Below are positions 1 through 64,000 of a DNA stretch of 64,000 bases, one piece after another. The DNA is taken from the NCBI GenBank assembly GCA_026390015.1, contig JAPLGS010000143.1, positions 1 through 64,000 on the forward strand, written 5' to 3'. The position numbers were made by a program, and so were the translations under genes. The stretch is from Chloroflexota bacterium. Its GTDB lineage: Bacteria > Chloroflexota > Anaerolineae > Anaerolineales > Villigracilaceae. The number at the start of each line of letters is the position of its first letter. Position 1 is the first letter of the stretch. The notes beneath the pieces were generated by a model. It did no database searches. It had not been told where the DNA came from and saw only the letters and a list, made by a program, of their open reading frames with translations.

Positions 1-140
1 GCGACTTGCTGAATGATTTCCTTCAATCGAATCTCTATGCCGTTCACAAGTACCTTGCGGCGATACTTTGGACAAAAAACAACATGGTACTTACAGGAGT
101 AGAAAATATGACGATTGCTTTTATAAGTTTGTGCATTCAT
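1..140 (-). CDS. IS200/IS605-type transposase TnpA (partial, N-terminal part only)
   Basis: About 46 codons are visible from an ATG at 138-140, and the gene runs off the window at base 1. The protein begins MNAQTYKSNRH and then has the stretch SCKYHVVFCPKYRRKVL, typical of the N-terminus of Y1-tyrosine transposases (the HxxFxPKYRRxVL region). The HUH motif and catalytic Tyr would lie further on, outside the window, so intactness cannot be judged. Confidence 0.75.
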   Translation of the reverse strand, partial: MNAQTYKSNRHIFYSCKYHVVFCPKYRRKVLVNGIEIRLKEIIQQV

Positions 141-224
141 AGCAACTAGTATACAGCTAATCGCTGTATACTACAAGCAAAACCGTTCCTTAGATATCCA
201 CCGCTAAAGCAGGGAGCTTTACGG
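1..224 (-). mobile_element. Terminal part of an IS200/IS605-family element
   Basis: The first 224 bases look like the left end of a single-strand-transposing IS200/IS605 element that continues beyond the window. They hold the 5' part of a TnpA gene (minus strand, start at 140) followed by two hairpins outside the gene. The first has 10-base perfect arms (148-157 and 163-172, core AGTATACAGC). The second is the imperfect palindrome at 201-224 with arms TAAAGC/GCTTTA. Subterminal hairpins that act as transposase recognition sites are typical of the family. The exact end base cannot be fixed without the other end. Confidence 0.7.
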
Positions 225-251
225 AACATTTGGTAAAATAAGGACACACAG

Positions 252-3017
252 ATGAAGATTACATTTTTAGGCGGCGCGGATGAAGTTGGTGCGAGCGGTA
301 TTTTGGTGGAAACCGCTGGTCGGCGCGTGCTGGTGGATTGCGGCATTCGCCCCTCGCCAAGATCGTATTGGGGGCTGGCGGCTGATCAACTGCCAGCGTT
401 GAGTCAAATTGAATCGGGTTCTGGAAAACTGGATGCCATTCTCGTTACCCACGCCCACACCGACCATACTGGCGCGCTGGAACTGGTGGTTGAACGGTAT
501 CCGGATACCCCCGTCTATGCCACTGCTCCCACGATGGCACTCACGCGTGTCCTGCATCAGGATGCGCGGCGTATCATGCAATCGCGGTTGGATGAGGAAG
601 GCGAACTGCCGCTTTTTGATGATGTCGCTGTCCAGCGGCTGATGTCTGCGCTGATTCCTGTTCCGTTCAAAACGCGGATTCCGCTGGCGGATGGGCTGGC
701 GGCTACATTTTTCCCAGCTGGGCATATTGCGGGCGCCGCTATGATCGGATTGGAATGCGACGAAGGGCGGCTGTTGATCAGCGGCGATGTTTCCATTTCG
801 CCTCAACGCACAGTGGACGGGGCGCAGTCGCCAGCGTTTCATCCCGATGCCATCATTCTCGAAAGCACATACGGCGGGCGGCTTCATTCCAACCGCGCCG
901 TTCAGGAACGCAACCTGATCGAGACGGTGGCGCAAGTCACAGCCGCCGATGGCAAAGTTCTGATTCCTGCTTTTGCCCTCGGTCGCGCTCAGGAAGTTTT
1001 GCTCATTCTCAACGAATACCAGCGGCGCGGTGAACTGCCTCCCGTGCCTGTTTGGGCAGATGGCATGGTGCGTACCATTTGTCAGGCGTACCCCAGTTTT
1101 GGCGAGGCGCTGCCTCTCGCGCTTCAGGAACAAAATAGCCAGTTTTTCAACGAACGCATCCGCCCGATTGCGAACAGTGAACAGCGCAACGCCCTCATCT
1201 GGAATCCGGGCGCGGCAATCATTGTTTCCAGTTCGGGCATGTTGGCGGGCGGACCGTCGCTCTCGTATGCCCGCGCGCTTGCGCCCAAACCGCAGAACGC
1301 TATTTTGCTCACTGGCTATCAAGACGAGGAATCTCCTGGTCGCCGTTTGCAGGAGTTGACCGAGCGTGGTTCTGGAAGCATCCGCCTCGGCAAGGACAAG
1401 GTGAATGTCCAGTGTCTGCTTGGAACCTACTCGCTGTCTGCCCACGCCGACGAAGCGCAACTCATCAGCCTGACCGAAACCCTCAACCCTGAGCATGTTT
1501 TTCTCGTTCACGGAGATGCCTCCGCCCGACAGAGTCTCGAAAAAGCTCTCAGCCAACGCGGGCGCATTGTTCATCTGCCACGCGCCGGGCAAACGGTGGA
1601 ATTAAAGTTTGAGCGCAAATCCCGTTTCCAAAAGCCAGACTCAACCGATGACCCGCGCGCGCATTGGGCTGAACTCAGCCGTCAGCGCCGCGAGAAAATG
1701 GCTGATTTTGCGGATGCGCTGGGGAAGTGGATTCTCATCAAAGGCGATGATGCGGCTGTGGGGCTTTGCCTAGCTTTGGAAAGTGATCATCTCTGGCTGG
1801 AGGTTGCTCCCGGTTTGGGACAGTCTGTCTACCCTGAATCAGTGCTCGCTGTCCTCGGCGAAACTCCCCCGTCAGATTTATCCGCCCATCAACTGCGTCC
1901 CCTCAGAACAACCATCATGGAGCCGAATCAAGCAATGGCGGTTGCCAACGGAACTTTTCCGCCCGCCGTGCGCCTGCGAAAAAGCGGCTACCGCCTGGCG
2001 GAGCATATCCTCACCCTGACCTTTGACTTCCCCGATGCGGCTGGCAAACACTACTCCGACTTGATTTCAGCCCTGCGCGAGGAGACTGGCTGGCAAGTTG
2101 AAATCACACCCGAAACGAATCAGGCGGCGCTGAATGCACTCGTGCGCGAGTTGCAGCCCAGTGGCTGGCAAATTGTCAAAGGTCCCGCCATTTACCGTGA
2201 CCAAAAAAGTGTGGCTGTATCTCTTGCCCCTTTCTCTTTTTTGAATGGCGATGTTGATGAAATCTGCGACCAGTTTTTTGAAATCAGCGGCTGGGAACTG
2301 GACATCACGGAAGGGACTCAGCAGGTTGCGTCAATTTCCGCCATTCCCAGCGGCGTGCAAATGGAAATCAACGCGGCGTATGCCCATATCAAATCTGCTT
2401 TGGAAGGCAGCACGCTTTATCGCACCAGTTTGAAAGGTGATGAAATTGTGCTGTCGTTTATTTCGCGCCAGGTTGCGGAGCGGTATCAGGAACAACTCGA
2501 AGTTCTTGCTTCACAAACTGGCTGGCGGTTGGCTGTTAATCCGCAGCCCAATCAAGGAGCGATTCTCGAAGTTGCGCGCGCAATGCTTGCCAAAGCGGGA
2601 TTCTCAATTACGAAGGGTCCCAGTATTTATCTCGAAAAAGCCGAGGTCAGCGTGGTTGTGGCAGGCTTACCCGAAGCGGAGAAAATGCTTGGGGTGATAG
2701 AATCATTTATCAGCGAGACAGGGTTCCGTCTTGTCGTCCCATTCCAAACTCCCAAAGTGGAAAATCATCCAAACAGCAAACCCGCCAACAGTGTCGAGAT
2801 CCAAATCAACCGCATTCGATTACCGCGTTCCATGCAAGCCTTGAGCCTTGACCCCGCCAAATTGGAAAAAGCTATTGAACGCGCCCGACGGATGGGAATT
2901 ACGCCGCCCATTCAAGTGCGCCGCGCCGCCGATGGTTACATTTTGACCGACGGACTTTTCCGCCTGCGTGCCGCCGAAGTCCTGGGCTTGGAACGCATTC
3001 CAGCCATAATTGAGTAA
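252..3017 (+). CDS. Beta-CASP metallo-beta-lactamase nuclease with C-terminal repeat and ParB-like extension
   Basis: A 921-residue protein. Residues 1 to about 455 form a metallo-beta-lactamase/beta-CASP RNase core: the metal site THAHTDHTG, a later His in PAGHIAG, an Asp in LISGDVS, motif A in LESTYGG, motif B in AFALGR and motif C in LSAHADE, followed by VHGD. This predicts a zinc-dependent RNA nuclease of the CPSF73/RNase J-like group. The second half is unusual. Two related segments of about 65 residues (near 596-658 and 741-803; each has ETGW/QTGW, then NQ.A, then KGP.IY) are spaced about 145 residues apart. The last 68 residues resemble a ParB/sulfiredoxin-type fold (IRLPRS, PIQVRR, DGLFRLRAAEVLG). 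The ATG at 252 follows AAGGACACACAG. It is a stand-alone gene next to an IS end. Confidence 0.8.
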   Translation: MKITFLGGADEVGASGILVETAGRRVLVDCGIRPSPRSYWGLAADQLPALSQIESGSGKLDAILVTHAHTDHTGALELVVERYPDTPVYATAPTMALTRVLHQDARRIMQSRLDEEGELPLFDDVAVQRLMSALIPVPFKTRIPLADGLAATFFPAGHIAGAAMIGLECDEGRLLISGDVSISPQRTVDGAQSPAFHPDAIILESTYGGRLHSNRAVQERNLIETVAQVTAADGKVLIPAFALGRAQEVLLILNEYQRRGELPPVPVWADGMVRTICQAYPSFGEALPLALQEQNSQFFNERIRPIANSEQRNALIWNPGAAIIVSSSGMLAGGPSLSYARALAPKPQNAILLTGYQDEESPGRRLQELTERGSGSIRLGKDKVNVQCLLGTYSLSAHADEAQLISLTETLNPEHVFLVHGDASARQSLEKALSQRGRIVHLPRAGQTVELKFERKSRFQKPDSTDDPRAHWAELSRQRREKMADFADALGKWILIKGDDAAVGLCLALESDHLWLEVAPGLGQSVYPESVLAVLGETPPSDLSAHQLRPLRTTIMEPNQAMAVANGTFPPAVRLRKSGYRLAEHILTLTFDFPDAAGKHYSDLISALREETGWQVEITPETNQAALNALVRELQPSGWQIVKGPAIYRDQKSVAVSLAPFSFLNGDVDEICDQFFEISGWELDITEGTQQVASISAIPSGVQMEINAAYAHIKSALEGSTLYRTSLKGDEIVLSFISRQVAERYQEQLEVLASQTGWRLAVNPQPNQGAILEVARAMLAKAGFSITKGPSIYLEKAEVSVVVAGLPEAEKMLGVIESFISETGFRLVVPFQTPKVENHPNSKPANSVEIQINRIRLPRSMQALSLDPAKLEKAIERARRMGITPPIQVRRAADGYILTDGLFRLRAAEVLGLERIPAIIE

Positions 3018-3039
3018 GGGAGTTTCTCAAGATTGCATA

Positions 3040-3210
3040 ATGGAACCGCGCTGGACATTGCCTAGCCGCATGGAAAATAATTTCATGGCTTGGAACGTAA
3101 TGCTCAACGGTTCCATCGTGGATGCCCGCCGCCTGCCGCGTCACTTGCAAGAAGAAGCCTATCGCAAGGGATTGATTCCCTATCTGCCGCTAGAAAAAGA
3201 TGGCGAGTGA
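3040..3210 (+). CDS. Small protein of unknown function
   Basis: An open frame of 56 codons from ATG 3040, 22 bases after the nuclease gene. The sequence ([17 protein letters not shown], then GLIPYLP) has the feel of a conserved C-terminal tail rather than noise, but I do not recognise a family. It ends about 10 bases before the point where the rarA remnant on the other strand loses similarity, so it may itself be the surviving end of a larger gene. A spaced GGGAG lies upstream. Low confidence. Confidence 0.35.
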
Positions 3211-3220
3211 TAAAACCTTT

Positions 3221-3403
3221 CCACAAAATGATGGACGAGAAAAGTTTATCCGCTTCGATGGCTCGCCGCAGAAGTTTGCCTTGGCCCACGATATGTTCCT
3301 GCCCGATGTATTCATCCAAAGTGCGCGGACGCATCCGCGCGGCGAGCGGGGCTTCGCTTTTTAATCGCTCGTGCATGGCATGGTCAAATAGGTCGTTGGA
3401 CAT
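3221..3403 (-). pseudogene. Truncated rarA/mgsA (replication-associated recombination AAA+ ATPase), N-terminal remnant
   Basis: Reading from an ATG at 3403, the first 61 residues match the N-terminus of RarA/MgsA-type clamp-loader-like ATPases: [19 protein letters not shown], then [12 protein letters not shown] and SSIILW. In intact proteins SSIILW leads straight into the Walker A loop GPPGTGKTT. Here it breaks off at that point and continues into unrelated residues, so the ATPase is lost. The open frame continues to 3104, but that part is fusion debris. This is a deletion or recombination remnant; the rest of rarA is not in the window. Confidence 0.75.
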
Positions 3404-3427
3404 GGTTTGATTATAACAACAAGAAAT

Positions 3428-3455
3428 AATATGGGCCGCTTTCGCGGCCCATATT
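3428..3455 (-). terminator. Hairpin terminator after the 3459-4373 gene
   Basis: Arms 3428-3439 and 3444-3455 pair over 12 bases (core GGGCCGC/GCGGCCC, loop TTTC) directly past the stop codon of the membrane-protein gene. On the minus strand the stem is followed by ATTATTTCTTGTT, a weak U-rich tail. It also separates this gene from the convergent small plus-strand ORF. Confidence 0.6.
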
Positions 3456-3458
3456 AAT

Positions 3459-4373
3459 CTATCCTTTTTCTGTTTTCTTCGCAGTTTGCCCGGATTTCAA
3501 GCGGAGCAATTTATTCAACACATCGAACCAGAAGGGCGCGCCCAGTGACGAGGCCGACCCGGTAAGAAATATACCGAGTACTTTGAGTCCGAATCCGTTT
3601 ATATCTTGGGGCGTGGATTTTTCATCCCAGCCGACCGGCAGGGATAATTCGTTCAGTTTGTCCTGAATTCCCGTAACGCTAAAACTCTCTTCGGGGTTGA
3701 TGTTTCCCGCCTGCGCGACAATTGCCTGACGCAGGGTTGGGTCACGCCAGAGTTGATTGACTATGGCTACAGAGTCGACGTTGAAAACCAATGCAAGCAC
3801 AAATCCCAGGGTTAGCGCGATCATGGACGCGTATTTTCTATATAAGATCGTGGCCTGTTCCATATTGGAGTTAAACCAATCTTCAACATTTCCGCGATAC
3901 TCGGCAAGTGTTGTTTCCACATTTGTTGTTTCTTCATCCAGTTTGGGAACAAGGTATTTTAGCGTTCGCGCAAAAATGTGATTCTTGTTTTCCATATATT
4001 TCATGCTGTCTTGAATACTGTCCACCATGGCGGCCAGACTCAGTGTGCCTGCAGGAATGTCACTCCCAGATTTGCCCGCGTTCAGAAAAATATCAACAGC
4101 GGCTTTGGCAAAAATGGGATTTGGAATATTGGTTGGGTTTCGCTTTTTACCCCAAATTGTTTTCGTAGCTAGTGACTCAATTAATGGATGTTTGTAGAAT
4201 TGCATCACCATGGTACGGTCCTTGAACATTTCTTGAAGCCTTTGTTCAAGAAATGTTGCGCGCCAGTTTAGCACTTCCATGATCGCTTCCTGGATCTGAC
4301 TGGTTGCCATGCTGATGATGAGCCAGGTTACAACCAATCCTATGGCTACTTCGAGAATAGCGTCTAGTTGCAT
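3459..4373 (-). CDS. Conserved membrane protein of unknown function
   Basis: 304 residues with a hydrophobic N-terminal segment (about 7-25), a second membrane segment (about 187-203, [14 protein letters not shown]) and a third near the C-terminus (about 265-285) ending in the motif [18 protein letters not shown] associate that C-terminal motif with a widespread family of uncharacterised bacterial membrane proteins. The region between TM1 and TM2 is long, soluble and alpha-helical. The ATG at 4373 has a good AAGGAG seven bases upstream. A terminator follows the stop. Function unknown. Confidence 0.7.
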
Positions 4374-4458
4374 GTTGTTCTCCTTGTGCTGATGATATGA
4401 AATAACGGGTCAAAAGAAAATTATGTGCAGGGATAATTTCAAAACGCATCGCAAGCGT

Positions 4459-5370
4459 TCAGGCGTTTGGAGTTTCCTTTTGTGTTTGCAGATGAGATTG
4501 ATTGACGATGTAAATTCCCGCCAAAGCCACCGCGCCGCCGATCCATTGCGTGGCGTTGGGAATCTCGCCAAGCATGGGAATTGCTAAAATGGTGGTCAGG
4601 ATGGGCTGTCCGATCAGCGTGGGGGATACAACCGATGCGGGCAAATGTCCAAGCGAGTAGGTGATCGCGAGATAGCCGACCATTTGAGAAACAACCGCTG
4701 TCACGAAAAAGATGATCCAGGTTTGGGTGGAATAACCCGTGAAGGAATTTCCCAAGATAAGATTCAAAAAGAATATCGCGATCGTAGCGCTCACGCCAAC
4801 CAGCCATGTGTAGCGGAACGGGTCAATATGTTTTCGTCCGCGCTGCGTGGTGAGTTGATAGAATGCGTAAAAGATCGCCGCGCTGCTTGCCATTAGGTCG
4901 CCGATGCCAAGAGTGGGGTGGCGCAGGAAGTCGCTGCCCATGACGAATGCCGCGCCGGTCAGTGCGATGATGAGTCCAACCCAAAAAACTCTTCGAAATT
5001 TTTCGCGGAATATGATGAGCGCGAACAATGCAACCCACAACGGCGATGTGTTGCCAAGCAAGGTTGCATTGGCGGCGGTTGTAAATTTCAAAGAGGAATT
5101 CCACAATGCAAAATCGAACGCGGTGAAGATGCCTGCCCATAATGGAAAGATCAGATATTTTTTATCAAGGGGTTCGAGTTGTTTTTGTTGCCGAATAAAA
5201 AGCGGAGTGAGAAAGATCGTGGAAATTAGCAAACGATAAAAACCGGTGATCGGGCCTGGCGCCTCTGCCCAGCGCACGAACATGGCCGAAAGGCTGAGCG
5301 CACTAATCCCGATCGTGAGCGCGATGTATGGAAGGAATTTATTAGACACTTGAAGATTGTACCCCCACAT
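4459..5370 (-). CDS. EamA/DMT-family transporter
   Basis: About 303 residues with ten predicted membrane helices in two halves, each an EamA repeat. Typical landmarks are SAMFVRWAEAPGPITGFYR in the first half, ANATLLGNTSPLWVALFA before the mid-point, and SVVSPTLIGQPILTTILAIPMLGE in the second. The family exports or imports small metabolites (amino acids, nucleotides, sugars); no substrate can be named. The open frame extends upstream to 5478 but would overlap the next gene. ATG 5370 places the start just before the first helix and 16 bases after the HAD gene, and is preferred. Confidence 0.75.
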   Translation of the reverse strand: MWGYNLQVSNKFLPYIALTIGISALSLSAMFVRWAEAPGPITGFYRLLISTIFLTPLFIRQQKQLEPLDKKYLIFPLWAGIFTAFDFALWNSSLKFTTAANATLLGNTSPLWVALFALIIFREKFRRVFWVGLIIALTGAAFVMGSDFLRHPTLGIGDLMASSAAIFYAFYQLTTQRGRKHIDPFRYTWLVGVSATIAIFFLNLILGNSFTGYSTQTWIIFFVTAVVSQMVGYLAITYSLGHLPASVVSPTLIGQPILTTILAIPMLGEIPNATQWIGGAVALAGIYIVNQSHLQTQKETPNA

Positions 5371-5386
5371 TGATGGATGAACTGTG

Positions 5387-6130
5387 TCAGATGCGTGGGA
5401 AGTTGAGCTGTTCAAGGGCAGGCAAAAGTTCATTAAGACCGGGCAGGCTAAAGTCAGGTTCGATGCGCTGTTTTTCATCTGAAGTAAATTTTGCGCGGCG
5501 TGTGAGCCAGATCGTTCGCATGTTCAAAGCTTTTGCGCCATAAATATCCGCTTGTAAATTGTCGCCGATCATCACGGCTTCTTCGGGCGCGATGTTCCAT
5601 TGCGCGAGCGCGATCTCAAACGCCCGCGGATGCGGCTTGCGATAATAGCACGCGGCCGAGGTCAGTACAAAATCAAAATACGGGCGAATACCAAAACTGC
5701 CAACGAGTGTCTGTACATCTTTATCGTCGCCGGCGTTCGAGAAAATTCCGAGTTGATAATTTTTGGATATAAGTTTTTGGAGAGTATCGAGCGCGTCATT
5801 TTCAGGCACCCAGTTTTTTTGTGTGACGGAGAACATCGCGTCCAGCGCGGACCTGAGAATTGATTCGGCGACTTCGGCATGTCCCAACTCTTTTAGCAGT
5901 TCGCGTAAAACAAAATGATAGGTGGTCTCTTGAAGATCTTTATCACGTTGTTCATAATATTTATGTAATTGTGCGCGAAATATTCTCGTGTCTAACTGGA
6001 TGTGATGTTCGTGTAATTTTTGCGTGAGGGTTTGATCTGCGCGTTCAAGCGTGGACGCCCAATCTTCGCGCGCGTACATCAGCGTGCCGCCAAGATCAAA
6101 GAGGATGTGCCGAATGGGTGAAGCGTTCAT
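5387..6130 (-). CDS. HAD-superfamily hydrolase
   Basis: 247 residues. Motif I is FDLGGTL: the nucleophile Asp is kept but the usual second Asp (general acid/base) is Gly. Motif II is the Ser in IFSNAGD, motif III the Lys in RKPHP, and motif IV is GDNLQADIYGA. A helical cap lies between motifs I and II. The closest general match is the YjjG/phosphoglycolate-phosphatase-like group. The DxGGT variant is common in uncharacterised HAD proteins, so activity is likely but the substrate is unknown. It lies 16 bases upstream of the EamA transporter, possibly in one transcript. Confidence 0.75.
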   Translation of the reverse strand: MNASPIRHILFDLGGTLMYAREDWASTLERADQTLTQKLHEHHIQLDTRIFRAQLHKYYEQRDKDLQETTYHFVLRELLKELGHAEVAESILRSALDAMFSVTQKNWVPENDALDTLQKLISKNYQLGIFSNAGDDKDVQTLVGSFGIRPYFDFVLTSAACYYRKPHPRAFEIALAQWNIAPEEAVMIGDNLQADIYGAKALNMRTIWLTRRAKFTSDEKQRIEPDFSLPGLNELLPALEQLNFPRI

Positions 6131-6194
6131 CTGGATTGGTATACCCTGACAGCCGCTTTACGTAAAGGGGATATTTGGTGCGTGTCGAGTATGG

Positions 6195-6971
6195 CTAGCC
6201 TGCGCCTTTGAGATAAATTCCTGTTGGATCCAACTCTTCGCGTAAAATTTTCAATTCCTTTTTTTTGATCGGTTCGGTCACTCGTACTTGCGCGGCAACT
6301 TTCAGATCCCAGCCAGTGTTGGCTTTGGCTTCTTCAACGGTTTTGCCTGGGTGCAGCGCGGTCAGGATCATTTCACCGTTTTCGTCTGGTTCGAGCATGC
6401 CAATATCTGTCACGACGCCGACCATTCCTCTGCCGCGCAGGCCGGCATTTTCACGGTCGCCTTTGCCGCCAATAAATCCAGCCGAGGTCATGAATTCCAC
6501 TTTTTCAGGGAAACGTCGTTTTTGATGCGGAGTCATAATGTAACAGCGATTTGCCCACGCGGCGATTTCCTGCGAACCGCCCGAGCCGGGCAAACGTACT
6601 TTTGGATGTTCATATCCGCCAATGACTGTGGCGTTGATATTGCCGTACTTGTCAATTTGAGCGCCGCCCATGAAACCCACATCCACGTTGCCACGCTGCA
6701 GGTAATTTGCGAAAATATCATACATGCTGACAACTGACAGCGAGCCGCTCACGAGAGTTGGGTCGCCGATGGAAAGCGGCAGGCGTTCGGGTTCCGCGCC
6801 GATCACGCCTGCTTCGTAGATCATCACCAGGTTTGGAGCGTGTGTCCGTTTGGCTAAATTACAGGCAAGGTTGGGTTGGCCCACGCCGACAAAAACTACA
6901 TCGCCATCTTTAAGCAGGCGCGCAGCGTTGACGATCATCAACTCGGCGGAGGAATAGGTTGTTTTGGTCAT
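6195..6971 (-). CDS. Class I CoA-transferase, beta subunit (glutaconate/3-oxoacid CoA-transferase type)
   Basis: 258 residues of the GctB/PcaJ/AtoA type. The catalytic-Glu region reads YEAGVIGAEPERLP, and GGAQIDKYGNINATVIG and LPGSGGSQEIAAW are family landmarks. Such enzymes move CoA between acids and need an alpha subunit. No alpha subunit is adjacent; the only one in the window is at 49217-50119, 42 kb away at the other side of the aromatic-degradation block. A clear AAGGAG precedes the ATG. The substrate cannot be told; a dicarboxylic acid from aromatic ring cleavage (glutarate or pimelate type) is a reasonable guess from context only. Confidence 0.8.
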   Translation of the reverse strand: MTKTTYSSAELMIVNAARLLKDGDVVFVGVGQPNLACNLAKRTHAPNLVMIYEAGVIGAEPERLPLSIGDPTLVSGSLSVVSMYDIFANYLQRGNVDVGFMGGAQIDKYGNINATVIGGYEHPKVRLPGSGGSQEIAAWANRCYIMTPHQKRRFPEKVEFMTSAGFIGGKGDRENAGLRGRGMVGVVTDIGMLEPDENGEMILTALHPGKTVEEAKANTGWDLKVAAQVRVTEPIKKKELKILREELDPTGIYLKGAG

Positions 6972-6998
6972 GGGTTTTCTCCTTGAAGGTGAAAATTT

Positions 6999-7850
6999 TT
7001 AAAAGTCTGTAAGAAAATTTTGTATGAGCTCAAGTATTTTTTGCGGATGTTCCAACGCGACCAGATGCGTGGCTCTTTCGATCGTTTCGATGCGAATGGA
7101 TGGATTGAGGTGTTTTACTTTACGTGCGGTGCTTTTCCAAAATGTGTCTGTTTCCGCGCCGCGAATAATAAGTGTCGGGACTTTTAACTTCGGCAATGCG
7201 CGCCATATTTCCATATCGTTCCAGATACTGGCATAGTATATGCGCGATTCCCATTCCGGGCTATAGATCAGTTGGTAGCCGCCGTTCTCTTTGGGGCTTG
7301 TTATTCCTTCGATATAGGCGCGCAAGGCATCATCGTCCAAATATTTGAAGGCGGGACGATTCCGATATCTCTTAAATAAAAGATCAAGATCCTCAAATTC
7401 GCGTCGGCGGTACAGGGTGGATGTGATATGCGGATGAAGGCGATGCGCGAAATTGAAAGTGAGTGAGATCTTCCAAAGCGCGATGTAGGATGGTGGAAGC
7501 AGAACAGGGTCAATAAGAATGAGGTGTTGGAATTTTTGTGGTTGGCGCAGCGCGGCTCTCAAAGCAGCGATCCCGCCCATCGAATGGCCGAGGACAGTTA
7601 TCGGTGCGCCTGATTCGTTTTCATCCAAAAAACGGAGCAGGTCTTCGCTAAGGAGAGTCCAATCGTGAAAGCCTTCTGGATGGCTATCTTCCCATAACGG
7701 GCGCTGGAGCATGGCCGTGACATGAGTGCTCTTTGCAAGCCGCGCAAGTAACGGACGATAACAGGCCGGCGGATAGCCGTTGGCATGTAAAAATAACAGG
7801 TTGAGACCATCGCCTCCGAAATCCTGCGATGGAATGTGTGATATAGGCAT
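6999..7850 (-). CDS. Alpha/beta-hydrolase
   Basis: 283 residues from ATG 7850. An upstream extension of the frame to 7988 looks non-coding because the family begins around the LLFLHANGYP strand/oxyanion segment. The catalytic triad is visible: Ser in GHSMGG, Asp in RGAETD, His in ATHLVALE. The protein has no signal peptide and is probably cytosolic. It could be an esterase or a C-C hydrolase; the substrate is unknown. It lies 27 bases upstream of the CoA-transferase beta subunit on the same strand, so the two may be co-transcribed. Confidence 0.7.
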   Translation of the reverse strand: MPISHIPSQDFGGDGLNLLFLHANGYPPACYRPLLARLAKSTHVTAMLQRPLWEDSHPEGFHDWTLLSEDLLRFLDENESGAPITVLGHSMGGIAALRAALRQPQKFQHLILIDPVLLPPSYIALWKISLTFNFAHRLHPHITSTLYRRREFEDLDLLFKRYRNRPAFKYLDDDALRAYIEGITSPKENGGYQLIYSPEWESRIYYASIWNDMEIWRALPKLKVPTLIIRGAETDTFWKSTARKVKHLNPSIRIETIERATHLVALEHPQKILELIQNFLTDF

Positions 7851-8007
7851 GGTGTTCTTCGTGAACTTTCGAAATGATATTTTTCTTGCCAAGTATAGAG
7901 GTCTATTGTGCCAGAAGACTTGCGTGTAATCAAGGGATTTGTTAAGATCTAATTTTCCCCAATTCCTGTAATGCGGGAAGTCCCCCATTCTATTTGATAT
8001 TGGTTGA

Positions 8008-8553
8008 TTATGCCATCAGAGCCTTCGCCAGCTCGTCTGCAATGCGCAGATATTTTTCGTGAGTTTCATCTTCATTCTCAATGCGATTAAAATCCGCCAT
8101 CAATTGTTGATGTTGTTCAACGGGAATAATGTCATCCGCCATCGGGAAGAGGACATTATCCTCCTTTTGAATATGTTCGCGTAATAGCGTTGTGTAGTCC
8201 AGTGCATTTTTGGCAATTTGTGATAACCCTGTCGCGTCGCCTCCCTGAACCCGCTCGGCGCCTTCTATCATGGCGCGCGTCAGGCGGCGGCCTTCTTCAT
8301 GATCTGCTAACATCATGCCTACGGGGCCAGCATCTTGCGGCATTCCATTTGCTTCCAATGCCACAAAGAGGATTCCCTCTTCTTTTTTATGATGGCATCC
8401 ATCCGCAAAATTCTTAATAAAGTCAGCCGCAGTGAAAAAGAAATCCATCGGAATCAGCTGGCCTTCCAAAATCCGATTTGCGGCTGTCTCCAACGACTCC
8501 AATACTTTTTCTATAACGCGATGTTCTTCCATTAATATTTCTGTAGCTTTCAT
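8008..8553 (-). CDS. Hemerythrin-like di-iron protein (HHE domain)
   Basis: 181 residues, all helical. The iron-ligand pattern of hemerythrin HHE cation-binding domains is present: His in MEEHRVIEK, His in GCHHKKEEG followed by Glu, His in LADHEEGRR, and His/Glu in LREHIQKEDNVLFPMAD. Such proteins bind oxygen or NO, or act in iron and oxidative-stress handling; in an anaerobe, protection of oxygen-sensitive enzymes is the usual suggestion. It sits at the downstream end of the aromatic-degradation block, 43 bases after the LeuB-like gene, so it may share its transcript. Confidence 0.8.
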   Translation of the reverse strand: MKATEILMEEHRVIEKVLESLETAANRILEGQLIPMDFFFTAADFIKNFADGCHHKKEEGILFVALEANGMPQDAGPVGMMLADHEEGRRLTRAMIEGAERVQGGDATGLSQIAKNALDYTTLLREHIQKEDNVLFPMADDIIPVEQHQQLMADFNRIENEDETHEKYLRIADELAKALMA

Positions 8554-8595
8554 AGGATTTATTCCTTTTTGATTATCTTCTGCGCGATTTATTTA

Positions 8596-9681
8596 TTACG
8601 CCGCCGACCGCTTCGCGTGAATCTGCTCGACGACCATGGCTCCCATTTGGGTTGTGCTGATGCCGCTGCGCGCGTCAGCGGAGGATATCTGTGCGCTGGC
8701 AAGTAAATATGCCACGCTGTCTTCGATGCATTTTGCCGCGACTTTTTCACCTAGATAGTTCATCATCATGCTAACTGCCATGATTGCGCCAAGCGGACAG
8801 GCGATGTTCTGTCCTGCTATATCAGGCGCGGAGCCATGGATCGGCTCGAACATGGAAGTCTTGCCCGGGTGTAGGTTGGCAGATGCGGCGATGCCTATTC
8901 CGCCTTGCAGCATCGAGCCGAGATCGGTGATGATGTCACCGTATAGGTTGGTGGTCACGACCACATCATACCACTCAGGCTTTTGGATCATCAGCATGGT
9001 GAATGCATCCACATACGCGTGATCCTGTTTGATATCGGGATATTCCTTCCCAACTTCGGCGAAGGTGCGCGTCCAGATCTCCTGTGGGCGGATGGCGTTG
9101 GCTTTATCCACCATGGTCAAACGACCCGGGCGATTTCGATCCGTGCTGCGGGAACGTGCGAGTTCAAATCCATAACGGATGGCGCGTTCGACTCCGACGC
9201 GGGTGTAGATGCTGGTCGAGGTCGCAACTTCATCCGGCGTGCCTTTCTTCAGAATGCCGCCGATTTGCGAGTATTCACCTTCTGTGTTTTCGCGCACCAC
9301 TGTAAAGTCAATGTCGTTCGGGCCTTTGCCTTTAAGCGGACAAAGTCCCTCAGCGTAGAGTTTGATCGGGCGCAGGTTAATGTACAGGTCAAGCCCGAAA
9401 CGCAGGCCGAGAATGACTGAGCGTTCGACCAATCCAACTTCCACATCCGGGTGTCCGATCGCGCCTAGAAAAACCGCATCCAGGGTGCGCCATTCATCGA
9501 TTACCTTGTCAGTAACAAGTTCCTTTGTCTTGAGATAATACGCGCCGGAATAAGGATATTCGATGAAGTTGCAATCGAAATCGCCGTCCTTCATGACTGT
9601 ATGCAAAACTTTTAATCCTTCCTCCACAACATCCGGACCGATTCCATCTCCGCCAAGAATGCCGATGTTATATGTTTTCAT
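8596..9681 (-). CDS. Isopropylmalate/isocitrate-dehydrogenase-family decarboxylating dehydrogenase (LeuB-like)
   Basis: 361 residues of the beta-decarboxylating dehydrogenase family: GGDGIGPDVV at the N-terminus, VVRENTEGEY, the Lys in TMVDKANAIR, and the metal/NAD site with TNLYGDIITDLGSMLQGGIG followed by FEPIHGSAPDIAG (the GSAPD signature favours NAD). The substrate-recognition helix reads VILGLRFGLDLYINLRP. The positions that hold the isopropyl group in LeuB are hydrophobic here (Ile, Leu), not the charged residue expected for homoisocitrate. It would oxidise a 3-substituted malate to a 2-oxoacid plus CO2. It completes a LeuA/LeuCD/LeuB-like set in this cluster. Ordinary leucine synthesis is not excluded. 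RBS GGAGAAGATCA precedes ATG. Confidence 0.75.
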   Translation of the reverse strand: MKTYNIGILGGDGIGPDVVEEGLKVLHTVMKDGDFDCNFIEYPYSGAYYLKTKELVTDKVIDEWRTLDAVFLGAIGHPDVEVGLVERSVILGLRFGLDLYINLRPIKLYAEGLCPLKGKGPNDIDFTVVRENTEGEYSQIGGILKKGTPDEVATSTSIYTRVGVERAIRYGFELARSRSTDRNRPGRLTMVDKANAIRPQEIWTRTFAEVGKEYPDIKQDHAYVDAFTMLMIQKPEWYDVVVTTNLYGDIITDLGSMLQGGIGIAASANLHPGKTSMFEPIHGSAPDIAGQNIACPLGAIMAVSMMMNYLGEKVAAKCIEDSVAYLLASAQISSADARSGISTTQMGAMVVEQIHAKRSAA

Positions 9682-9697
9682 TGATCTTCTCCATGTT

Positions 9698-11773
9698 TTA
9701 TCCTAATTTTTCTGCGAGGCGTTCTTCTGCGTAAGCCAGCAATCCGCCTACTTCGATGATGCGCCGCAAAAAATCGGGGAAGGGAACGGCCTGGTATTGC
9801 GTACCCGTTGTCAGGTTGCGGATAATACCCGTGGCTGGTTCCACTTCGATCTCGTCGCCTTCGTTGATTCCATCCACCGCCTGTGGACATTCCAAAATCG
9901 GCAGACCTATATTGATGGCGTTGCGAAAGAAGATGCGCGCATACGATTTGGCGATGACAGCCGAGACGCCCGCGGCTTTGATGGTGAGCGGAGCAACTTC
10001 ACGCGACGACCCGCAGCCGAAGTTTGAATCAGCGACAATGAGATCGCCGCGCTTCATTTTTTTGACGAAGTCTGCGTCGGCGTCTTCCATGCAATGCAGG
10101 GATAGTTCACGTGGATCAGCGGTGTTGCAATGACGCGCGGGGATGATCGCATCGGTATCCACGTTTCTGCCAAATTTCCACGAGTGACCGTGAATGCGGA
10201 CGCGTTCGCGCAGATAACTTTTTTGTACGAGTCCACCGCGCTGCGTGTGCCGCGGTAGAAGATCGAAGAATAGCACTCGATCCGGGCGGGCGTAATTTGG
10301 AAGGTGACTCTCAGCATAAGCGAGCGTTTCCTCTACGGTCAGCTTTGAGTGTTCATCAGGCACGATACACGCGTAGATCAACTCGCCGAAGATCAAGTCG
10401 GGGACGCCCACCACTGCCGCATCTTTGACTCCCGGAAGCGAACGCAGAACCATTTCAATACTACCGGGATAGATCTTGAATCCGCCGCGGATGATGACTT
10501 CATGTTTGCGCCCAACGATGCGAACCGGTCCATCTGCATCGACGATTGCGAGGTCGCCTGTGTGCAGCCAACCTTCCTTATCAAGAACTTGCGCGGTAGC
10601 TTCGGGGTTTTCCCAATAGCCAGTCATTACATTGTAGCCGCGCAGACAGAGTTCGCCTTCTTCGCCATACGGCAGCGACACGTCTTCAGCGTTGACAACT
10701 TTTAGTTCGATGTCGTCCAAGGGAATTCCGACTGATTCGGTTGCGGTGATGGGACCGTCGTCAAGTTGTGTCATTGTGACGGCGGGTGAGGCTTCGGTCA
10801 ACCCGTAACCGATCAACAGTTTAAAATCCATTTTTTCGCGCGCGCGCATTACAAGTTCGGGTGGGCAGGGCGCACCCGCTATAATGCCTGTACGAAGGGT
10901 CGCGCAGGCAGCTGTATTAAAGTCAGGGTGATTCAATTCCAGCGCGAACATGGTTGGTACGCCTGAGAGCACGGTAACGCCGGCCTCTTTGACCAATCTC
11001 AGGGCTTCGCTGGGGTGATAGTGCGGCATGCAGACCAATTGCGCTCCTGCGACTGCGCAAGCCAGCGTAATGGCGGTAAAGCCGAAGGCATTGGAAAACG
11101 GGATCGTGCCAAGGAAAACATCTTCTGCTGTGCAATCCATCCGCGATGCGATAGCCGCCGCGTTATGTACCAGCCCACCGTGAGTCAAGATCGCGCCGCG
11201 CGGATCGCCTGAACTGCCCAGGGAGTGAATGATGGCCGCCGCGTCCTGAGGTTTTGCGATGGCAGGCGCAAGCGGCGCGGTATCCTTTAATAAACTGTCC
11301 CAGGAAATGACACCATCTTTTTTCTGCGCCTTCGAGGCGGATGTGGAGATTACAAAGCGCAGCTCAGGCAGATTCTCGCGCAGGCCAAATGCCATTTCAA
11401 GATGATCCAACCCGTTGAATTGTTTCGGGTCCGAGAAGGTGATCAGCGCTTGTGGTTTTGTTTTTGCAAAGCGCGCGAGCGCATCTGTGCGGTCGCGGCG
11501 CACATTGATCGGCACCAGGATCAAACCTGCTTTGGCGGCGGCAAAGATCGTTATTACATACGCAGGAGTGCTCGGCAGGGTCACTCCAATGCGGTCGCCG
11601 GGTTGCAGTCCCAACTCGCGCAGTCCTGCGGCGAGTGAGCTTGCTTTCAGTTCCACATCCGCGTAGGACCAGCGTTCCTTGTCAAAACGTAAAAAGATCT
11701 GATTTGGAAAACGAGTCGCCTGCGCGCTCAATAATTCGCCGATGGTCATGTTGTGAAAGTGTTCATAGGTCAT
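9698..11773 (-). CDS. Fusion: AMP-forming acyl-CoA ligase-like domain + aconitase-family small subunit (LeuD-like)
   Basis: 691 residues in one uninterrupted frame. Residues 1 to about 523 are an ANL-superfamily adenylate-forming domain (GYGLTEASP, GWLHTGDLA, VGRKHEVIIRGGFKIYP). Residues 524-691 are a complete swivelling domain of the isopropylmalate/homoaconitate dehydratase small subunit (KFGRNVDTDAIIP, then NFGCGSSRE). Odd points: the P-loop motif reads HSLGSSGDPRGA instead of SGTTGxPKG, and at the C-terminal catalytic-Lys motif the usual TGKVQK reads GGLVQK, so the adenylating Lys seems to be Leu. The join lies at about base 10204. The substrate loop of the small-subunit part reads RHCNTAD, unlike the usual YLRT or YLVF/YLVY. 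It acts with the large subunit at 11827-13083. Whether the ligase half is active is doubtful. Confidence 0.85.
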   Translation of the reverse strand: MTYEHFHNMTIGELLSAQATRFPNQIFLRFDKERWSYADVELKASSLAAGLRELGLQPGDRIGVTLPSTPAYVITIFAAAKAGLILVPINVRRDRTDALARFAKTKPQALITFSDPKQFNGLDHLEMAFGLRENLPELRFVISTSASKAQKKDGVISWDSLLKDTAPLAPAIAKPQDAAAIIHSLGSSGDPRGAILTHGGLVHNAAAIASRMDCTAEDVFLGTIPFSNAFGFTAITLACAVAGAQLVCMPHYHPSEALRLVKEAGVTVLSGVPTMFALELNHPDFNTAACATLRTGIIAGAPCPPELVMRAREKMDFKLLIGYGLTEASPAVTMTQLDDGPITATESVGIPLDDIELKVVNAEDVSLPYGEEGELCLRGYNVMTGYWENPEATAQVLDKEGWLHTGDLAIVDADGPVRIVGRKHEVIIRGGFKIYPGSIEMVLRSLPGVKDAAVVGVPDLIFGELIYACIVPDEHSKLTVEETLAYAESHLPNYARPDRVLFFDLLPRHTQRGGLVQKSYLRERVRIHGHSWKFGRNVDTDAIIPARHCNTADPRELSLHCMEDADADFVKKMKRGDLIVADSNFGCGSSREVAPLTIKAAGVSAVIAKSYARIFFRNAINIGLPILECPQAVDGINEGDEIEVEPATGIIRNLTTGTQYQAVPFPDFLRRIIEVGGLLAYAEERLAEKLG

Positions 11774-11826
11774 GAGTTTATTTCCTTAAGTCAGGCAGAT
11801 TTGGGAAACCGCCTGGCTTGATCAGT

Positions 11827-13083
11827 TTATAAATCTGATGGTGAAATAATTCTTCCCGCGACAGCTGATGCGGCAGCGACGTAGGGGTTCGCGAGATAGA
11901 GTTCACTGGTGATATGTCCCATACGTCCGCGGAAGTTGCGGTTGCTAGTGGAGATACAGCGTTCGCCGGAGGCGAGTACACCCATGTGACCTCCAAGACA
12001 AGGGCCGCAAGTGGGCGTGCTGACCGAGCAATTGGCTTCAATGAAAATTTCTATTAAGCCTTCGCGCAGCGCATCCAAATAAACTTTTTGCGAGCCGGGG
12101 ATGATCACTGCCCGAACTCGTGGATGAATCTTCCGTCCCTTTAGGATTTCCGCCGCCGCGCGCAAGTCTTCGATATTGCCGTTGGTGCACATGCCGATCA
12201 CTGCCTGATTGATTTCCAATTCCTTTAATTCCGAAACCGGCTTGACGTTTTCCGGGATGAAGGGCACCGCGACAAATGGCTCAAAGTTGGATACATCAAT
12301 ATCGTAGACGGCAGAGTATTCCGCGTCCGGGTCGCTTCGCAGGTAGAGGCCATCGTCTCTGCCGCGAGAATGGAGATATGCGCGGGTGGTTTCGTCCGCT
12401 GCGAAGAGGCCCGCTTTTGCCCCGGCTTCGATTGCCATATTCGCCATTGAGAAACGGTCGTTCATCCGCATACTGTCAATCGTTTCGCCCGTAAATTCCA
12501 TGGCTTGATACCGTGCGCCTTCGACGCCGATCAGCGCGATGGTATGCAGGATTAAATCTTTCCCGCCCACCCATTTTTGCGGTTTGCCGTGATAAACAAA
12601 TTTCACACTCTCAGGGACTTTCATCCACATCTCGCCGATCGCCATTGCCACAGCCGCGTCTGTAGAGCCGATGCCCGTGCCGAACGCGCCGATAAATCCG
12701 TGCGTGCATGTATGTGAATCTGCGCCGGCGATCAAATCTCCCGGCGCGATCAATCCCTGTTCTGGCAAAAGAATATGCTGGATGCCGGCGCGCCCCACAT
12801 CGTAAAAACGGATACCATGTTTATCAGCAAATTCCCGGCATGTTTTGACGATCTCCGCGCTTTTGATGTCTTTGGCGGGCGTGAAGTGATCCATGATGAA
12901 GACGATTTTCTTCGGGTCGAACACGCGCGCGTTCCTGATTTTTTCAAATTCTTCAATGGCGAGGATCCCCGATAGTTCAGAAGCCATGACCAGATCGACG
13001 CGCGCATTGATGAATTGACCGGGGAATAATTCCTTCTGGTCGCATTTGGTGGCAAGAATTTTTTCTGCGAGAGTATGTCCCAT
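11827..13083 (-). CDS. 3-Isopropylmalate/homoaconitate dehydratase-type large subunit (LeuC-like, [4Fe-4S])
   Basis: 418 residues, the length of the archaeal/short-type (HacA/LeuC2) large subunit. The three cluster cysteines are seen in GMCTNGNIEDL and TCGPCLGGHMG. GADSHTCTHGFIGAFGTGIGSTD is the conserved substrate/cluster region. It catalyses dehydration and rehydration of a 2-alkylmalate to a 3-alkylmalate, paired with the small subunit that here is fused to an acyl-CoA ligase immediately downstream (53-base gap). Together with the LeuA-like and LeuB-like proteins it forms a 2-oxoacid chain-extension (or, in reverse, shortening) set. The actual side chain is not fixed by sequence. Confidence 0.8.
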   Translation of the reverse strand: MGHTLAEKILATKCDQKELFPGQFINARVDLVMASELSGILAIEEFEKIRNARVFDPKKIVFIMDHFTPAKDIKSAEIVKTCREFADKHGIRFYDVGRAGIQHILLPEQGLIAPGDLIAGADSHTCTHGFIGAFGTGIGSTDAAVAMAIGEMWMKVPESVKFVYHGKPQKWVGGKDLILHTIALIGVEGARYQAMEFTGETIDSMRMNDRFSMANMAIEAGAKAGLFAADETTRAYLHSRGRDDGLYLRSDPDAEYSAVYDIDVSNFEPFVAVPFIPENVKPVSELKELEINQAVIGMCTNGNIEDLRAAAEILKGRKIHPRVRAVIIPGSQKVYLDALREGLIEIFIEANCSVSTPTCGPCLGGHMGVLASGERCISTSNRNFRGRMGHITSELYLANPYVAAASAVAGRIISPSDL

Positions 13084-13190
13084 AAATGGTTTCCTTTTTT
13101 TGTTGCGGTATAAAATTCGTTTGGATGCTGATGAATGCAGACAAGCGCAGATTTATTTATTTTGAATCAGCGTTTTTCAGCGTCCCGATT

Positions 13191-15074
13191 CTAAAATGTC
13201 CGGTAGAGAACTTCCTTATACTTGATTTCAGATAAAACACTATCTATCTCCGCGATCCGATCCGCAGGTAAATGTCCATCTTTATCCCAGCCGCGTTCCA
13301 TGTAATATTCATCCAGCATGTTTTGGAATTGTGCGCGGTCGATCTGATGGCCTTGCGTTTTACGCGCGGGCATGGGTTCATCAAAATAGCGCTTTGGCAA
13401 AGTGTCATCGGCGCGTGTCAAGCCGAAGTCCGCGTTGATGAGGCGTTCGGTATCCAATGTGCGGCGTCCCACGGCACGCAGAGTTTCAGGCGTATATTCG
13501 AATCCAGTCGCTGCCGAGATCAGTTCGCAAAATTCTTCATAGCCCAGCAAGTGCGGGCTGTTAAATCCGCGCGTGATGAACCTGCATAGACCCAGGCAAT
13601 CGCCAACCGCGAAAATATCGTCACCCCACGCGATGATAAGCCCTTTATCTTTGTAGCCCGTTGGGTCGGGATCATTGGCGCGCCCGTAAATTTTTGCACG
13701 CGCTTCATCGGGAAGTTTGAAGACTTCCAGCGTGGGACGATTGCGGAGATGATCCGCGCCGCGGCTGGCAACTGCGATTCCCAATGCAAAGCCTTTGAAA
13801 TAGCGCACATCATGCGGGTCAGACTGCGGCAGATTTTTTACGGCGATCAAATAATCGCGCGCCTCGGGCGGGAAGAAGCGTGCCGCCTGTGAACTCTCTG
13901 CCAGCGTATTTCCGAATCCGCGCCGATATGCGATGTCTTCGATCAAGGCGTGGACGGTTTCATAATCTCCCCAACGTAAAGGTGAGCCTGTCATTGAATC
14001 GTTGATCAATCCGCGCTGGTAAAGCTCCATAGCCCAGGCGATGATCGTGCCTGTTGATGAAGCATCCAATCCCAGATCGTTAACCAGATTATTTAAAATA
14101 ATCACCTGTTCAGTCGGCGCAATGCCAACGTTCGCGCCGAGCAATCCGATCGTTGAATATTCGGGACCTTCGCCTCCCAATGTATTGCGATGACGGCAAT
14201 GCACAACGCACGAAGTACAGGCCAGCATCTTATCGGAAAATTTTTCGATCTCCTCGGCATTGAGTGTATCTTCAAAAAAATTATCCTGGCTGTTACGTGT
14301 GCGGATCGCGCCAAGTCGGTTGCTAACCTCATACAACAAAGGTGTGCCAACTTTGCCAAGCACCTGCACGATCCTTGATTTTTTTAGATCCTCCTGTTGT
14401 TTTACGCGCAGCGTGCGCAGGGTATCTTTTTGTGAGACCTCGATCGCTTCGCCGCCGCGCGCTACGATGGCTTTGAGATTCTTACTGCCCATGACCGCGC
14501 CCATGCCGCCGCGCCCGGCCGCGTTCTTTTTACCTGTCATGATGGCCGCCATGCGCACCAGATTTTCTCCCGATGGACCGATCACTGCGGATACAGTTCC
14601 CGCTCCATGCTTCGCTTTGAGTTGATCCTGCGCTTCTATGATCCTTGTCCCCCAGAGTCTGTCCGCTGGCAGGATGCTGATCTTTCCATCCTCGAGTAAT
14701 AAATAGGATGGTTCCTGAGCGCGACCCAAAATGATGAGACGGTCGAATCCCGCTTTGCGCATGGCCGCCGCGAAAAAACCACCACAGTTTGAGTCTCCCA
14801 ATATCCCGCTTTCAGGGGAACGCGCCGAGACATTGAAACGCGCGGCGTTGGGCGCGATGGTGCCTGTCAACAGGCCTGCGCCGATGATGAGCGGATTACG
14901 CGGGTCGAACGCATCAATATCGCGTGGGTCGCCGTGTGCGCGCAGGTAATGACGCAGGTACGCCATATTCATTCCGCGTCCGCCCAGATAGGCGCGCGTT
15001 AATTCATCAGGCACGGCGTCAACGTGTATCTCACTTGTGGAGAGGTTGATGATCGCGATGGTTGACTTTTTCAT
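13191..15074 (-). CDS. Aldehyde:ferredoxin oxidoreductase (tungsten/molybdenum bis-pterin enzyme)
   Basis: 627 residues from ATG 15074 (the frame is open to 15107 but would overlap moaD). The N-terminal pterin-binding domain has YLGGRGMNM and GILGDSNCGGFF. The [4Fe-4S] ligands are visible as CTSCVVHC with the distal Cys in GDCLGLC. The family oxidises aldehydes to acids with ferredoxin; BamB of class II benzoyl-CoA reductases belongs to the same superfamily. Here a class I (ATP-dependent) reductase is present, so detoxifying or using aryl-acetaldehydes made by side reactions of the IorAB proteins is the simpler reading. It is immediately preceded by a MoaD-type sulfur carrier (7-base gap), consistent with its pterin cofactor. 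Confidence 0.8.
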   Translation of the reverse strand: MKKSTIAIINLSTSEIHVDAVPDELTRAYLGGRGMNMAYLRHYLRAHGDPRDIDAFDPRNPLIIGAGLLTGTIAPNAARFNVSARSPESGILGDSNCGGFFAAAMRKAGFDRLIILGRAQEPSYLLLEDGKISILPADRLWGTRIIEAQDQLKAKHGAGTVSAVIGPSGENLVRMAAIMTGKKNAAGRGGMGAVMGSKNLKAIVARGGEAIEVSQKDTLRTLRVKQQEDLKKSRIVQVLGKVGTPLLYEVSNRLGAIRTRNSQDNFFEDTLNAEEIEKFSDKMLACTSCVVHCRHRNTLGGEGPEYSTIGLLGANVGIAPTEQVIILNNLVNDLGLDASSTGTIIAWAMELYQRGLINDSMTGSPLRWGDYETVHALIEDIAYRRGFGNTLAESSQAARFFPPEARDYLIAVKNLPQSDPHDVRYFKGFALGIAVASRGADHLRNRPTLEVFKLPDEARAKIYGRANDPDPTGYKDKGLIIAWGDDIFAVGDCLGLCRFITRGFNSPHLLGYEEFCELISAATGFEYTPETLRAVGRRTLDTERLINADFGLTRADDTLPKRYFDEPMPARKTQGHQIDRAQFQNMLDEYYMERGWDKDGHLPADRIAEIDSVLSEIKYKEVLYRTF

Positions 15075-15081
15075 CGGAGTC

Positions 15082-15333
15082 CTAGCCACCAGCCACAGGC
15101 CAGACAATATGCAGGTGCCCGCCCTCGGTCAGGAAAGATGCAGCATCTGCTTCCATATCTTCAATGAAAATATGAGGCGGTGATTGATCCAATTCCACAG
15201 ACAACGCCGGATAATCCTTTCGCAGCAAGGCCAGCAGATCGGATACTCGCGAACCATCCGCGATATTCAAACTTAAGTCGCGTATGCCTACTGATCGCCA
15301 GAACGGTTCTGCCAGCCTGATATGGATTTGCAA
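15082..15333 (-). CDS. MoaD/ThiS-family sulfur-carrier protein
   Basis: 83 residues ending in the diagnostic Gly-Gly (PVAGG) that is adenylated and thiocarboxylated, with the ubiquitin-like beta-grasp pattern (SRVSDLLALLRKDYP). I start it at TTG 15333 because AAAGGAGA lies just upstream and the next gene's stop ends at 15335; the longer ATG frame from 15381 would overlap that gene by 47 bases. Sitting directly before the aldehyde:ferredoxin oxidoreductase, it probably supplies dithiolene sulfur for the bis-pterin cofactor. This pairing is common for AOR genes. Confidence 0.7.
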   Translation of the reverse strand: MQIHIRLAEPFWRSVGIRDLSLNIADGSRVSDLLALLRKDYPALSVELDQSPPHIFIEDMEADAASFLTEGGHLHIVWPVAGG

Positions 15334-15334
15334 A

Positions 15335-16648
15335 TTACATTCTCCTTTTATCTTTTGTGAGTTCGCGATCAAGTTCATCATCAGAGACTTCCTGGTTGGC
15401 TCTTTGTCGACGGCTCATCACAGTGACGATTCGCTTGACATCTTCGTCGGAGAGCAGGCGATTGGAGCGTTTGGCGACTTCCAGAATTTTTGTGACGAAC
15501 GCAGGGTTTTCCTCGATCTTGTTCTTGCGCAGGAAGAAACGAACATTATGTTCGCCGGACAAGGGTCCAATTTCTATGGTGTGTTCGCGCCCGACCATGC
15601 TGGATGGTACGCCGCAATAAACATGTTCCGCAAGCCAATCATCATTCTTGCTGAGGGCTTTGGCCATTGCGGCCGCGTGGACGCCGGTGGCTGTGCGGAA
15701 AGAATCTGCGCCCACAATGGGATAATTGAATGGAATGACCGCGCCGCATTTTTCGGAGATCACTTCGCAATATTCAGGAAGTTTGGTCAGGTCGCGCTCT
15801 GCCCAGCCGAGCAGGTTAAGGTTGACCAGCAGAATTTCCATCGGGGTGTTGCCGCTTCTTTCGCCAATTCCCAACCCGCAGGCGTGGACGCGATCTGCTC
15901 CCGCTTCAATTGCCGCCAGCGAGTTAATAACATCGAGGCCGCGGTCTTTGTGTCCGTGCCAATCAATTCCGATGTTTGGATCAATTTCATCCACCACCTT
16001 GCGCAGGAAAGTGATCAATGAGCGGACGCCGTGCGGCGTGATATGCCCGACCGTATCCGATACACAGATACGGTGCGCACCCGCGCGGATGGCGGCGGTG
16101 TACACCTGACGAAGAGTCTCAGGCTGTGTGCGGATCGTATCCTCGGTGACGAACATGACGGGGATTTCGTTCTTCATCGCGAAACTCACGGATTCCTCAG
16201 TTTGTTTCAGCAGGAAATTAAGATCCCAGCCTTCCGCGTATTGACGGATCGGACTCGTGCCGACGAAGATGGCGGCCTCGATCGGGATGCCCACTTCCTG
16301 TGACACCTCCACAATGGGAGTGATATCTGAAATAACGGAACGCGCCGCGCTCTGTGCTTGGATCGGCATGTTTTGTTTGACGATCTCCTTCGCCAGCACC
16401 GTTACGTGGTATTTGAATTTTTCCCCCGCGCCGCACAGGCCAAGATCCACCGTGTCAATTCCCAGGTCATTCATCAAATAGAGCAGGTAGACCTTATCCT
16501 GGATCTCGGGCTGGATAACGGAAGGGGATTGCAATCCGTCGCGCAGGGTTTCATCCGTAACCCTGATTCGGCGTGTTGGTTTTTCTGGCGCATCCACCAG
16601 ATTCCAATCATAGATCAATTCGTGAGTGTTTTTCGGGCCTTCGAACAT
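15335..16648 (-). CDS. DRE-TIM metallolyase: isopropylmalate/homocitrate-synthase-like (possible arylmalate synthase)
   Basis: 437 residues. The HMGL-like TIM barrel starts with the catalytic RVTDETLRDGLQSP motif, and the metal-binding HxH is IDWHGHKD. The protein lacks the long C-terminal regulatory domain of leucine-feedback-inhibited LeuA. The family condenses acetyl-CoA with a 2-oxoacid (or cleaves the product). Because it is co-transcribed with IorAB and benzoyl-CoA-pathway genes, a 2-oxoacid such as phenylpyruvate, giving benzylmalate as in homophenylalanine synthesis, is an attractive but unproven substrate. 2-Oxoglutarate (homocitrate) and 2-oxoisovalerate (leucine) are the alternatives. 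Confidence 0.75.
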   Translation of the reverse strand: MFEGPKNTHELIYDWNLVDAPEKPTRRIRVTDETLRDGLQSPSVIQPEIQDKVYLLYLMNDLGIDTVDLGLCGAGEKFKYHVTVLAKEIVKQNMPIQAQSAARSVISDITPIVEVSQEVGIPIEAAIFVGTSPIRQYAEGWDLNFLLKQTEESVSFAMKNEIPVMFVTEDTIRTQPETLRQVYTAAIRAGAHRICVSDTVGHITPHGVRSLITFLRKVVDEIDPNIGIDWHGHKDRGLDVINSLAAIEAGADRVHACGLGIGERSGNTPMEILLVNLNLLGWAERDLTKLPEYCEVISEKCGAVIPFNYPIVGADSFRTATGVHAAAMAKALSKNDDWLAEHVYCGVPSSMVGREHTIEIGPLSGEHNVRFFLRKNKIEENPAFVTKILEVAKRSNRLLSDEDVKRIVTVMSRRQRANQEVSDDELDRELTKDKRRM

Positions 16649-16675
16649 GGTTTTACTCCTTTGACAAAATGATCT

Positions 16676-17263
16676 TCAACTCATCATTTCCTTGCCAGCT
16701 TGATAGGCTTTCAAATTGCCTTCCAGGTATTTTGCGGGAATTCGAAGTTTTATCGTCTTCTCCCACAGATCCTGAGGAATGGGCAATATAGTGGACAACG
16801 CACCAAGCAGCACAACATTTGCCATGCGCCCATCGCCAAGGTCGCGTGCCATTCTGGATGCGGGCAGTACAATGACGCGTAATCCCATTGATTTCAAATA
16901 TTCGATAGTTTCGTGCGGATAGATTTTTTCCGCATCCGCGACCGAGGCGGGAATCAATTCGTGATCATTAATAAAGATAGTTCCATTTTTTTGATCAACA
17001 TAATGGGCAAAGCGCAGTGCTTCCAGTTTTTCCAGACCGATCACAGCGAACGCTTCGCCAGGCGTGATGATGGGCGAATGGACTTTCTCAACTCGGTCGA
17101 AGCGCACATGCGTCTCCACACTTCCGCCGCGTTGTGACACACCGTGCACTTCGGTTTGTTTTGTATCGTAGCCCGCGCTGACCGCGGCCAGCGAAGTGAG
17201 CTCGGCGATCAACAACGAGCCCTGACCGCCGACGCCCGCGAACATTAAACTGTATGTGTTCAT
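16676..17263 (-). CDS. Indolepyruvate-type ferredoxin oxidoreductase, beta subunit (copy 1)
   Basis: 195 residues of the IorB/2-oxoacid oxidoreductase gamma type: FAGVGGQGSLLIAEL at the N-terminus and TEVHGVSQRGGSVETHVRF, the family signature. The start is ATG 17263, overlapping the stop of the alpha subunit by four bases (ATGA), which implies translational coupling. It works with the neighbouring alpha subunit to convert a 2-oxoacid (typically an arylpyruvate) plus CoA to the acyl-CoA, CO2 and reduced ferredoxin. In this block that ferredoxin could feed benzoyl-CoA reductase. Confidence 0.85.
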   Translation of the reverse strand: MNTYSLMFAGVGGQGSLLIAELTSLAAVSAGYDTKQTEVHGVSQRGGSVETHVRFDRVEKVHSPIITPGEAFAVIGLEKLEALRFAHYVDQKNGTIFINDHELIPASVADAEKIYPHETIEYLKSMGLRVIVLPASRMARDLGDGRMANVVLLGALSTILPIPQDLWEKTIKLRIPAKYLEGNLKAYQAGKEMMS

Positions 17264-19005
17264 GCAAATGCCTCCGCTAATTTGATCGCGTCCGTTGGGC
17301 AAACCTGCGCACAGACCGTACAGGAGGTACATTCATGCGCGGCGATAACGGGGAAGTTTTGTTCAGTGCGCGTAATGGCGGGACACCAAACCTTGAAGCA
17401 CGCATCGCATTTTGTGCATAATTCCTCTTCCACAATAAAGGGGATGACATGCCGCTTCTTTATCTCTGGAAGTTGGTTGCATGGTCCGCGAGCGATCACC
17501 ACTGATGGTCCTTTGTATGCGATGGCGCGTCGAATCGTGTTGACGATTTCCTTGCGCTGCCAGGTATCCACCACTTCGACGGAGCTAACACCCGTTGCGC
17601 GGCAAAAAGCTTCAAGGTCAAGTTTGGGCGTTTCTTCCCCAAGGAGATTTTTTCCTGATGCAGGATTCTGCTGACTGCCGGTCATGCCTGTTGCGGAGTT
17701 ATCCAATATCACAAGCGTGAGATGACTCTTGTTGTAGACCGCGTCGATCAATGGCGGAATGCCCGAGTGTATGAAGGTTGAATCTCCGATGATCGCGACA
17801 GTATCTTTGTGCCCGGCTTGCTCCAATCCAACCGCCACGCCGATGCTGGCTCCCATACAGAAGGTGGTGTGTTCTGCTTCATAGGGAGGAAGCGCGCCCA
17901 TGGTGTAACAACCGATATCGCCTGATACGGTGACCTTCAACTGCTTCAACGCTGCGAAGACTGTGCGATGTCCACAACCGACACACATCATCGGCGGGCG
18001 CGGGATAAGGTTGACTTGTTCCGTAAAAGGTTTGGGCGGATCGCCAAGGGCAAGTGCGCTTCGCAAACGTCCCGGCGAATATTCGCCGATCAGGCCGAAT
18101 ATTTCCTTGCCTTTGAGATTTGTGATTCCCAAATTGCGCATGTATTCTTCAATGAACGGCTCGCCTTCTTCAATGACATAGACGGTTTCATATTGTGAAC
18201 AAAACTCGCGCAGTAAATTTGCTGGTAATGGGAAGGTCATTCCCAATCGTAAGACTCCAGCATTCGGCATAACTTCTTTGACGTATTGATATGCGATTCC
18301 CGAAGTCACCACACCGATTGATTTATTATCATTGTGTTCCATGCGATTGAAGGAACACGTCTCAGCGTAAGCAGTGAGAGCATTCAGCGTTTTCTCAACT
18401 TCGGGTCGGCGTATCAAGCGATAGATCGGGACCGAGAAGCGCTTTGCGTCGCGCACAAACTCCTTCTTTTCAACTTCTCTGCGCTCGCCAACTTCGACCA
18501 GTCCCTTGTGATGCGCGAGGCGCGTGGTGGTACGCAGCATGACAGGTGATTTAAATTGCTCCGATAATTCCAAGCCCGCGATCATGAAGTCGTGACATTC
18601 TTGCGCGTCACTCGGCTCCAGCACGGGGACTTTTCCTACGCGTGCCAGATAGCGATTGTCCTGTTCATTTTGCGAGGAGTGCATGCCGGGGTCATCCGCA
18701 GAAATAACAACAAATCCACCGTTCGTGCCTGAATATGGAAAGACCATGAACGCATCTGCGGCCACGTTCAAACCGACATGCTTCATCGTGACCAGCACGC
18801 GCAGTCCGCCAATAGCCGCGCCCATGCCTTCCTCGAATGCAACCTTTTCATTCGCCGACCAGCGCGGATTGGTTTCAGGGAAACGCATCGCGAGAGTCTC
18901 GATGATCTCGGTGCTTGGCGTGCCGGGATACCCCGAGACAAATTTCACCCCCGCTTCCCATGCTCCGCGGGCGATGGCTTCATTGCCTAATAAAAATTCG
19001 CGCAT
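17260..19005 (-). CDS. Indolepyruvate-type ferredoxin oxidoreductase, alpha subunit (copy 1)
   Basis: 581 residues from ATG 19005, which has GGAGG six bases upstream; the frame extension to 19113 crosses a dispersed repeat and is not coding. The N-terminal pyrimidine-type domain begins with LGNEAIARGAWEAGVKFVSGYPGTPSTEI. The thiamine-diphosphate-binding part has GDIGCYTMG and GDSTFIHSGI. The C-terminus has two [4Fe-4S] clusters (CTKCDACFKVWCP and CTSCTVCAQVCP). This is the oxygen-sensitive arylpyruvate oxidoreductase of amino-acid fermentation. A second IorAB pair at 44822-47326 is clearly diverged, suggesting different substrates (for example phenyl- versus indole-pyruvate). Confidence 0.85.
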   Translation of the reverse strand: MREFLLGNEAIARGAWEAGVKFVSGYPGTPSTEIIETLAMRFPETNPRWSANEKVAFEEGMGAAIGGLRVLVTMKHVGLNVAADAFMVFPYSGTNGGFVVISADDPGMHSSQNEQDNRYLARVGKVPVLEPSDAQECHDFMIAGLELSEQFKSPVMLRTTTRLAHHKGLVEVGERREVEKKEFVRDAKRFSVPIYRLIRRPEVEKTLNALTAYAETCSFNRMEHNDNKSIGVVTSGIAYQYVKEVMPNAGVLRLGMTFPLPANLLREFCSQYETVYVIEEGEPFIEEYMRNLGITNLKGKEIFGLIGEYSPGRLRSALALGDPPKPFTEQVNLIPRPPMMCVGCGHRTVFAALKQLKVTVSGDIGCYTMGALPPYEAEHTTFCMGASIGVAVGLEQAGHKDTVAIIGDSTFIHSGIPPLIDAVYNKSHLTLVILDNSATGMTGSQQNPASGKNLLGEETPKLDLEAFCRATGVSSVEVVDTWQRKEIVNTIRRAIAYKGPSVVIARGPCNQLPEIKKRHVIPFIVEEELCTKCDACFKVWCPAITRTEQNFPVIAAHECTSCTVCAQVCPTDAIKLAEAFA

Positions 19006-19025
19006 GCTACCTCCGAAATTATTAT

Positions 19026-19115
19026 CATTGCGAGGAGTGCTCTTGCTCTTCGCGACGAAGCAATCCCCGCACAATGGGAGATTGCTTCGGGCGGAAGAAC
19101 GCCGCCTTCGCAATG
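19026..19115. repeat. Dispersed intergenic palindromic repeat, copy 1
   Basis: Starts CATTGCGAGGAG and ends in the inverted form CTTCGCAATG, with the internal inverted pair GACGAAGCAATC / GATTGCTTCGGGC. Related copies lie at 23481-23559 and 28575-28648, with decayed pieces near 25892-25940 and 29973-30003, always between genes of the aromatic block. It behaves as a REP/MITE-like hairpin element. No open frame. Confidence 0.75.
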
Positions 19116-19119
19116 ACAG

Positions 19120-19971
19120 CTAAACTTTCAAGATCCTGGCCGCATTCCCATAAAGGATGGCTTGCTTTGATTCTTCCGAAATTGGCAATGCCCTGATCGA
19201 ATTTGGGTTGCGCTGCAAATCCGGGTTGCCGGGCCAATCGGAACCATAAACGATTTTGTCTGCAAGTTCTTCCAGCCGTGGAAAATATTCCAATAAATTT
19301 TTGGCGGGCAAACCCGAGATTTCCATATACACATTTGGATGCCGCCGCGCCATCCAAAACGCCTGTTCATACCAGAACGGTCTGCCCGAGTGAGCCATCA
19401 AAATATTCAGCTCTGGAAAATCGATCGCAACATCATCCAGCAGTAATGGGTCGCCATATTTGATGCGCGCACCTTTGAAGACCGATGAACCCGTATGCAC
19501 CATCATCGGCACTCCAAGTTCCTGCGCCTTTGCATAAAGCGGATACATGCGCGGGTCGTTAACGTAATGATGCTGGTAGGTCGGATACACTTTGATGCCG
19601 CGGAAATCGAATTCTTTTACGAGCCTCTCGAGTTCGGCGGCAAGATCATTGATGATGAATGGATTGATGCTGGCGAATGGCAACAAGCGTCCAAGTGGAC
19701 CTGAGGCAGGGTCGGCGATTCGGTTGGCTTCTGCGCAGAATTTGCCGACGTACTCGTTATCCGCGACTCCGGTTGTGATCGGCGAAACTTCTGCGAGACC
19801 GACAGCCCAATCAATATCGTTTTCCTGTAAATATTGACGAATGCCTTGAGGGGTGAGTTTCTGTTCGATAAATTCATCAAAGTCTCCTTTGAAATTGGAA
19901 CGCGTCCAATCCATCACTGATGGAAGTTCATGCTCCGGTCGGCTGAGGTGTATGTGGAAGTCTATGATCAT
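19120..19971 (-). CDS. Amidohydrolase-2 family TIM-barrel protein (decarboxylase/hydrolase type)
   Basis: 283 residues. Metal ligands are visible in IIDFHIHLSRPEH (HxH), the His of MVHTGSS and of MAHSGRPFW, and the Asp in VYGSDWPGNP. The family (ACMSD / gamma-resorcylate decarboxylase / 4-oxalomesaconate-type enzymes) catalyses C-C bond cleavage or hydrolysis of ring or ring-cleavage products. It lies within the catabolic operon between the alicyclic alcohol dehydrogenase and iorA. A carboxyl or ring-product step in aromatic breakdown is likely, but the substrate is unknown. Confidence 0.7.
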   Translation of the reverse strand: MIIDFHIHLSRPEHELPSVMDWTRSNFKGDFDEFIEQKLTPQGIRQYLQENDIDWAVGLAEVSPITTGVADNEYVGKFCAEANRIADPASGPLGRLLPFASINPFIINDLAAELERLVKEFDFRGIKVYPTYQHHYVNDPRMYPLYAKAQELGVPMMVHTGSSVFKGARIKYGDPLLLDDVAIDFPELNILMAHSGRPFWYEQAFWMARRHPNVYMEISGLPAKNLLEYFPRLEELADKIVYGSDWPGNPDLQRNPNSIRALPISEESKQAILYGNAARILKV

Positions 19972-20039
19972 GGCAGGGTCAGTAGTCAGTAATCAGTGTT
20001 CAGTGGAACTTACTGATTACTGGTTATTGATTACTTCTT

Positions 20040-21062
20040 TTACGGCACGATCACCGAGCGGATGCCTTCGCCGCTGCGCAGTGTATCGAAGGCGGCGTTG
20101 ATATCGTCGAGTGCGAATTGCGCGGTGACAAGTTCCTTCACTTTTATTTTGCCCTGACGGGCCAGTTCCAGCACCCGCGGATAATCCACTGCGCGGCAGC
20201 CAAGCGACCCAACAATTTCCATTTCGCGGTACATGACGCGCCCCGTATCGAGAGTCATTGGTTTGTCGGTAAAGCCGACCACCACGAAGCGTCCTCCCGT
20301 GCGAATGCACGAGAATGTTTGGGCCTGCGTCACAGGATTGCCGATGGCTTCAAAACCGATATCCGCCCCGCCGCCGGTCAATTTGCGGACTTCCTTATCC
20401 ACGCGCTCGACAGTCTTCGCGTTGATCGTGGCTTGCGCGCCAAGCTTCTTCGCCCATTCCAATTTTGAATCGAGCATGTCCACGGCGATGACCCGCGCTC
20501 CGACCGCCGCTGCGATCTGGATCAGATTCAATCCGATGCCGCCACACCCGAAGACAATGACCGTATCGCCGGGCTTCACCTGTCCGCGATTGACCACTGC
20601 ATGATAGGGCGTCGTGACTGCATCCGCGATGATGGAACTTTCGATGAGCGGGAGTTCATCTGGCAGCGCGATAATATCCTTGGCGGGTGCGAGCATGTAT
20701 TCCGCGTAACCGCCATCCACGTTGTTGCCGAACATCACCATTTTCTCGCAGATGTTTTCGCGTCCAGTGCGGCACATGGTACATTGTCCACAGCCATAGA
20801 CGGCGGGAAGCAAAACGCGCGCGCCTTCCTTCCATTGCGAGACTCCCGCACCCAAACCGGTAACTGTGCCTGAGACTTCATGTCCCAGCACAAGCGGCGG
20901 CTTCTTGAAGGTCGGCACGCCATGATCGATGTAGTGCAGGTCGGTGTGACAGACTCCACAGCCGGCCACTTTGACGAGAACCTCCCCCGCGCCCGGGGTT
21001 GGGGTTGGGATTTCTTCCACAGCCAATGGCTGATTAGGGGCATGAAAAACAGCAGCTTTCAT
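20040..21062 (-). CDS. Zinc alcohol dehydrogenase, probable 6-hydroxycyclohex-1-ene-1-carbonyl-CoA dehydrogenase
   Basis: 340 residues of the medium-chain dehydrogenase family. The catalytic zinc ligand is Cys38 in GVCHTDLHY with the following GHEVSG; structural zinc cysteines are in [15 protein letters not shown]; the NAD fold is [19 protein letters not shown]. The neighbouring ring-hydrolase (oah), dienoyl-CoA hydratase (dch) and benzoyl-CoA reductase make Had, which oxidises the alcohol from Dch to the 6-oxo compound used by Oah, the best assignment. The ATG overlaps the stop of the thioesterase gene by four bases. A generic alcohol dehydrogenase cannot be ruled out from sequence alone. 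Confidence 0.75.
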
Positions 21063-21478
21063 TTTATTTCTTCCTCCAATGCCTGACGAAAATGATCGGG
21101 GACGTGCTTTTTCTGGAAGGTCTTGCGGTCTGCAATCATGACTGTGATCTCGCCATTTGCCGTGAGACGATCTTTGGTTTCGTTGAAGATCTGAAAATCA
21201 AAACGCACACTTGAATTACCGATCTTCCCGGTGCGACAGTGAATTCTTAGGATGTCGTCAAAATGCGCAGGCGCCTTGTATGACGCGTGCGAGTCCACAT
21301 AGAGCATATCCATATTCTCATCGAGCATGCGCTGATAACTAAAGCCAACGGAGCGCAGGTATTCGATCAATCCGACATCGAAATAATTGAGATACTGCGC
21401 GAAGTTGACGTGTCCCTGTGCGTCGGTCTCGTTGAAGCGCACCTTGATCGTTGTTGAAAATGGATACAGGTCGGTCAT
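21059..21478 (-). CDS. Hotdog-fold acyl-CoA thioesterase (4HBT type)
   Basis: 139 residues from ATG 21478. The 4HBT signature is [20 protein letters not shown], with the catalytic acidic residue in NETD and the conserved GHVN. It would hydrolyse an aryl- or acyl-CoA ester. In a CoA-dependent aromatic pathway such enzymes release stalled CoA esters. Gene order and a four-base overlap with had place it in the benzoyl-CoA operon. Confidence 0.75.
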
Positions 21479-21482
21479 AAAA

Positions 21483-22685
21483 TTACTTTGCGCGTACTTC
21501 CAACACAATTGCCGCGGCAGTATCGCCGGCCGCGCAGCCTGTGAATAACCCATAGCCGCCACCGAGCATCACCAGTTCTTCGATCATCTCAATGATGAGG
21601 CGCATACCCGTCGGTCCCTGCGGATGTCCCCAGATGAGCGATGAGCCGTAGTTGTTCATCTTATCCAATCCAACGCCCAATTCGCGGCTGAGGAAAATAT
21701 CGTTCAAGGCAAAGGGATTATGGGTCTTGATGACTTTGATGTCTTTTATATCCACGCTCGAGCGCGCCAGTGCTCCGCGCACCGCGGGGACGTTGGCTTT
21801 GGGCATAAAGCCTTTTGCAGTGCGTCCTTCGCTGAAAGATAAAATTTGAATCTCGATCTTTGAATCTTTGCTGAGTTCGCGCGCATTCTCCTGTGTTGTG
21901 ACGATCATGCCCGCGTTACCATCAGCGGGGAAAGTTTGTCCGCCAAATGTGACCGTTCCATCAGGCATGACAGGTTTGAGTTTCCCCAAGCCTTCAGCGG
22001 TCGAGGGGAATATCCCTTCATCGTCCGTGACAGTCGCGATGACTTTTCTGCCAGACGGATTAACTTCGACCGGGGTCATGTAAAGTTTGTGGAAAGCCGC
22101 GTCGTTTTCTAGCGCCTTCTGATATTGAGCATAGCGCATCAATACAACCTCATGCTGTTCGGCGGTGCTGATGACCGCTTCCTTCGCGACATTCTCCGCC
22201 GTCTGTAACATGGCATTGCCCACAAAGGGATCGCGGTTGAAGTTGTCCCAGACCCAATCTTCCGCGTCGCCGCGTCCGCCCGGGTTGTTCGGATTCGGAT
22301 AAAGCAGGTGAGGTCCGTTGGATGTGCGGTCGGCGGTGACGCACAGGATGGAATCGCTGCTGTCTGTTTCCACAGCTTGGGCTGCGCTGCCGATCACCCG
22401 CGCGGATGTGGCGCAGGCTTGTGAGAAAACGGGACCCGTTGCCCCTTCCGCGCCGATCATGCCAGCCAGCCACGGCGCGCCGTAGAATGAACTTGGCGCG
22501 GGGACGGTCATGCCGAGATAAACGTTGCTGAATATGCCGGGCTGGATGTTGCGCGCTGCCAGCGCTTTGCGCGTCACGTCCGCCGCGAATTTAATCGTAT
22601 GTAAACTTGCAAAACTTCCCTGCCAGCGCGCAAAGGGCGAGCACCAATATCCGCCGTAGGGGATGAATGTTTTTTGGTACGCCAT
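21483..22685 (-). CDS. Thiolase-family protein (acetyl-CoA acyltransferase type)
   Basis: 400 residues from ATG 22685, one base after the SDR stop (the longer frame to 22799 overlaps that gene). The nucleophilic Cys is in SQACATSARV, the His motif is THNPFALND (for the usual NEAFA), a second Cys is in FTGCAAGD, and GGGYG is present. Thiolases cleave 3-oxoacyl-CoA. Candidates here are 3-oxopimelyl-CoA after ring opening, or an aroylacetyl-CoA giving benzoyl- or aminobenzoyl-CoA plus acetyl-CoA. It is directly coupled to the SDR, as expected for a beta-oxidation pair. Confidence 0.75.
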   Translation of the reverse strand: MAYQKTFIPYGGYWCSPFARWQGSFASLHTIKFAADVTRKALAARNIQPGIFSNVYLGMTVPAPSSFYGAPWLAGMIGAEGATGPVFSQACATSARVIGSAAQAVETDSSDSILCVTADRTSNGPHLLYPNPNNPGGRGDAEDWVWDNFNRDPFVGNAMLQTAENVAKEAVISTAEQHEVVLMRYAQYQKALENDAAFHKLYMTPVEVNPSGRKVIATVTDDEGIFPSTAEGLGKLKPVMPDGTVTFGGQTFPADGNAGMIVTTQENARELSKDSKIEIQILSFSEGRTAKGFMPKANVPAVRGALARSSVDIKDIKVIKTHNPFALNDIFLSRELGVGLDKMNNYGSSLIWGHPQGPTGMRLIIEMIEELVMLGGGYGLFTGCAAGDTAAAIVLEVRAK

Positions 22686-22686
22686 G

Positions 22687-23454
22687 TTAAGCTCCCACGG
22701 TCTGACCGCCGTCAACGAAGATCGCCTGCCCCGTGATAAACGAAGCCTGATCGCTGGCCAGGAAGGCGTGCACCGCCGCGATCTCGGAAGGCTCGGCAAA
22801 GCGTTTCAGCGGAATTTTCTCCAGCAAGTTGGCCATAACGTTTTCAGGGATGGCCGCCGTCATGCGCGTCTTCGTGCCGCCCGGCGCGATGCAGTTGACG
22901 GCGATGTTGAAGCGCGCCCATTCCAGAGCGAGCGTTTGTGTCAGGCCGACCACGCCCGCTTTCGACGCGGCATAATTTGCCTGCCCAAAATGTCCGATCG
23001 CCGCAACTGAAGCGGTATTGACGATCCGCCCATATTTTTGTTTGATCATTTCCACGGATGCAATTTGCGCGCAGAGCCATGTGCCTTTCAAGTTGACGTT
23101 CAGCACCGCGTCCCATTGTTCATCAGACATCAACTTGACCTCGCCGTCCTTGATGCGGGTGGTCAACGAGTCGCGCGTGATGCCCGCGTTGTTGATCAGC
23201 ACGTCAAGCCTGCCGTGTTCTTTGATGATGGTGTTGACAACATTTTGAACATCTTCGCGCACAGTAACGTTCGCCTTTATGGTTGTTACTTTGCCGCCCG
23301 CCTTTTCCGCTTCTGTGATTGTTTCTGCCAGCCCAACTTCATCCATATCAATGGTCACGACCTTGGCGCCTTCTTCAAGAAAGCGCAAAACGATGGCCCG
23401 TCCGATTCCATTCCCGCCGCCTGTGATCAATGCAACTTTATCTTTTAGTAACAT
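22687..23454 (-). CDS. Short-chain dehydrogenase (FabG-like; probable 3-hydroxyacyl-CoA dehydrogenase)
   Basis: 255 residues. Rossmann motif TGGGNGIG; NNAG; catalytic Ser in NTASVAA and YxxxK as YAASKAG; PGG tail region. ATG 23454 with GGAGGG five bases upstream is the start. Next to a thiolase (1-base gap) it most probably oxidises 3-hydroxyacyl-CoA, either 3-hydroxypimelyl-CoA from Oah or a 3-hydroxy-3-arylpropionyl-CoA. The cofactor is NAD(H) or NADP(H); the Asp in VTIDMDEVG at the end of strand two favours NAD. Confidence 0.75.
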   Translation of the reverse strand: MLLKDKVALITGGGNGIGRAIVLRFLEEGAKVVTIDMDEVGLAETITEAEKAGGKVTTIKANVTVREDVQNVVNTIIKEHGRLDVLINNAGITRDSLTTRIKDGEVKLMSDEQWDAVLNVNLKGTWLCAQIASVEMIKQKYGRIVNTASVAAIGHFGQANYAASKAGVVGLTQTLALEWARFNIAVNCIAPGGTKTRMTAAIPENVMANLLEKIPLKRFAEPSEIAAVHAFLASDQASFITGQAIFVDGGQTVGA

Positions 23455-23480
23455 ACTGCCCTCCAATTTATTTTTTATGT

Positions 23481-23559
23481 CATTGCGAGGAGCGTTCTTT
23501 GCGACGAAGCAATCTCCGTATTACAAGGGGATTGCTTCGCCTTATCGGGGCTCGCAATG
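23481..23559. repeat. Dispersed intergenic palindromic repeat, copy 2
   Basis: CATTGCGAGGAGCG at the left, CTCGCAATG at the right, with GACGAAGCAATC / GGATTGCTTCG inside. Same family as the copy at 19026-19115. It lies between the SDR and MaoC genes and could fold as a long hairpin in the transcript. Confidence 0.75.
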
Positions 23560-23564
23560 TCAGT

Positions 23565-24014
23565 TTACGATTTTGTTTTCATCAGGAGAGTCCACTCTCC
23601 TTCAATGACAATTTCATCGCGTTGATTACGAACACGCACCGCAAACTTAACCACGCCGCGGTCTGGTTTTGATGTGGGTTTCCTTTCCGACACTTCCATT
23701 TCAAGATGGATCGTGTCGCCAAATTTCACCGCGCCTTTGTAACGTGTGACCTGTTCCATCAATGCGATGGTGGTGCCTTCAAAGATGCCCATCCAATTCG
23801 CCATGCCGGTCGCCATGGCCAGGATCAATACGCCATGCGCGATCCTTTCGCCCACAGGCATTGACTTTGCAAACTCCGCGTCTGTGTGAAGTGGATTGAA
23901 ATCGCCTGAGAGACTAGCGAAGTTGACTACATCCGCTTCGGTGACGGTGCGCGCTTGTGATGGGTATATGTTTCCAATTTCAAATTCATCGTAGGTGAGT
24001 CCGCGTGATGCCAT
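23565..24014 (-). CDS. MaoC-like (R)-specific enoyl-CoA hydratase
   Basis: 149 residues from ATG 24014, which has GGAG upstream; a longer frame from a TTG at 24029 is less likely. The hydratase signature is SGDFNPLHTDAEFAK (catalytic Asp and His), followed by IAHGVLILAMATGM. It hydrates an enoyl-CoA; in this operon a cinnamoyl-type or ring-derived enoyl-CoA is possible. It sits between dch and the SDR/thiolase pair, fitting a beta-oxidation sequence. Confidence 0.75.
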   Translation of the reverse strand: MASRGLTYDEFEIGNIYPSQARTVTEADVVNFASLSGDFNPLHTDAEFAKSMPVGERIAHGVLILAMATGMANWMGIFEGTTIALMEQVTRYKGAVKFGDTIHLEMEVSERKPTSKPDRGVVKFAVRVRNQRDEIVIEGEWTLLMKTKS

Positions 24015-24030
24015 AGATTTTTTCTCCAAT

Positions 24031-24063
24031 AGACCCTAAAGGTTTTGAAAACCTTTAGGGTCT
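24031..24063. repeat. Perfect 33-base palindrome between dch and maoC
   Basis: Arms of 16 bases (AGACCCTAAAGGTTTT and its complement) around a single central base. There is no T-tract on either side, so it is more likely a repeat or RNA-stability hairpin than a terminator. A degenerate relative sits at 36722-36758. Confidence 0.7.
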
Positions 24064-24066
24064 GGT

Positions 24067-24831
24067 TTATTTATGTTTCCAAACAGCAGTTCGTTTTTCC
24101 ATGAAAGCCGCCAGGCCTTCGTGCGCGTCTTCGGTTTTCATCAATTCATCCAAATAAAGTGTTTCCAATTCTGATGCCGATGAATCCCAAACGCCGAAGC
24201 CTGACTGCAAAGCCCGCTTGGTCATTGTGAGCGCGGTGCGGCTTAGGTTTGATAACTGCGTAGTCTTCTCTTGAACCCATTGCTCCAATTGGTTAACTGG
24301 GACGACAGTATTGACGAGCCCGATCTTCAATGCTTCATCGGCGGTGAGGGTGCGGCCTGTGAGGAGCACATCCGCTGCGGCGCGATAACCGATCATCAGC
24401 GGCAGTCTCATGGCGGCGATGGGTGCGAATGCGGCAAGTTGGATTTCAGGCTGACCGATCTTCGCGTTCTCCGTCATCACAGCCAGATCACAGCACAGCA
24501 CCAACTCACAGCCTCCGCCCAAGGCATGACCGTGAACGACTGCCAGAGTGGGGCAGGGGAAATTCGCAAGTGCGCGGCAGGTACGGTCAAAGAGCGGAAT
24601 CATTTCGCCGACTTTATCGGGAGTGTGATCCGCAACATCGACGCCAGCCGAGAACATTTTCCCTGCGGCGCGCAGGATGAGGAGACGAATATTTTCGTCG
24701 CGCGATAACTCTGCCAGCGTTGACTCTAGTTGACTCAAGGCGGCGATGTTAAGCACGTTTAGCGGAGCCCTGTTCAAGGTTAGGGTGGCGGTGCCGTTCT
24801 TCGTCTCAACACTGATGAATGAGTCGGTCAT
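24067..24831 (-). CDS. Cyclohexa-1,5-diene-1-carbonyl-CoA hydratase (Dch-like, crotonase family)
   Basis: 254 residues from ATG 24831, overlapping the stop of oah by four bases. Crotonase fold with oxyanion-hole segments FSAGVDVADHTPDKV and GHALGGGCELVL; IGQPEIQLAAFAP resembles Dch proteins. Dch adds water to the dienoyl-CoA product of benzoyl-CoA reductase, giving 6-hydroxycyclohexene-carbonyl-CoA. Context (oah next door, reductase upstream, had downstream) supports this over a generic enoyl-CoA hydratase. Confidence 0.8.
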   Translation of the reverse strand: MTDSFISVETKNGTATLTLNRAPLNVLNIAALSQLESTLAELSRDENIRLLILRAAGKMFSAGVDVADHTPDKVGEMIPLFDRTCRALANFPCPTLAVVHGHALGGGCELVLCCDLAVMTENAKIGQPEIQLAAFAPIAAMRLPLMIGYRAAADVLLTGRTLTADEALKIGLVNTVVPVNQLEQWVQEKTTQLSNLSRTALTMTKRALQSGFGVWDSSASELETLYLDELMKTEDAHEGLAAFMEKRTAVWKHK

Positions 24832-25865
24832 TGCAATTCTGCACCACACGCGCCGCAATGAGTGAAATCTTCCGGCAGGGCTTTCGCGCCGCAAGCGGAG
24901 CAGGTCTTTTCGTATGCGCCCCAGATGAATTCACTGCTCTTGCCTTGCGCGGCGCGTTCACGCAACATGCGATAGCGCGCGGGACGTTTTTCGACGAAGG
25001 CGGTCATACCTTCAAGCGGCTCCCAGGATGTGTAGTGGATGGACAGCCAATCGCGCGCCGCTCCAATGGTTTGATGCCAGCTGAAATTTTTCCAGAAGTT
25101 GGTCTGTTCTTTTGTGAAGCGTGTGCACTCCGCGAATTTATCCACAAGTTCCTGCGCGAGTGCTTCCACCATTTCATCGAGTTTGGAGAGGTCGATGCTG
25201 TATCCATCCAACCCTTTTTGTGCCTTGGAAATTTGCTCTGGAGTGGCGTGACTAATGAACTCGCCATCTTTTTTGACGGATGGCGCGACTTCATTGACAA
25301 GTCCCCATTCCAGCGCCTGATAGGCGGGGATGCGGCGATTCGTCATCAACATGTAGCGGGCGCGCCTGTCGCCGACAGTGATGGGCAGCCATTGAGTCCC
25401 GCCGCCCGCCGCGACGCTTCCGACGCCCGTGCCGACTTGTCCGACCCAGGCATGTTCCGCGATGATGGCCAGATCACACGCCAGGTTAGATTCATTTCCG
25501 CCGCCGACCGCCATCCCATTCAATCGCGCGATGACAGGCTTGCCTGTGTTGACGATACTTTCGATATACGCGCCGAAGAGACGCATATATTTCCAGTAGT
25601 CGTGCGGAGAACGCGTGTAGCGTTCCTGATATTCTTTGACATCCCCGCCTGTGCAAAAAGCCTTGTCGCCCGCGCCGGTGTAGACGATGACCGCTACTTC
25701 ATCATCGAATGCGGCTTGACGGAAAGCCTGTGCCAGTTCCTCCAGCGCGTTGGTGCTGTAGGAGTTGTACACCTGCGGGCGGTTGATGGTGATACGCGCC
25801 ACCCAATTCTTCTTTTCAAAGAGGATCTCCTTGAAGTCGGTCTTTTGTTGTTTCAATATATCCAT
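24828..25865 (-). CDS. 6-Oxocyclohex-1-ene-1-carbonyl-CoA hydrolase (Oah/BamA family) with added zinc ribbon
   Basis: 345 residues. The BamA-type crotonase motifs are NRPQVYNSY, GDKAFCTGGDVKEY, a YMRLF segment before NTGKPVIARLNGMAVGGGNE, and the Gly-rich TGVGSVAAGGG. The enzyme opens the alicyclic ring hydrolytically to 3-hydroxypimelyl-CoA, the marker step of anaerobic benzoyl-CoA degradation. Unusual: the last 25 or so residues form a CxxC...CxxC zinc ribbon (CSACG, CGACG), which I do not know from standard BamA. It is the first gene after paaX in the downstream part of the operon. Confidence 0.85.
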   Translation of the reverse strand: MDILKQQKTDFKEILFEKKNWVARITINRPQVYNSYSTNALEELAQAFRQAAFDDEVAVIVYTGAGDKAFCTGGDVKEYQERYTRSPHDYWKYMRLFGAYIESIVNTGKPVIARLNGMAVGGGNESNLACDLAIIAEHAWVGQVGTGVGSVAAGGGTQWLPITVGDRRARYMLMTNRRIPAYQALEWGLVNEVAPSVKKDGEFISHATPEQISKAQKGLDGYSIDLSKLDEMVEALAQELVDKFAECTRFTKEQTNFWKNFSWHQTIGAARDWLSIHYTSWEPLEGMTAFVEKRPARYRMLRERAAQGKSSEFIWGAYEKTCSACGAKALPEDFTHCGACGAELQ

Positions 25866-25966
25866 ATTTTTTATTCTCCTTTTGTTATCTCGGTGTGAGG
25901 AGCAATCTATTTTTGCGGCAAAGCAATCACCTTGAAATACGAGACTGATTCATTCCCCGCGTGATA

Positions 25967-26809
25967 TCAACTTTTATCCTGCCCAAGCACTTCATCCACG
26001 AATTGATTGGCGGGCTTTTCCAGTATGCTGTGATAATCATCGAACAACTGCCGCGACTTGAATCCGATCCAATCTGAGGGAAGCAATGCGGCCGGCAGAT
26101 TGGGGTCGATGCGTGGAAAATTCTGGTAGTGGTGTATCAACCAGAAGCGGCGCACAAAACAATCATCCAGAGACGGTGCATGTTTTCCATTGCTTTTACA
26201 CTCAAGAAATTCCTTTTCAAATTTTTTTAGAAACTTTTTATATTGAGTCGTCAGATTGGGCAGATCCCAACAACGTTGAACGAGCTGCTGGTCTTCCGAG
26301 AGTCCCATGTGGATCCCTGAAAATATTTCAATATGATCCTGGATGCCGAGTTCACTGCCGAGCGCGGTGATATCTGTTTTGCGATTATGCGGCGAGATCC
26401 ACGTATTCGGCGCGAGTTGTCCAAACCCGAGCCAGGGCAGTTGCGTGCGGAAGGCGTGCCGCAAGCTCCGTTTTTTCTCTGGCAACGAAAAGATCACGAT
26501 TTGCCACAGCCCATCCCATTCTTTGAGCGGAGGTTCGTAGATGCGTTTGTTTCCTTGAATGAGCAATGACCAACCGCGCGGAGTTAGTGAATACTGACTC
26601 CGCCGTCCTTCTTTGCGGGTTGCAAGCCAGCCTTTACGCGCCATGCGCGAGAGTGTGATGCGCGCGGCGTGCTCGCCAACATCTAAATGATTCAAAAGAG
26701 AGAGCAGGCTGGAGGTCCAGATCGAGCCGCCGCGCGCCAGGATGAATTCACCGAATAACGTGAAGATCAAAAACTGGGTCCGAATGGATGGTCTTTCTGT
26801 TGTCGCCAT
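25967..26809 (-). CDS. PaaX-family transcriptional repressor
   Basis: 280 residues: an N-terminal winged-helix segment (GEHAARITLSRMARKGWL, then RKEGRRSQYSLTPRG) and the PaaX central and C-terminal domains (WQIVIFSLPEKKRSLRHAFR, LGFGQLAPNTWISP, CFVRRFWLIHHYQNF). In enteric bacteria PaaX represses phenylacetate genes and is released by phenylacetyl-CoA. Here it lies between the reductase genes and oah, so an aryl-CoA such as benzoyl-CoA or indoleacetyl-CoA is a plausible inducer. The paired inverted-repeat operators before bcrC and the trpB2 operon are candidate targets. Confidence 0.85.
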   Translation of the reverse strand: MATTERPSIRTQFLIFTLFGEFILARGGSIWTSSLLSLLNHLDVGEHAARITLSRMARKGWLATRKEGRRSQYSLTPRGWSLLIQGNKRIYEPPLKEWDGLWQIVIFSLPEKKRSLRHAFRTQLPWLGFGQLAPNTWISPHNRKTDITALGSELGIQDHIEIFSGIHMGLSEDQQLVQRCWDLPNLTTQYKKFLKKFEKEFLECKSNGKHAPSLDDCFVRRFWLIHHYQNFPRIDPNLPAALLPSDWIGFKSRQLFDDYHSILEKPANQFVDEVLGQDKS

Positions 26810-26918
26810 TATGATCTACGATCCTCCTGTGATTGGCTGAAGTCAAAATATGAAGGATGCTAATATTTTTTCCTTCGTGACCACGTTCAGTGCAGCTGCA
26901 GTGCGGTGGATGTTGTGT

Positions 26919-27740
26919 TTAAGAAGGCGTAGCTTTTACTACTTCTTTCTCCAATTTTTCCATGCGCCGGAAGCCCAGGATCGCCGCGCCTAAGGCGGTG
27001 ACGAATTGAACCATGTCACCTTCCGCCACGTTGACGTCGGTCTTGAGCTGCTCGCGCACAACGCGTCCCATGGATTCGTAGCGCAGGATGCCGCCGATCA
27101 AAGTGAATTCCGGGGTCAAACCGACGCGCTTGATCAATTGCGTGGAGCGGGCTACCAGCGAGACGATGGCTCCGTACATAATGTCTGAGGGGGAGGAGCC
27201 CTGTGAAAGATGGTTGATGACTTCTGACTCAGCGAACACCGCGCACACGCCTGAAATGGGTACGGCTTGCTTCGAGACAGCCGCCAGTGTGCCGATCTCT
27301 TCAGTTTTGTAGCCCATGTAACGCGCCGTCTTTTCGAGGAACGCGCCTGTGCCTGCCGCGCATTTATCATTCAAACGAAACGACTTGACCTTTCCGCCTT
27401 CAACAAGTTGGATGGCTTTCATCGTCTGCCCGCCGACATCCAAAATTGTGCGCGTGTTTGGAAAAAGAAAGTTCGCGCCGCGTGCGCTGGCGTTGATGTC
27501 GGTCACGTTGATGTCGCGGAACGTGACGAGATGCCGCCCAAAGCCAGTGGTCACCAGATAGGAACAGTCAGCCTCTTGAAGTCCCGCCAGATCGAGCGCG
27601 CTATGATACGCCTTGCGCGCGGCTTCTTCGAGTCGAAAGCCTGTACTGAGCATGGCGCGGCTGACGATCTCTTTTCCGTCACGCAGGATCACGGCCTTTG
27701 TGTACGTGGAACCAACGTCGATCCCTGTAACGTAAGTCAT
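26919..27740 (-). CDS. Benzoyl-CoA reductase ATPase/activase subunit (BcrD position)
   Basis: 273 residues of the BcrAD/BadFG/HgdC ASKHA-ATPase family: [12 protein letters not shown] phosphate loop, [11 protein letters not shown], and the cysteines that hold the shared [4Fe-4S] cluster, in [13 protein letters not shown] and [12 protein letters not shown]. It drives ATP-dependent electron transfer to the catalytic subunits. It overlaps the partner activase by four bases. Both activases here are about 270 residues, like BzdPQ of Azoarcus rather than the longer BcrA of Thauera. Confidence 0.85.
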
Positions 27741-28552
27741 GCAGCCTCCTTTGCGCTTGAGGGAGCGCGGCTTGAAACGATATGATCGAATGCAAATAAC
27801 GCGGCTCCGAGAGCGCCGATGTAATGCGAGTCGTCACTGATATTTAATTTGAAACCTATCGCCTGTTCGAGTGCCTTGATCACCCCCGGGTTTTTGGTGA
27901 CGCCGCCTGTGAAGGTCAATTCTTCTTCGATTCCAACGCGGCGCAATAAGCCAACAGAGCGCGATGCAATGGAGAGATGCACGCCCCAAAGAATATCTTC
28001 GATCTTTTTGCCTTTGCCCAGCCACGAGAGAACTTCTGATTCAGCGAAGACTGTGCAAGTGGTGCTGATCTTGACGGGTCTTTCCGACTGCATGGCAACG
28101 CTGCCAAGTTCGCTGAGCGGGATATCCAGCGCGGCGGCGGCGGCTCCGAGGAAGCGGCCTGTTCCAGCGGCGCATTTATCGTTCATGCAGAAATCCAGTA
28201 CTTCGCCGTTCGGGCTGACGCGAATCGCTTTCGTATCCTGTCCGCCCATATCCAGCACGGTTTTTGTGTTGGGGAACATGTGCGAAGCGCCGCGCGCGTG
28301 ACAGGAGATCTCCGTCACCTGCGCATTTCCAAACGTGACGCGATACCTGCCGTAGCCTGTTCCGATCACATACTCAACTTCTTCTTCCTGGATGGCGCTG
28401 TTCTTGAGCGCTTCGTCGTACGCGTTCTCAGCCGCGAGTACCACGTTTGCCCCTGTATCGATCAGGGAACGCCCGACGATTTCCCTTGCCTCATTGATGA
28501 TGATCGCTTTTGTTTGCGTCGAACCTACATCTACACCTGCGGCGTATGCCAT
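27737..28552 (-). CDS. Benzoyl-CoA reductase ATPase/activase subunit (BcrA position)
   Basis: 271 residues: [39 protein letters not shown] and [14 protein letters not shown], the ATP and cluster motifs of the activase family. It is paralogous to the neighbouring gene; together they form the heterodimeric electron activase. Two different activases with two dehydratase-like subunits are the hallmark of class I benzoyl-CoA reductase, as opposed to 2-hydroxyacyl-CoA dehydratases, which use one homodimeric activator. Confidence 0.85.
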
Positions 28553-28574
28553 AAAAACCTCCAGTATCAGTTGT

Positions 28575-28648
28575 CGTTGCGAAGAGGAAGATCTTTCCGA
28601 CGAAGCAATCTCATCCTACAGGAGACTGCTTCGCTCCGCTCGCAGCGC
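28575..28648. repeat. Dispersed intergenic palindromic repeat, copy 3 (diverged)
   Basis: CGTTGCGAAGAGG, then GACGAAGCAATCTC, then GAGACTGCTTCG, and CGCTCGCAGCG at the end: same plan as the copies at 19026 and 23481 but with several changes. It sits between the bcrA and bcrB genes. Confidence 0.65.
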
Positions 28649-28653
28649 ATTAT

Positions 28654-29949
28654 TTACGCAGTCTTGGCTGCCGTTAAGCGGCGCGATGCCAGACCTTCAA
28701 AAAAGGCATCCGCGCGATTCTTCATCTGCGCTTCAGAGACAACCCGCTTGTCCATCATGTCTGATTCAATGAAAAGACTCGGCGTGTCCGTGGCCGCCAT
28801 CATCGCGCGACGTCCGTCCGCCAGACCGGTCGAGACTGTGCGGCAGGATTTGATCGGATGGTAGATGACGCCATCCAGTTCATAATCCTTGACCATTTTA
28901 ATGATCATGCGGTCATGATGGAACATGCTGTCCATTGCGTCGCGGATGCTGATCAACGCGCCTTCCGCCAAACTTTCAATGGGGCGGTTCACATCGTATT
29001 CAAATCCCATGTTGGCGCCGCCCGAGGCGAAATTCAGATATGTGGAGTGGACGAATGCGCCGCCCCATTGTGTGAACATCTCGCTGAAGCGGCGGAAGAT
29101 GGGATAGCACGGCACGCCAACGAACGCCAGCCGATATTTTTCCTCGGTCTGTGTGCCGATGCCGCGCGCGGCTTTGTATTCCATTTCTTCCACAAGGTTC
29201 TTGAAATATTGGCTGCCCTCTTTTGTGCCGCGAAAATTATTCGAGACTCCCAGATAGGCCGTGCCATCCGTCAACGCATTGAATAACGACGGTTTACTTT
29301 TGTTAAGTTCAAGCACGCGCTTCCACCCGACATTCATATCGTTGGCATAAGCCAGAGTTTCGCGCAGGCGGTCAATGTCGAATTTCTTGCCTGATATATT
29401 TTCGCATAAAGTGATCAATTCCCTGATCTGCGCTTCCACGTATTTGCAATCGCGCGCAAAGTCGGAACTGCCGGGTTGGAATTGTCCGCCGGCCTCGCGC
29501 GTGGCTGGCACATCCAGAACGAAAACGGGGATACCGTACATGCGCTCCCAGATCTCGGCCCATTTGACATAGGTGTTGCAGGCGTTGGTCAAGACGGTCA
29601 ACGAGGGCTTGGGGATTTTCCCCATCGGGTGTTCCCTTTCGCGCAAGTGAACGCCGATATCCGCTTTGACGTATCCACAAATATCGGGCGAATATCCGTA
29701 GTCTTCGGCGACTGTCAGATATTCATCCGCGACGCGCCGCACTGCGGTTTGCAGGGCGGTGATCTCGGGAAAGACAAGCGGAAAATCGAATGTCTTCAAT
29801 AATTCCGCCATGCTGCCCATCACGAAGACATACGCCGCGCCTTGATTATTTTTCGCCGCGTCGGTTAATTCCGCAAACCATTCACGGAACAGGTTAGCCC
29901 CTTCCACGTTACCACGTCCAACGATGTCACCTTTTTTATCTTCTGTCAT
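28654..29949 (-). CDS. Benzoyl-CoA reductase catalytic subunit BcrB-like
   Basis: 431 residues of the 2-hydroxyglutaryl-CoA dehydratase D-component family. Conserved features include VLTNACNTYVKWAEIWERMYGIPVF (cluster Cys), GVPCYPIFRRF, and the C-terminal HPIKSCRTVSTGLADGRR. With the next subunit it binds the double-cubane-type or paired [4Fe-4S] clusters and reduces the aromatic ring of benzoyl-CoA to the 1,5-diene. Length and gene order (C-B-A-D) match Thauera bcr and Azoarcus bzd sets. Confidence 0.85.
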   Translation of the reverse strand: MTEDKKGDIVGRGNVEGANLFREWFAELTDAAKNNQGAAYVFVMGSMAELLKTFDFPLVFPEITALQTAVRRVADEYLTVAEDYGYSPDICGYVKADIGVHLREREHPMGKIPKPSLTVLTNACNTYVKWAEIWERMYGIPVFVLDVPATREAGGQFQPGSSDFARDCKYVEAQIRELITLCENISGKKFDIDRLRETLAYANDMNVGWKRVLELNKSKPSLFNALTDGTAYLGVSNNFRGTKEGSQYFKNLVEEMEYKAARGIGTQTEEKYRLAFVGVPCYPIFRRFSEMFTQWGGAFVHSTYLNFASGGANMGFEYDVNRPIESLAEGALISIRDAMDSMFHHDRMIIKMVKDYELDGVIYHPIKSCRTVSTGLADGRRAMMAATDTPSLFIESDMMDKRVVSEAQMKNRADAFFEGLASRRLTAAKTA

Positions 29950-30010
29950 TTTTTCACCTTTGCCAAATGATGTTGCGAAAGCGTTCTTGTTCTTTGCGGC
30001 GGAACCGACA

Positions 30011-31177
30011 TTAGCCGAACAGAATATTTTCCGTGAACGTCTCCAGTTGGATCTCCATTTGATCGAAACTGGTCATGCTTTCTTCAAATTCACTGACGAA
30101 GTAGGGGATCCCTTTTTCGTCCAGCGCTTTTGTGTAAGCCACCTGTTCTTCAAGACCAGGTTCGCACATCTTCGCGGCGGTGATGATGGCCGCCTCTGCG
30201 TGTGAATTGGCGATCCTCTCCAAAAGCATTTTTTCCTTTGGTTTGCGCGAGTCGTGCTGGACGGGACTGTAACTTGATTTCTCAAGGTACGCTTCCGCCA
30301 AATTGAACAATGGATCGCCTTCGAGTGATACGTCTTCAAGGATCCATCTCAAGCCGATCAATAGATCATCGTCCACCACGTAACAGGATTGCGAAATGGT
30401 GCGGATCAGATCAAGCGGAGGCTGTTCGCAGAAGCCGCCCTCGAAGACCACCCGAATCTTATCGTGACGTTTGATGGGTCGAGTTTCGATCAGCGGGATC
30501 ACGGCTTTGAGTATTTCATTGTGTTCCTCGCGCATGATCATCCCGCCAACGTTTGTCAATAAATAGGTTTCATAGGCCGAGATCAACCAGGGTTGCTCAC
30601 GCTTAATTGCGTATAACTGGCGCAACAGACTTCTATTTTCATTAAAGACCGAGAGGGAATTTTTCAGCGCTTCCTCCGTGACCTTGTTCCCCGTTATCAT
30701 TTCAATGTCCGCTTGTACACGCGCATACTCTTCGCACAAGTAAGTCGCGGATGCGGCGGAATTTGCGTTTTGGGGCAGGTACAGGATCTGGCACGGATAA
30801 TCGAAATTACGTCCCCAGACCGCCGCCAGATTGCGCGCCGCATCGCATATTGGATGAGTGATAAACATATCCAATTCGACTTTCTTACTCATCACAAGTT
30901 CGAGCGAGGTCTTGAGGATCGAACACAGATAGGAGCCAAAATGGGAATCTGAATGAGTACAATCGATGGCTGCGCCGCGGATTTTCAGCGGCAACATCCC
31001 GGCTGCGTGAGCGATCTCTTCTGGAAAGTAAACCTGAAAATGACCGAGAACTTTTCCCCCCGCTGCGCGCCAACGCTTCACTGTTGGAAAGTCGGCGTCT
31101 TCCACCAATTCCCGGCATTCCGCGATGACCCCATCCAATGACTGACCCTGCCACTTATTGAATAATCGTAAATCCAT
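30011..31177 (-). CDS. Benzoyl-CoA reductase catalytic subunit BcrC-like
   Basis: 388 residues, the first gene of the bcr operon. Family features are [46 protein letters not shown] with cluster Cys, [18 protein letters not shown], and [11 protein letters not shown] near the C-terminus. ATG 31177 has GGAGG about 10 bases upstream. A strong promoter and an inverted-repeat operator lie 45-116 bases upstream. A decayed copy of its first 40 or so codons is found at 48948-49065. Confidence 0.85.
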
Positions 31178-31220
31178 GCAGAACCTCCAATCGTGAGGAT
31201 ATTAAATGTCTGTTAAAAAC

Positions 31221-31261
31221 ATATCTCACTATTGTATCATAGCGTAAAAAAAGTGAGATAT
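31221..31261 (-). promoter_or_regulatory. Inverted-repeat operator at the bcrC promoter
   Basis: Perfect 10-base arms ATATCTCACT (31221-31230) and AGTGAGATAT (31252-31261) are separated by 21 bases, so the arm centres are 31 bases (about three helical turns) apart. It begins four bases after the -10 box and covers the expected transcription start, as a repressor site should. Widely spaced half-sites are reported for PaaX operators, and a PaaX-type gene is in the operon, so it is the leading candidate. A copy with the same spacing occurs at 49088-49128. Confidence 0.65.
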
Positions 31262-31265
31262 ATTT

Positions 31266-31293
31266 AGTATAAGACTTTTTTTAGATTTGTCAA
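31266..31293 (-). promoter_or_regulatory. Sigma-70-type promoter of the bcr operon
   Basis: On the minus strand: TTGACA (31288-31293), 16-base spacer, TATACT (31266-31271). Near-consensus, in an A/T-rich gap between hyuB and bcrC, 90 bases before the bcrC start. The same hexamers and spacer length recur at 49133-49160. Confidence 0.75.
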
Positions 31294-31295
31294 CT

Positions 31296-31321
31296 TAAAA
31301 ATTCCCAAACCACAGCTTGGG
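31296..31321 (-). terminator. Weak hairpin terminator after hyuB
   Basis: Directly past the hyuB stop the minus strand reads CCCAA, an 8-base loop, TTGGG, then AATTTTT. A short stem with a T-run; it would end the trpB2-hyuB transcript just before the bcr promoter. Modest stem, so leaky read-through is possible. Confidence 0.4.
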
Positions 31322-31329
31322 TTACGGTG

Positions 31330-33015
31330 TTATTTGAAGCTTGGCTTTTCATCCGCAACATCCACGCCATAATCTTTTTTAGCGCCAGCCGCTGTGACCT
31401 TTCCAGCGCGGATATCATTCAGCAGGGTGTCATGGTCGCGCTGGCGCGGGTCGCCGAATCCGCCGCCGCCGGCTGCATCCATTGTCACTACATCTCCGGG
31501 TTGAAGTCTTGTCAAGCCGTAGGGATTTCCCGGTTTCCCGTTGACCAGGAATTGTGCGCGCGCGCCGGGTTGACCGCCAAATAATCCCTGCGGGGCGAGT
31601 CGAAAACGCCCGGATTGGATTCCCAGATTCACCGGTGGGATGGGCGCGGTCTCATCGTCAGGAACGCGGTAAACAATGCGACAACCCAAGCCTCCGCGTA
31701 GTTTTCCCGCGCCGCCCGAATCGGGCAATAGTTCGCGCATCTCCACGATCAGCGGGGTGTCGCTTTCCATAATTTCCGCTGGAGTATTGGCGCCGTTTGC
31801 GGGGAAGATATAACATTGCTCGCCGTCGTTCAGGCTGCTGGCTCCCATGCCTCCGCCGCGGATGATCGCCGAATGCCAGGAACTGCCGTCGTTGCGGCGT
31901 CCGTAAAATATGTTCATTGTCGCGGGAGTTCCTCCGCTGCTGGCGATGACTCGATTCGGCAGAGCATCCGCCAGAGCGCGGTAGATGATCTCAGTCATGA
32001 AGTGACCGATCTGCATTCGGGCCGCCACCGCGGCTGGGAAGCGGCAGTTTACCACGCTGCCTTCAGGAGCCTTTAAAACTAAAGGTGAAACGCTGCCTTG
32101 ATTGTTGGGGATGTACGGGTCGAAGATACTTTTGATCGCCATGTGTACGTATGCAAAGGTGAAGTTGTAAACCACGTTGCCGCCCCAATCCACTTGCGGC
32201 GAAGAACCCGCGAGGTCTACAATAACGTCGCTGCCGGTAATTTCCACGCTGGCTTTGATGACGATATCTTCGCGCCCTTCCATTTGTTCGATGACGCCTT
32301 CGGCGCGGTAGATGCCGTCTGGAACTTGTTCTATGGCGGCGCGCACGCTTTTTTCGCTGCGCGTGATGATCTCATCGGCGAGTTCATCCAACACGTCGAA
32401 GTTGTAATCTGTCAGCATCTGGCGGATCTGCTCCGCGCAGACGTGGTTTGCCGCGATTTGCGAACGGAGGTCGCCGACGATATTTTCCGGCATACGCACA
32501 TTCCAGCGGATCATGTCCATCACCGCCTGATTCAACTCACCGCGCTCGTAGAGTTTTATCAGCGGAATGAAAAGCCCTTCTTCAAAGACATCGTGATTGT
32601 CCGAAGCCACGCGCCCGCCAATATCCGAATGGTGCAACACGCACGCGGTAAACGCCACCAATCGTTCTTGGTAGAAGATCGGGCTGAATACGCAGACATC
32701 GTTTAAATGTCCAGCCAATGCCCACGGGTCGTTGGTGATAAAGACATCGCCCGCGTGGAAGGAATCCGCAGGGATTTTCTCCACGAGTTTCCTGATGCCC
32801 AGCGCCATTGCGCCAGATTGGCCTGGGGTTGCAAAAGTTCCCTGCGCCAGTTCGCGCCCATGTTGATCGGTGAACATGCAGGTATAGTCGTGAGCGTCTC
32901 GCAACACGCTGGAAAAAGCGGTGCGGGCGACGGTGGCGTCGGCTTCGTCCACAATGGAGATCAGCCGCCGCCAGAGAATTTCGAGTGTGATGGGGTCAAT
33001 TTTGGATGGCGTCAT
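31330..33015 (-). CDS. HyuB-type hydantoinase/oxoprolinase beta subunit (candidate lactam-opening enzyme of indoleacetate degradation)
   Basis: 561 residues of the hydantoinase B family: DPITLEILWRR at the start, RDAHDYTCMFTD, TNDPWALAGHLND, and the Gly-rich SSGGTPATMNIFYG. ATG 33015 overlaps the hyuA stop by four bases. HyuA/HyuB pairs are ATP-dependent lactamases (5-oxoprolinase, N-methylhydantoinase) or carboxylases (acetone/acetophenone carboxylase). In the anaerobic indoleacetate pathway a hydantoinase-like enzyme opens the 2-oxoindole ring to (2-aminophenyl)succinate, and the surrounding genes fit that role. It is the last gene of the operon. Confidence 0.8.
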   Translation of the reverse strand: MTPSKIDPITLEILWRRLISIVDEADATVARTAFSSVLRDAHDYTCMFTDQHGRELAQGTFATPGQSGAMALGIRKLVEKIPADSFHAGDVFITNDPWALAGHLNDVCVFSPIFYQERLVAFTACVLHHSDIGGRVASDNHDVFEEGLFIPLIKLYERGELNQAVMDMIRWNVRMPENIVGDLRSQIAANHVCAEQIRQMLTDYNFDVLDELADEIITRSEKSVRAAIEQVPDGIYRAEGVIEQMEGREDIVIKASVEITGSDVIVDLAGSSPQVDWGGNVVYNFTFAYVHMAIKSIFDPYIPNNQGSVSPLVLKAPEGSVVNCRFPAAVAARMQIGHFMTEIIYRALADALPNRVIASSGGTPATMNIFYGRRNDGSSWHSAIIRGGGMGASSLNDGEQCYIFPANGANTPAEIMESDTPLIVEMRELLPDSGGAGKLRGGLGCRIVYRVPDDETAPIPPVNLGIQSGRFRLAPQGLFGGQPGARAQFLVNGKPGNPYGLTRLQPGDVVTMDAAGGGGFGDPRQRDHDTLLNDIRAGKVTAAGAKKDYGVDVADEKPSFK

Positions 33016-35093
33016 GATTGCTCCGCTTTCATATCGATCCACAAAAATCCATAATCATCTATCCGAACGGTGGCGCCTTCGCCGACGATCACTGTTGATT
33101 CGCGCTCCTCGACAATTGACGGACCCGCGAAGGTTGCGTCCGGGGATAGTTTATAGCGGTCATAGACTTTGAAAGGAATAAAGTCGTGCGTTTTATCGGA
33201 ATAGGCCAGGCGTTCGCCTTTGAAGGCTTCGTTTAGGCTGCCGCGTGTTTTCAGGCGGGGCAGTTCCAGCGCTTGGACTGGCAGGCTGGCGCGCACTCTA
33301 AAGTTTACAAACTCCACTGGAATTTCGGGGTAGGTGCGCCCGTAAAGTTTTTCATACGCCTGATCGAATTGACGGCGTAGATCTGACGGATCCAAATCGG
33401 CGAAGGAGCCATCGGGGAGCGGCAGATTGGTTTCGTAACCTTGTCCGATAAAGCGCGCCTCCACGGAGCGGACAAAGGAGACTTTATTGGTCGCGCCTGC
33501 CGTTCGCAGGGTACGCTCACCGTCAGATTCCATGCGGCGGAATAAGGTTTCCACTTCGTCAAAGTTTGCGCCGACCAGCGGAGTCTTGTGGCTGCGAACC
33601 AAATCGAAGGCGCGCGGCGCGGTGAAGAATCCCAAAGCCGAGCCGACGCCGGCGTTGGGCGGCACGATCACTTTTGGGGCGCCAAGTTTGCGCGCCAGCC
33701 CATACGCGTGAACCGGTCCCGCGCCGCCAAAGGCAGCCACCGTCACCTGTTTGGGATTCCCGCCACGTTCCGCGATGTGAGTCTTCGCCGCCGCCGCCAT
33801 CGTCTCGTTGATCAAATCGTGAATGCCCCAGACTGCCTGAATGTAGGATACGCCCAGCGGTTCGGCGAGGCGCGTTTCGATACTTTTCCGCGCCGCCTCC
33901 AGATCCAATTTCATATCGCCGCCGAGGAAATATTCCGCGTCCAGATAGCCGAGCAGAAGATCCGCATCGGTGACTGTTGGCTCAACACCGCCCAAGCCGT
34001 AGCAGATCGGACCGGGATCGGCGCCCGCGCTGTCTGGTCCCACTTGCAAAGTTCCCAGGCGACTCACTCTGGCAATGCTGCCGCCACCCGCGCCGACCTC
34101 CATCAGATCCACCACCGGGACTTGAATCATAAGTCCGCTGCCTTTCATAAAACGCTGCACGCGCCCGACTTCAAAAGTGGGGACGACCCCGGCGATGCCA
34201 TCCTGTATCAAACAGGATTTGGCAGTGGTGCCGCCCATATCAAAGCAGAACATTTCAGGCAGATCGAACAAGCGGCTATAGAATTGACCGGCGATCACAG
34301 CCGCTGTGGGACCCGACTCGATGATCCGCACCGGGAATTCGGCAGCCGTCTCGACAGAGGTAATGCCGCCGCTGGATAACATGATGAATAATTGTCCGCT
34401 GAAACCGAGGGAATTTAATCGGTTGAAGAGTTTCCGCAGGTAACTTTCAGTGAGCGGTTTGACATACGCGTTGGTGACCGTCGTGCTGGTGCGTTCATAC
34501 TCCCGTATTTGAGGCAGGACTTCGTAGGATATGGAAATTGAAATTTCGGGGAATTCTTTGGCGATGAGTTCTTTGAGCGTGAGTTCGTGCGCGGGGTTTT
34601 CGAAGGAGTTGAGCAGGCAAACCGCGATCGAAGTCACTCCTTCGTCAGCCAATTTTCGAATCGTTTCTAGCGCTTGCGTTTCATCCAATGCTTTCAACAC
34701 GCGACCGTCGGTGCGGACGCGTTCATCCACCTCCAAACGCAGCCAGCGCGGCACGAGCGGTTCGGGGTATTCGGAAAATATATCGTAAGGAGCATAACGG
34801 AATTCCCGCCCGAGTTCCAGCACGTCGCGAAAACCCTTGGTGGTGATCAATCCCGTGCGCGCGCCTTTACGCTCGATGATGGCATTAATGACCAACGTGG
34901 TGCCGTGGATTACTTCCCTCATCTTCAGCGGCAGATCGGGCACGCGCAAGGTTAAATCCCGAATCCCTTCCTCGATGGCGTCGGATGGATCGCCGGGCGT
35001 GGTCAGGCATTTGTATACCAGGATCTGTCCGGTCTCATCGTCGAGAAGTACGAAATCAGTAAAGGTTCCGCCAATATCACAGCCGAGGCGCAT
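33012..35093 (-). CDS. HyuA-type hydantoinase/oxoprolinase alpha subunit
   Basis: 693 residues: N-terminal CDIGGTFTDFVLLD phosphate motif, the second ATP-site segment FDMGGTTAKSCLI, and the signature AAFGGAGPVHAYGLARKLG. This subunit binds ATP and phosphorylates the lactam carbonyl or carboxyl in known family members. It is 13 bases after the mutase large subunit and coupled to hyuB. By context it opens 2-oxoindole-3-acetate; acetophenone-type carboxylation is the main alternative, though no additional carboxylase subunits are present. Confidence 0.8.
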   Translation of the reverse strand: MRLGCDIGGTFTDFVLLDDETGQILVYKCLTTPGDPSDAIEEGIRDLTLRVPDLPLKMREVIHGTTLVINAIIERKGARTGLITTKGFRDVLELGREFRYAPYDIFSEYPEPLVPRWLRLEVDERVRTDGRVLKALDETQALETIRKLADEGVTSIAVCLLNSFENPAHELTLKELIAKEFPEISISISYEVLPQIREYERTSTTVTNAYVKPLTESYLRKLFNRLNSLGFSGQLFIMLSSGGITSVETAAEFPVRIIESGPTAAVIAGQFYSRLFDLPEMFCFDMGGTTAKSCLIQDGIAGVVPTFEVGRVQRFMKGSGLMIQVPVVDLMEVGAGGGSIARVSRLGTLQVGPDSAGADPGPICYGLGGVEPTVTDADLLLGYLDAEYFLGGDMKLDLEAARKSIETRLAEPLGVSYIQAVWGIHDLINETMAAAAKTHIAERGGNPKQVTVAAFGGAGPVHAYGLARKLGAPKVIVPPNAGVGSALGFFTAPRAFDLVRSHKTPLVGANFDEVETLFRRMESDGERTLRTAGATNKVSFVRSVEARFIGQGYETNLPLPDGSFADLDPSDLRRQFDQAYEKLYGRTYPEIPVEFVNFRVRASLPVQALELPRLKTRGSLNEAFKGERLAYSDKTHDFIPFKVYDRYKLSPDATFAGPSIVEERESTVIVGEGATVRIDDYGFLWIDMKAEQS

Positions 35094-35106
35094 AAAAAAT
35101 CTCCTA

Positions 35107-36699
35107 TTATAGATTCACCGGCTCTGGAAATTTGCCGAAGACATCTTTCAGCACGCCTGTAATTTCGCCTATGGTCGCATAAGCTCGAACGGCTTCCATT
35201 AAGGATGGCATGAGATTTTGATCACTGCTGGCCGCGTTGCGGACTTTTTCCAGCGCGGCTTTGACCGCGTTTGAGTCGCGCTGCGCGATCACTTCCGCAG
35301 TGCGGCGAATCGCATCTTCTGCGGCGGCGGAGTTATATTCGTGTAAAGCCACATCGCGTTTTTCTTCTTCCATGCGATAGCGGTTGACGCCCACCTTCGG
35401 GATGGAGCCATCTTGAATCCCCTTTTCGTACGCAAAGGCTTGGTGCGCCACTTCCCCTTGAACGATACCTTCACTGACCGCTTTCACGATTCCGCCCCAC
35501 TCGTCATCCACGCGCTGCATTTCAGTAACGATCCGCGCTTCCATTTCGTCGGTCAGGCTTTCGACATAGTACGAACCGCCGAGCGGATCCACTGTGTCGC
35601 CAATGCCCATTTCTTCGATCAGCATTTGCATGGTGCGGAGCGAGATCAGCGCGGCTTTTTCGGTGGGGATGGTATAGGCTTCGTCGTAACTGCAGAGCGC
35701 CATCGTCTGCGTGCCGGACAGCGCGGAGATGAGCGCGTAATACGCGCCGCGCACGATATTGTTTTCCGGCTGTTCAATCGTCAAGCCGCCGCCACCGCCG
35801 CCGGCGATCATCTTCATCATCATGGTGTTGGGATTTTTCGCGCCGAATTCATCGCGGATGATCCGCGCCCACAAGCGCCGCGCCGCGCGGAATTTGGCGA
35901 TCTGCTCGAAGAAGTTGCCGAAGATATCGAGGTTGAACGAGATCTGCCCAGCGAAATCGTCAACGCTCAATCCGCGCCCCAATCCGCGCTGGATATATTC
36001 CTTGGCAATGGCGTAGGCGTAGGCGATCTCTTGCACGGGGTTGGCGCCTGATTCTCGAATGTGGTAGCCGCAAACCGAGACTGGATAGTATTTAGGCGCA
36101 TGGCCGGCGCAGAATTCGATGGTGTCGCCGATCAAGCGGACAGCTGGCTCTACCGGAAAAATCCAAGCCCCGCGTCCGATGTATTCTTTGAGAATATCGT
36201 TTTGGGCTGTGCCGCGCACTTCCGCCAGTGGGATCCCCTGCTTCTCGGCGACCACGAAATACATCGCCATGATGGGAGCGGCTACAGCGTTGATGGTGAG
36301 TGATACGCTGATCTGATCGAGGGGAATCCCAGCGAAGGCGACTTCCATATCGGCCAGGGTGTCCACCGCCATCCCGACGCGCCCGACTTCTCCTTCCGCC
36401 AACGGATCGCTTGAATCCAATCCCATTTGGGTGGGCAGATCAAAGGCGACATTGAGCGCGTTCTGCCCGTTTTCGATCAGAAATTTGAAACGCTGATTGG
36501 TTTCGTGTGGCGCGCCAAACCCGGCATATTGGCGCATGGTGAAAGGTCGCTGCCGATACATATAAGGATGAATACCGCGCGTGAAGGGGAATTCTCCCGG
36601 CTGGCCAATCTCTTTTTTGGGATCAACATCTTCAGGGTTGTAAACTGGTTTAACTTGGATACCGGATTCCAGAACAACTTCTCGGATTTTAGAGCTCAT
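35107..36699 (-). CDS. B12-dependent acyl-CoA mutase, large (catalytic) subunit
   Basis: 530 residues, a stand-alone catalytic subunit. The active-site Tyr58 in RQYAGFG, Arg176 in IGRGAWIF and His213 in CGYHIRESGA align with Tyr89, Arg207 and His244 of methylmalonyl-CoA mutase. Tyr plus Arg mean a substrate with a free carboxylate. The segment after Arg is GAWIF instead of NTYIF, suggesting a changed pocket. 2-Hydroxyisobutyryl-CoA-mutase markers are absent. In the indoleacetate pathway the equivalent mutase turns (2-aminophenyl)succinyl-CoA into a benzylmalonyl-CoA. Ordinary methylmalonyl-CoA mutase is the alternative. Confidence 0.8.
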   Translation of the reverse strand: MSSKIREVVLESGIQVKPVYNPEDVDPKKEIGQPGEFPFTRGIHPYMYRQRPFTMRQYAGFGAPHETNQRFKFLIENGQNALNVAFDLPTQMGLDSSDPLAEGEVGRVGMAVDTLADMEVAFAGIPLDQISVSLTINAVAAPIMAMYFVVAEKQGIPLAEVRGTAQNDILKEYIGRGAWIFPVEPAVRLIGDTIEFCAGHAPKYYPVSVCGYHIRESGANPVQEIAYAYAIAKEYIQRGLGRGLSVDDFAGQISFNLDIFGNFFEQIAKFRAARRLWARIIRDEFGAKNPNTMMMKMIAGGGGGGLTIEQPENNIVRGAYYALISALSGTQTMALCSYDEAYTIPTEKAALISLRTMQMLIEEMGIGDTVDPLGGSYYVESLTDEMEARIVTEMQRVDDEWGGIVKAVSEGIVQGEVAHQAFAYEKGIQDGSIPKVGVNRYRMEEEKRDVALHEYNSAAAEDAIRRTAEVIAQRDSNAVKAALEKVRNAASSDQNLMPSLMEAVRAYATIGEITGVLKDVFGKFPEPVNL

Positions 36700-36721
36700 A
36701 AAGACTCCTGTCTATTTGCGA

Positions 36722-36758
36722 AGACCCTAAATATTTTTAGGAAACTTTTAGAGTCTTG
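36722..36758. repeat. Degenerate copy of the GACCCTAAA palindrome at the mutase small-subunit stop
   Basis: AAGACCCTAAA and TTTAGAGTCTT can pair with one mismatch. The sequence resembles the perfect palindrome at 24031-24063. It overlaps the last codons of the mutase small subunit and fills the gap to the large subunit, so the element may have supplied the gene's present 3' end. Confidence 0.45.
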
Positions 36759-37141
36759 CTTTGGATAAAGGTGGTAATTTCATCGAATGAACTGCCGGTT
36801 GGGAATACGCCCGCGACGCCAAGCGCTTTCAGGGATGGAATATCTCTTTCGGGGATATTACCGCCAATTAGAACGATCTTATCGTTCATGCCGGTCTGGT
36901 TCAATTTAGCCATCAACTTCTCGGCGATGGGCAGGTGCGCGCCGGAAAGAATAGACAGACCGATTACATCCACATCTTCTTGAAGGGCGGTGTCAAAGAT
37001 CTGCTCAACCGTCTGGTGAAGTCCCGTGTAGATCACTTCAAAGCCGGCGTTCCTCAATGCTAAGGCGATCACTTTTGCGCCCCGGTCGTGACCGTCGAGT
37101 CCCGGCTTGGCGATGAGAATCCGTATGGGTTTTGTTGTCAT
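36737..37141 (-). CDS. B12-dependent acyl-CoA mutase, small (cobalamin-binding) subunit
   Basis: 134 residues from ATG 37141 (the longer frame to 37360 runs into the acyl-CoA dehydrogenase gene). DxHxxG cobalamin motif is GLDGHDRGAK (Asp16, His18, Gly21), with SILSGAH and LIGGNIPERD completing the B12 fold. It partners the large subunit 37 bases downstream; the split arrangement is like archaeal and Chloroflexota mutases. Confidence 0.85.
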   Translation of the reverse strand: MTTKPIRILIAKPGLDGHDRGAKVIALALRNAGFEVIYTGLHQTVEQIFDTALQEDVDVIGLSILSGAHLPIAEKLMAKLNQTGMNDKIVLIGGNIPERDIPSLKALGVAGVFPTGSSFDEITTFIQSKTLKVS

Positions 37142-37196
37142 GTATATTTCTCCAGATATGTGTGACACTGCAAGTGTAGGTGCGATATTTGTATCT

Positions 37197-38357
37197 TTAC
37201 TTATTACGATTTGCAGGCACGCCCATTTCGCGGGCAATGTTGGTGCGCAGAATTTCTGATGTGCCGCCGCCATACAACAGGAAGCGCGCGTCACGATAGT
37301 AACGCTGGGCGTCATATTCCATGGCGAAGCCATAGCTGCCATAAATGCGGGTGCACTCATCGGCGATAAAGTTGGCGGCCTCCGTTGCGAATAACTTTGC
37401 CATAGACGCTAATTTAACATCGCGGCGACCCGCGTCTATATCCCGCGCGGCGCGGCAGACCAGCGCGTCGGCAGCTTCGAGCCGCGTGCCCATTTCCGCA
37501 ATTTTATGCGAGATCGCCTGGAAGTCGGCAATCGGGCGGCCGAATTGTTCCCGTTCGTTGGAATATTTGATCGCAGAATCCAGTGCGGCTTGCCCCAATC
37601 CCAATGCCAGCGCGCCGGTCATCACACGGATCTGGCACAGGATTTCCCCTAAATTCTTGAAGCCGGTTCCTTGTTTGCCCAGCAAGTTAGCAGACGGGAC
37701 TTTAACGTTATCCAAAATCAATTCCGATGTTTCAGAGGCACGCACGCCCAGCTTATTGATCTTGCGTCCCACGCTTACTCCTGGCATTCCCCTTTCGACC
37801 AGAAAAAAGTCAATTCCTTTGAATCCAGCCTCGGGGTCGGTTTTGGCGGCGACGGTGAAGAAATCCGCCATGGTCGCGGATGTGATCCACATCTTCTGGC
37901 CAGTGATGACCCAGCCATCCTCCCTCGGTGTGGCGCGCGTTGTGATGCCGCCCAGATCGGAGCCAAAGTCCGGTTCTGTCATGGCGATGGTTCCGATTTT
38001 TTCGCCTCTCATTGCGGGTTCAACCAACCGCTGCCGGTGATCGTCGGTGCCGAATCGAAAGACCAGGTCGGTGCCCATCAAGGTTTGCATGGCGACCACA
38101 GCGCCCAGCGAGAGAGAACCGCGCGCCAACTCTTCCATCATCATGCAGTACGTGAAAAAATCAGCCTCCATTCCGCCGACAGATTCGGGATAACGCAAGC
38201 CGAAATAACCGTTGACCGCGCAGCGTTGGAAAAGTTCGCGCGGAAATTCGCCCTGCTCATCCAGTTCTTGCGCTGTGGGGATGACTTCCCGATCCACGAA
38301 GCTGCGGATGGAATTGCGGAAAAGTTTTTGTTCTTCAGTCTGTGAAATATCTTTCAT
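37197..38357 (-). CDS. Acyl-CoA dehydrogenase (candidate oxidative decarboxylase in indoleacetate degradation)
   Basis: 386 residues from ATG 38357. Flavin/substrate motifs are TEPDFGSDLGG, TGQKMWITSA and EREQFGRPI. The position of the usual catalytic Glu (YEGT in most family members) reads YGGGTSEI (362-369), as in isovaleryl-CoA dehydrogenase; I also do not see an obvious Glu at the alternative isovaleryl-type site (QIRVMTGALALGLG). If both are truly missing, the enzyme may not need a base, which would suit decarboxylation-driven oxidation of a benzylmalonyl-CoA made by the neighbouring mutase. Otherwise it is a normal acyl-CoA dehydrogenase. Confidence 0.75.
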   Translation of the reverse strand: MKDISQTEEQKLFRNSIRSFVDREVIPTAQELDEQGEFPRELFQRCAVNGYFGLRYPESVGGMEADFFTYCMMMEELARGSLSLGAVVAMQTLMGTDLVFRFGTDDHRQRLVEPAMRGEKIGTIAMTEPDFGSDLGGITTRATPREDGWVITGQKMWITSATMADFFTVAAKTDPEAGFKGIDFFLVERGMPGVSVGRKINKLGVRASETSELILDNVKVPSANLLGKQGTGFKNLGEILCQIRVMTGALALGLGQAALDSAIKYSNEREQFGRPIADFQAISHKIAEMGTRLEAADALVCRAARDIDAGRRDVKLASMAKLFATEAANFIADECTRIYGSYGFAMEYDAQRYYRDARFLLYGGGTSEILRTNIAREMGVPANRNK

Positions 38358-38362
38358 CGGAT

Positions 38363-39565
38363 TTATAAGATTCCCTGGGATCGAAGGGCTGCCACGTCGC
38401 AACCCAACGCGCCGAATACAACTTCGTTATGTTCGCCCAGCCGTGGAGGAAATTCCAGCGTCATCCCGCGCTCTTTGAGGTAGTTGGAAATGACCGGCGG
38501 CGGGGAAATAGCGATTTCGATTCCCGTTCGGGGATCGCGCGCTTTCACCAAGTGTTCAGCGATCAACGGGTCGGCGCACACTTCGGGGATGCGGTTGACT
38601 CTGGATATGGGGACGCCAACATTGTTGAAGTTATCGATCATCCCCTGGGTGGATTGCTGTTTTATGATCACTGCCAGTTTTTGATTTAGGTCTCTCGCCG
38701 CGTTAATACGCCCGGAATTACGAATGTATTCGGCGTCAGCGAGGGTTTCAAACCCCGGCAGGCGCGTGATGGATTCCCACTGCTTATCGGTGCCGACTGC
38801 CAGATAGACAAAACTATCCGCAGTGGCAAACACCGACACCGGCGCGAAGAATTGATGGGTATTTCCGTGGCGGGTGACGGGGATGTTGAAACTGTTCGAA
38901 AGCATGACGGGCGAAACCATCCACGAGACTGCAGATTGGAACATGGATATATCCAATCGGGCACCCTCTCCGCTAACGGCGCGTTGATAAAGCGACTTCA
39001 TCACCAAGCCGTAAGCATGTTCGCCCGCGCCCAAGTCCACCATCGGCAAGCCGAAAACCATCGGGTCACCGTCAGGTTCGCCCGTCAGATCCATGAGACC
39101 GGCGCGCGCCTGTAGGATTGGATCGTAGGCTGCTTCGTTGCTTTGCGGACCAAATCCCGTAATCCCGACCCAGATCAGATCCGGCTTGATGGCGCTCAAT
39201 GTTTCGTAATCAATGCCGAGTTTTTTGTACGAACTGGGGCGTTGGTTGGTGGCAAAAATATCAACCGGCAGTTCGCGAATTAGCTTGTGTAATAATTCCT
39301 GCCCCGCTTCAGTACTCATGTCGAGGGTGATGGATTGCTTTCCCAGATTATTGGGAAGGAAATAGGCGTTCATGCCCTGCTCGAATCCCATCCCACTTTC
39401 TTGATTGGCTAACACTGGCGACCCCACCCAGCGGTTCGGGTCGCCTCGTGGCGGGGACTCAACGCGAATGACTCGCGCTCCATCCATCGCCAACTTAAGT
39501 GTTAAGTAGGGCAGGGTGGTGGCTTGTTCTATGGAAAGCACGGTAAGGGATTTGAAAAGAGTCAT
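38363..39565 (-). CDS. Class III CoA-transferase (CaiB/BaiF family)
   Basis: 400 residues: RVIRVESPPRGDPNRW, FLPNNLGKQSITLD, and the active-site region ARAGLMDLTGEPDGDPMV, which contains the conserved catalytic Asp. It moves CoA from a donor thioester to an acid. In the indoleacetate pathway a phenylsuccinyl-CoA-type transferase activates the ring-opened diacid. With IorAB in the same operon making an arylacetyl-CoA and no dedicated CoA ligase present, that thioester could be the donor. ATG 39565 or a GTG at 39577 could start it. Confidence 0.8.
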   Translation of the reverse strand: MTLFKSLTVLSIEQATTLPYLTLKLAMDGARVIRVESPPRGDPNRWVGSPVLANQESGMGFEQGMNAYFLPNNLGKQSITLDMSTEAGQELLHKLIRELPVDIFATNQRPSSYKKLGIDYETLSAIKPDLIWVGITGFGPQSNEAAYDPILQARAGLMDLTGEPDGDPMVFGLPMVDLGAGEHAYGLVMKSLYQRAVSGEGARLDISMFQSAVSWMVSPVMLSNSFNIPVTRHGNTHQFFAPVSVFATADSFVYLAVGTDKQWESITRLPGFETLADAEYIRNSGRINAARDLNQKLAVIIKQQSTQGMIDNFNNVGVPISRVNRIPEVCADPLIAEHLVKARDPRTGIEIAISPPPVISNYLKERGMTLEFPPRLGEHNEVVFGALGCDVAALRSQGIL

Positions 39566-39573
39566 GAAACAAT

Positions 39574-40017
39574 TCACTCAGCGCGTTGGATGGGCTTTTT
39601 TTCTGCCAGATGGATCAACACGCCAAAAGCGTCCTTGGGATGCACGAATGCCTCCCGCCAAACTTTGCCCTCGAATGTCACGCCTTCGTCATAAGTGTGA
39701 CGATATGCAATGCGTCCGCCGCGCTGCTCCAGCTCGGCAATCGCGGCGTCGAGATCGTCCACTTCAAAGGTGATGTGATGAACGCCGGGTCCGCCATTCT
39801 TTTTGAGGAATTTTGCCACCGGACTATCGTCGCGGGTGGGCTCGAGCAATTCCATTTTGCTTTCGCCGATCTCGAACGGGCGGTAGCGGATGCCCATATC
39901 CTCGATCAACTCTTCCGGGGCAAACTCTGCCCCGAACCAGGTTTCAAAGAAATGCTGCGCCTCTTCCAGGTTGGGAACGGCCAGGGCAACGCGTTCGATT
40001 TTTTTTACGTAGGTCAT
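39574..40017 (-). CDS. Methylmalonyl-CoA-epimerase-like VOC protein
   Basis: 147 residues with two vicinal-oxygen-chelate repeats: ERVALAVPNLEEAQHFFE with the metal His equivalent region, and GVHHITFEVDDLDAAIAELEQRG with metal His and C-terminal FVHPKDAFGVLIHLAE (Glu). The epimerase racemises the alpha carbon of methylmalonyl-CoA; here it would present the correct benzylmalonyl-CoA or aminophenylsuccinyl-CoA isomer between mutase and dehydrogenase. The ATG overlaps the stop of the aminotransferase by four bases. Confidence 0.8.
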   Translation of the reverse strand: MTYVKKIERVALAVPNLEEAQHFFETWFGAEFAPEELIEDMGIRYRPFEIGESKMELLEPTRDDSPVAKFLKKNGGPGVHHITFEVDDLDAAIAELEQRGGRIAYRHTYDEGVTFEGKVWREAFVHPKDAFGVLIHLAEKKPIQRAE

Positions 40018-41180
40018 ACCCGCTCCATAAGTTTTAATTTTGACTCTAGAGAAGTTCCTTCGGGGATTCCAAGTTTTTCGCGCAGGATGATCTCCAGCCG
40101 CGCGATAAAGATGACATTCTCCTCCGGCGTTCCTACCGTGACCCGCACTCCGTTTGGAATTCCAAACCCGGCAGTGTGACGGACGATGATGCCGCGCCGC
40201 AACAGAGCTAGCTCCAATTCTGCAGGCGGGATGGGCGGGTCGATCAAAAGAACTGAGTTCATGTGGCTGTCCAGGCAGCTCAATCCCAGCCCGCGCAGTG
40301 AGTCGCGTAAAAACGCCCGCCCTGCCAGGATGGTCTTTCGGTTGTGTTCATGGAATTCATAATCGTCCATGCTTGCCATGGCCGCCGCCAGCACAATGTC
40401 GGAAGTGTGAAAGGGCAGTTGGGCATGCCGCACGTAATCCGCAAGAGTTATGGGCGCAATCAAATAACCGACGCGCAAGTTGGCAAGTCCGGAGGTTTTG
40501 GAAAAACTGCGCACGGCGATGATGCTTTTACCGGCGCGGATATATTCCAAACTGTCTGGATAATCCTCCGCCACTACATAGCGGTTATAGGATTCATCCA
40601 ATACGACGAGAACGTGATCGGGAACTTTGGCGAGGAAACCATCCAACTGGGATTTAGTGATGATCGTTCCGGTCGGATTGTTGGGCGAACACAGGAAGAC
40701 GATGCGCGTTTCAGCGTCAATTTGCGCGAGCATGGCCGGAAGGTCGTGACAGTAATCCGCTGTGTAAGGCACCTGGCGATTCTCTCCCCCGTACATGGTT
40801 ACGAAAATATGATACAGCGGAAAGGTCGCGGAACACATCACCGCGTTGCCACCCTCGAACAAAAAAGCCTGGGTGATCATCCTCAAAATATCCGAGCCGC
40901 CATTGCCGGTGACAAAATTATCTTCCGTGAAACCGTCGCCGAAGCGTCCGGCAAGTTTTCGACGGAGGTCGCGTTCGCCTATGCCTGGATACCGATGCGC
41001 GTCTTTTAATGCGAGTCGAATGGCTTCCAACGCCATCGGCGAAGGACCGTTGGGGCTTTCGTTGGACGCCATCTTGATCACGTCATCCAAGCCAAATTCC
41101 TCTTTGACGGCTTCAATGGATTTGCCTCCAATGTATAGCGGAACCTTTAACAAGTTTTGATTGAAACGCAGTCCGGTCAT
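40014..41180 (-). CDS. PLP aminotransferase, HisC/aromatic type
   Basis: 388 residues, fold-type I. CSPNNPTGT (164-172), DESYNRY (Asp for the pyridine nitrogen) and the Schiff-base Lys228 in VRSFSKTSGL. Histidinol-phosphate aminotransferases of this group often accept aromatic amino acids. No other his genes are nearby, and the gene is coupled by ATGA overlaps on both sides to the molybdenum hydroxylase and the epimerase, so tryptophan (or Tyr/Phe) to arylpyruvate is the likely reaction, feeding IorAB. Confidence 0.8.
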   Translation of the reverse strand: MTGLRFNQNLLKVPLYIGGKSIEAVKEEFGLDDVIKMASNESPNGPSPMALEAIRLALKDAHRYPGIGERDLRRKLAGRFGDGFTEDNFVTGNGGSDILRMITQAFLFEGGNAVMCSATFPLYHIFVTMYGGENRQVPYTADYCHDLPAMLAQIDAETRIVFLCSPNNPTGTIITKSQLDGFLAKVPDHVLVVLDESYNRYVVAEDYPDSLEYIRAGKSIIAVRSFSKTSGLANLRVGYLIAPITLADYVRHAQLPFHTSDIVLAAAMASMDDYEFHEHNRKTILAGRAFLRDSLRGLGLSCLDSHMNSVLLIDPPIPPAELELALLRRGIIVRHTAGFGIPNGVRVTVGTPEENVIFIARLEIILREKLGIPEGTSLESKLKLMERV

Positions 41181-43504
41181 TCGGTTGTCTCCTTTTGGAT
41201 AATTGCCGCCAGTACCCGCTCCGGGGTCATGGGAAGTTGCGTCATCCGAATTCCAATGGCGTTGTAGATGGCGTTGGCGATGGCTGCGGCGGTGGGTGTG
41301 CCGCCCATTTCGCCCACGCCTTTCGCGCCAAATGGACCTTTGGGATCGTCAGTTTCAACGATAATGGATTTGATCTCGGGCATATCAGCGGATGTGAACA
41401 AGCGGTAGTCGAGCAGGTCCGGGTTGAGTATTTTGCCTTCCCTGACGATCAGCTCTTCTGTCAGCGCGTAACCCAGTCCCATCTGCGCGCCGCCTTCGAT
41501 CTGACCTTCGACCGCCATCGGGTTGATGGCGAGCCCGACATCGTTCGCGCAAACCAGCCGCAAGACGCGCACCTTGCCGGTTTCCGTATCCACTTCCACT
41601 TCAGCCATCTGCGCACCAAATCCGTAAGCCGCCGAAATATTTCCTTTATACGTATCCTTATCTACAAGTTTGGTGGGCGGGTCGTACCAGCCTTCGCCAA
41701 GAATAACTTTTCCACCTTCTTTGAAATGACGGCTGCGCGCGGCTTGCGCGATTGTCAGAGATCGTGTTGGGTCATCCTTGACCGTTACGGTGCCATCGTT
41801 GGATTGCAATTCTTCGGGATTCGCTTTTAATAATTCCGCCGCAGTCTCGAATATTTGGCAGCGAGCGTCCAACGCGGCTAGTTGAGCCGCATTGCCGGCG
41901 ATGAAGGTTGTGCGGCTGGCATGCACGCCAACATCCCAGGGTTTGATATCGGTGTCGCTGTTGAGGACCGTAATGTCTTCCATTTTTGCGCCCAAAGTTT
42001 GCGCCACAATTTGAGCCAGTACGGTTTCAGAGCCTTGCCCGATCTCGGTGGAACCGGTGATCAAGGTGACGTGTCCAAAATCATCCACTTTGACCGTCGC
42101 GCCGCAGCCGTCGCTGCGATAAATGCGCGCTCCGCCGCCAACGTTGAGCGTGGCGGCAAAGCCTATTCCGCGCTTCAAATGCGGCGAATCTATTTCGATA
42201 AGCGGACGCTTGATCGCTGCGCTTTGCCCAGTATTAGAAAACGAGACATGCGTACCTTGATCCGCATTTGCCGCGACAACTTCCAGACATTCTTTCAGTC
42301 CACAGGATGTGATGATCAAACCCTGCGGTGTCTCTGAATTGGGAACATTCGCATTGCGGACGCGGAATTCCACCGGGTCCATTTTCAAGGCCTCGGCTAA
42401 ACGATCCATGATCGTTTCAACGAAGAAAGTTGATTGAGGATTGCCATACCCGCGCATTGCGCCGGTGATCAAATTATTGGTGTAAACACAGTCGGCCTGG
42501 AAGCGAACATGAGGAACTTGATACAACGAGGCGGTAGTTTCCATCATCACCAGCGGAGTCACCGAGCCCCAGGAAATGTACGCGCCGACATCCAAAACGC
42601 TGGAAACATCGCGGAAGGTGAGCGTGCCATCCGATTTTGCGCCGGCGCGAATGGTGACTTCCACGGGTTGGCGCGCGGGACCGGCGGTAAATTCTTCGTG
42701 ACGAGAAAACGCCAGGCGCACGGGCTGTCCTGCCTTGCGCGCCATTAACGCGGCGATGGGTTCATACGGATAGATATCCAGTCCGCGCCCGAACGCGCCG
42801 CCAACTGCGGTCTGAATGATGCGAATCTGACTGCCTGAGATTCCCAGCGCTTCGGAGAGATCACGCTGTAACAGAAATGGGATTTGCGTGGTGCTCCATA
42901 AGGTCAGGTGATCGCGCAAGTCGAATTGAGCGACGACCACGCTGGTTTCCATGCAAGCGTGGGTCACATAGGGAACCGTATAACTGGCTTCGACCACGAC
43001 ATCCGACTCGCGCTCGCCCTGCTCCAGATCTCCATGAGCATAGTGATAACTATGGAACATATTGGATTGAGATTTGCGCTCAGGGTGGATCAAAGGCGCG
43101 TCTTCCTCCAATGCCTCTGTGGGTGAAAAGATCGCGGGCAGCGGTTCGTATTCGACCGTGATGAGCTCGAGAGCTTCCTCGGCAATATCAGGATCGATCG
43201 CGACCACTCCCGCGATTTCATCTCGCAAACTGCGCGCAATATCTTTGAAAGGTTTGTTGTCTTTGCCGTATCCAAAAAGATGAGCGGGATTATCAGCCGA
43301 AGTCAGGACGCACTTCACGCCGCGCAGATTCTTTGCGCGCGATACATCCATGTTCACTATCTTCGCGTGAGCATAGCGGGAATATAAAATTCTGCCATGC
43401 AGCATCCCGGGCAAGCGGATGTCGTGTCCATAAGTGGCTTTGCCCGTGGCTTTAGCGGATGCGTCCAGTTTGGGGATTCGTTGACCGATGATCTGATTCG
43501 TCAT
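41177..43504 (-). CDS. Molybdenum hydroxylase large subunit (xanthine dehydrogenase family; candidate indoleacetate dehydrogenase)
   Basis: 775 residues from ATG 43504 (ATGA overlap with the FeS subunit). Molybdopterin-binding features of the family include [34 protein letters not shown] and the C-terminal [20 protein letters not shown], where Glu is the catalytic base. The family also contains 4-hydroxybenzoyl-CoA reductase, but the FAD subunit here lacks that enzyme's extra cluster insertion. Hydroxylation of the indole C2 of indoleacetate with water as oxygen source fits the operon best. Confidence 0.8.
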
Positions 43505-43968
43505 GAGCCTTCTCCCGCTACGCTCATCACCGCTTCGACAATTTTGACATATCCGGTGCAGCGACACAGATTGCCAGAAAGCCACGCCCGCACTTCAGTC
43601 TCAGTCGGATGGGGATTCTCTTTAAGCAAAGACAATGCGTTCATCACAAAGCCCGGCGTGCAAAAGCCGCATTGAATTCCGCCTTTCTCGATCAAGGCGC
43701 TTTGGATGGCGTGAAGTTTGCCGTCAGCCATGATTCCTTCCACGGTCAACACTTCGGCACCGTCCCAATCGGCAGCCAGCATCATACAGGATGTGACCGG
43801 GAGTCCGTTTACCAGAACCGTGCATGCTCCGCAATCGCCAGAGTCACAGCCGCGGTGCGCGCCCAAGAGTCCCAGATCGTTGCGCAGCACATCCAATAGG
43901 GTGCGGCGGGTATCAATATAAAGTTCGTGGGTATCGCCATTGACGTTGAGCGTAATCAGAGTTTTCAT
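43501..43968 (-). CDS. Molybdenum hydroxylase small subunit, two [2Fe-2S] clusters
   Basis: 155 residues. Plant-type ferredoxin cluster: [15 protein letters not shown] with an upstream-downstream Cys in VTSCMMLA. Second cluster: [10 protein letters not shown] and CRCTGYVKI. It transfers electrons from the molybdenum site to the FAD subunit. Coupled by overlaps to both partner subunits. Confidence 0.9.
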
Positions 43969-44816
43969 TGGATTGACTTAATGCCTCGCTTCAATAGAAC
44001 TTCCACCATGCGCCGCCGGTACCAAGCCGCGCCGCGCACATCATCAATCGGAGAACATTCCTCCCCGGCAGTTTTTGCGGCTTGGAGGATACGCTCTTCG
44101 GTGAGCGTCTGCCCCGCTAAGACATCTTCGCTTTGACGGGCGCGCAACGGCACCGGCGCAACCGCGCCAAGAACGACTCGCGCCTCGCGACACGCGAAGC
44201 GATCGCCCTCAAACCGAATCCGTACCGCGACGCCGACTATGGCGATGTCCATATAAGCGCGCGGAGAGTGTTTCAGGTAAACGGTTTTTCCCACAGGCGG
44301 AGGCAGCGTAATTTCTTTGAGCAATTCTCCGGGCTGGAGCGCGGATTTTCCTGGACCCGTGAAAAAATCTGCCAATGATAATTGTCTCTCGCCCGCCGGA
44401 CCGATCAGGTTGACCGAAGCGTCCAACGCTATGAGGGGCGGGGCAAGATCGGCGGAGGGAGCGGCGTTACAAAGATTTCCTCCCACCGTCGCGAGACTGC
44501 GGATCTGCTCGGACGCCATAATGTGCGCTGTCTGTGCCAGAACCGGGTAATGTTCAAAGATGATCGGGGAGCGGGTGAGTTCTCGCAGCGTAGTTAAAGC
44601 GCCAAGTTTCAATCCGTCAACTGCGTCGAATGTGAGACAACTTAGATCCGGTAATCGCTTTATATTGATGACCACATCCGATTTTCTGAGACCGGCTTTC
44701 ATCTTGAGCAATAGGTCGGTGCCGCCGGCGATCACAGATGTTTTGCCATTGTGTTCTGCGAGAAGAGATAAGGCTTCAGAAAGAGTAGTTGGAGTGAAGT
44801 GGTTGAAGGGACGCAT
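43965..44816 (-). CDS. Molybdenum hydroxylase FAD subunit
   Basis: 283 residues of the CoxM/XdhB type: [16 protein letters not shown] and [24 protein letters not shown] bind FAD. Its length is that of a plain FAD subunit; HcrB of 4-hydroxybenzoyl-CoA reductase is longer, with an extra segment carrying a [4Fe-4S] cluster that is absent here. This argues for an oxidative hydroxylase passing electrons outward. It follows iorB by five bases. Confidence 0.85.
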
Positions 44817-44821
44817 AATTT

Positions 44822-45379
44822 TTATGCCGAAAAAAATTTCATGCCTGCCTGATAGCCTGTTTCCAACGCTTTCAAATTTAATTCAGCGTTACGTGTTGAA
44901 GCCTTCTCAACTGTTGCGGTCATTTTTTTCATGGGAATATCCAAAGCAGGGTGAGCTACGACAAAGCCCGCCATAATAATATTCGCAATGGAAGATGCAC
45001 CCAATTCAAGCGCGAGACTGCTTGCAGGCAGGCTCATCACCTGGATGTTTAGTCTTTCGAGGTGAGATTCCACTTCGGGCAGCAGTCCATCGTCGGCGTT
45101 GACAAAAACGATTCCCGCGCGCCGCAGTAAAGCCAAATTCCTGACAGCTTCATTCGAGTCCAGGGCTATCATAAAATCAGCAGTCCCGCGCAGGATGAGA
45201 GGAGCTTCATCGCCATTGATCTTCAAATACGAGATCACAGAGCCGCCGCGCTGGCTCATTCCGTGCGTTTCAGATACCATTACTGAATGCCCAAGCGCGA
45301 CCGCGGTTTGAGCGAACAAGCGCGTTAGAAAAACAATACCCTGTCCGCCGTTACCGGTGATAATGAGTTTAATATCCAT
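44822..45379 (-). CDS. Indolepyruvate-type ferredoxin oxidoreductase, beta subunit (copy 2)
   Basis: 185 residues: TGNGGQGIVFLTRLFAQ and SETHGMSQRGGSVISYLKI. It pairs with the alpha subunit upstream (63-base gap) and is only distantly similar to copy 1 at 16676-17263. In the tryptophan operon its expected reaction is indolepyruvate plus CoA to indoleacetyl-CoA, CO2 and reduced ferredoxin. Confidence 0.85.
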   Translation of the reverse strand: MDIKLIITGNGGQGIVFLTRLFAQTAVALGHSVMVSETHGMSQRGGSVISYLKINGDEAPLILRGTADFMIALDSNEAVRNLALLRRAGIVFVNADDGLLPEVESHLERLNIQVMSLPASSLALELGASSIANIIMAGFVVAHPALDIPMKKMTATVEKASTRNAELNLKALETGYQAGMKFFSA

Positions 45380-45442
45380 AAATGATCATTGGTTGATATT
45401 CGATATGATTTCAGCGTTGTTGAAATAACGAACTATGGAAAA

Positions 45443-47326
45443 CTAGGATGGGGAAATTTCAAGCAATTTTGGAACAATAAAACCTTTATGACAGGCGTCT
45501 ATACACTGTCCGCAATCAACGCAAACGCTGTAATTAACATCCACGCGGCTTTTATCGGGACGCAGGACAAGCGCCGGGCATTCGAAAGCTTCCGTGCAGT
45601 ACCGGCATCCATCGCATTCTTCCGTGATCACAACCGGGACGGGATGTTCCAATATCGGACTCTGATCATATAACGTGCATGGACGTTCCGCGATAAGAAC
45701 GGCTATTCCCCCGGCCGGAGATTGGGCGTGAGCCTGCGCTTCTTTTAAAATGCGGATGAAATCTTCCTGGTCATAAGGATCGGCAATGGTCACATATTCC
45801 ACGCCGCACGCGCGCACAAGATCGGGGATGGAAACTTTGCGCGGGGCTTCGGTTCTATCTGCGAGATAATCGTTTGCCGCAGTGGGTTGAAAACCGGTCA
45901 TCGCGGTAGTGTGGTTATCAAGGATGAGCAGCACGAACCGCGCCCCAGTGTGAACGGCGTTGATCAATGGCGCGACGCCTGAATGCAGGAATGTAGAGTC
46001 TCCGATCGTGGCAACTACCGGGCGTTCGTCTTTCACGAGGCGATTGGCTTGGAAGAAACCGTTCGCCATGGTGATCGAAGCGCCCATGTCTACAAAAGTA
46101 TCCACTGCCCGCAGGTTCGTTCCCAGCGTATAGCAGCCAATATCACCGGGATAGATCGCGTTCGATCCAAAGGCGCGTTTCATGGCGAAGAAGGCGGAGC
46201 GATGCGAGCAACCCGGGCACAAGCGAGGAGGTTTTACCGGCAAAGGGAGTCCCTTGATCAGCGCCGCCAGCTCCAGGTCTTCAGGCGACGCGTTCACTTG
46301 ATAGCCAGTCTCTGACAGAGTTTTACTTAATACGGAGAAAACCACTTCCGGCGTCAATTCGCCAGCATTTGGTATACTACCGTCAAGCCGACCTTTCACG
46401 CAGTCCCGATCTGAAATTTGAATCTCAATGCAGGCGTCAGGCTCCTCGAGTACGATCAAGGTTTCAAATTGAGCGCAGAATGAATTAACCAGTTTTTGAG
46501 GCAGTGGAAAAGGCGTGCCAATTTTGAGGATCGGAACCCGCACGCCTAATTCATGCAGCGCTTGTTGAGCGGTATGGAACGCAACGCCGGAGGCAATGAT
46601 CCCGACCTTGCCGCCGCTATCCGCTTCAACTATGTAATTGAGCGGGGAATCGGAAAATTCGTCCGCAATATCGATCAACTTTTTGTTCAACTCAATATGC
46701 AGCAGGTTGCGGAATTTTGGCGTGGCAGTCCAACGCGGCGGATCACGCTGGAATTTTACAGAAGGAATCCCATCATCCGAAGAATGATCGCCGTCTATGA
46801 TCAGACTCTGTACCGCATGACATAAGCGCGTTGTGGGGCGCAGGATAACGGGAATTTTATATCGTTCTGAGAGTGTGAACGCATCCTTAACCATCTCCCG
46901 CGCTTCTGCAGGAGTAGATGGATCGAAGACAGGTACCTTGGCGACAAGAGCCATTAATCGTGAATCTTGCTCGGTCTGGGATGAGTGGGGACCAGGGTCG
47001 TCAGCACAGATAATGACAAACCCGCCTCGCACACCGGTATATGCGGCGCTAAAGAGCGGATCCGAGGCCACATTCAAGCCTACTTGTTTCATCGCAACAG
47101 CAGCCCTCAGCCCGGTCCAACTGGCGGCTAACGCAATTTCGAAAGCTACCTTTTCATTAATAGACCATTCCGTGTATACATCCCTCTCAAGGCGTTTTTT
47201 ATGCTTTATAACCCCAGCCAGAATTTCAGAACTAGGCGTCCCGGGATAGGCTGTCACCACGCGACAACCATTTTCTATGATTCCTATCGCGATTGCTTCG
47301 TTTCCTAATACTGTTTGAGAAATCAT
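45443..47326 (-). CDS. Indolepyruvate-type ferredoxin oxidoreductase, alpha subunit (copy 2)
   Basis: 627 residues: LGNEAIAIGIIENGCRVVTAYPGTPSSEI, PGDIGCYTLG and GDSTFLHSGVAPLI (thiamine diphosphate site), and C-terminal ferredoxin domain with CDGCRYCTEAFECP and CVDCGQCIDACHKG. Same enzyme class as copy 1 but longer and diverged. It is the second gene of the tryptophan operon, separated from trpB2 by a 103-base gap that contains a long hairpin. Confidence 0.85.
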   Translation of the reverse strand: MISQTVLGNEAIAIGIIENGCRVVTAYPGTPSSEILAGVIKHKKRLERDVYTEWSINEKVAFEIALAASWTGLRAAVAMKQVGLNVASDPLFSAAYTGVRGGFVIICADDPGPHSSQTEQDSRLMALVAKVPVFDPSTPAEAREMVKDAFTLSERYKIPVILRPTTRLCHAVQSLIIDGDHSSDDGIPSVKFQRDPPRWTATPKFRNLLHIELNKKLIDIADEFSDSPLNYIVEADSGGKVGIIASGVAFHTAQQALHELGVRVPILKIGTPFPLPQKLVNSFCAQFETLIVLEEPDACIEIQISDRDCVKGRLDGSIPNAGELTPEVVFSVLSKTLSETGYQVNASPEDLELAALIKGLPLPVKPPRLCPGCSHRSAFFAMKRAFGSNAIYPGDIGCYTLGTNLRAVDTFVDMGASITMANGFFQANRLVKDERPVVATIGDSTFLHSGVAPLINAVHTGARFVLLILDNHTTAMTGFQPTAANDYLADRTEAPRKVSIPDLVRACGVEYVTIADPYDQEDFIRILKEAQAHAQSPAGGIAVLIAERPCTLYDQSPILEHPVPVVITEECDGCRYCTEAFECPALVLRPDKSRVDVNYSVCVDCGQCIDACHKGFIVPKLLEISPS

Positions 47327-47377
47327 CTCTTCTCACTCATCTCGATTCAAGGGTACGCCTTAGCGCTTGTTTTTAAG

Positions 47378-47415
47378 CGTTCATTCCTCCAACTCCAAAG
47401 TTGGAGGAATGAACG
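47378..47415. other. 17-bp perfect hairpin between trpB2 and iorA
   Basis: Arms 47378-47394 and 47399-47415 (core TTCATTCCTCCAACT) with a four-base loop. There is no T-run after it on the minus strand, so it is not a classical terminator. It may act as an RNA-processing or stability element, or as a partial terminator that sets the ratio of trpB2 to the rest of the operon. The stem includes CCTCC, which could sequester ribosome-binding-like sequence. Confidence 0.6.
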
Positions 47416-47429
47416 AATTGGGTTTACTG

Positions 47430-48812
47430 CTAAAAAGCAACCTGCGGTAAATTCTTCATGGATTCTGCGATCTTTTCTTCGGGATACTCGAATTTCTCCA
47501 GTTTGCCTTTTCTGTAATCGTCATACGCAGTCAGGTCAAAGAATCCGTGACCGGAGAGATTGAAGACGATAACCCTGGCTTTACCTTCTTCCTTGGCTTT
47601 TATCGCTTCGTTGATCGCGGCGCGCACAGCATGGGAGGATTCTGGCGCGGGGAAGAGACCTTCCGCGCGGGCGAACATCATCGCGCCTTCGAAGGTATCC
47701 AACTGGTCGAGGGCTATGGCTTCAACATGACCGCTGTCCACTAGCGCGGAAACGTGCGGCGCCATGCCGTGATAGCGCAAGCCGCCCGCGTGAATTCCCT
47801 GCGGGACGAAATCGTGGCCGAGCGTGTGCATCTTGACGATGGGTGCCATTTGTGCGGTGTCGCCATAATCGAAGGCATAAGTGCCTTTGGTCAGGGTCGG
47901 GCAGGCGGTCGGCTCGACGGCCACGATCCGCGTTTTCTTGCCGTTGGTCAGGTTTTCGCGAATGAAGGGGAATGCAATTCCGGCGAAGTTACTGCCGCCG
48001 CCCACGCAGCCGATCACGACGTCGGGATATTCGCCCGCCATTTCCATCTGCTTTAACGCTTCCTGCCCGATGACGGACTGGTGCATTAAGACGGGCCCCA
48101 ATACCGATCCGAGCGAATATTTATACTTGCCGTTGGATGTTGCCGCCGCCTCGACCGCTTCTGAGATGGCCATGCCAAGCGAGCCCGGGGTGTCAGGATA
48201 CAATTCCTGCATCTTGCGCCCGTAGCTGGTTTGATCCGAAGGACTGGCGACCACGCTTGACCCAAAACTTTCCATGATAATGCGGCGGTACGGTTTTTGG
48301 TGGTACGAAACTTTCACCATGTAAACGTGACATTCCAAACCAAACATATTTGTCGCCATCGCGAGCGCGGTTCCCCATTGTCCCGCCCCAGTTTCGGTCG
48401 TGAATCCCACACAGCCTTCCTGTTTGGCGTAAAACGCCTGCGGGACAGCTGTGTTGGCTTTGTGCGACCCGACCGGGGAAGCGCCTTCATATTTGTAGTA
48501 GATGTGGGCGGGAGTGTCGAGAGCTTTTTCGAGACGCCGCGCGCGGATGAGCGGTGTCGGCCGCCAGAGCTTGTAGATCTCCTGCACTTCTTCGGGGATC
48601 TCGATCCAGCGCTCCATGCTGACTGCTTCTTGAATAAATTTCATGGGGAACAACACGGACAGGAATTCCGGCGTAACCGGTTCCTTGGTTTGCGGATTTA
48701 ACACCGCATTCCAGGCTGTCTTGGCCGGGTCAACGGGCATATCAGGGTTGATGTTGTACCAGGATGTTGGCAAATCATTTTCGGAAAGATTGTACTTATA
48801 TTGATCGCTCAT
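47430..48812 (-). CDS. TrpB2-type tryptophan synthase beta subunit
   Basis: 460 residues of the longer, TrpA-independent TrpB2 group. PLP Lys118 in [26 protein letters not shown], and [10 protein letters not shown] phosphate site. TrpB2 makes tryptophan from indole and serine (or O-phosphoserine). No other trp genes are near. As the first gene of an operon that appears to destroy tryptophan, it may capture indole into the pathway. AAAGGAG precedes ATG. Confidence 0.85.
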
Positions 48813-48947
48813 GGGTGTTCTCCTTTGGTTAACTAGCCTGAGATTGAAGACGAAACGGTTATTGATCTATTTATCAATATCATCCATAAATTTCTCCTCT
48901 TTATTTGCAAAAAAAGATAAATTTTGCCAGGATACTTCGCTCTTTTA

Positions 48948-49065
48948 TGACCGACAACTTTTCCCCCGCTTTACGCAAACGCTTCACTGCTGAAAGCTCG
49001 GCGCCATCCACCAAATCCCTGCACTCCGCGATGCTCCCATCCAAAGACTGATCCGCCACTTATGA
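48948..49065 (-). pseudogene. Decayed duplicate of the bcrC 5' end
   Basis: This stretch aligns with 31041-31158, the first 40 or so codons of bcrC (for example CAACGCTTCACTG versus AACGCTTCACTGCTG, and TTCCGCGATG versus CTCCGCGATG, in the same order and spacing), but with substitutions and small indels. About 40 bases around the bcrC start codon and ribosome site are missing. It is continuous with a duplicate of the bcr promoter (49088-49160). No translatable product. Confidence 0.8.
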
Positions 49066-49087
49066 GGAAACACAACATCTGGATAAT

Positions 49088-49128
49088 GTATCTCTATATT
49101 GTGACGATATATAAGAAAAGTGAGATAT
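49088..49128 (-). promoter_or_regulatory. Second copy of the bcr-type operator
   Basis: Right arm AGTGAGATAT (49119-49128) is identical to the one before bcrC; the left arm GTATCTCTAT (49088-49097) matches in 7 of 10 places; spacing is the same 31 bases. It would put the trpB2 operon under the same regulator as bcr, with weaker binding at one half-site. Confidence 0.6.
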
Positions 49129-49132
49129 GTTT

Positions 49133-49160
49133 AGTATATGACGTTTTTTGAATTTGTCAA
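49133..49160 (-). promoter_or_regulatory. Promoter of the trpB2 (tryptophan/indoleacetate) operon, duplicate of the bcr promoter
   Basis: Minus strand TTGACA (49155-49160), 16-base spacer, TATACT (49133-49138): identical hexamers and spacer to the bcrC promoter. It gives a leader of about 315 bases that contains the bcrC remnant, before the trpB2 start at 48812. The rest of the 48813-48947 leader shows only A/T-rich sequence and the trpB2 ribosome site. Confidence 0.7.
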
Positions 49161-49177
49161 CTTAAAATTCCCCGCAT

Positions 49178-49211
49178 AAAAAAAGATCCGATGTTTTTTA
49201 GACATCGGATC
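49178..49211 (-). terminator. Rho-independent terminator after the CoA-transferase alpha gene
   Basis: Perfect 10-bp stem GATCCGATGT/ACATCGGATC (49185-49194 and 49202-49211) followed on the minus strand by seven T (49178-49184). It starts 5 bases past the stop codon and insulates the trpB2 promoter. Confidence 0.9.
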
Positions 49212-49216
49212 TTTTA

Positions 49217-50119
49217 TCAATACTTCCCGTAATTTACTTTCTCGCTATATAGCGCCTTCACCTTCAAACGCTTGTGAGTCTTCGCGCCAAGTTTTTCCCA
49301 ATATTGATTTCTATCTTTTACACCGTAAACCCATTCATCAAGATAGGCTTTGACAGAGTCTGGCGATTCGCTGATCTTATCCCACGCCAGATAGAACTCA
49401 TTGTCACGGTCATAATAACCTTGTGAATAAGATGGATGACTCGCAAATGGGACGTGACAGACTGCATCCACAATATTCGCGGGGATCATCGTGCGGTTCG
49501 GGTCGGACCTGATGACTGATTCGTCCACGATCTCTTCGGCTGTCAGGATGACTTTCTTCGCAGCGAAGGCCGCTTCCTTTTGTTCACCGATGATTCCCCA
49601 TAAATGCGCGTTGCCATTTTTATCCGCGCGCTGTACGTGCACAATGGCTACATCTGGATTTAGCGCAGGCACTACGATCACATCCTTGCCGCCATACGGA
49701 TCTGGAATGCGTTTGATAAGCGGATTGACATGTTCGAGACTGGTCGCCCCGGTTTGATTCATCGGCAAAAATGGCAATCCTGATGCGCCCGCTTGCAAGC
49801 GGGTGATCATGCCGAAGTGGGAATATTCCTCCCATTCGAGTTCCCCTTTTTCGATGGCAGTCCGCACGATGCGCAAAGATCCAACACCAGGATTCCCCAT
49901 ATAAGAAAAGATAACTTTTTTTGCGCAGCCCGCCGCCGCCATTTGATCATAGATTAGATCGGGTGTGGCGCGCGCGAGTGTGAGATTCTTCCTGCCCTGA
50001 CGGATGATCTCATGTCCCGCTGCGAACGGGATGAGATGCGTGAATCCTGCGGCGTAGAGAATATCGCCATCGTTCACAAATTTTGCAATTGCTTTTTTGA
50101 GTGAAATGAGTTTTGACAT
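49217..50119 (-). CDS. Class I CoA-transferase, alpha subunit (glutaconate/3-oxoacid type)
   Basis: 300 residues of the GctA/PcaI type: LKKAIAKFVNDGDILYAAGF at the start, MGNPGVGSLRIVRTAIEKGE, and VDAVCHVPFASHPS, which is typical of the glutaconate-transferase-like alpha group. It needs a beta subunit carrying the catalytic Glu; the only one in the window is at 6195-6971. Gene follows the small membrane protein by one base. Confidence 0.8.
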   Translation of the reverse strand: MSKLISLKKAIAKFVNDGDILYAAGFTHLIPFAAGHEIIRQGRKNLTLARATPDLIYDQMAAAGCAKKVIFSYMGNPGVGSLRIVRTAIEKGELEWEEYSHFGMITRLQAGASGLPFLPMNQTGATSLEHVNPLIKRIPDPYGGKDVIVVPALNPDVAIVHVQRADKNGNAHLWGIIGEQKEAAFAAKKVILTAEEIVDESVIRSDPNRTMIPANIVDAVCHVPFASHPSYSQGYYDRDNEFYLAWDKISESPDSVKAYLDEWVYGVKDRNQYWEKLGAKTHKRLKVKALYSEKVNYGKY

Positions 50120-50120
50120 A

Positions 50121-50405
50121 TTATCTTTTCTTTATATCCTGTTTGGCTTTTAATTTTTCAGCTTTTCTTTTTCTGGCATCTTCACGTGATTTGTTGACAT
50201 AAGAAAAACGCCCGGCTGATGGCGGCGGTGCTTTTCCGCGCCGAAAATACCAGCCTATAAATATCAGTAAAACTGATATGAATAGATAATCAAAATCCAC
50301 TTTATCGGCGAGGTCGGATGTGACGAAGAGCAGGAAAACGGCGATTCCCATCACCAGGAAGAATGTTCCCACCCGAACGATAATCGGATCTTCATTATTT
50401 TCCAT
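50121..50405 (-). CDS. Small two-helix membrane protein
   Basis: 94 residues. Two hydrophobic segments (about 11-28 and 39-52) and a long basic C-terminal tail rich in Lys and Arg. Not recognised as a known family. Co-directional and nearly touching the CoA-transferase alpha gene, so probably co-transcribed. Confidence 0.55.
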   Translation of the reverse strand: MENNEDPIIVRVGTFFLVMGIAVFLLFVTSDLADKVDFDYLFISVLLIFIGWYFRRGKAPPPSAGRFSYVNKSREDARKRKAEKLKAKQDIKKR

Positions 50406-50448
50406 TGGCTTATTTTACCTGCGACTCGTCAAACATACTTACAAGAAA

Positions 50449-50493
50449 ACAGGTAAACATGTTTGATATTTATCTGTCAACTTGTTTACCTGT
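50449..50493 (-). promoter_or_regulatory. Widely spaced inverted repeat with a TTGACA box upstream of the small membrane-protein gene
   Basis: Arms ACAGGTAAAC (50449-50458) and GTTTACCTGT (50484-50493), perfect over 10 bases with a 25-base gap. A TTGACA (minus strand, 50475-50480) lies between the arms, but no good -10 box is seen at the expected place. It may be an operator for the 50405-49217 pair, or a hairpin downstream of pruA. Confidence 0.4.
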
Positions 50494-50512
50494 ATGTGGT
50501 ACACCATGCTTC

Positions 50513-52087
50513 TTACTTCACCAATGTTCTGATCTGTTCATGCATATACAGTGGAAGGTAGTAATGACCGCCCGCGTTCTTGCCGCTGGAGCCGGAACCT
50601 TTCCAGCCGCCGAACGGTTGGAAACCAGGCCACGCGCCCGTCGTCGCGCCTTGCGGACGATTTGCGTAGGTGACGCCTGCTTCGATGTTATCAAAGAACC
50701 AATCCGTTTCTTCGGGTGAACCGTAGAAGCCGGCTGTCAGTCCATAGTTCACCTCGTTGGCGATCTTCATCGCTTCATCCATATTGTGGACTCTGCCGAT
50801 GGTTGTGATCGGCAGGAACATTTCATGTTTCCATAAGCGGTGTTCAAAAGGCAGATCTGTAACGAAAGTTGGTTCGCAGAAATATCCCTTGTCGAACATG
50901 CCGCTTGATTTCACGTTGCCGCCTGTCAGGAATGTACCGCCGCCTTGATTGATCTCTTCGCAGAAATCTTTGAACTCTTTGTAAGAGGATGCGTTGATGA
51001 CTGGGCCGGTATATGTGGCGCGGTCGGTTGGGTCACCAATGACTAATTTGTTTGCGGCGTCTTTCAAACGGCTGACCAGATCATCGTAAACAGAATCCTC
51101 TACGATAACACGTGAAGCGGCGGAGCATTTCTGTCCCTGCAAACCAAATGCCGAGCGGATGATCCCGATCGTGGCGCGTTCCATATCCGCATTCTTAGAG
51201 ACGATGACGGGATTCTTTCCGCCGAGTTCCAAAATGATCGGGCGTACATAATTGCGTTTGCCGTAATCCTGGAACATTTTCATGCCTACATCGAATGAGC
51301 CTGTGAAGGTCACGCCATCCACTTCGGGGCTGTCAACAAGCGCCTGCCCAAGCGTGGAGCCGGGTCCGCTGACAAAATTCACCACGCCATCGGGAATGCC
51401 CGCGTCGCGGAAACAATCCACCAGCAGACGCACGATCCACGCAGTATCTGTGGCAGGCTTGATGACGAGCGTGTTGCCAGCCACGAGCGCCGCGCCCGAA
51501 GGCCCGCCAGTCAGCGCGTGCGGGAAGTTGAATGGAGAAATAACGAGCCACACGCCGTACGGGCGCAGTACAGACACATTGCTGGCATCGTAACCAACGA
51601 GCGGATCTTTGCCCATTTCAACAATATAGCCGTTATTCTTTTCCATTTGATGGCACGAGTAATAAATAAGATCAGCTGTCTCCTGCACGTCGCCCAAAGA
51701 TTCCATGCGATTCTTCCCGACCTCCAATGCCATGGCCGCGCCCAGATCAAAGATGCGCTCTTCGATCAACGAAGCAGTTTTGCGAAGCAGTTCTACACGC
51801 TTTTGCCACGGTGTGTGACTCCAACCTGGGAAAGCCTTGCGCGCGGCAGATAAGGCTTCCTGAGCGTGTTTGGCATTTCCTTTTTGCATTTTCGCCAGAA
51901 CCCAATCCGTGTTGACGGGTGAGCGGTCATCAAATTTATCATCGGCGAAAACTTCCTTGCCGTTGATCAACATACCGTATTCCTGTCCCATATTTTGTTT
52001 AAGTTTTTCAACAGCCTTGTCGAATCCGGTGTGTAATTCTTCAGGCGGGTTGAACATGGTTGCATACGTGAGTTTGAAATTTGCCAT
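50513..52087 (-). CDS. 1-Pyrroline-5-carboxylate / glutamate-semialdehyde dehydrogenase
   Basis: 524 residues of the aldehyde dehydrogenase superfamily. Catalytic Cys in GLQGQKCSAASR, general base Glu in ILELGGKNP, cofactor segment VISPFNFPHALTGG. Length and the QGQKCSA motif match RocA/PruA proteins, which oxidise glutamate semialdehyde to glutamate with NAD in proline and arginine breakdown. No proline dehydrogenase is next to it. It has its own promoter. Confidence 0.85.
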   Translation of the reverse strand: MANFKLTYATMFNPPEELHTGFDKAVEKLKQNMGQEYGMLINGKEVFADDKFDDRSPVNTDWVLAKMQKGNAKHAQEALSAARKAFPGWSHTPWQKRVELLRKTASLIEERIFDLGAAMALEVGKNRMESLGDVQETADLIYYSCHQMEKNNGYIVEMGKDPLVGYDASNVSVLRPYGVWLVISPFNFPHALTGGPSGAALVAGNTLVIKPATDTAWIVRLLVDCFRDAGIPDGVVNFVSGPGSTLGQALVDSPEVDGVTFTGSFDVGMKMFQDYGKRNYVRPIILELGGKNPVIVSKNADMERATIGIIRSAFGLQGQKCSAASRVIVEDSVYDDLVSRLKDAANKLVIGDPTDRATYTGPVINASSYKEFKDFCEEINQGGGTFLTGGNVKSSGMFDKGYFCEPTFVTDLPFEHRLWKHEMFLPITTIGRVHNMDEAMKIANEVNYGLTAGFYGSPEETDWFFDNIEAGVTYANRPQGATTGAWPGFQPFGGWKGSGSSGKNAGGHYYLPLYMHEQIRTLVK

Positions 52088-52134
52088 TGGAAAGCCTCCT
52101 AAGCTTTATGTTATTTGTGTACGACTAAAAATTA

Positions 52135-52163
52135 AGTATAGCGTAGGATTTTATTTCAGTCAA
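52135..52163 (-). promoter_or_regulatory. Sigma-70-type promoter of the P5C dehydrogenase gene
   Basis: Minus strand TTGACT (52158-52163), 17-base spacer, TATACT (52135-52140), 48 bases before the start codon. Near-consensus. Confidence 0.75.
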
Positions 52164-52231
52164 AGATAGTCTTATGGATTGAGTAAGATATATTGAATTG
52201 GACTTGTCTTGTCTAAAAATAAGGAGACAAA

Positions 52232-52738
52232 ATGAATCCCCGCATCTTTTTTCTGACCTTTGGCCTGGTCGCTGTTTTATTGGCAGCCTGCGCCCCGCAA
52301 GCGACTCAAGTTCCCGCGCCGCCTCAAGCGGCCACGCAAACTTCTGAAAGTGTCGCCCAGCCTCAAGTCACGAATGAATCGCCGCCAGTTGTTGCTGTAG
52401 CCACATCGCGCGGCCCAAATCTCGAAGCTACTGATCCATCCACAGTCAGTCTGGCATCGGGTCAATTGCAATTAGTGGAATTTTTCCGCTTTACGTGAAG
52501 TACCTGCCGCGCAATGGCGCCCATGGTTCATGGGCTTGAATCGGAATATTCTGGCAAGATCAAGTTTGCTTTTCTTGATGCCGACGATCCCAACACTGAC
52601 TCATTCCAGAGCGACCTTGGTTTTTATTCCCAGCCTGAGTTTTATCTGGTGAATGCGGACGGTAAGGTTTTGAAAAAGTTTATTGGTTATGTTTCCGAAG
52701 ACGATTTTAGAAATACTTTTGCGCAATACTTGCAATAA
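52232..52738 (+). CDS. Thioredoxin-like lipoprotein, candidate selenoprotein (in-frame TGA at codon 89)
   Basis: 168 residues if the TGA at 52496-52498 is read through as selenocysteine. Lipoprotein signal with lipobox LLAAC (Cys21), a Pro/Gln/Thr-rich linker, then a thioredoxin fold: QLVEFFRFT-[TGA]-STCRAMAP. The TGA falls exactly where the first Cys of the CxxC motif belongs, giving U-S-T-C. The same frame continues without interruption through FAFLDADDPN and QPEFYLVNADGKVLKKFIGY to TAA at 52736. AAGGAG precedes ATG. It would be an extracytoplasmic thiol/disulfide protein. A recent nonsense mutation of a Cys codon is the alternative. Confidence 0.75.
52496..52535 (+). promoter_or_regulatory. 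Candidate bacterial SECIS element (TGA plus hairpin)
   Basis: Downstream of the TGA the coding sequence forms a perfect 7-bp stem GCCCATG/CATGGGC (52519-52525 and 52529-52535) with a three-base loop GTT. The loop starts 28 bases after the TGA and begins with G, within the general bacterial SECIS rules as I remember them (apical loop about 16-37 bases away, G among the first two loop bases). Confidence 0.55.
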
Positions 52739-52798
52739 ATTAAATTACCCATCAAAGGATGGGAAATTTTTTTCTGCCTTCATTTATAATCACCGCCT

Positions 52799-53893
52799 AT
52801 GGATATTCTTATAAAAGTTTTGGTTTTCATCATTGGGCTTGTTGTAGTTATTCTGACGATCTTTTCGGCGTTGTCCACATTCGTGTTGACGCGCGCCGCG
52901 CGTAGTCAATTGAATCGCATCGTCTTTGGGATTATGCGCCGAATATTTGAATTCATCCTAAAGTTTTTTCATGACTACGAACAGCGCGATCAGATCATGG
53001 CTTATTATTCTCCCATCAGTTTGATTATGCTTGTGCCGGCCTGGTACGCACTCATCATGTCGGGATACGCCGCCATGTATTGGTCACTGGGTGTAGGGGA
53101 TTGGTTTGCGGATTTTCGATATAGCGGTTCATCGTTGTTGACGCTGGGATTCGCTACTTCAAATATTCCCATTGTGACCGTTCTGTCTTTTTCAGAAGCG
53201 TTGATCGGGTTGATTTTGGTTGCTTTGCTTATGGCCTATTTGCCGACTATGTATGCCGCATTTTCGCGGCGAGAGCAGGCCGTCAGTATGTTGGAAGTGC
53301 GCGCAGGCAATCCGCCTTCGGCTTTGGAAATGCTACTGCGTTTCAATCGCATTCATGGTTTGGATAAGCTCGGTGATTATTGGAAAACATGGGAAGCCTG
53401 GTTTGCAGATATTGAAGAAAGCCACACCACTTTGCCAGCGCTGGTTTTTTTCCGCTCCCCGCGTTCTGATAATTCATGGGTCACGGCCTCGGGCGCAATT
53501 TTGGATGCGGCAGCGATCACGCTCTCTGCAGTGGATATTCCCGCGGATGCTTCTGCGGCACTGAGCATTCGCGCGGGCTCTCTTGCCTTGCGGCGAATCA
53601 CGAATTATTTTGATATCCCATATCCCGAAGCGCCAAAATATCCAACAGACCCGATCAGCATTAAGCGCGAAGAATTTGATGAGCTGTTATTCAAATTGGA
53701 AAAAGCGGGCGTGTCGCTGAAAGCAGACCGTGAAAAAGCGTGGACAGATTTCGCAGGCTGGCGAGTCAACTATGACAGAGTCCTTTTGGTGTTGTGCACA
53801 CTTGTAATGGCTCCGCAAGCGCCATGGTCCAGTGACCGCGCGCCGAAATTCAAAATGCCACCGTTGTTCCTGAAGAAGAAACGCAAATCTTAA
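52799..53893 (+). CDS. Membrane protein with channel-like pore segment
   Basis: 364 residues. Membrane helices near 5-30, 70-98 and 130-152; between the second and third is RYSGSSLLTLGFATSN, which resembles the re-entrant pore loop of two-TM potassium-type channels (STxxTVGYGD), though the GYGD is GFAT. The large C-terminal half is soluble and starts at the end of the third helix. Could be a divergent ion channel; function uncertain. 60 bases after the thioredoxin gene on the same strand. Confidence 0.55.
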   Translation: MDILIKVLVFIIGLVVVILTIFSALSTFVLTRAARSQLNRIVFGIMRRIFEFILKFFHDYEQRDQIMAYYSPISLIMLVPAWYALIMSGYAAMYWSLGVGDWFADFRYSGSSLLTLGFATSNIPIVTVLSFSEALIGLILVALLMAYLPTMYAAFSRREQAVSMLEVRAGNPPSALEMLLRFNRIHGLDKLGDYWKTWEAWFADIEESHTTLPALVFFRSPRSDNSWVTASGAILDAAAITLSAVDIPADASAALSIRAGSLALRRITNYFDIPYPEAPKYPTDPISIKREEFDELLFKLEKAGVSLKADREKAWTDFAGWRVNYDRVLLVLCTLVMAPQAPWSSDRAPKFKMPPLFLKKKRKS

Positions 53894-53927
53894 AAAAAAG
53901 CGCCTCGCGAAAAAATGCCGAGGCGCT
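53892..53927 (-). terminator. Rho-independent terminator for the MFS gene
   Basis: 9-bp stem AGCGCCTCG/CGAGGCGCT (53899-53907 and 53919-53927) followed on the minus strand by eight T (53892-53899). It lies 30 bases after the transporter stop and between convergent genes. The spacer before it holds tandem copies of ACTATTTACTGATC. Confidence 0.85.
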
Positions 53928-53956
53928 CTCACTATTTACTGATCACTATTTACTGA

Positions 53957-55321
53957 TTACTGATTGCCTTCGTACTTCTTCGCATCTGCGATGGCTTTAT
54001 CAACCTTCACAAAGGGCAGCAGGATCAAGCCCGCGATGAAGAAGAAGATCAATGACAGAATGGCGATGCGCAAATTTCCGAACATCTGATTTGCAAGGCC
54101 AAATACCAGCGGCCCGATCCAGGAAGTGCCGCGTTCGCTGATCTCATAGAAAGAGAAGAACTCCGCTTCCTTGCCATTGGGGATCATCTGCGCAAATAGA
54201 CTTCGGCTGATGGCTTGCGAACCGCCCATCACGATCGCGATGAAAATGCCGAGGATGAAGAATTGAGCGGTTGCAGTCGGGCCTTTTAATCCGCCGTACG
54301 CGTAGATCACCACGCCAGACCAGATCACCAGGCTGACGACTACCGATTGTTTCGCGCCGATCCAGCCCGCGAGTTTGCCCCAGAACAAAGCTCCAAAGAA
54401 GGCCACGAATTGGATCATCAAAATAACGGCGATCAATGTTGATTGTTCAAGTTCCAGCCCACCTTGAATCAGGGGCGCGGCCGCAAATGTCGAAGCGACT
54501 GCGATCACGGTTTGAATTCCGTCATTGTATAAAAAGTAAGCGATCAGGAATTTCAATGTTTCTGGGAAATGTCTTACTTCGCCGATCGTCTTGCGGAGTT
54601 GTTTGAAGCCGATGCTGACATAGGTTTCACCAGACGGCAGGGAGCGCGCCGCGTGCCGTGTGCGCAATCTGCTCCAGGTGATGAAAGAAAAGCCAAGCCA
54701 CCAAACACCGGCCGATGCGAGGTTAATGCGGACTGCCAGATCACCGGGTACGCCGAGGTCTTCGCTAAAAGTAAAGAACGCCAAATTGAGCGCGAGCAAA
54801 ATGCCGCCGCCCAAATATCCCATTGCCCAACCATAGGAAGAAACGCGGTCTCTTTCATCTTCGCTTGCAATATCCGGCAGGTACGAATTATAGAAAACCA
54901 TTGAAGCGCCAAAGGCCAGATTCGCAACGATGAAAAGCACGCCACCCAACCACCACAATCCGCCGGTGATGAGGAACATCAAGATGGTCGCAACTGCGCC
55001 GATGGTGGCGAAAATCTGCATCATACGTTTTCGCATGTGCGAGTAATCTGCGATGGCGCCTAAAATGGGGAGGAACAAAACCTGCATTCCAACAGAAAAT
55101 GAAATGCAATACGGGAGGAATGAATCAGGCGCGACTGGAATGCCAAAGAACGGCACGGTCGTAGTCCCTGCTGCCTCGGCCGCCGAGCGCGCCAGTGACG
55201 CTACATACGGCCCAAGAAACACAGTTCCGATCGTTGTGCTAAAAGCCGAATTTGCCCAGTCGTACATGGCCCAGCCGAAAATCTCTTTTCTGTCGTTCAC
55301 CAGCGGTTTATCTGTTGACAT
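53957..55321 (-). CDS. MFS transporter of the UMF1/Atg22-like family
   Basis: 454 residues from ATG 55321, which has GGAGG five bases upstream. The family mark EIFGWAMYDWANSAFSTTIGTVFLGPY is at the N-terminus, followed by about 12 helices; GGSQAISRSLFAQMIPNGKEAEFFSFYEISERGTSW-type C-terminal motif is also present. Bacterial members are uncharacterised or amino-acid-export-like; substrate unknown. Confidence 0.8.
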   Translation of the reverse strand: MSTDKPLVNDRKEIFGWAMYDWANSAFSTTIGTVFLGPYVASLARSAAEAAGTTTVPFFGIPVAPDSFLPYCISFSVGMQVLFLPILGAIADYSHMRKRMMQIFATIGAVATILMFLITGGLWWLGGVLFIVANLAFGASMVFYNSYLPDIASEDERDRVSSYGWAMGYLGGGILLALNLAFFTFSEDLGVPGDLAVRINLASAGVWWLGFSFITWSRLRTRHAARSLPSGETYVSIGFKQLRKTIGEVRHFPETLKFLIAYFLYNDGIQTVIAVASTFAAAPLIQGGLELEQSTLIAVILMIQFVAFFGALFWGKLAGWIGAKQSVVVSLVIWSGVVIYAYGGLKGPTATAQFFILGIFIAIVMGGSQAISRSLFAQMIPNGKEAEFFSFYEISERGTSWIGPLVFGLANQMFGNLRIAILSLIFFFIAGLILLPFVKVDKAIADAKKYEGNQ

Positions 55322-55428
55322 GTATCCTCCAAAACTCAGATTGGTTGTTAGAAACACAACACGCGCCAGTATAAGTAGTTTCGGTTTCAATGTTAAGAAA
55401 ATAGGGGAGGAAAAGCAGCGCTTCTTAC

Positions 55429-55457
55429 TTGACCCTCAACCTGCTACAAGCTAAAAT
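55429..55457 (+). promoter_or_regulatory. Promoter of ffh
   Basis: TTGACC (55429-55434), 17-base spacer, TAAAAT (55452-55457), 28 bases before the ATG. Confidence 0.65.
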
Positions 55458-55484
55458 GCTGTTCCTACTCTGGAGCATTTACTC

Positions 55485-56816
55485 ATGTTTGAAACACTCA
55501 CTGGACGACTCAACCAAATTTTCGATAATCTTCGTCGCCGCGGAAAACTTTCCGAAGCGGATGTGGATGCCGCCATGCGTGAAGTGCGCCTCGCTCTGCT
55601 CGAAGCGGATGTACATTTTAGCGTGGTCAAAACTTTCATTGCCAAAGTGCGTGAACGCGCCGTCGGAGCGGAAGTATCCAAGGCGCTGAATCCCGGTCAG
55701 CAGATCATCAAGATCGTCAACGACGAATTGATCGCGGCGCTTGGTGAACCCGTTGGATTAAATCTCACGGGACCAAAACCGCGCGTTATCATGATGGTCG
55801 GTTTGCAGGGCGCTGGTAAAACAACAGCCGTAGGCAAACTTGCGCGGCTGATGAAGGCAAAAGGGGAGCGTGTTCTGCTAGTCGCAGGTGACCCGTATCG
55901 GCCCGCCGCTATCAAACAATTACAGCAACTCGGTGAGCGGCTGGATGTTGAAGTCGAAACTGACATTTCACTCACTCCGCCGCAACTCGCCAGGCACGCC
56001 GTTGATAAAGCTGAAAAGGGTGGATTCGGTTTGGTGATCATCGATACAGCTGGTCGGTCGCAGTTGGATGCGTCACTGATGGATGAGTTAAAAGACATCG
56101 CCGCGAATGTCAACCCAATTGATATCCTGCTCGTAGTCGATTCCATGATCGGTCAGGAAGCGTTGAACATCGCGCAGGGTTTCAAAGATTCTATCAATCT
56201 AACAGGTTTGATTCTCACAAAAATGGATGGCGACTCACGCGGCGGCGCGGCGATTTCCATCCGCTCGGTGACGGGCATTCCAATTAAATTTATCGGCACC
56301 GGTGAAAAACTCGATGCGCTTGAAACGTACGATCCCTCGCGATTGTCATCTCGAATTTTGGGAATGGGTGACATGATCGGCTTGATCGAAAAAGCCGAAG
56401 CCGCCTATGACGGGCAGGATATGGACGCGCAGACGCGGCAGGCGCAGAAGATGATGAAGGGTCAGTTCTCGCTGGAGGATTGGCTTAATCAAATGAAACA
56501 AATGAAAAAGATGGGGCCGCTCGCGCAGATCATGGATATGCTGCCCGGTCAAATGGGACAGTCCGTGCGCGGCGTAGACCCAACGGTTGTTGAGAAAACT
56601 TTCAAGCAATCTGAAGCGATCATTAATTCAATGACGTTGAAGGAACGACGCGACCCTGATCTTTTAAATGCATCACGGCGGCGGCGTATCGCGGCGGGTA
56701 GCGGCATGCAAGTGCAGGATGTGAATCGCCTCGTTAAGCAATTCCGCGAAATACAAAAAATGATGAAGACGCTCCAGAAAACAGGCGGCAAAGGAATGGG
56801 GAAAATGTTTGGATGA
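55485..56816 (+). CDS. Signal recognition particle protein Ffh (SRP54)
   Basis: 443 residues. N-domain helical bundle, G-domain with GLQGAGKTTAVGKLA, DTAGRSQLD and TKMDGDSRGG, and the Met-rich M-domain (MKQMKKMGPLAQIMDMLPGQMG). It binds signal sequences and 4.5S RNA and delivers ribosomes to FtsY. Full length, housekeeping. Confidence 0.95.
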   Translation: MFETLTGRLNQIFDNLRRRGKLSEADVDAAMREVRLALLEADVHFSVVKTFIAKVRERAVGAEVSKALNPGQQIIKIVNDELIAALGEPVGLNLTGPKPRVIMMVGLQGAGKTTAVGKLARLMKAKGERVLLVAGDPYRPAAIKQLQQLGERLDVEVETDISLTPPQLARHAVDKAEKGGFGLVIIDTAGRSQLDASLMDELKDIAANVNPIDILLVVDSMIGQEALNIAQGFKDSINLTGLILTKMDGDSRGGAAISIRSVTGIPIKFIGTGEKLDALETYDPSRLSSRILGMGDMIGLIEKAEAAYDGQDMDAQTRQAQKMMKGQFSLEDWLNQMKQMKKMGPLAQIMDMLPGQMGQSVRGVDPTVVEKTFKQSEAIINSMTLKERRDPDLLNASRRRRIAAGSGMQVQDVNRLVKQFREIQKMMKTLQKTGGKGMGKMFG

Positions 56817-57036
56817 AAAAGAACAAACCCAAAAATACTGTAAATTATTAATTTGACCTGCTCTTCAGGTGTTGTATAATTAGGAATAATAAAAATTCTT
56901 GATCAAATATTTATTGCTTTAGTACATGTTGTAGGATCATTAGAAGTATGGGAATTAAAATCTCTTTTATTTGCTCAAAAATTTTACAGCAGCTACATGC
57001 TTCAGGTGATTTTTATTGTCTGCAAAGGATGATCAA

Positions 57037-58686
57037 ATGTTAAGAAAGTTAACTCCTTCCAGATTGGTAATCATCATTATCGGGGGATTATTTATTTCTG
57101 AATTGTTCTCTATGGGGACGATTGCATTAATTAAATCATTAACCTATCTCCAGCTTTCGATCATCGACTCATTCATGTTGATATCCTTGGCGACACCTTT
57201 GTTGTATTTTTTTTCACTTCGGCCATTATTAAATGTGATTTCTGAGCGTGAAGCGGAAATTGATCGCCGCTATCAAGTGGAGGTGCAGCTTCGTGTCCAA
57301 ACTAAAGCGCTGGAAACTGCGGCGAATGGAGTTGTCATCACAGACAAGGATGGGATCATTATTTGGGCCAATCAGGCGTTTGCACAAATGAGCGGATATT
57401 TGATCGAAGATATTCTGGGAAAAAAAACCAGCTTGCTGAAATCAGGGGTCCAGTCGCAGGATTTCTACAAGAATTTGTGGGATACCATCCTTGCGGGTTT
57501 TGTATGGTATGGTGAGATCACCAATCGCAAAAAAAATGGCAGTAACTTTATTTCTGAGTTAACGATTTCACCGGTACTTAACGCATCTGGTGGGATAGAA
57601 AATTTTATCGCGATCAACCAGGATATAACCGAGCGCAAACAGGCAGAGGTCGCCTTGCGCGGAAGTGAAGAGAAGTTTCGAAATTTGCTCGACTGGACAT
57701 TTGATTGGGAGATGTGGATGGATGGGCAGGATAAAGTCATATACAATTCCCCGTCCAGTGAACGTATTACAGGTTATCATCCTGGTGATTTTGTAGCCAA
57801 TCCTGAGTTGTTAATGGAGATCGTTCATCCAGATGATCAAGAGATTTTTAAAAGGCACCTGATACGCTCTCATGATGCCTCGGTAGGCGCTATCAATATA
57901 GAATACCGCATCATAGCTCATGATGGTAATGAGCATTGGATCAGCCATAACTGCCGCCCGCTCTTTGGGGCAGACAGCCGCTACCTGGGGCGCCGTGTGA
58001 GCAATCGTGATGTCACTGAGCAAAAACTAGCTGAAGAGGAAATTAGCGAACGTTTTCTGAAAGAGAAAATACTAACCGAAACGATCCATTCCATGCAGAT
58101 CAATATCGCCCGTGATCTGCACGATACGGTTGGTCAAAATATTAGCTACCTGAGAATGAAGCTGGATTTTCTTTCAGGCGAGTATCCTCATACGGATGAA
58201 GAAATAAAAACGGAAATCAGGAGCATGGGCAAAGTGGCGAATGAGTCTTATGACCTCATGCGGGGAACGCTGGCTGTCCTTCAAACAGAAAATATTGCCG
58301 ACCTGTTCCGCTTTTTTACCCGTTACGCAGCGCAGGTCGAGGAACGTTCACAGATCAAGATCAACATTAAAAGCGATGGCGAGCCGCAATTATTAACATC
58401 CAGCCAAATGAGGCAGTTATTTTATATATATCGCGAGGCACTCAGTAATATAGAGAAACATGCTGGTGCCACTCAGGTTTTTATAAAATTATTCTGGAAT
58501 GAATCTTCTTTGACCCTTGAGCTCGTTGATAATGGTTGCGGGATCGCGGCAGGCAAACTTAAGGCTGAAAACCATTATGGCTTAAAATTTATGCGGGAGC
58601 GGGCTGAATTAATGAATGGTTCGATCTCAATTCAATCTGAGGTTGGAGCTGGCACGAACATCACCATCTCTGTACCCTATGAATAA
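57037..58686 (+). CDS. PAS-containing sensor histidine kinase (HisKA_3 / NarX-like)
   Basis: 549 residues from ATG 57037 (an in-frame TTG at 57016 is possible). Two membrane helices (about 10-32 and 40-60), a PAS domain (ANGVVITDKDGIIIWANQAF; NQDITERK at its end), a second PAS domain (SSERITGYHPGDF; NRDVTEQK), the phosphoacceptor His in ARDLHDTVGQNISYL, and an HATPase with EALSNIEKHAGATQ, DNGCGI and GLKFMRERAEL. It signals to the NarL-type regulator 37 bases downstream. The stimulus is unknown; the second PAS is followed directly by the dimerisation helix. Confidence 0.85.
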   Translation: MLRKLTPSRLVIIIIGGLFISELFSMGTIALIKSLTYLQLSIIDSFMLISLATPLLYFFSLRPLLNVISEREAEIDRRYQVEVQLRVQTKALETAANGVVITDKDGIIIWANQAFAQMSGYLIEDILGKKTSLLKSGVQSQDFYKNLWDTILAGFVWYGEITNRKKNGSNFISELTISPVLNASGGIENFIAINQDITERKQAEVALRGSEEKFRNLLDWTFDWEMWMDGQDKVIYNSPSSERITGYHPGDFVANPELLMEIVHPDDQEIFKRHLIRSHDASVGAINIEYRIIAHDGNEHWISHNCRPLFGADSRYLGRRVSNRDVTEQKLAEEEISERFLKEKILTETIHSMQINIARDLHDTVGQNISYLRMKLDFLSGEYPHTDEEIKTEIRSMGKVANESYDLMRGTLAVLQTENIADLFRFFTRYAAQVEERSQIKINIKSDGEPQLLTSSQMRQLFYIYREALSNIEKHAGATQVFIKLFWNESSLTLELVDNGCGIAAGKLKAENHYGLKFMRERAELMNGSISIQSEVGAGTNITISVPYE

Positions 58687-58723
58687 CCAGATAGGACAAC
58701 TTTATTTACAGGTTAACTAAAAT

Positions 58724-59368
58724 ATGAAAATAGTGATCATTGACGACCATGTACTTTTCCGCGAAGGTCTGGCAGCCATCGTTCGCCCTCAGGCGGATAT
58801 TGAAATTGTCGGAATGGGCGGAACAGTCCGTGAAGCGACCGAGTTGGCTAAAGATCTCAAGCCGGATATCATTTTGATGGATTACAATCTGCCCGACGGC
58901 ACCGGGGCAGATGCCGCCCGCGCGATACTTGAGAATAGCTCTTCATGCAAGATAATATTCCTAACCATGTCTGAGGATGATGACGATCTTTTTGCGGCCA
59001 TTCGCAGCGGCGCCAAGGGATATTTAATGAAAAATATTCATCCCTCAGAATTGATTGCTGCGATTCGATCCGTTCAAAATGGAGAAAGCGCACTATCTCA
59101 AAGTATGACCATGCGCCTGATGGAAGAGCTATCCCGTTCTAAAAAGAAGGGACGTCCAGCTGAGAATACACTTACCTTAAGAGAGCTGGATGTATTACGC
59201 GCGGTCGCAGCCGGTTTAACCAATCAGGAAATTGGAAGTCATCTTTATATTTCTGAGAACACAGTCAAATTCCATGTGCATTCCCTCCTTGCGAAACTTA
59301 ATCTTTCTGATCGAAAAGAAGCCGCTAATTTTGCCCGCCAGCATGGGCTCATAATTAATAAGGATTAG
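58724..59368 (+). CDS. NarL/FixJ-family response regulator
   Basis: 214 residues. Receiver domain with IIDDHVLFREGL, the phospho-Asp in ILMDYNLPDG, Thr in FLTMSEDD and Lys in AKGYLMKN; C-terminal LuxR-type HTH with LTLRELDVLRAVAAGLTNQEIGSHLYISENTVKFHVHSLLAKL pattern. Cognate of the preceding kinase. Confidence 0.9.
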   Translation: MKIVIIDDHVLFREGLAAIVRPQADIEIVGMGGTVREATELAKDLKPDIILMDYNLPDGTGADAARAILENSSSCKIIFLTMSEDDDDLFAAIRSGAKGYLMKNIHPSELIAAIRSVQNGESALSQSMTMRLMEELSRSKKKGRPAENTLTLRELDVLRAVAAGLTNQEIGSHLYISENTVKFHVHSLLAKLNLSDRKEAANFARQHGLIINKD

Positions 59369-59514
59369 AACTCATGCATTCTGAATGAATAAGATTCGCT
59401 TATCGGATCATCGTCAATAGAATCGAATTGTGAAAAGGCGGGAAAATGCAATCAGGCATTGGCAATGTTAATGCAACTTGAAATCAAAAATTGTGGATCA
59501 GCAGTCCGGGGGCT

Positions 59515-59739
59515 TTAAAATTTCTCTTTGGCTGATTGCTCTAAAATATCGAACCCCATCACTGTCAATCGTTTCAATTCGGATCTGTGAACAGGTCGGC
59601 CATTCTCGAGCTTGTCCAGCATCCTGAGTAACGCTCCTCGGACTCCGCTTGCGCGATGCGCCCAAACTGAATCAGCTGATATCCTTTCAAGCCGGGCAAG
59701 CAGCAGTCGTAGGAGGTCAAGAGGTGGGAATTCGTCCAT
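59515..59739 (-). CDS. Small helical protein of unknown function
   Basis: 74 residues from ATG 59739. Predicted helical with a Leu/Arg-rich first half (LLRLLLARLERISADS) and ALLRMLDKLENGRPVHRSELKRL. It has the look of a conserved small protein but no recognised family. Stands alone between the two-component system and the purine operon. Confidence 0.5.
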   Translation of the reverse strand: MDEFPPLDLLRLLLARLERISADSVWAHRASGVRGALLRMLDKLENGRPVHRSELKRLTVMGFDILEQSAKEKF

Positions 59740-59995
59740 GTTAGTTAACAAGATCAGGCACATTACTCAAATTTGAATATATCCGACGCGCGGTTATTTT
59801 AGCTGACGATATGGATCGCGCTGCGATATCCGCTGGTGAGGGATTTGTGTGCCACGCTATAGCTCAATTTTTCTGGTGATTATAACCATGATGTTCTTCA
59901 TTTACTATCCCTTCTGAATCGCTGACATTAATAAATTTGCCAGAACGAAATCTTGGAATATTTAAACGCGCTAACTTTCAAACGTGAAAACCTAT

Positions 59996-60042
59996 TTGAC
60001 ATCCATCCCTTTTTTTGCTACACTAGAAGTTGTCAGACAACT
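59996..60042 (+). promoter_or_regulatory. Promoter and palindromic operator of the purine-deaminase operon
   Basis: TTGACA (59996-60001), 17-base spacer, TACACT (60019-60024), followed at the start site by the perfect 15-base palindrome AGTTGTCAGACAACT (60028-60042). TTGTC/GACAA palindromes are typical GntR-family sites, and a GntR regulator is the fourth gene of the operon. The rest of the 59740-59995 gap shows no gene or other clear signal. Confidence 0.75.
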
Positions 60043-60075
60043 CAACAACCGCTAATCACTAACGGGAAACAGCTA

Positions 60076-61464
60076 ATGACAACTCTTCTCATAAAAAATG
60101 CGCTTATTGTTACCATGGACGACCATCAACGGGAGATTCCCGAGGGTGGTCTCTTTATTCGAGACGGTATCATTCAACTGGTCGGCTTGAGCGCAGACCT
60201 TCCTCAAACCGCCGATGAAATCCTCGATCTCAAAGGTCACATTGTTTTTCCGGGTCTCGTCAATACCCATCATCACTTTTATCAAACGCTCACGCGCGCC
60301 GTGCCTGCCGCGCAGGATGCCAACCTTTTCAACTGGCTCAAAACTTTATATCCAATTTGGGCGCGCCTGACGCCCGACGATATTTTTATTTCGACTCAGA
60401 CCGCGCTGGCAGAACTGGCTCTTTCAGGATGCACCACCGCAGCGGATCACCTCTACCTTTTTCCGAACGGATCAAAACTGGACGATGAAATTGCCGCGGC
60501 TTCCGAGATCGGGATGCGCCTGCAAGCATCGCGCGGCTCGATGAGTCTGGGCGAATCCAAAGGCGGACTTCCGCCCGATTCAGTGGTGGATACCGAAGAA
60601 ATTATTCTCAAAGATTCACAACGCCTCATCGAAAAATATCACGATCCAAAAATCGGCGCGATGACTCAGATCGTGCTCGCGCCGTGTTCACCATTCAGCG
60701 TTAGTGGTGACTTGATGAAACAATCTGCGAAAATGGCGCGGGCATATGGCGTGCATCTGCATACGCATCTCGCTGAAACCGAAGATGAAGAACAATTTTG
60801 TTTGGATAAATTTGGATATCGTCCCGTTGGTTATATGCAATCAGTAGATTGGATCGGCGATGATGTTTGGTTCGCACACGCCGTCTGGGTGAATTATGAA
60901 GAGATCAGAGTCTTCGCCAAACATAACTGCGGCGTGGCACATTGTCCCACTTCAAACATGCGGCTCGCCTCAGGCATTGCGCCTGTCAAGGAATATCTAA
61001 AGGCTGGTGTGAACGTTGGCCTCGGCGTGGACGGCTCCGCCTCCAACGATGGTTCGCATCTTCTAGCTGAAGTTCGCAATGCGATGTTGGTGTCGCGCGT
61101 CAAAGATGGCATGACTGGCTTCTCACTTTCAAATGATTCCAGCCGCAAACTGATGACTGCTCGCGAAGCGCTTCACCTTGGCACGCGTGGGGGAGCGGCC
61201 GTGCTGGGACGTAAAGATATCGGCAGTCTTGAAGCAGGTAAATGCGCCGACTTCTTCGCTGTGAATTTGAATCGGATTGGTTATGCCGGCATGCACGACC
61301 CTGTCGCTGCCGTTGTCTTTGGTCAACCGTCCAATGTGGATTACACCGTGGTCAATGGAAAATTTGTTGTCAAGCAAGGTCAGCTCGTTACAGTGGACGA
61401 ACGCAAGTTGGTTGAAAAACATAATAAAGCTGCAAAACGATTATTGTCCGCCGGAGGGTTTTGA
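60076..61464 (+). CDS. Amidohydrolase, 8-oxoguanine deaminase / hydroxyatrazine-hydrolase type
   Basis: 462 residues from ATG 60076. Metal ligands in GLVNTHHHFYQTLTRA, HLHTHLAETEDEE, HAVWVNYEEI and GVDGSASNDG. AAQDANLFNWLKTLYPIWA and SGCTTAADHLYLFP are typical of 8-oxoguanine deaminase and the related s-triazine hydrolases. With adenine deaminase downstream a purine-deamination role fits. Confidence 0.8.
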   Translation: MTTLLIKNALIVTMDDHQREIPEGGLFIRDGIIQLVGLSADLPQTADEILDLKGHIVFPGLVNTHHHFYQTLTRAVPAAQDANLFNWLKTLYPIWARLTPDDIFISTQTALAELALSGCTTAADHLYLFPNGSKLDDEIAAASEIGMRLQASRGSMSLGESKGGLPPDSVVDTEEIILKDSQRLIEKYHDPKIGAMTQIVLAPCSPFSVSGDLMKQSAKMARAYGVHLHTHLAETEDEEQFCLDKFGYRPVGYMQSVDWIGDDVWFAHAVWVNYEEIRVFAKHNCGVAHCPTSNMRLASGIAPVKEYLKAGVNVGLGVDGSASNDGSHLLAEVRNAMLVSRVKDGMTGFSLSNDSSRKLMTAREALHLGTRGGAAVLGRKDIGSLEAGKCADFFAVNLNRIGYAGMHDPVAAVVFGQPSNVDYTVVNGKFVVKQGQLVTVDERKLVEKHNKAAKRLLSAGGF

Positions 61465-61466
61465 GC

Positions 61467-61802
61467 ATGAGTGTTTTGATCGATACTTTAATTGTGCTCT
61501 CAAGAGGAATTCCAGGTTTAGTTGTTGCAGCTCTGGTGATGTTTTTTATGCTGCTTGCCTTGATTAGAAGGGAAACAGGTTTGATGATGATTGCCGCACT
61601 GCTGATCATTCCGTTTGCATATACAATGGGTGCGTGGGGTGGAAGCCTGCTTTTTGTGCGGCTGCTGCCTATTTTCCCGCTACTGTCTGCTTTTGCCATC
61701 AGCCGGGATGAAACTTTGCTCGCGTGGATCTTTCCATTCTTCCCTTTTATTTATCTTGTTTACGTTGTCTTTATCTTTATCGCTTCTGATTTTAGAGGAT
61801 GA
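61467..61802 (+). CDS. Small membrane protein
   Basis: 111 residues with four short hydrophobic stretches (about 15-33, 40-54, 60-77 and 86-106). It starts two bases after the stop of the deaminase gene and lies between two purine deaminases, so a transport or assembly role there is possible, but no family is recognised. Confidence 0.6.
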   Translation: MSVLIDTLIVLSRGIPGLVVAALVMFFMLLALIRRETGLMMIAALLIIPFAYTMGAWGGSLLFVRLLPIFPLLSAFAISRDETLLAWIFPFFPFIYLVYVVFIFIASDFRG

Positions 61803-61832
61803 TCACAAATCAGCATTGTAGGGATCATAAAG

Positions 61833-63623
61833 ATGTCATCTTCCACAAAACTAACTCGAACACTAATTGATGTTGCCATGGGGCGCGCCCATGCCGATCT
61901 TGTCATCCGCGGCGGAAAATGGGTCAGCGTGCAATCAGGTGAGATCATTCCCGGCACAGATGTTGCTGTTGTAGATGGTCACGTTGCATACGTCGGCTCG
62001 GATGCGAGTCACACCATTGGCGATAAAACAAAAATTGTCGATGCTCAGGGACGTTATCTTGTACCCGGGCTTCTCGACGCGCACATGCATGTTGAGTCAG
62101 GTATGGTCACGGTCACCGAGTTTGTGCGGGCTGTGGCAGTACGCGGCACAACCGGCATGTTCGTGGATCCGCATGAGATTGCGAATGTTTTTGGTCTCAA
62201 AGGCGTCAAGTTGATGGTAGATCAAGCCCAAAAACAGCCGATCCATGTTTGGGTACAAATGCCTTCGTGTGTACCATCCTCGCCGGGTTTTGAGACACCG
62301 GGCGCCTCGATCGGTCCCAAGGAAGTGTCTGAAGCGATGAAATGGAAAGGTATCATCGGACTCGGCGAGATGATGAATTTCCCCGGCGTTTTCAAGAGTG
62401 ATAAGAAATTACTTGATGAAATGTCAGCTACTCACGCCGCTGGAAAAACCATCGGTGGACATTATGCCTCGCCCGATCTTGGTCTGCCGTTCCATGGTTA
62501 TGCCGCCGGCGGAGCGGAAGACGACCACGAAGGCACACGCCTTGAAGATGCCGTTGCCCGCGTGCGACAAGGCATGAAAGTAATGCTGCGTTATGGTTCT
62601 GCCTGGCATGATGTTTCGATCGGAATAAAAGCCATCACTGAAAAGAAATTGGATTCGCGTCGCTTCATCCTTTGTACCGATGACTCACATGCTGCAACGC
62701 TCACCGAAGAGGGTCACATGGATCGTGTTCTGCGCCATGCGATTAGCGAAGGTCTCAATCCGATGACTGCCATTCAAATGATGACCATCAATTCCGCGGA
62801 GCATTTTGGTCTCACTAAAGAAATGGGGATGATCGCACCCGGCCGCTGGGCAGACGTGGTGCTCGTGGAAGACTTAATGAATTTCAAAGCTGAGATGGTC
62901 ATCGCTAAAGGACAGATCATTGCCGAAAATGGAAAACTAATGATCGATCTGCCTGCTGTGAAATATCCCAAATGGGCCACGAAATCTGTGCATTTGAAGA
63001 GAACCCTCAAACCGCAGGATTTTGCCCTTCGGACGAGAGCAGCTACCGGGTCCGAAATTGATGCGCATGTCATCGGTGTGATCGAGAATCAGGCGCCGAC
63101 CCGCCATCTTAAGATGAAGGTCATCGCTCAAGATGGCGAAGTCAAATCAGATTTGAAACGTGACCTCGCGAAGATCGCATTGGTGGAACGTCATCGCGCG
63201 ACCGGCAAGGTTACGGTGGGTTTGGTAAATGGATTTGAATTCACAAGAAATTGTGCGGTTGGTTCGACCGTGGCGCATGACAGCCATCACATGCTGGTGG
63301 TCGGCACGGATGATGAGTGCATGGCGATTGCCGCGAATGAATTGGCGAAGTGCGGCGGTGGTCAGGTGGTGGTCATGAATGGACAAGTGATCGGGTTGGT
63401 GGATCTGCCGATCGCGGGCTTGATGTCGAATGAACACGCCGATATCGTGGCGAAGAAAGTCGCATCGGTGCTCGAAGGTTTCAAAATGTGCGGAAGTGAA
63501 TTGAACAACCCGAACATGCAATTGAGTTTGCTTGGACTGGTAGTGATCCCCGAACTGCGCATTTCAGATAAGGGACTTGTGGATGTGACGAATTTTGATT
63601 TTGTATCTGTATTGGATGATTGA
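61833..63623 (+). CDS. Adenine deaminase
   Basis: 596 residues. PGLLDAHMHVESGMVTV and DPHEIANVFG in the catalytic barrel, CTDDSHAATLTEEGHMD near the middle, and the C-terminal Ade domain with NGFEFTRNCAVGSTVAHDSHHMLVVG-type motif and ADIVAKKV. Converts adenine to hypoxanthine and ammonia. Full length. Confidence 0.9.
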   Translation: MSSSTKLTRTLIDVAMGRAHADLVIRGGKWVSVQSGEIIPGTDVAVVDGHVAYVGSDASHTIGDKTKIVDAQGRYLVPGLLDAHMHVESGMVTVTEFVRAVAVRGTTGMFVDPHEIANVFGLKGVKLMVDQAQKQPIHVWVQMPSCVPSSPGFETPGASIGPKEVSEAMKWKGIIGLGEMMNFPGVFKSDKKLLDEMSATHAAGKTIGGHYASPDLGLPFHGYAAGGAEDDHEGTRLEDAVARVRQGMKVMLRYGSAWHDVSIGIKAITEKKLDSRRFILCTDDSHAATLTEEGHMDRVLRHAISEGLNPMTAIQMMTINSAEHFGLTKEMGMIAPGRWADVVLVEDLMNFKAEMVIAKGQIIAENGKLMIDLPAVKYPKWATKSVHLKRTLKPQDFALRTRAATGSEIDAHVIGVIENQAPTRHLKMKVIAQDGEVKSDLKRDLAKIALVERHRATGKVTVGLVNGFEFTRNCAVGSTVAHDSHHMLVVGTDDECMAIAANELAKCGGGQVVVMNGQVIGLVDLPIAGLMSNEHADIVAKKVASVLEGFKMCGSELNNPNMQLSLLGLVVIPELRISDKGLVDVTNFDFVSVLDD

Positions 63624-63629
63624 GGAAGT

Positions 63630-64000
63630 ATGTCAAATTTTCCGTTTCAACGTTTGCAAATTGATCTTGCCGCTTTAATCGCGCGCACACCTGCGGGCGA
63701 ACGCCTTTTGTCTGAACCTGAACTGTCGAAGGAACTTGGCGTTTCGCGCGCCACCCTGCGTGAAGCGATGCGTTCTTTTGAAACTCAGGGCTTGATCCGC
63801 CGCAGGCAGGGATCAGGAACTTTTGTCGTCGGCAAATCGCCTGCGCTGGATAGCGGCCTTGAAGTGCTTGAAAGCCTTGAGACCATGGCGAAACGTTTGG
63901 GGTTTGAAGTGTCAGTCAGCAAATTGAGCGTTGAAGCTGTCTCGGCAAATGAAGAACTCGCGGCCGCATTGAATGTTTCTCAAGGCGCGCGTTTGACTCG
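63630..64000 (+). CDS. GntR-family transcriptional regulator (partial, runs off window)
   Basis: About 123 residues visible from ATG 63630, six bases after adenine deaminase. N-terminal winged helix: LLSEPELSKELGVSRATLREAMRSFETQGLIRRRQGSGTFV pattern. The start of a UTRA-type effector domain follows, so it belongs to the HutC-like subgroup. Probably regulates the purine operon through the palindrome at 60028. Confidence 0.85.
   Translation, partial: MSNFPFQRLQIDLAALIARTPAGERLLSEPELSKELGVSRATLREAMRSFETQGLIRRRQGSGTFVVGKSPALDSGLEVLESLETMAKRLGFEVSVSKLSVEAVSANEELAAALNVSQGARLT

Follow-up and report, generated by a model that had tools for sequence, protein, structure and literature searches.

An in-frame TGA codon at 52496-52498 interrupts a thioredoxin-like gene on the forward strand of the DNA analysed here (64,000 bp, called the window below), and the question is whether this codon marks a broken gene or is read as selenocysteine (Sec). 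Translation of 52232-52738 confirmed what the initial annotation had stated, namely that the TGA is the single internal stop of the frame and coincides with the first Cys position of the thioredoxin CxxC motif. It is codon 89, in the context FFRFT-*-STCRAMAP, which on read-through becomes FFRFT-U-STCRAMAPMVHGLE. The features of the locus are as follows.

52221..52227, + strand: Shine-Dalgarno-like AAGGAGA, read directly, 4 nt upstream of the ATG
52232..52738, + strand: candidate selenoprotein gene for a thioredoxin-like probable lipoprotein of 168 aa, stop codon TAA at 52736-52738
52232..52291, + strand: putative signal peptide with a lipobox-like LLAAC ending in Cys20 (52289-52291), from the alignment and general knowledge
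52403..52735, + strand: thioredoxin domain, residues 58-168, from Pfam and the predicted fold
52496..52498, + strand: in-frame TGA, proposed Sec-89, from translation and the comparison of homologue codons
52496..52507, + strand: predicted active site U-S-T-C, from translation and alignment
52519..52535, + strand: SECIS-like hairpin with a 7-bp stem and loop GUU (52526-52528)
52748..52773, + strand: terminator-like hairpin and T run, directly 3' of the gene

The terminator-like hairpin suggests that transcription ends at this point, and the aldehyde dehydrogenase gene upstream has the opposite orientation; the candidate gene therefore looks monocistronic. Further downstream, 52799-53893 (+) encodes a membrane-like protein of 364 aa, for which Pfam gave no match at E up to 0.1, which is adjacent to the gene in some relatives only. 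The ATG at 52514, which had been pointed out as a start that automatic annotation might choose, is indeed in frame with 52232-52738, and ordinary gene finders are likely to split the gene or to lose it. Counted over both strands, six TGAs of the window have a hairpin of the SECIS type in range, close to the number expected from a coarse shuffle (mean 4.9); the TGA at codon 89 is the sole case among them with at least 40 open codons before it and at least 30 after it.

The read-through protein scored 41 bits with Pfam Thioredoxin (PF00085), whose cut-off is 23.5. AlphaFold predicted 103 residues with a pLDDT of at least 90, the ten-residue blocks from residue 61 onwards scoring 87-98 and the N-terminal part being of low confidence. 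The nearest solved folds were thioredoxins (Foldseek E 3.8e-08, phmmer 1.7e-08), which VIA-align superposed with Z 15.7 and rmsd 1.9 over 102 aligned residues. An alignment of the window protein with 38 of the 48 public loci showed C20, E83, C92, R93 and P135, among others, to be invariant in these 39 near homologues, with Cys or U at residue 89. We read LLAAC as a lipobox with Cys20, invariant in 39/39, as its last residue, which makes the product a probable lipoprotein. The Pfam match agrees with the earlier description of the protein as thioredoxin-like, and the conserved Cys20 would fit its description as a lipoprotein. We further take Glu83 to stand at the place of the buried Asp26 of E. 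coli thioredoxin and Pro135 to be the likely cis-proline; in thioredoxin terms, Sec89 would presumably stand where the thiolate attacks and Cys92 where the second thiol resolves.

The codon at residue 89 was compared over 186 homologue rows, which are partly redundant and include the out-of-frame G050 and an ordinary cytoplasmic thioredoxin of G037. It was TGA in 170 rows, TGC in 11, TGT in 4 and CTG in one (G050); neither TAA nor TAG was found in these 186 rows. At 44 homologue places in G000 and 60 relatives, TGA occurred 40 times, TGT once (G044) and TGC twice (in G057 and in the cytoplasmic thioredoxin of G037, which is unrelated), the remaining place being the out-of-frame one of G050. 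Among public genomes, with record titles mostly of Chloroflexi or Anaerolineales, all 48 of 48 loci had TGA. Class-wide, 85 of 396 genomes gave a match with E of at most 1e-12, and the places read had TGA in 39 of 51 cases (the other 12 Cys; a few repeats) and in 43 of 43. Among 400 genomes of the phylum, class members included, 22 matched, the one outside the class being the weak match of G450, which has no stop and was left unread at the codon. Seven of the 41 same-genus genomes were without a close homologue (G002, G006, G012, G013, G020, G024 and G169), yet the first six contain SelA. With the class taken from the record titles to be Anaerolineae, we infer from this distribution a family of probable selenothioredoxin lipoproteins that is spread over it. 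The initial annotation had proposed a search for Cys at residue 89 of homologues and had named other stops or frameshifts in relatives as evidence against Sec; the site proved to be TGA or Cys, other stops were absent, and a frameshift was present in one draft genome, G050. In that draft the reading frame of the homologue (L055) is shifted at the active site, and selA (G050:C11:46114-47192) is split into two overlapping pieces, which together suggest an assembly with indel errors. Locus L045 (G041:C719:7508-10392) is a tandem gene pair with TGA in both copies.

The hairpin at 52519-52535 (GCCCAUG-GUU-CAUGGGC) consists of seven perfect pairs. It starts at the 21st base past the TGA and its loop G is the 28th, leaving 27 nt between UGA and loop, which fits the earlier description of a 7-bp hairpin with a G-starting loop 28 bases past the TGA. 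The bacterial SECIS (bSECIS) model quoted in PMC13188914 has a stem of 4-16 bp, a loop of 3-9 nt located 16-37 nt after the UGA, an MFE of at most -7.5, and a G at the first or second base of the loop, with G or U as the usual next base; the hairpin, with an MFE of -11.3, lies within these limits. Compared with shuffled versions, the 21-nt hairpin was unusually stable (z -3.5, 0/200), and the 54-nt stretch past the TGA was not (z -0.38). Stability alone is therefore not convincing; it is the conservation that convinces.

For this comparison the 170 TGA rows were reduced to 138 distinct sequences by removing duplicates and sequences that contained N or were shorter than 57 nt. Counted in bases after the UGA, pairs 24-34, 25-33 and 26-32 were standard in 138/138, with 4, 4 and 3 types of standard pair, respectively. 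Pair 27-31 was standard in only 86/138, so that the apical loop is often one of five bases of the type xGUkx, and the loop GU was invariant and at a constant place in all 138. Paired cells numbered 895 of 966 (shuffle mean 791, maximum 806) and double-change cells 111 (mean 24, maximum 37); further pair types numbered 15, no excess over the shuffle maximum of 15 (mean 12). Slid hairpin controls reached at most 430 paired cells, the slide of -1 having 56 double-change cells. An unsupervised covariation scan ranked two of the stem pairs highest among all column pairs. In several of the compensatory changes (CCC..GGG, TCC..GGA, CCT..AGG) one side is synonymous and the other is not, which suggests that the hairpin is under selection as RNA in its own right. 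The TGA and the hairpin, for which the initial annotation had called for a comparison, are thus both kept in relatives, with covariation.

The same annotation had asked for the selenocysteine machinery in the genome from which the window derives (the host genome; 4.3 Mb, 177 contigs, 95% complete). All four components were present and scored above their curated cut-offs.

C135:89744-90811, host genome: selA, 454 bits
C51:162562-164445, host genome: selB, 360 bits, model positions 2-580 of 581
C38:81980-82912, host genome: selD, 356 bits, with an in-frame TGA of its own
C37:112424-112516, host genome: tRNA-Sec, 64.4 bits, ARAGORN anticodon UCA

We relied on the curated cut-offs since by bare E-value tRNA-Sec, SelB and SelD also find matches in control genomes; for selB and selD the cut-offs separate the controls, with 2 of 14 control genomes above the cut-off. 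In draft G055, tRNA-Sec, selD and selB lie together at G055:C30:12017-18132 and a second copy of each is found elsewhere, either by duplication or by contamination.

The form of the gene followed the presence of SelA in the genome. A strong SelA (a match better than 1e-25) was found in 37 of 39 and 68 of 71 genomes with the TGA form (105/110 pooled), as against 0 of 2 and 1 of 8 genomes with the Cys form (1/10 pooled), the one exception, G162, having a partial match (Fisher p 2e-9, from a hand tally uncorrected for relatedness). G050 and G037 were left out of this tally, and genomes with several copies (G344, G326, G041, G213, G230, G185, G303 and G368) were counted once. The five TGA-form genomes without a strong SelA (G034, G042, G106, G369 and G304) are drafts of 78-95% completeness. 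SelB above the cut-off was absent from seven Cys-form genomes (G294, G344, G326, G214, G408, G348 and G063) and present in G157, a TGA-form genome with the same genus label as G294.

Because the UGA is conserved, the hairpin covaries, the Sec machinery is present and SelA is associated with the form of the gene, we consider that the UGA at codon 89 of this thioredoxin-like lipoprotein is decoded as Sec, with a probability of about 0.95 as judged from sequence comparison. The codon would be read by tRNA-Sec delivered by SelB, bound to the hairpin downstream. The TGA is one base from TGC and from TGT, and a nonsense mutation or a wrong base could have produced it, leaving a dead gene or a normal one with Cys; the G050 relative, out of frame in the active-site region, fits such an origin. 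However, the TGA recurs at the same codon in many assemblies (the 48/48 and 43/43 loci above) and its hairpin covaries. In addition, past the TGA none of 31 same-genus genes (75 codons each) has a further in-frame stop, and their one-change codon pairs are synonymous in 10508 cases and non-synonymous in 3475 (75% synonymous, as against 21% for random changes), a sign of strong purifying selection. In our view the conservation of the TGA, the covariation and the purifying selection refute a pseudogene or sequencing error, whose probability is negligible. An open and conserved frame is expected under any reading, also if a changed code or simple read-through turned the TGA into Cys, Trp or some other ordinary residue without selenium. 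Yet TGA terminates 17 of the 47 stop-to-stop frames of at least 250 codons in the window, the Sec machinery and the TGA form occur together, and the residue replaced is the catalytic Cys. Moreover, the hairpin fits the bacterial SECIS model, and one or more of the five inner pairs are missing in 14 of 15 Cys rows as against 7 of 138 TGA sequences. Decoding as an ordinary residue is therefore very unlikely.

With the codon read as Sec, the product is most likely an extracytoplasmic selenol/thiol-disulfide oxidoreductase. The lipoprotein signal peptide would direct export and anchoring at Cys20, and a low-complexity linker of about 40 residues would hold the thioredoxin domain outside the cytoplasmic membrane. 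By analogy with thioredoxin chemistry, Sec89 would attack, Cys92 would resolve and Glu83 would help; most likely the protein would reduce or exchange disulfides, or oxidised groups akin to them, in extracytoplasmic proteins or small molecules, with Sec speeding the attack. Electrons may arrive via a membrane protein of the CcdA/DsbD type, of which the host genome has candidates above the cut-off in two places (C65:41006-41644 and C127:2987-3511); no tie between these and the selenoprotein gene was found. When the seven neighbours of the gene were sought beside its homologues, synteny was retained among close relatives only, and a conserved operon was rejected on that ground. None of the seven was a redox partner conserved at the homologue loci, and the functional assignment consequently relies on the fold and the motif. 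The two active-site positions are retained in the 115 leaves of the tree described below (U-x-x-C 98, C-x-x-C 12, U-x-x-U 5), as are E83, C92 and P135 throughout the 39 near homologues, a pattern that we take to be that of disulfide-exchange proteins. This speaks against a variant of the same explanation in which Sec is kept and the thioredoxin fold serves as a peroxidase, in metal(loid) binding or in sulfur transfer. In favour of such a variant, the neighbour check tied no substrate or partner to the gene, and peroxidase, metal-binding and sulfurtransferase names occur among the other selenoprotein families in PMC13188914. Provided that Sec decoding holds, we regard a role in disulfide chemistry as quite probable and one of the other roles as rather unlikely.

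The Cys forms differ in what they retain of the hairpin. Its inner pairs were all intact in G294 (five of five, L151), four of five were intact in G344 (L147) and G348 (L154), and the others had at most three. G294, with TGC at the site, is without a strong SelA and without SelB above the cut-off, and the same holds for G344 and G348. Despite the five intact inner pairs, the hairpin is not the minimum-energy structure of the 61-nt relic region of G294. By its pairing pattern it looks like a relic SECIS, left after Sec was replaced by Cys; SECIS remnants in Cys forms are reported for other families in PMC1794560. A quick tree of 115 leaves, many of its supports weak, needed nine changes at the first active-site position, and replacement of Sec by Cys therefore seems to have happened several times. 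The tree left out G050, G037, further loci from genomes that already had a leaf, most of the f52 loci L079-L088 and, owing to a shared name, two of the three G326 copies. The distant members of the family (30-35% identity) may include paralogues, in which case not every Cys form would be a replaced Sec.

In G264, G152, G337, G404 and G106 (L142-L146), TGA stands in place of each of the two Cys codons of the motif. These U-x-x-U genes have a single downstream hairpin, spaced as usual from the first TGA, and from the second UGA it is 17 nt to the five-base loop, inside the range of the bSECIS model. Four of the five genomes have a strong SelA, the one without being G106 (81% complete), and four have SelB above the cut-off, with fragments below it in G264. 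G303, which has the same genus label as G264, carries U-x-x-C, and the tree showed three changes at the second active-site position. On balance we favour a picture of class-wide, surface-anchored selenothioredoxins of the Anaerolineae, in which one SECIS would serve two UGAs that lie nine bases apart, yielding a U-x-x-U thioredoxin able to form a diselenide (five genomes, three lineages), and other lineages would have gone back to Cys with a relic SECIS. If this is true, the U-x-x-U, U-x-x-C and Cys forms make up a natural series from which the benefit of Sec in a thioredoxin active site could be measured. Together with the tracking of SelA and the relic SECIS, the mix of forms offers a system in which to study what makes lineages retain or lose Sec, and whether a single SECIS is enough for the decoding of two neighbouring UGAs.

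Sec-containing thioredoxins are already known: Table 1 of PMC13188914 has Trx (PF00085, UxxC) as an 'experimentally verified' entry. Compared with this table entry, rather than with a protein, the window family shares the thioredoxin domain and Sec as first residue of CxxC, and differs in being a probable exported lipoprotein with a linker and in having UxxU forms. The same source holds other thioredoxin-like UxxC selenoproteins (SaoT NF040730, HUIPC-motif NF047660, and PF13098 and cd02966 entries), which, judged by their names, share the fold and the motif; at E up to 0.1 the window protein matched neither NF040730 nor NF047660. It scored far under the cut-off of the NCBIfam thioredoxin equivalog TIGR01068 (38.2 of 96.8 bits) and of the DsbE model (32.1 of 123.15 bits), and no NCBIfam match listed for the six family proteins scanned was above its cut-off. 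No published description of the family by name was found in the open-licence literature searched, which included PMC13188914, PMC9312934, PMC1794560 and PMC12013277. Since the mechanism is shared, the model scores are distinct and no name was found in that literature, the novelty is at the level of the subfamily only. The earlier designation as a new candidate selenoprotein accordingly stands for the subfamily and not for the mechanism, which the entry in Table 1 of PMC13188914 already covers. A thioredoxin subfamily of the Anaerolineae, a mostly uncultured class, is added to the known selenoproteins, and it suggests that these bacteria carry out selenium-dependent redox reactions beyond the cytoplasm; source names of the homologue records include groundwater, lakes and sludge.

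A further relative is the DsbG-like Rcas_1661 family (NF041057, UxxC), also in Table 1 of PMC13188914. It resembles the window family as a thioredoxin-like (seleno)lipoprotein with UxxC and with TGA forms in the same class, and differs in its 247-position model, which the window protein did not match at E up to 0.1. Two weak matches among five homologues scanned prompted us to consider membership, which was rejected at 17.7 and 18.7 bits against the 190 bits of the cut-off. NF041057 is itself a second rich selenoprotein family of the class: class-wide, 21 of the 29 top-listed matches above the cut-off contain one in-frame TGA.
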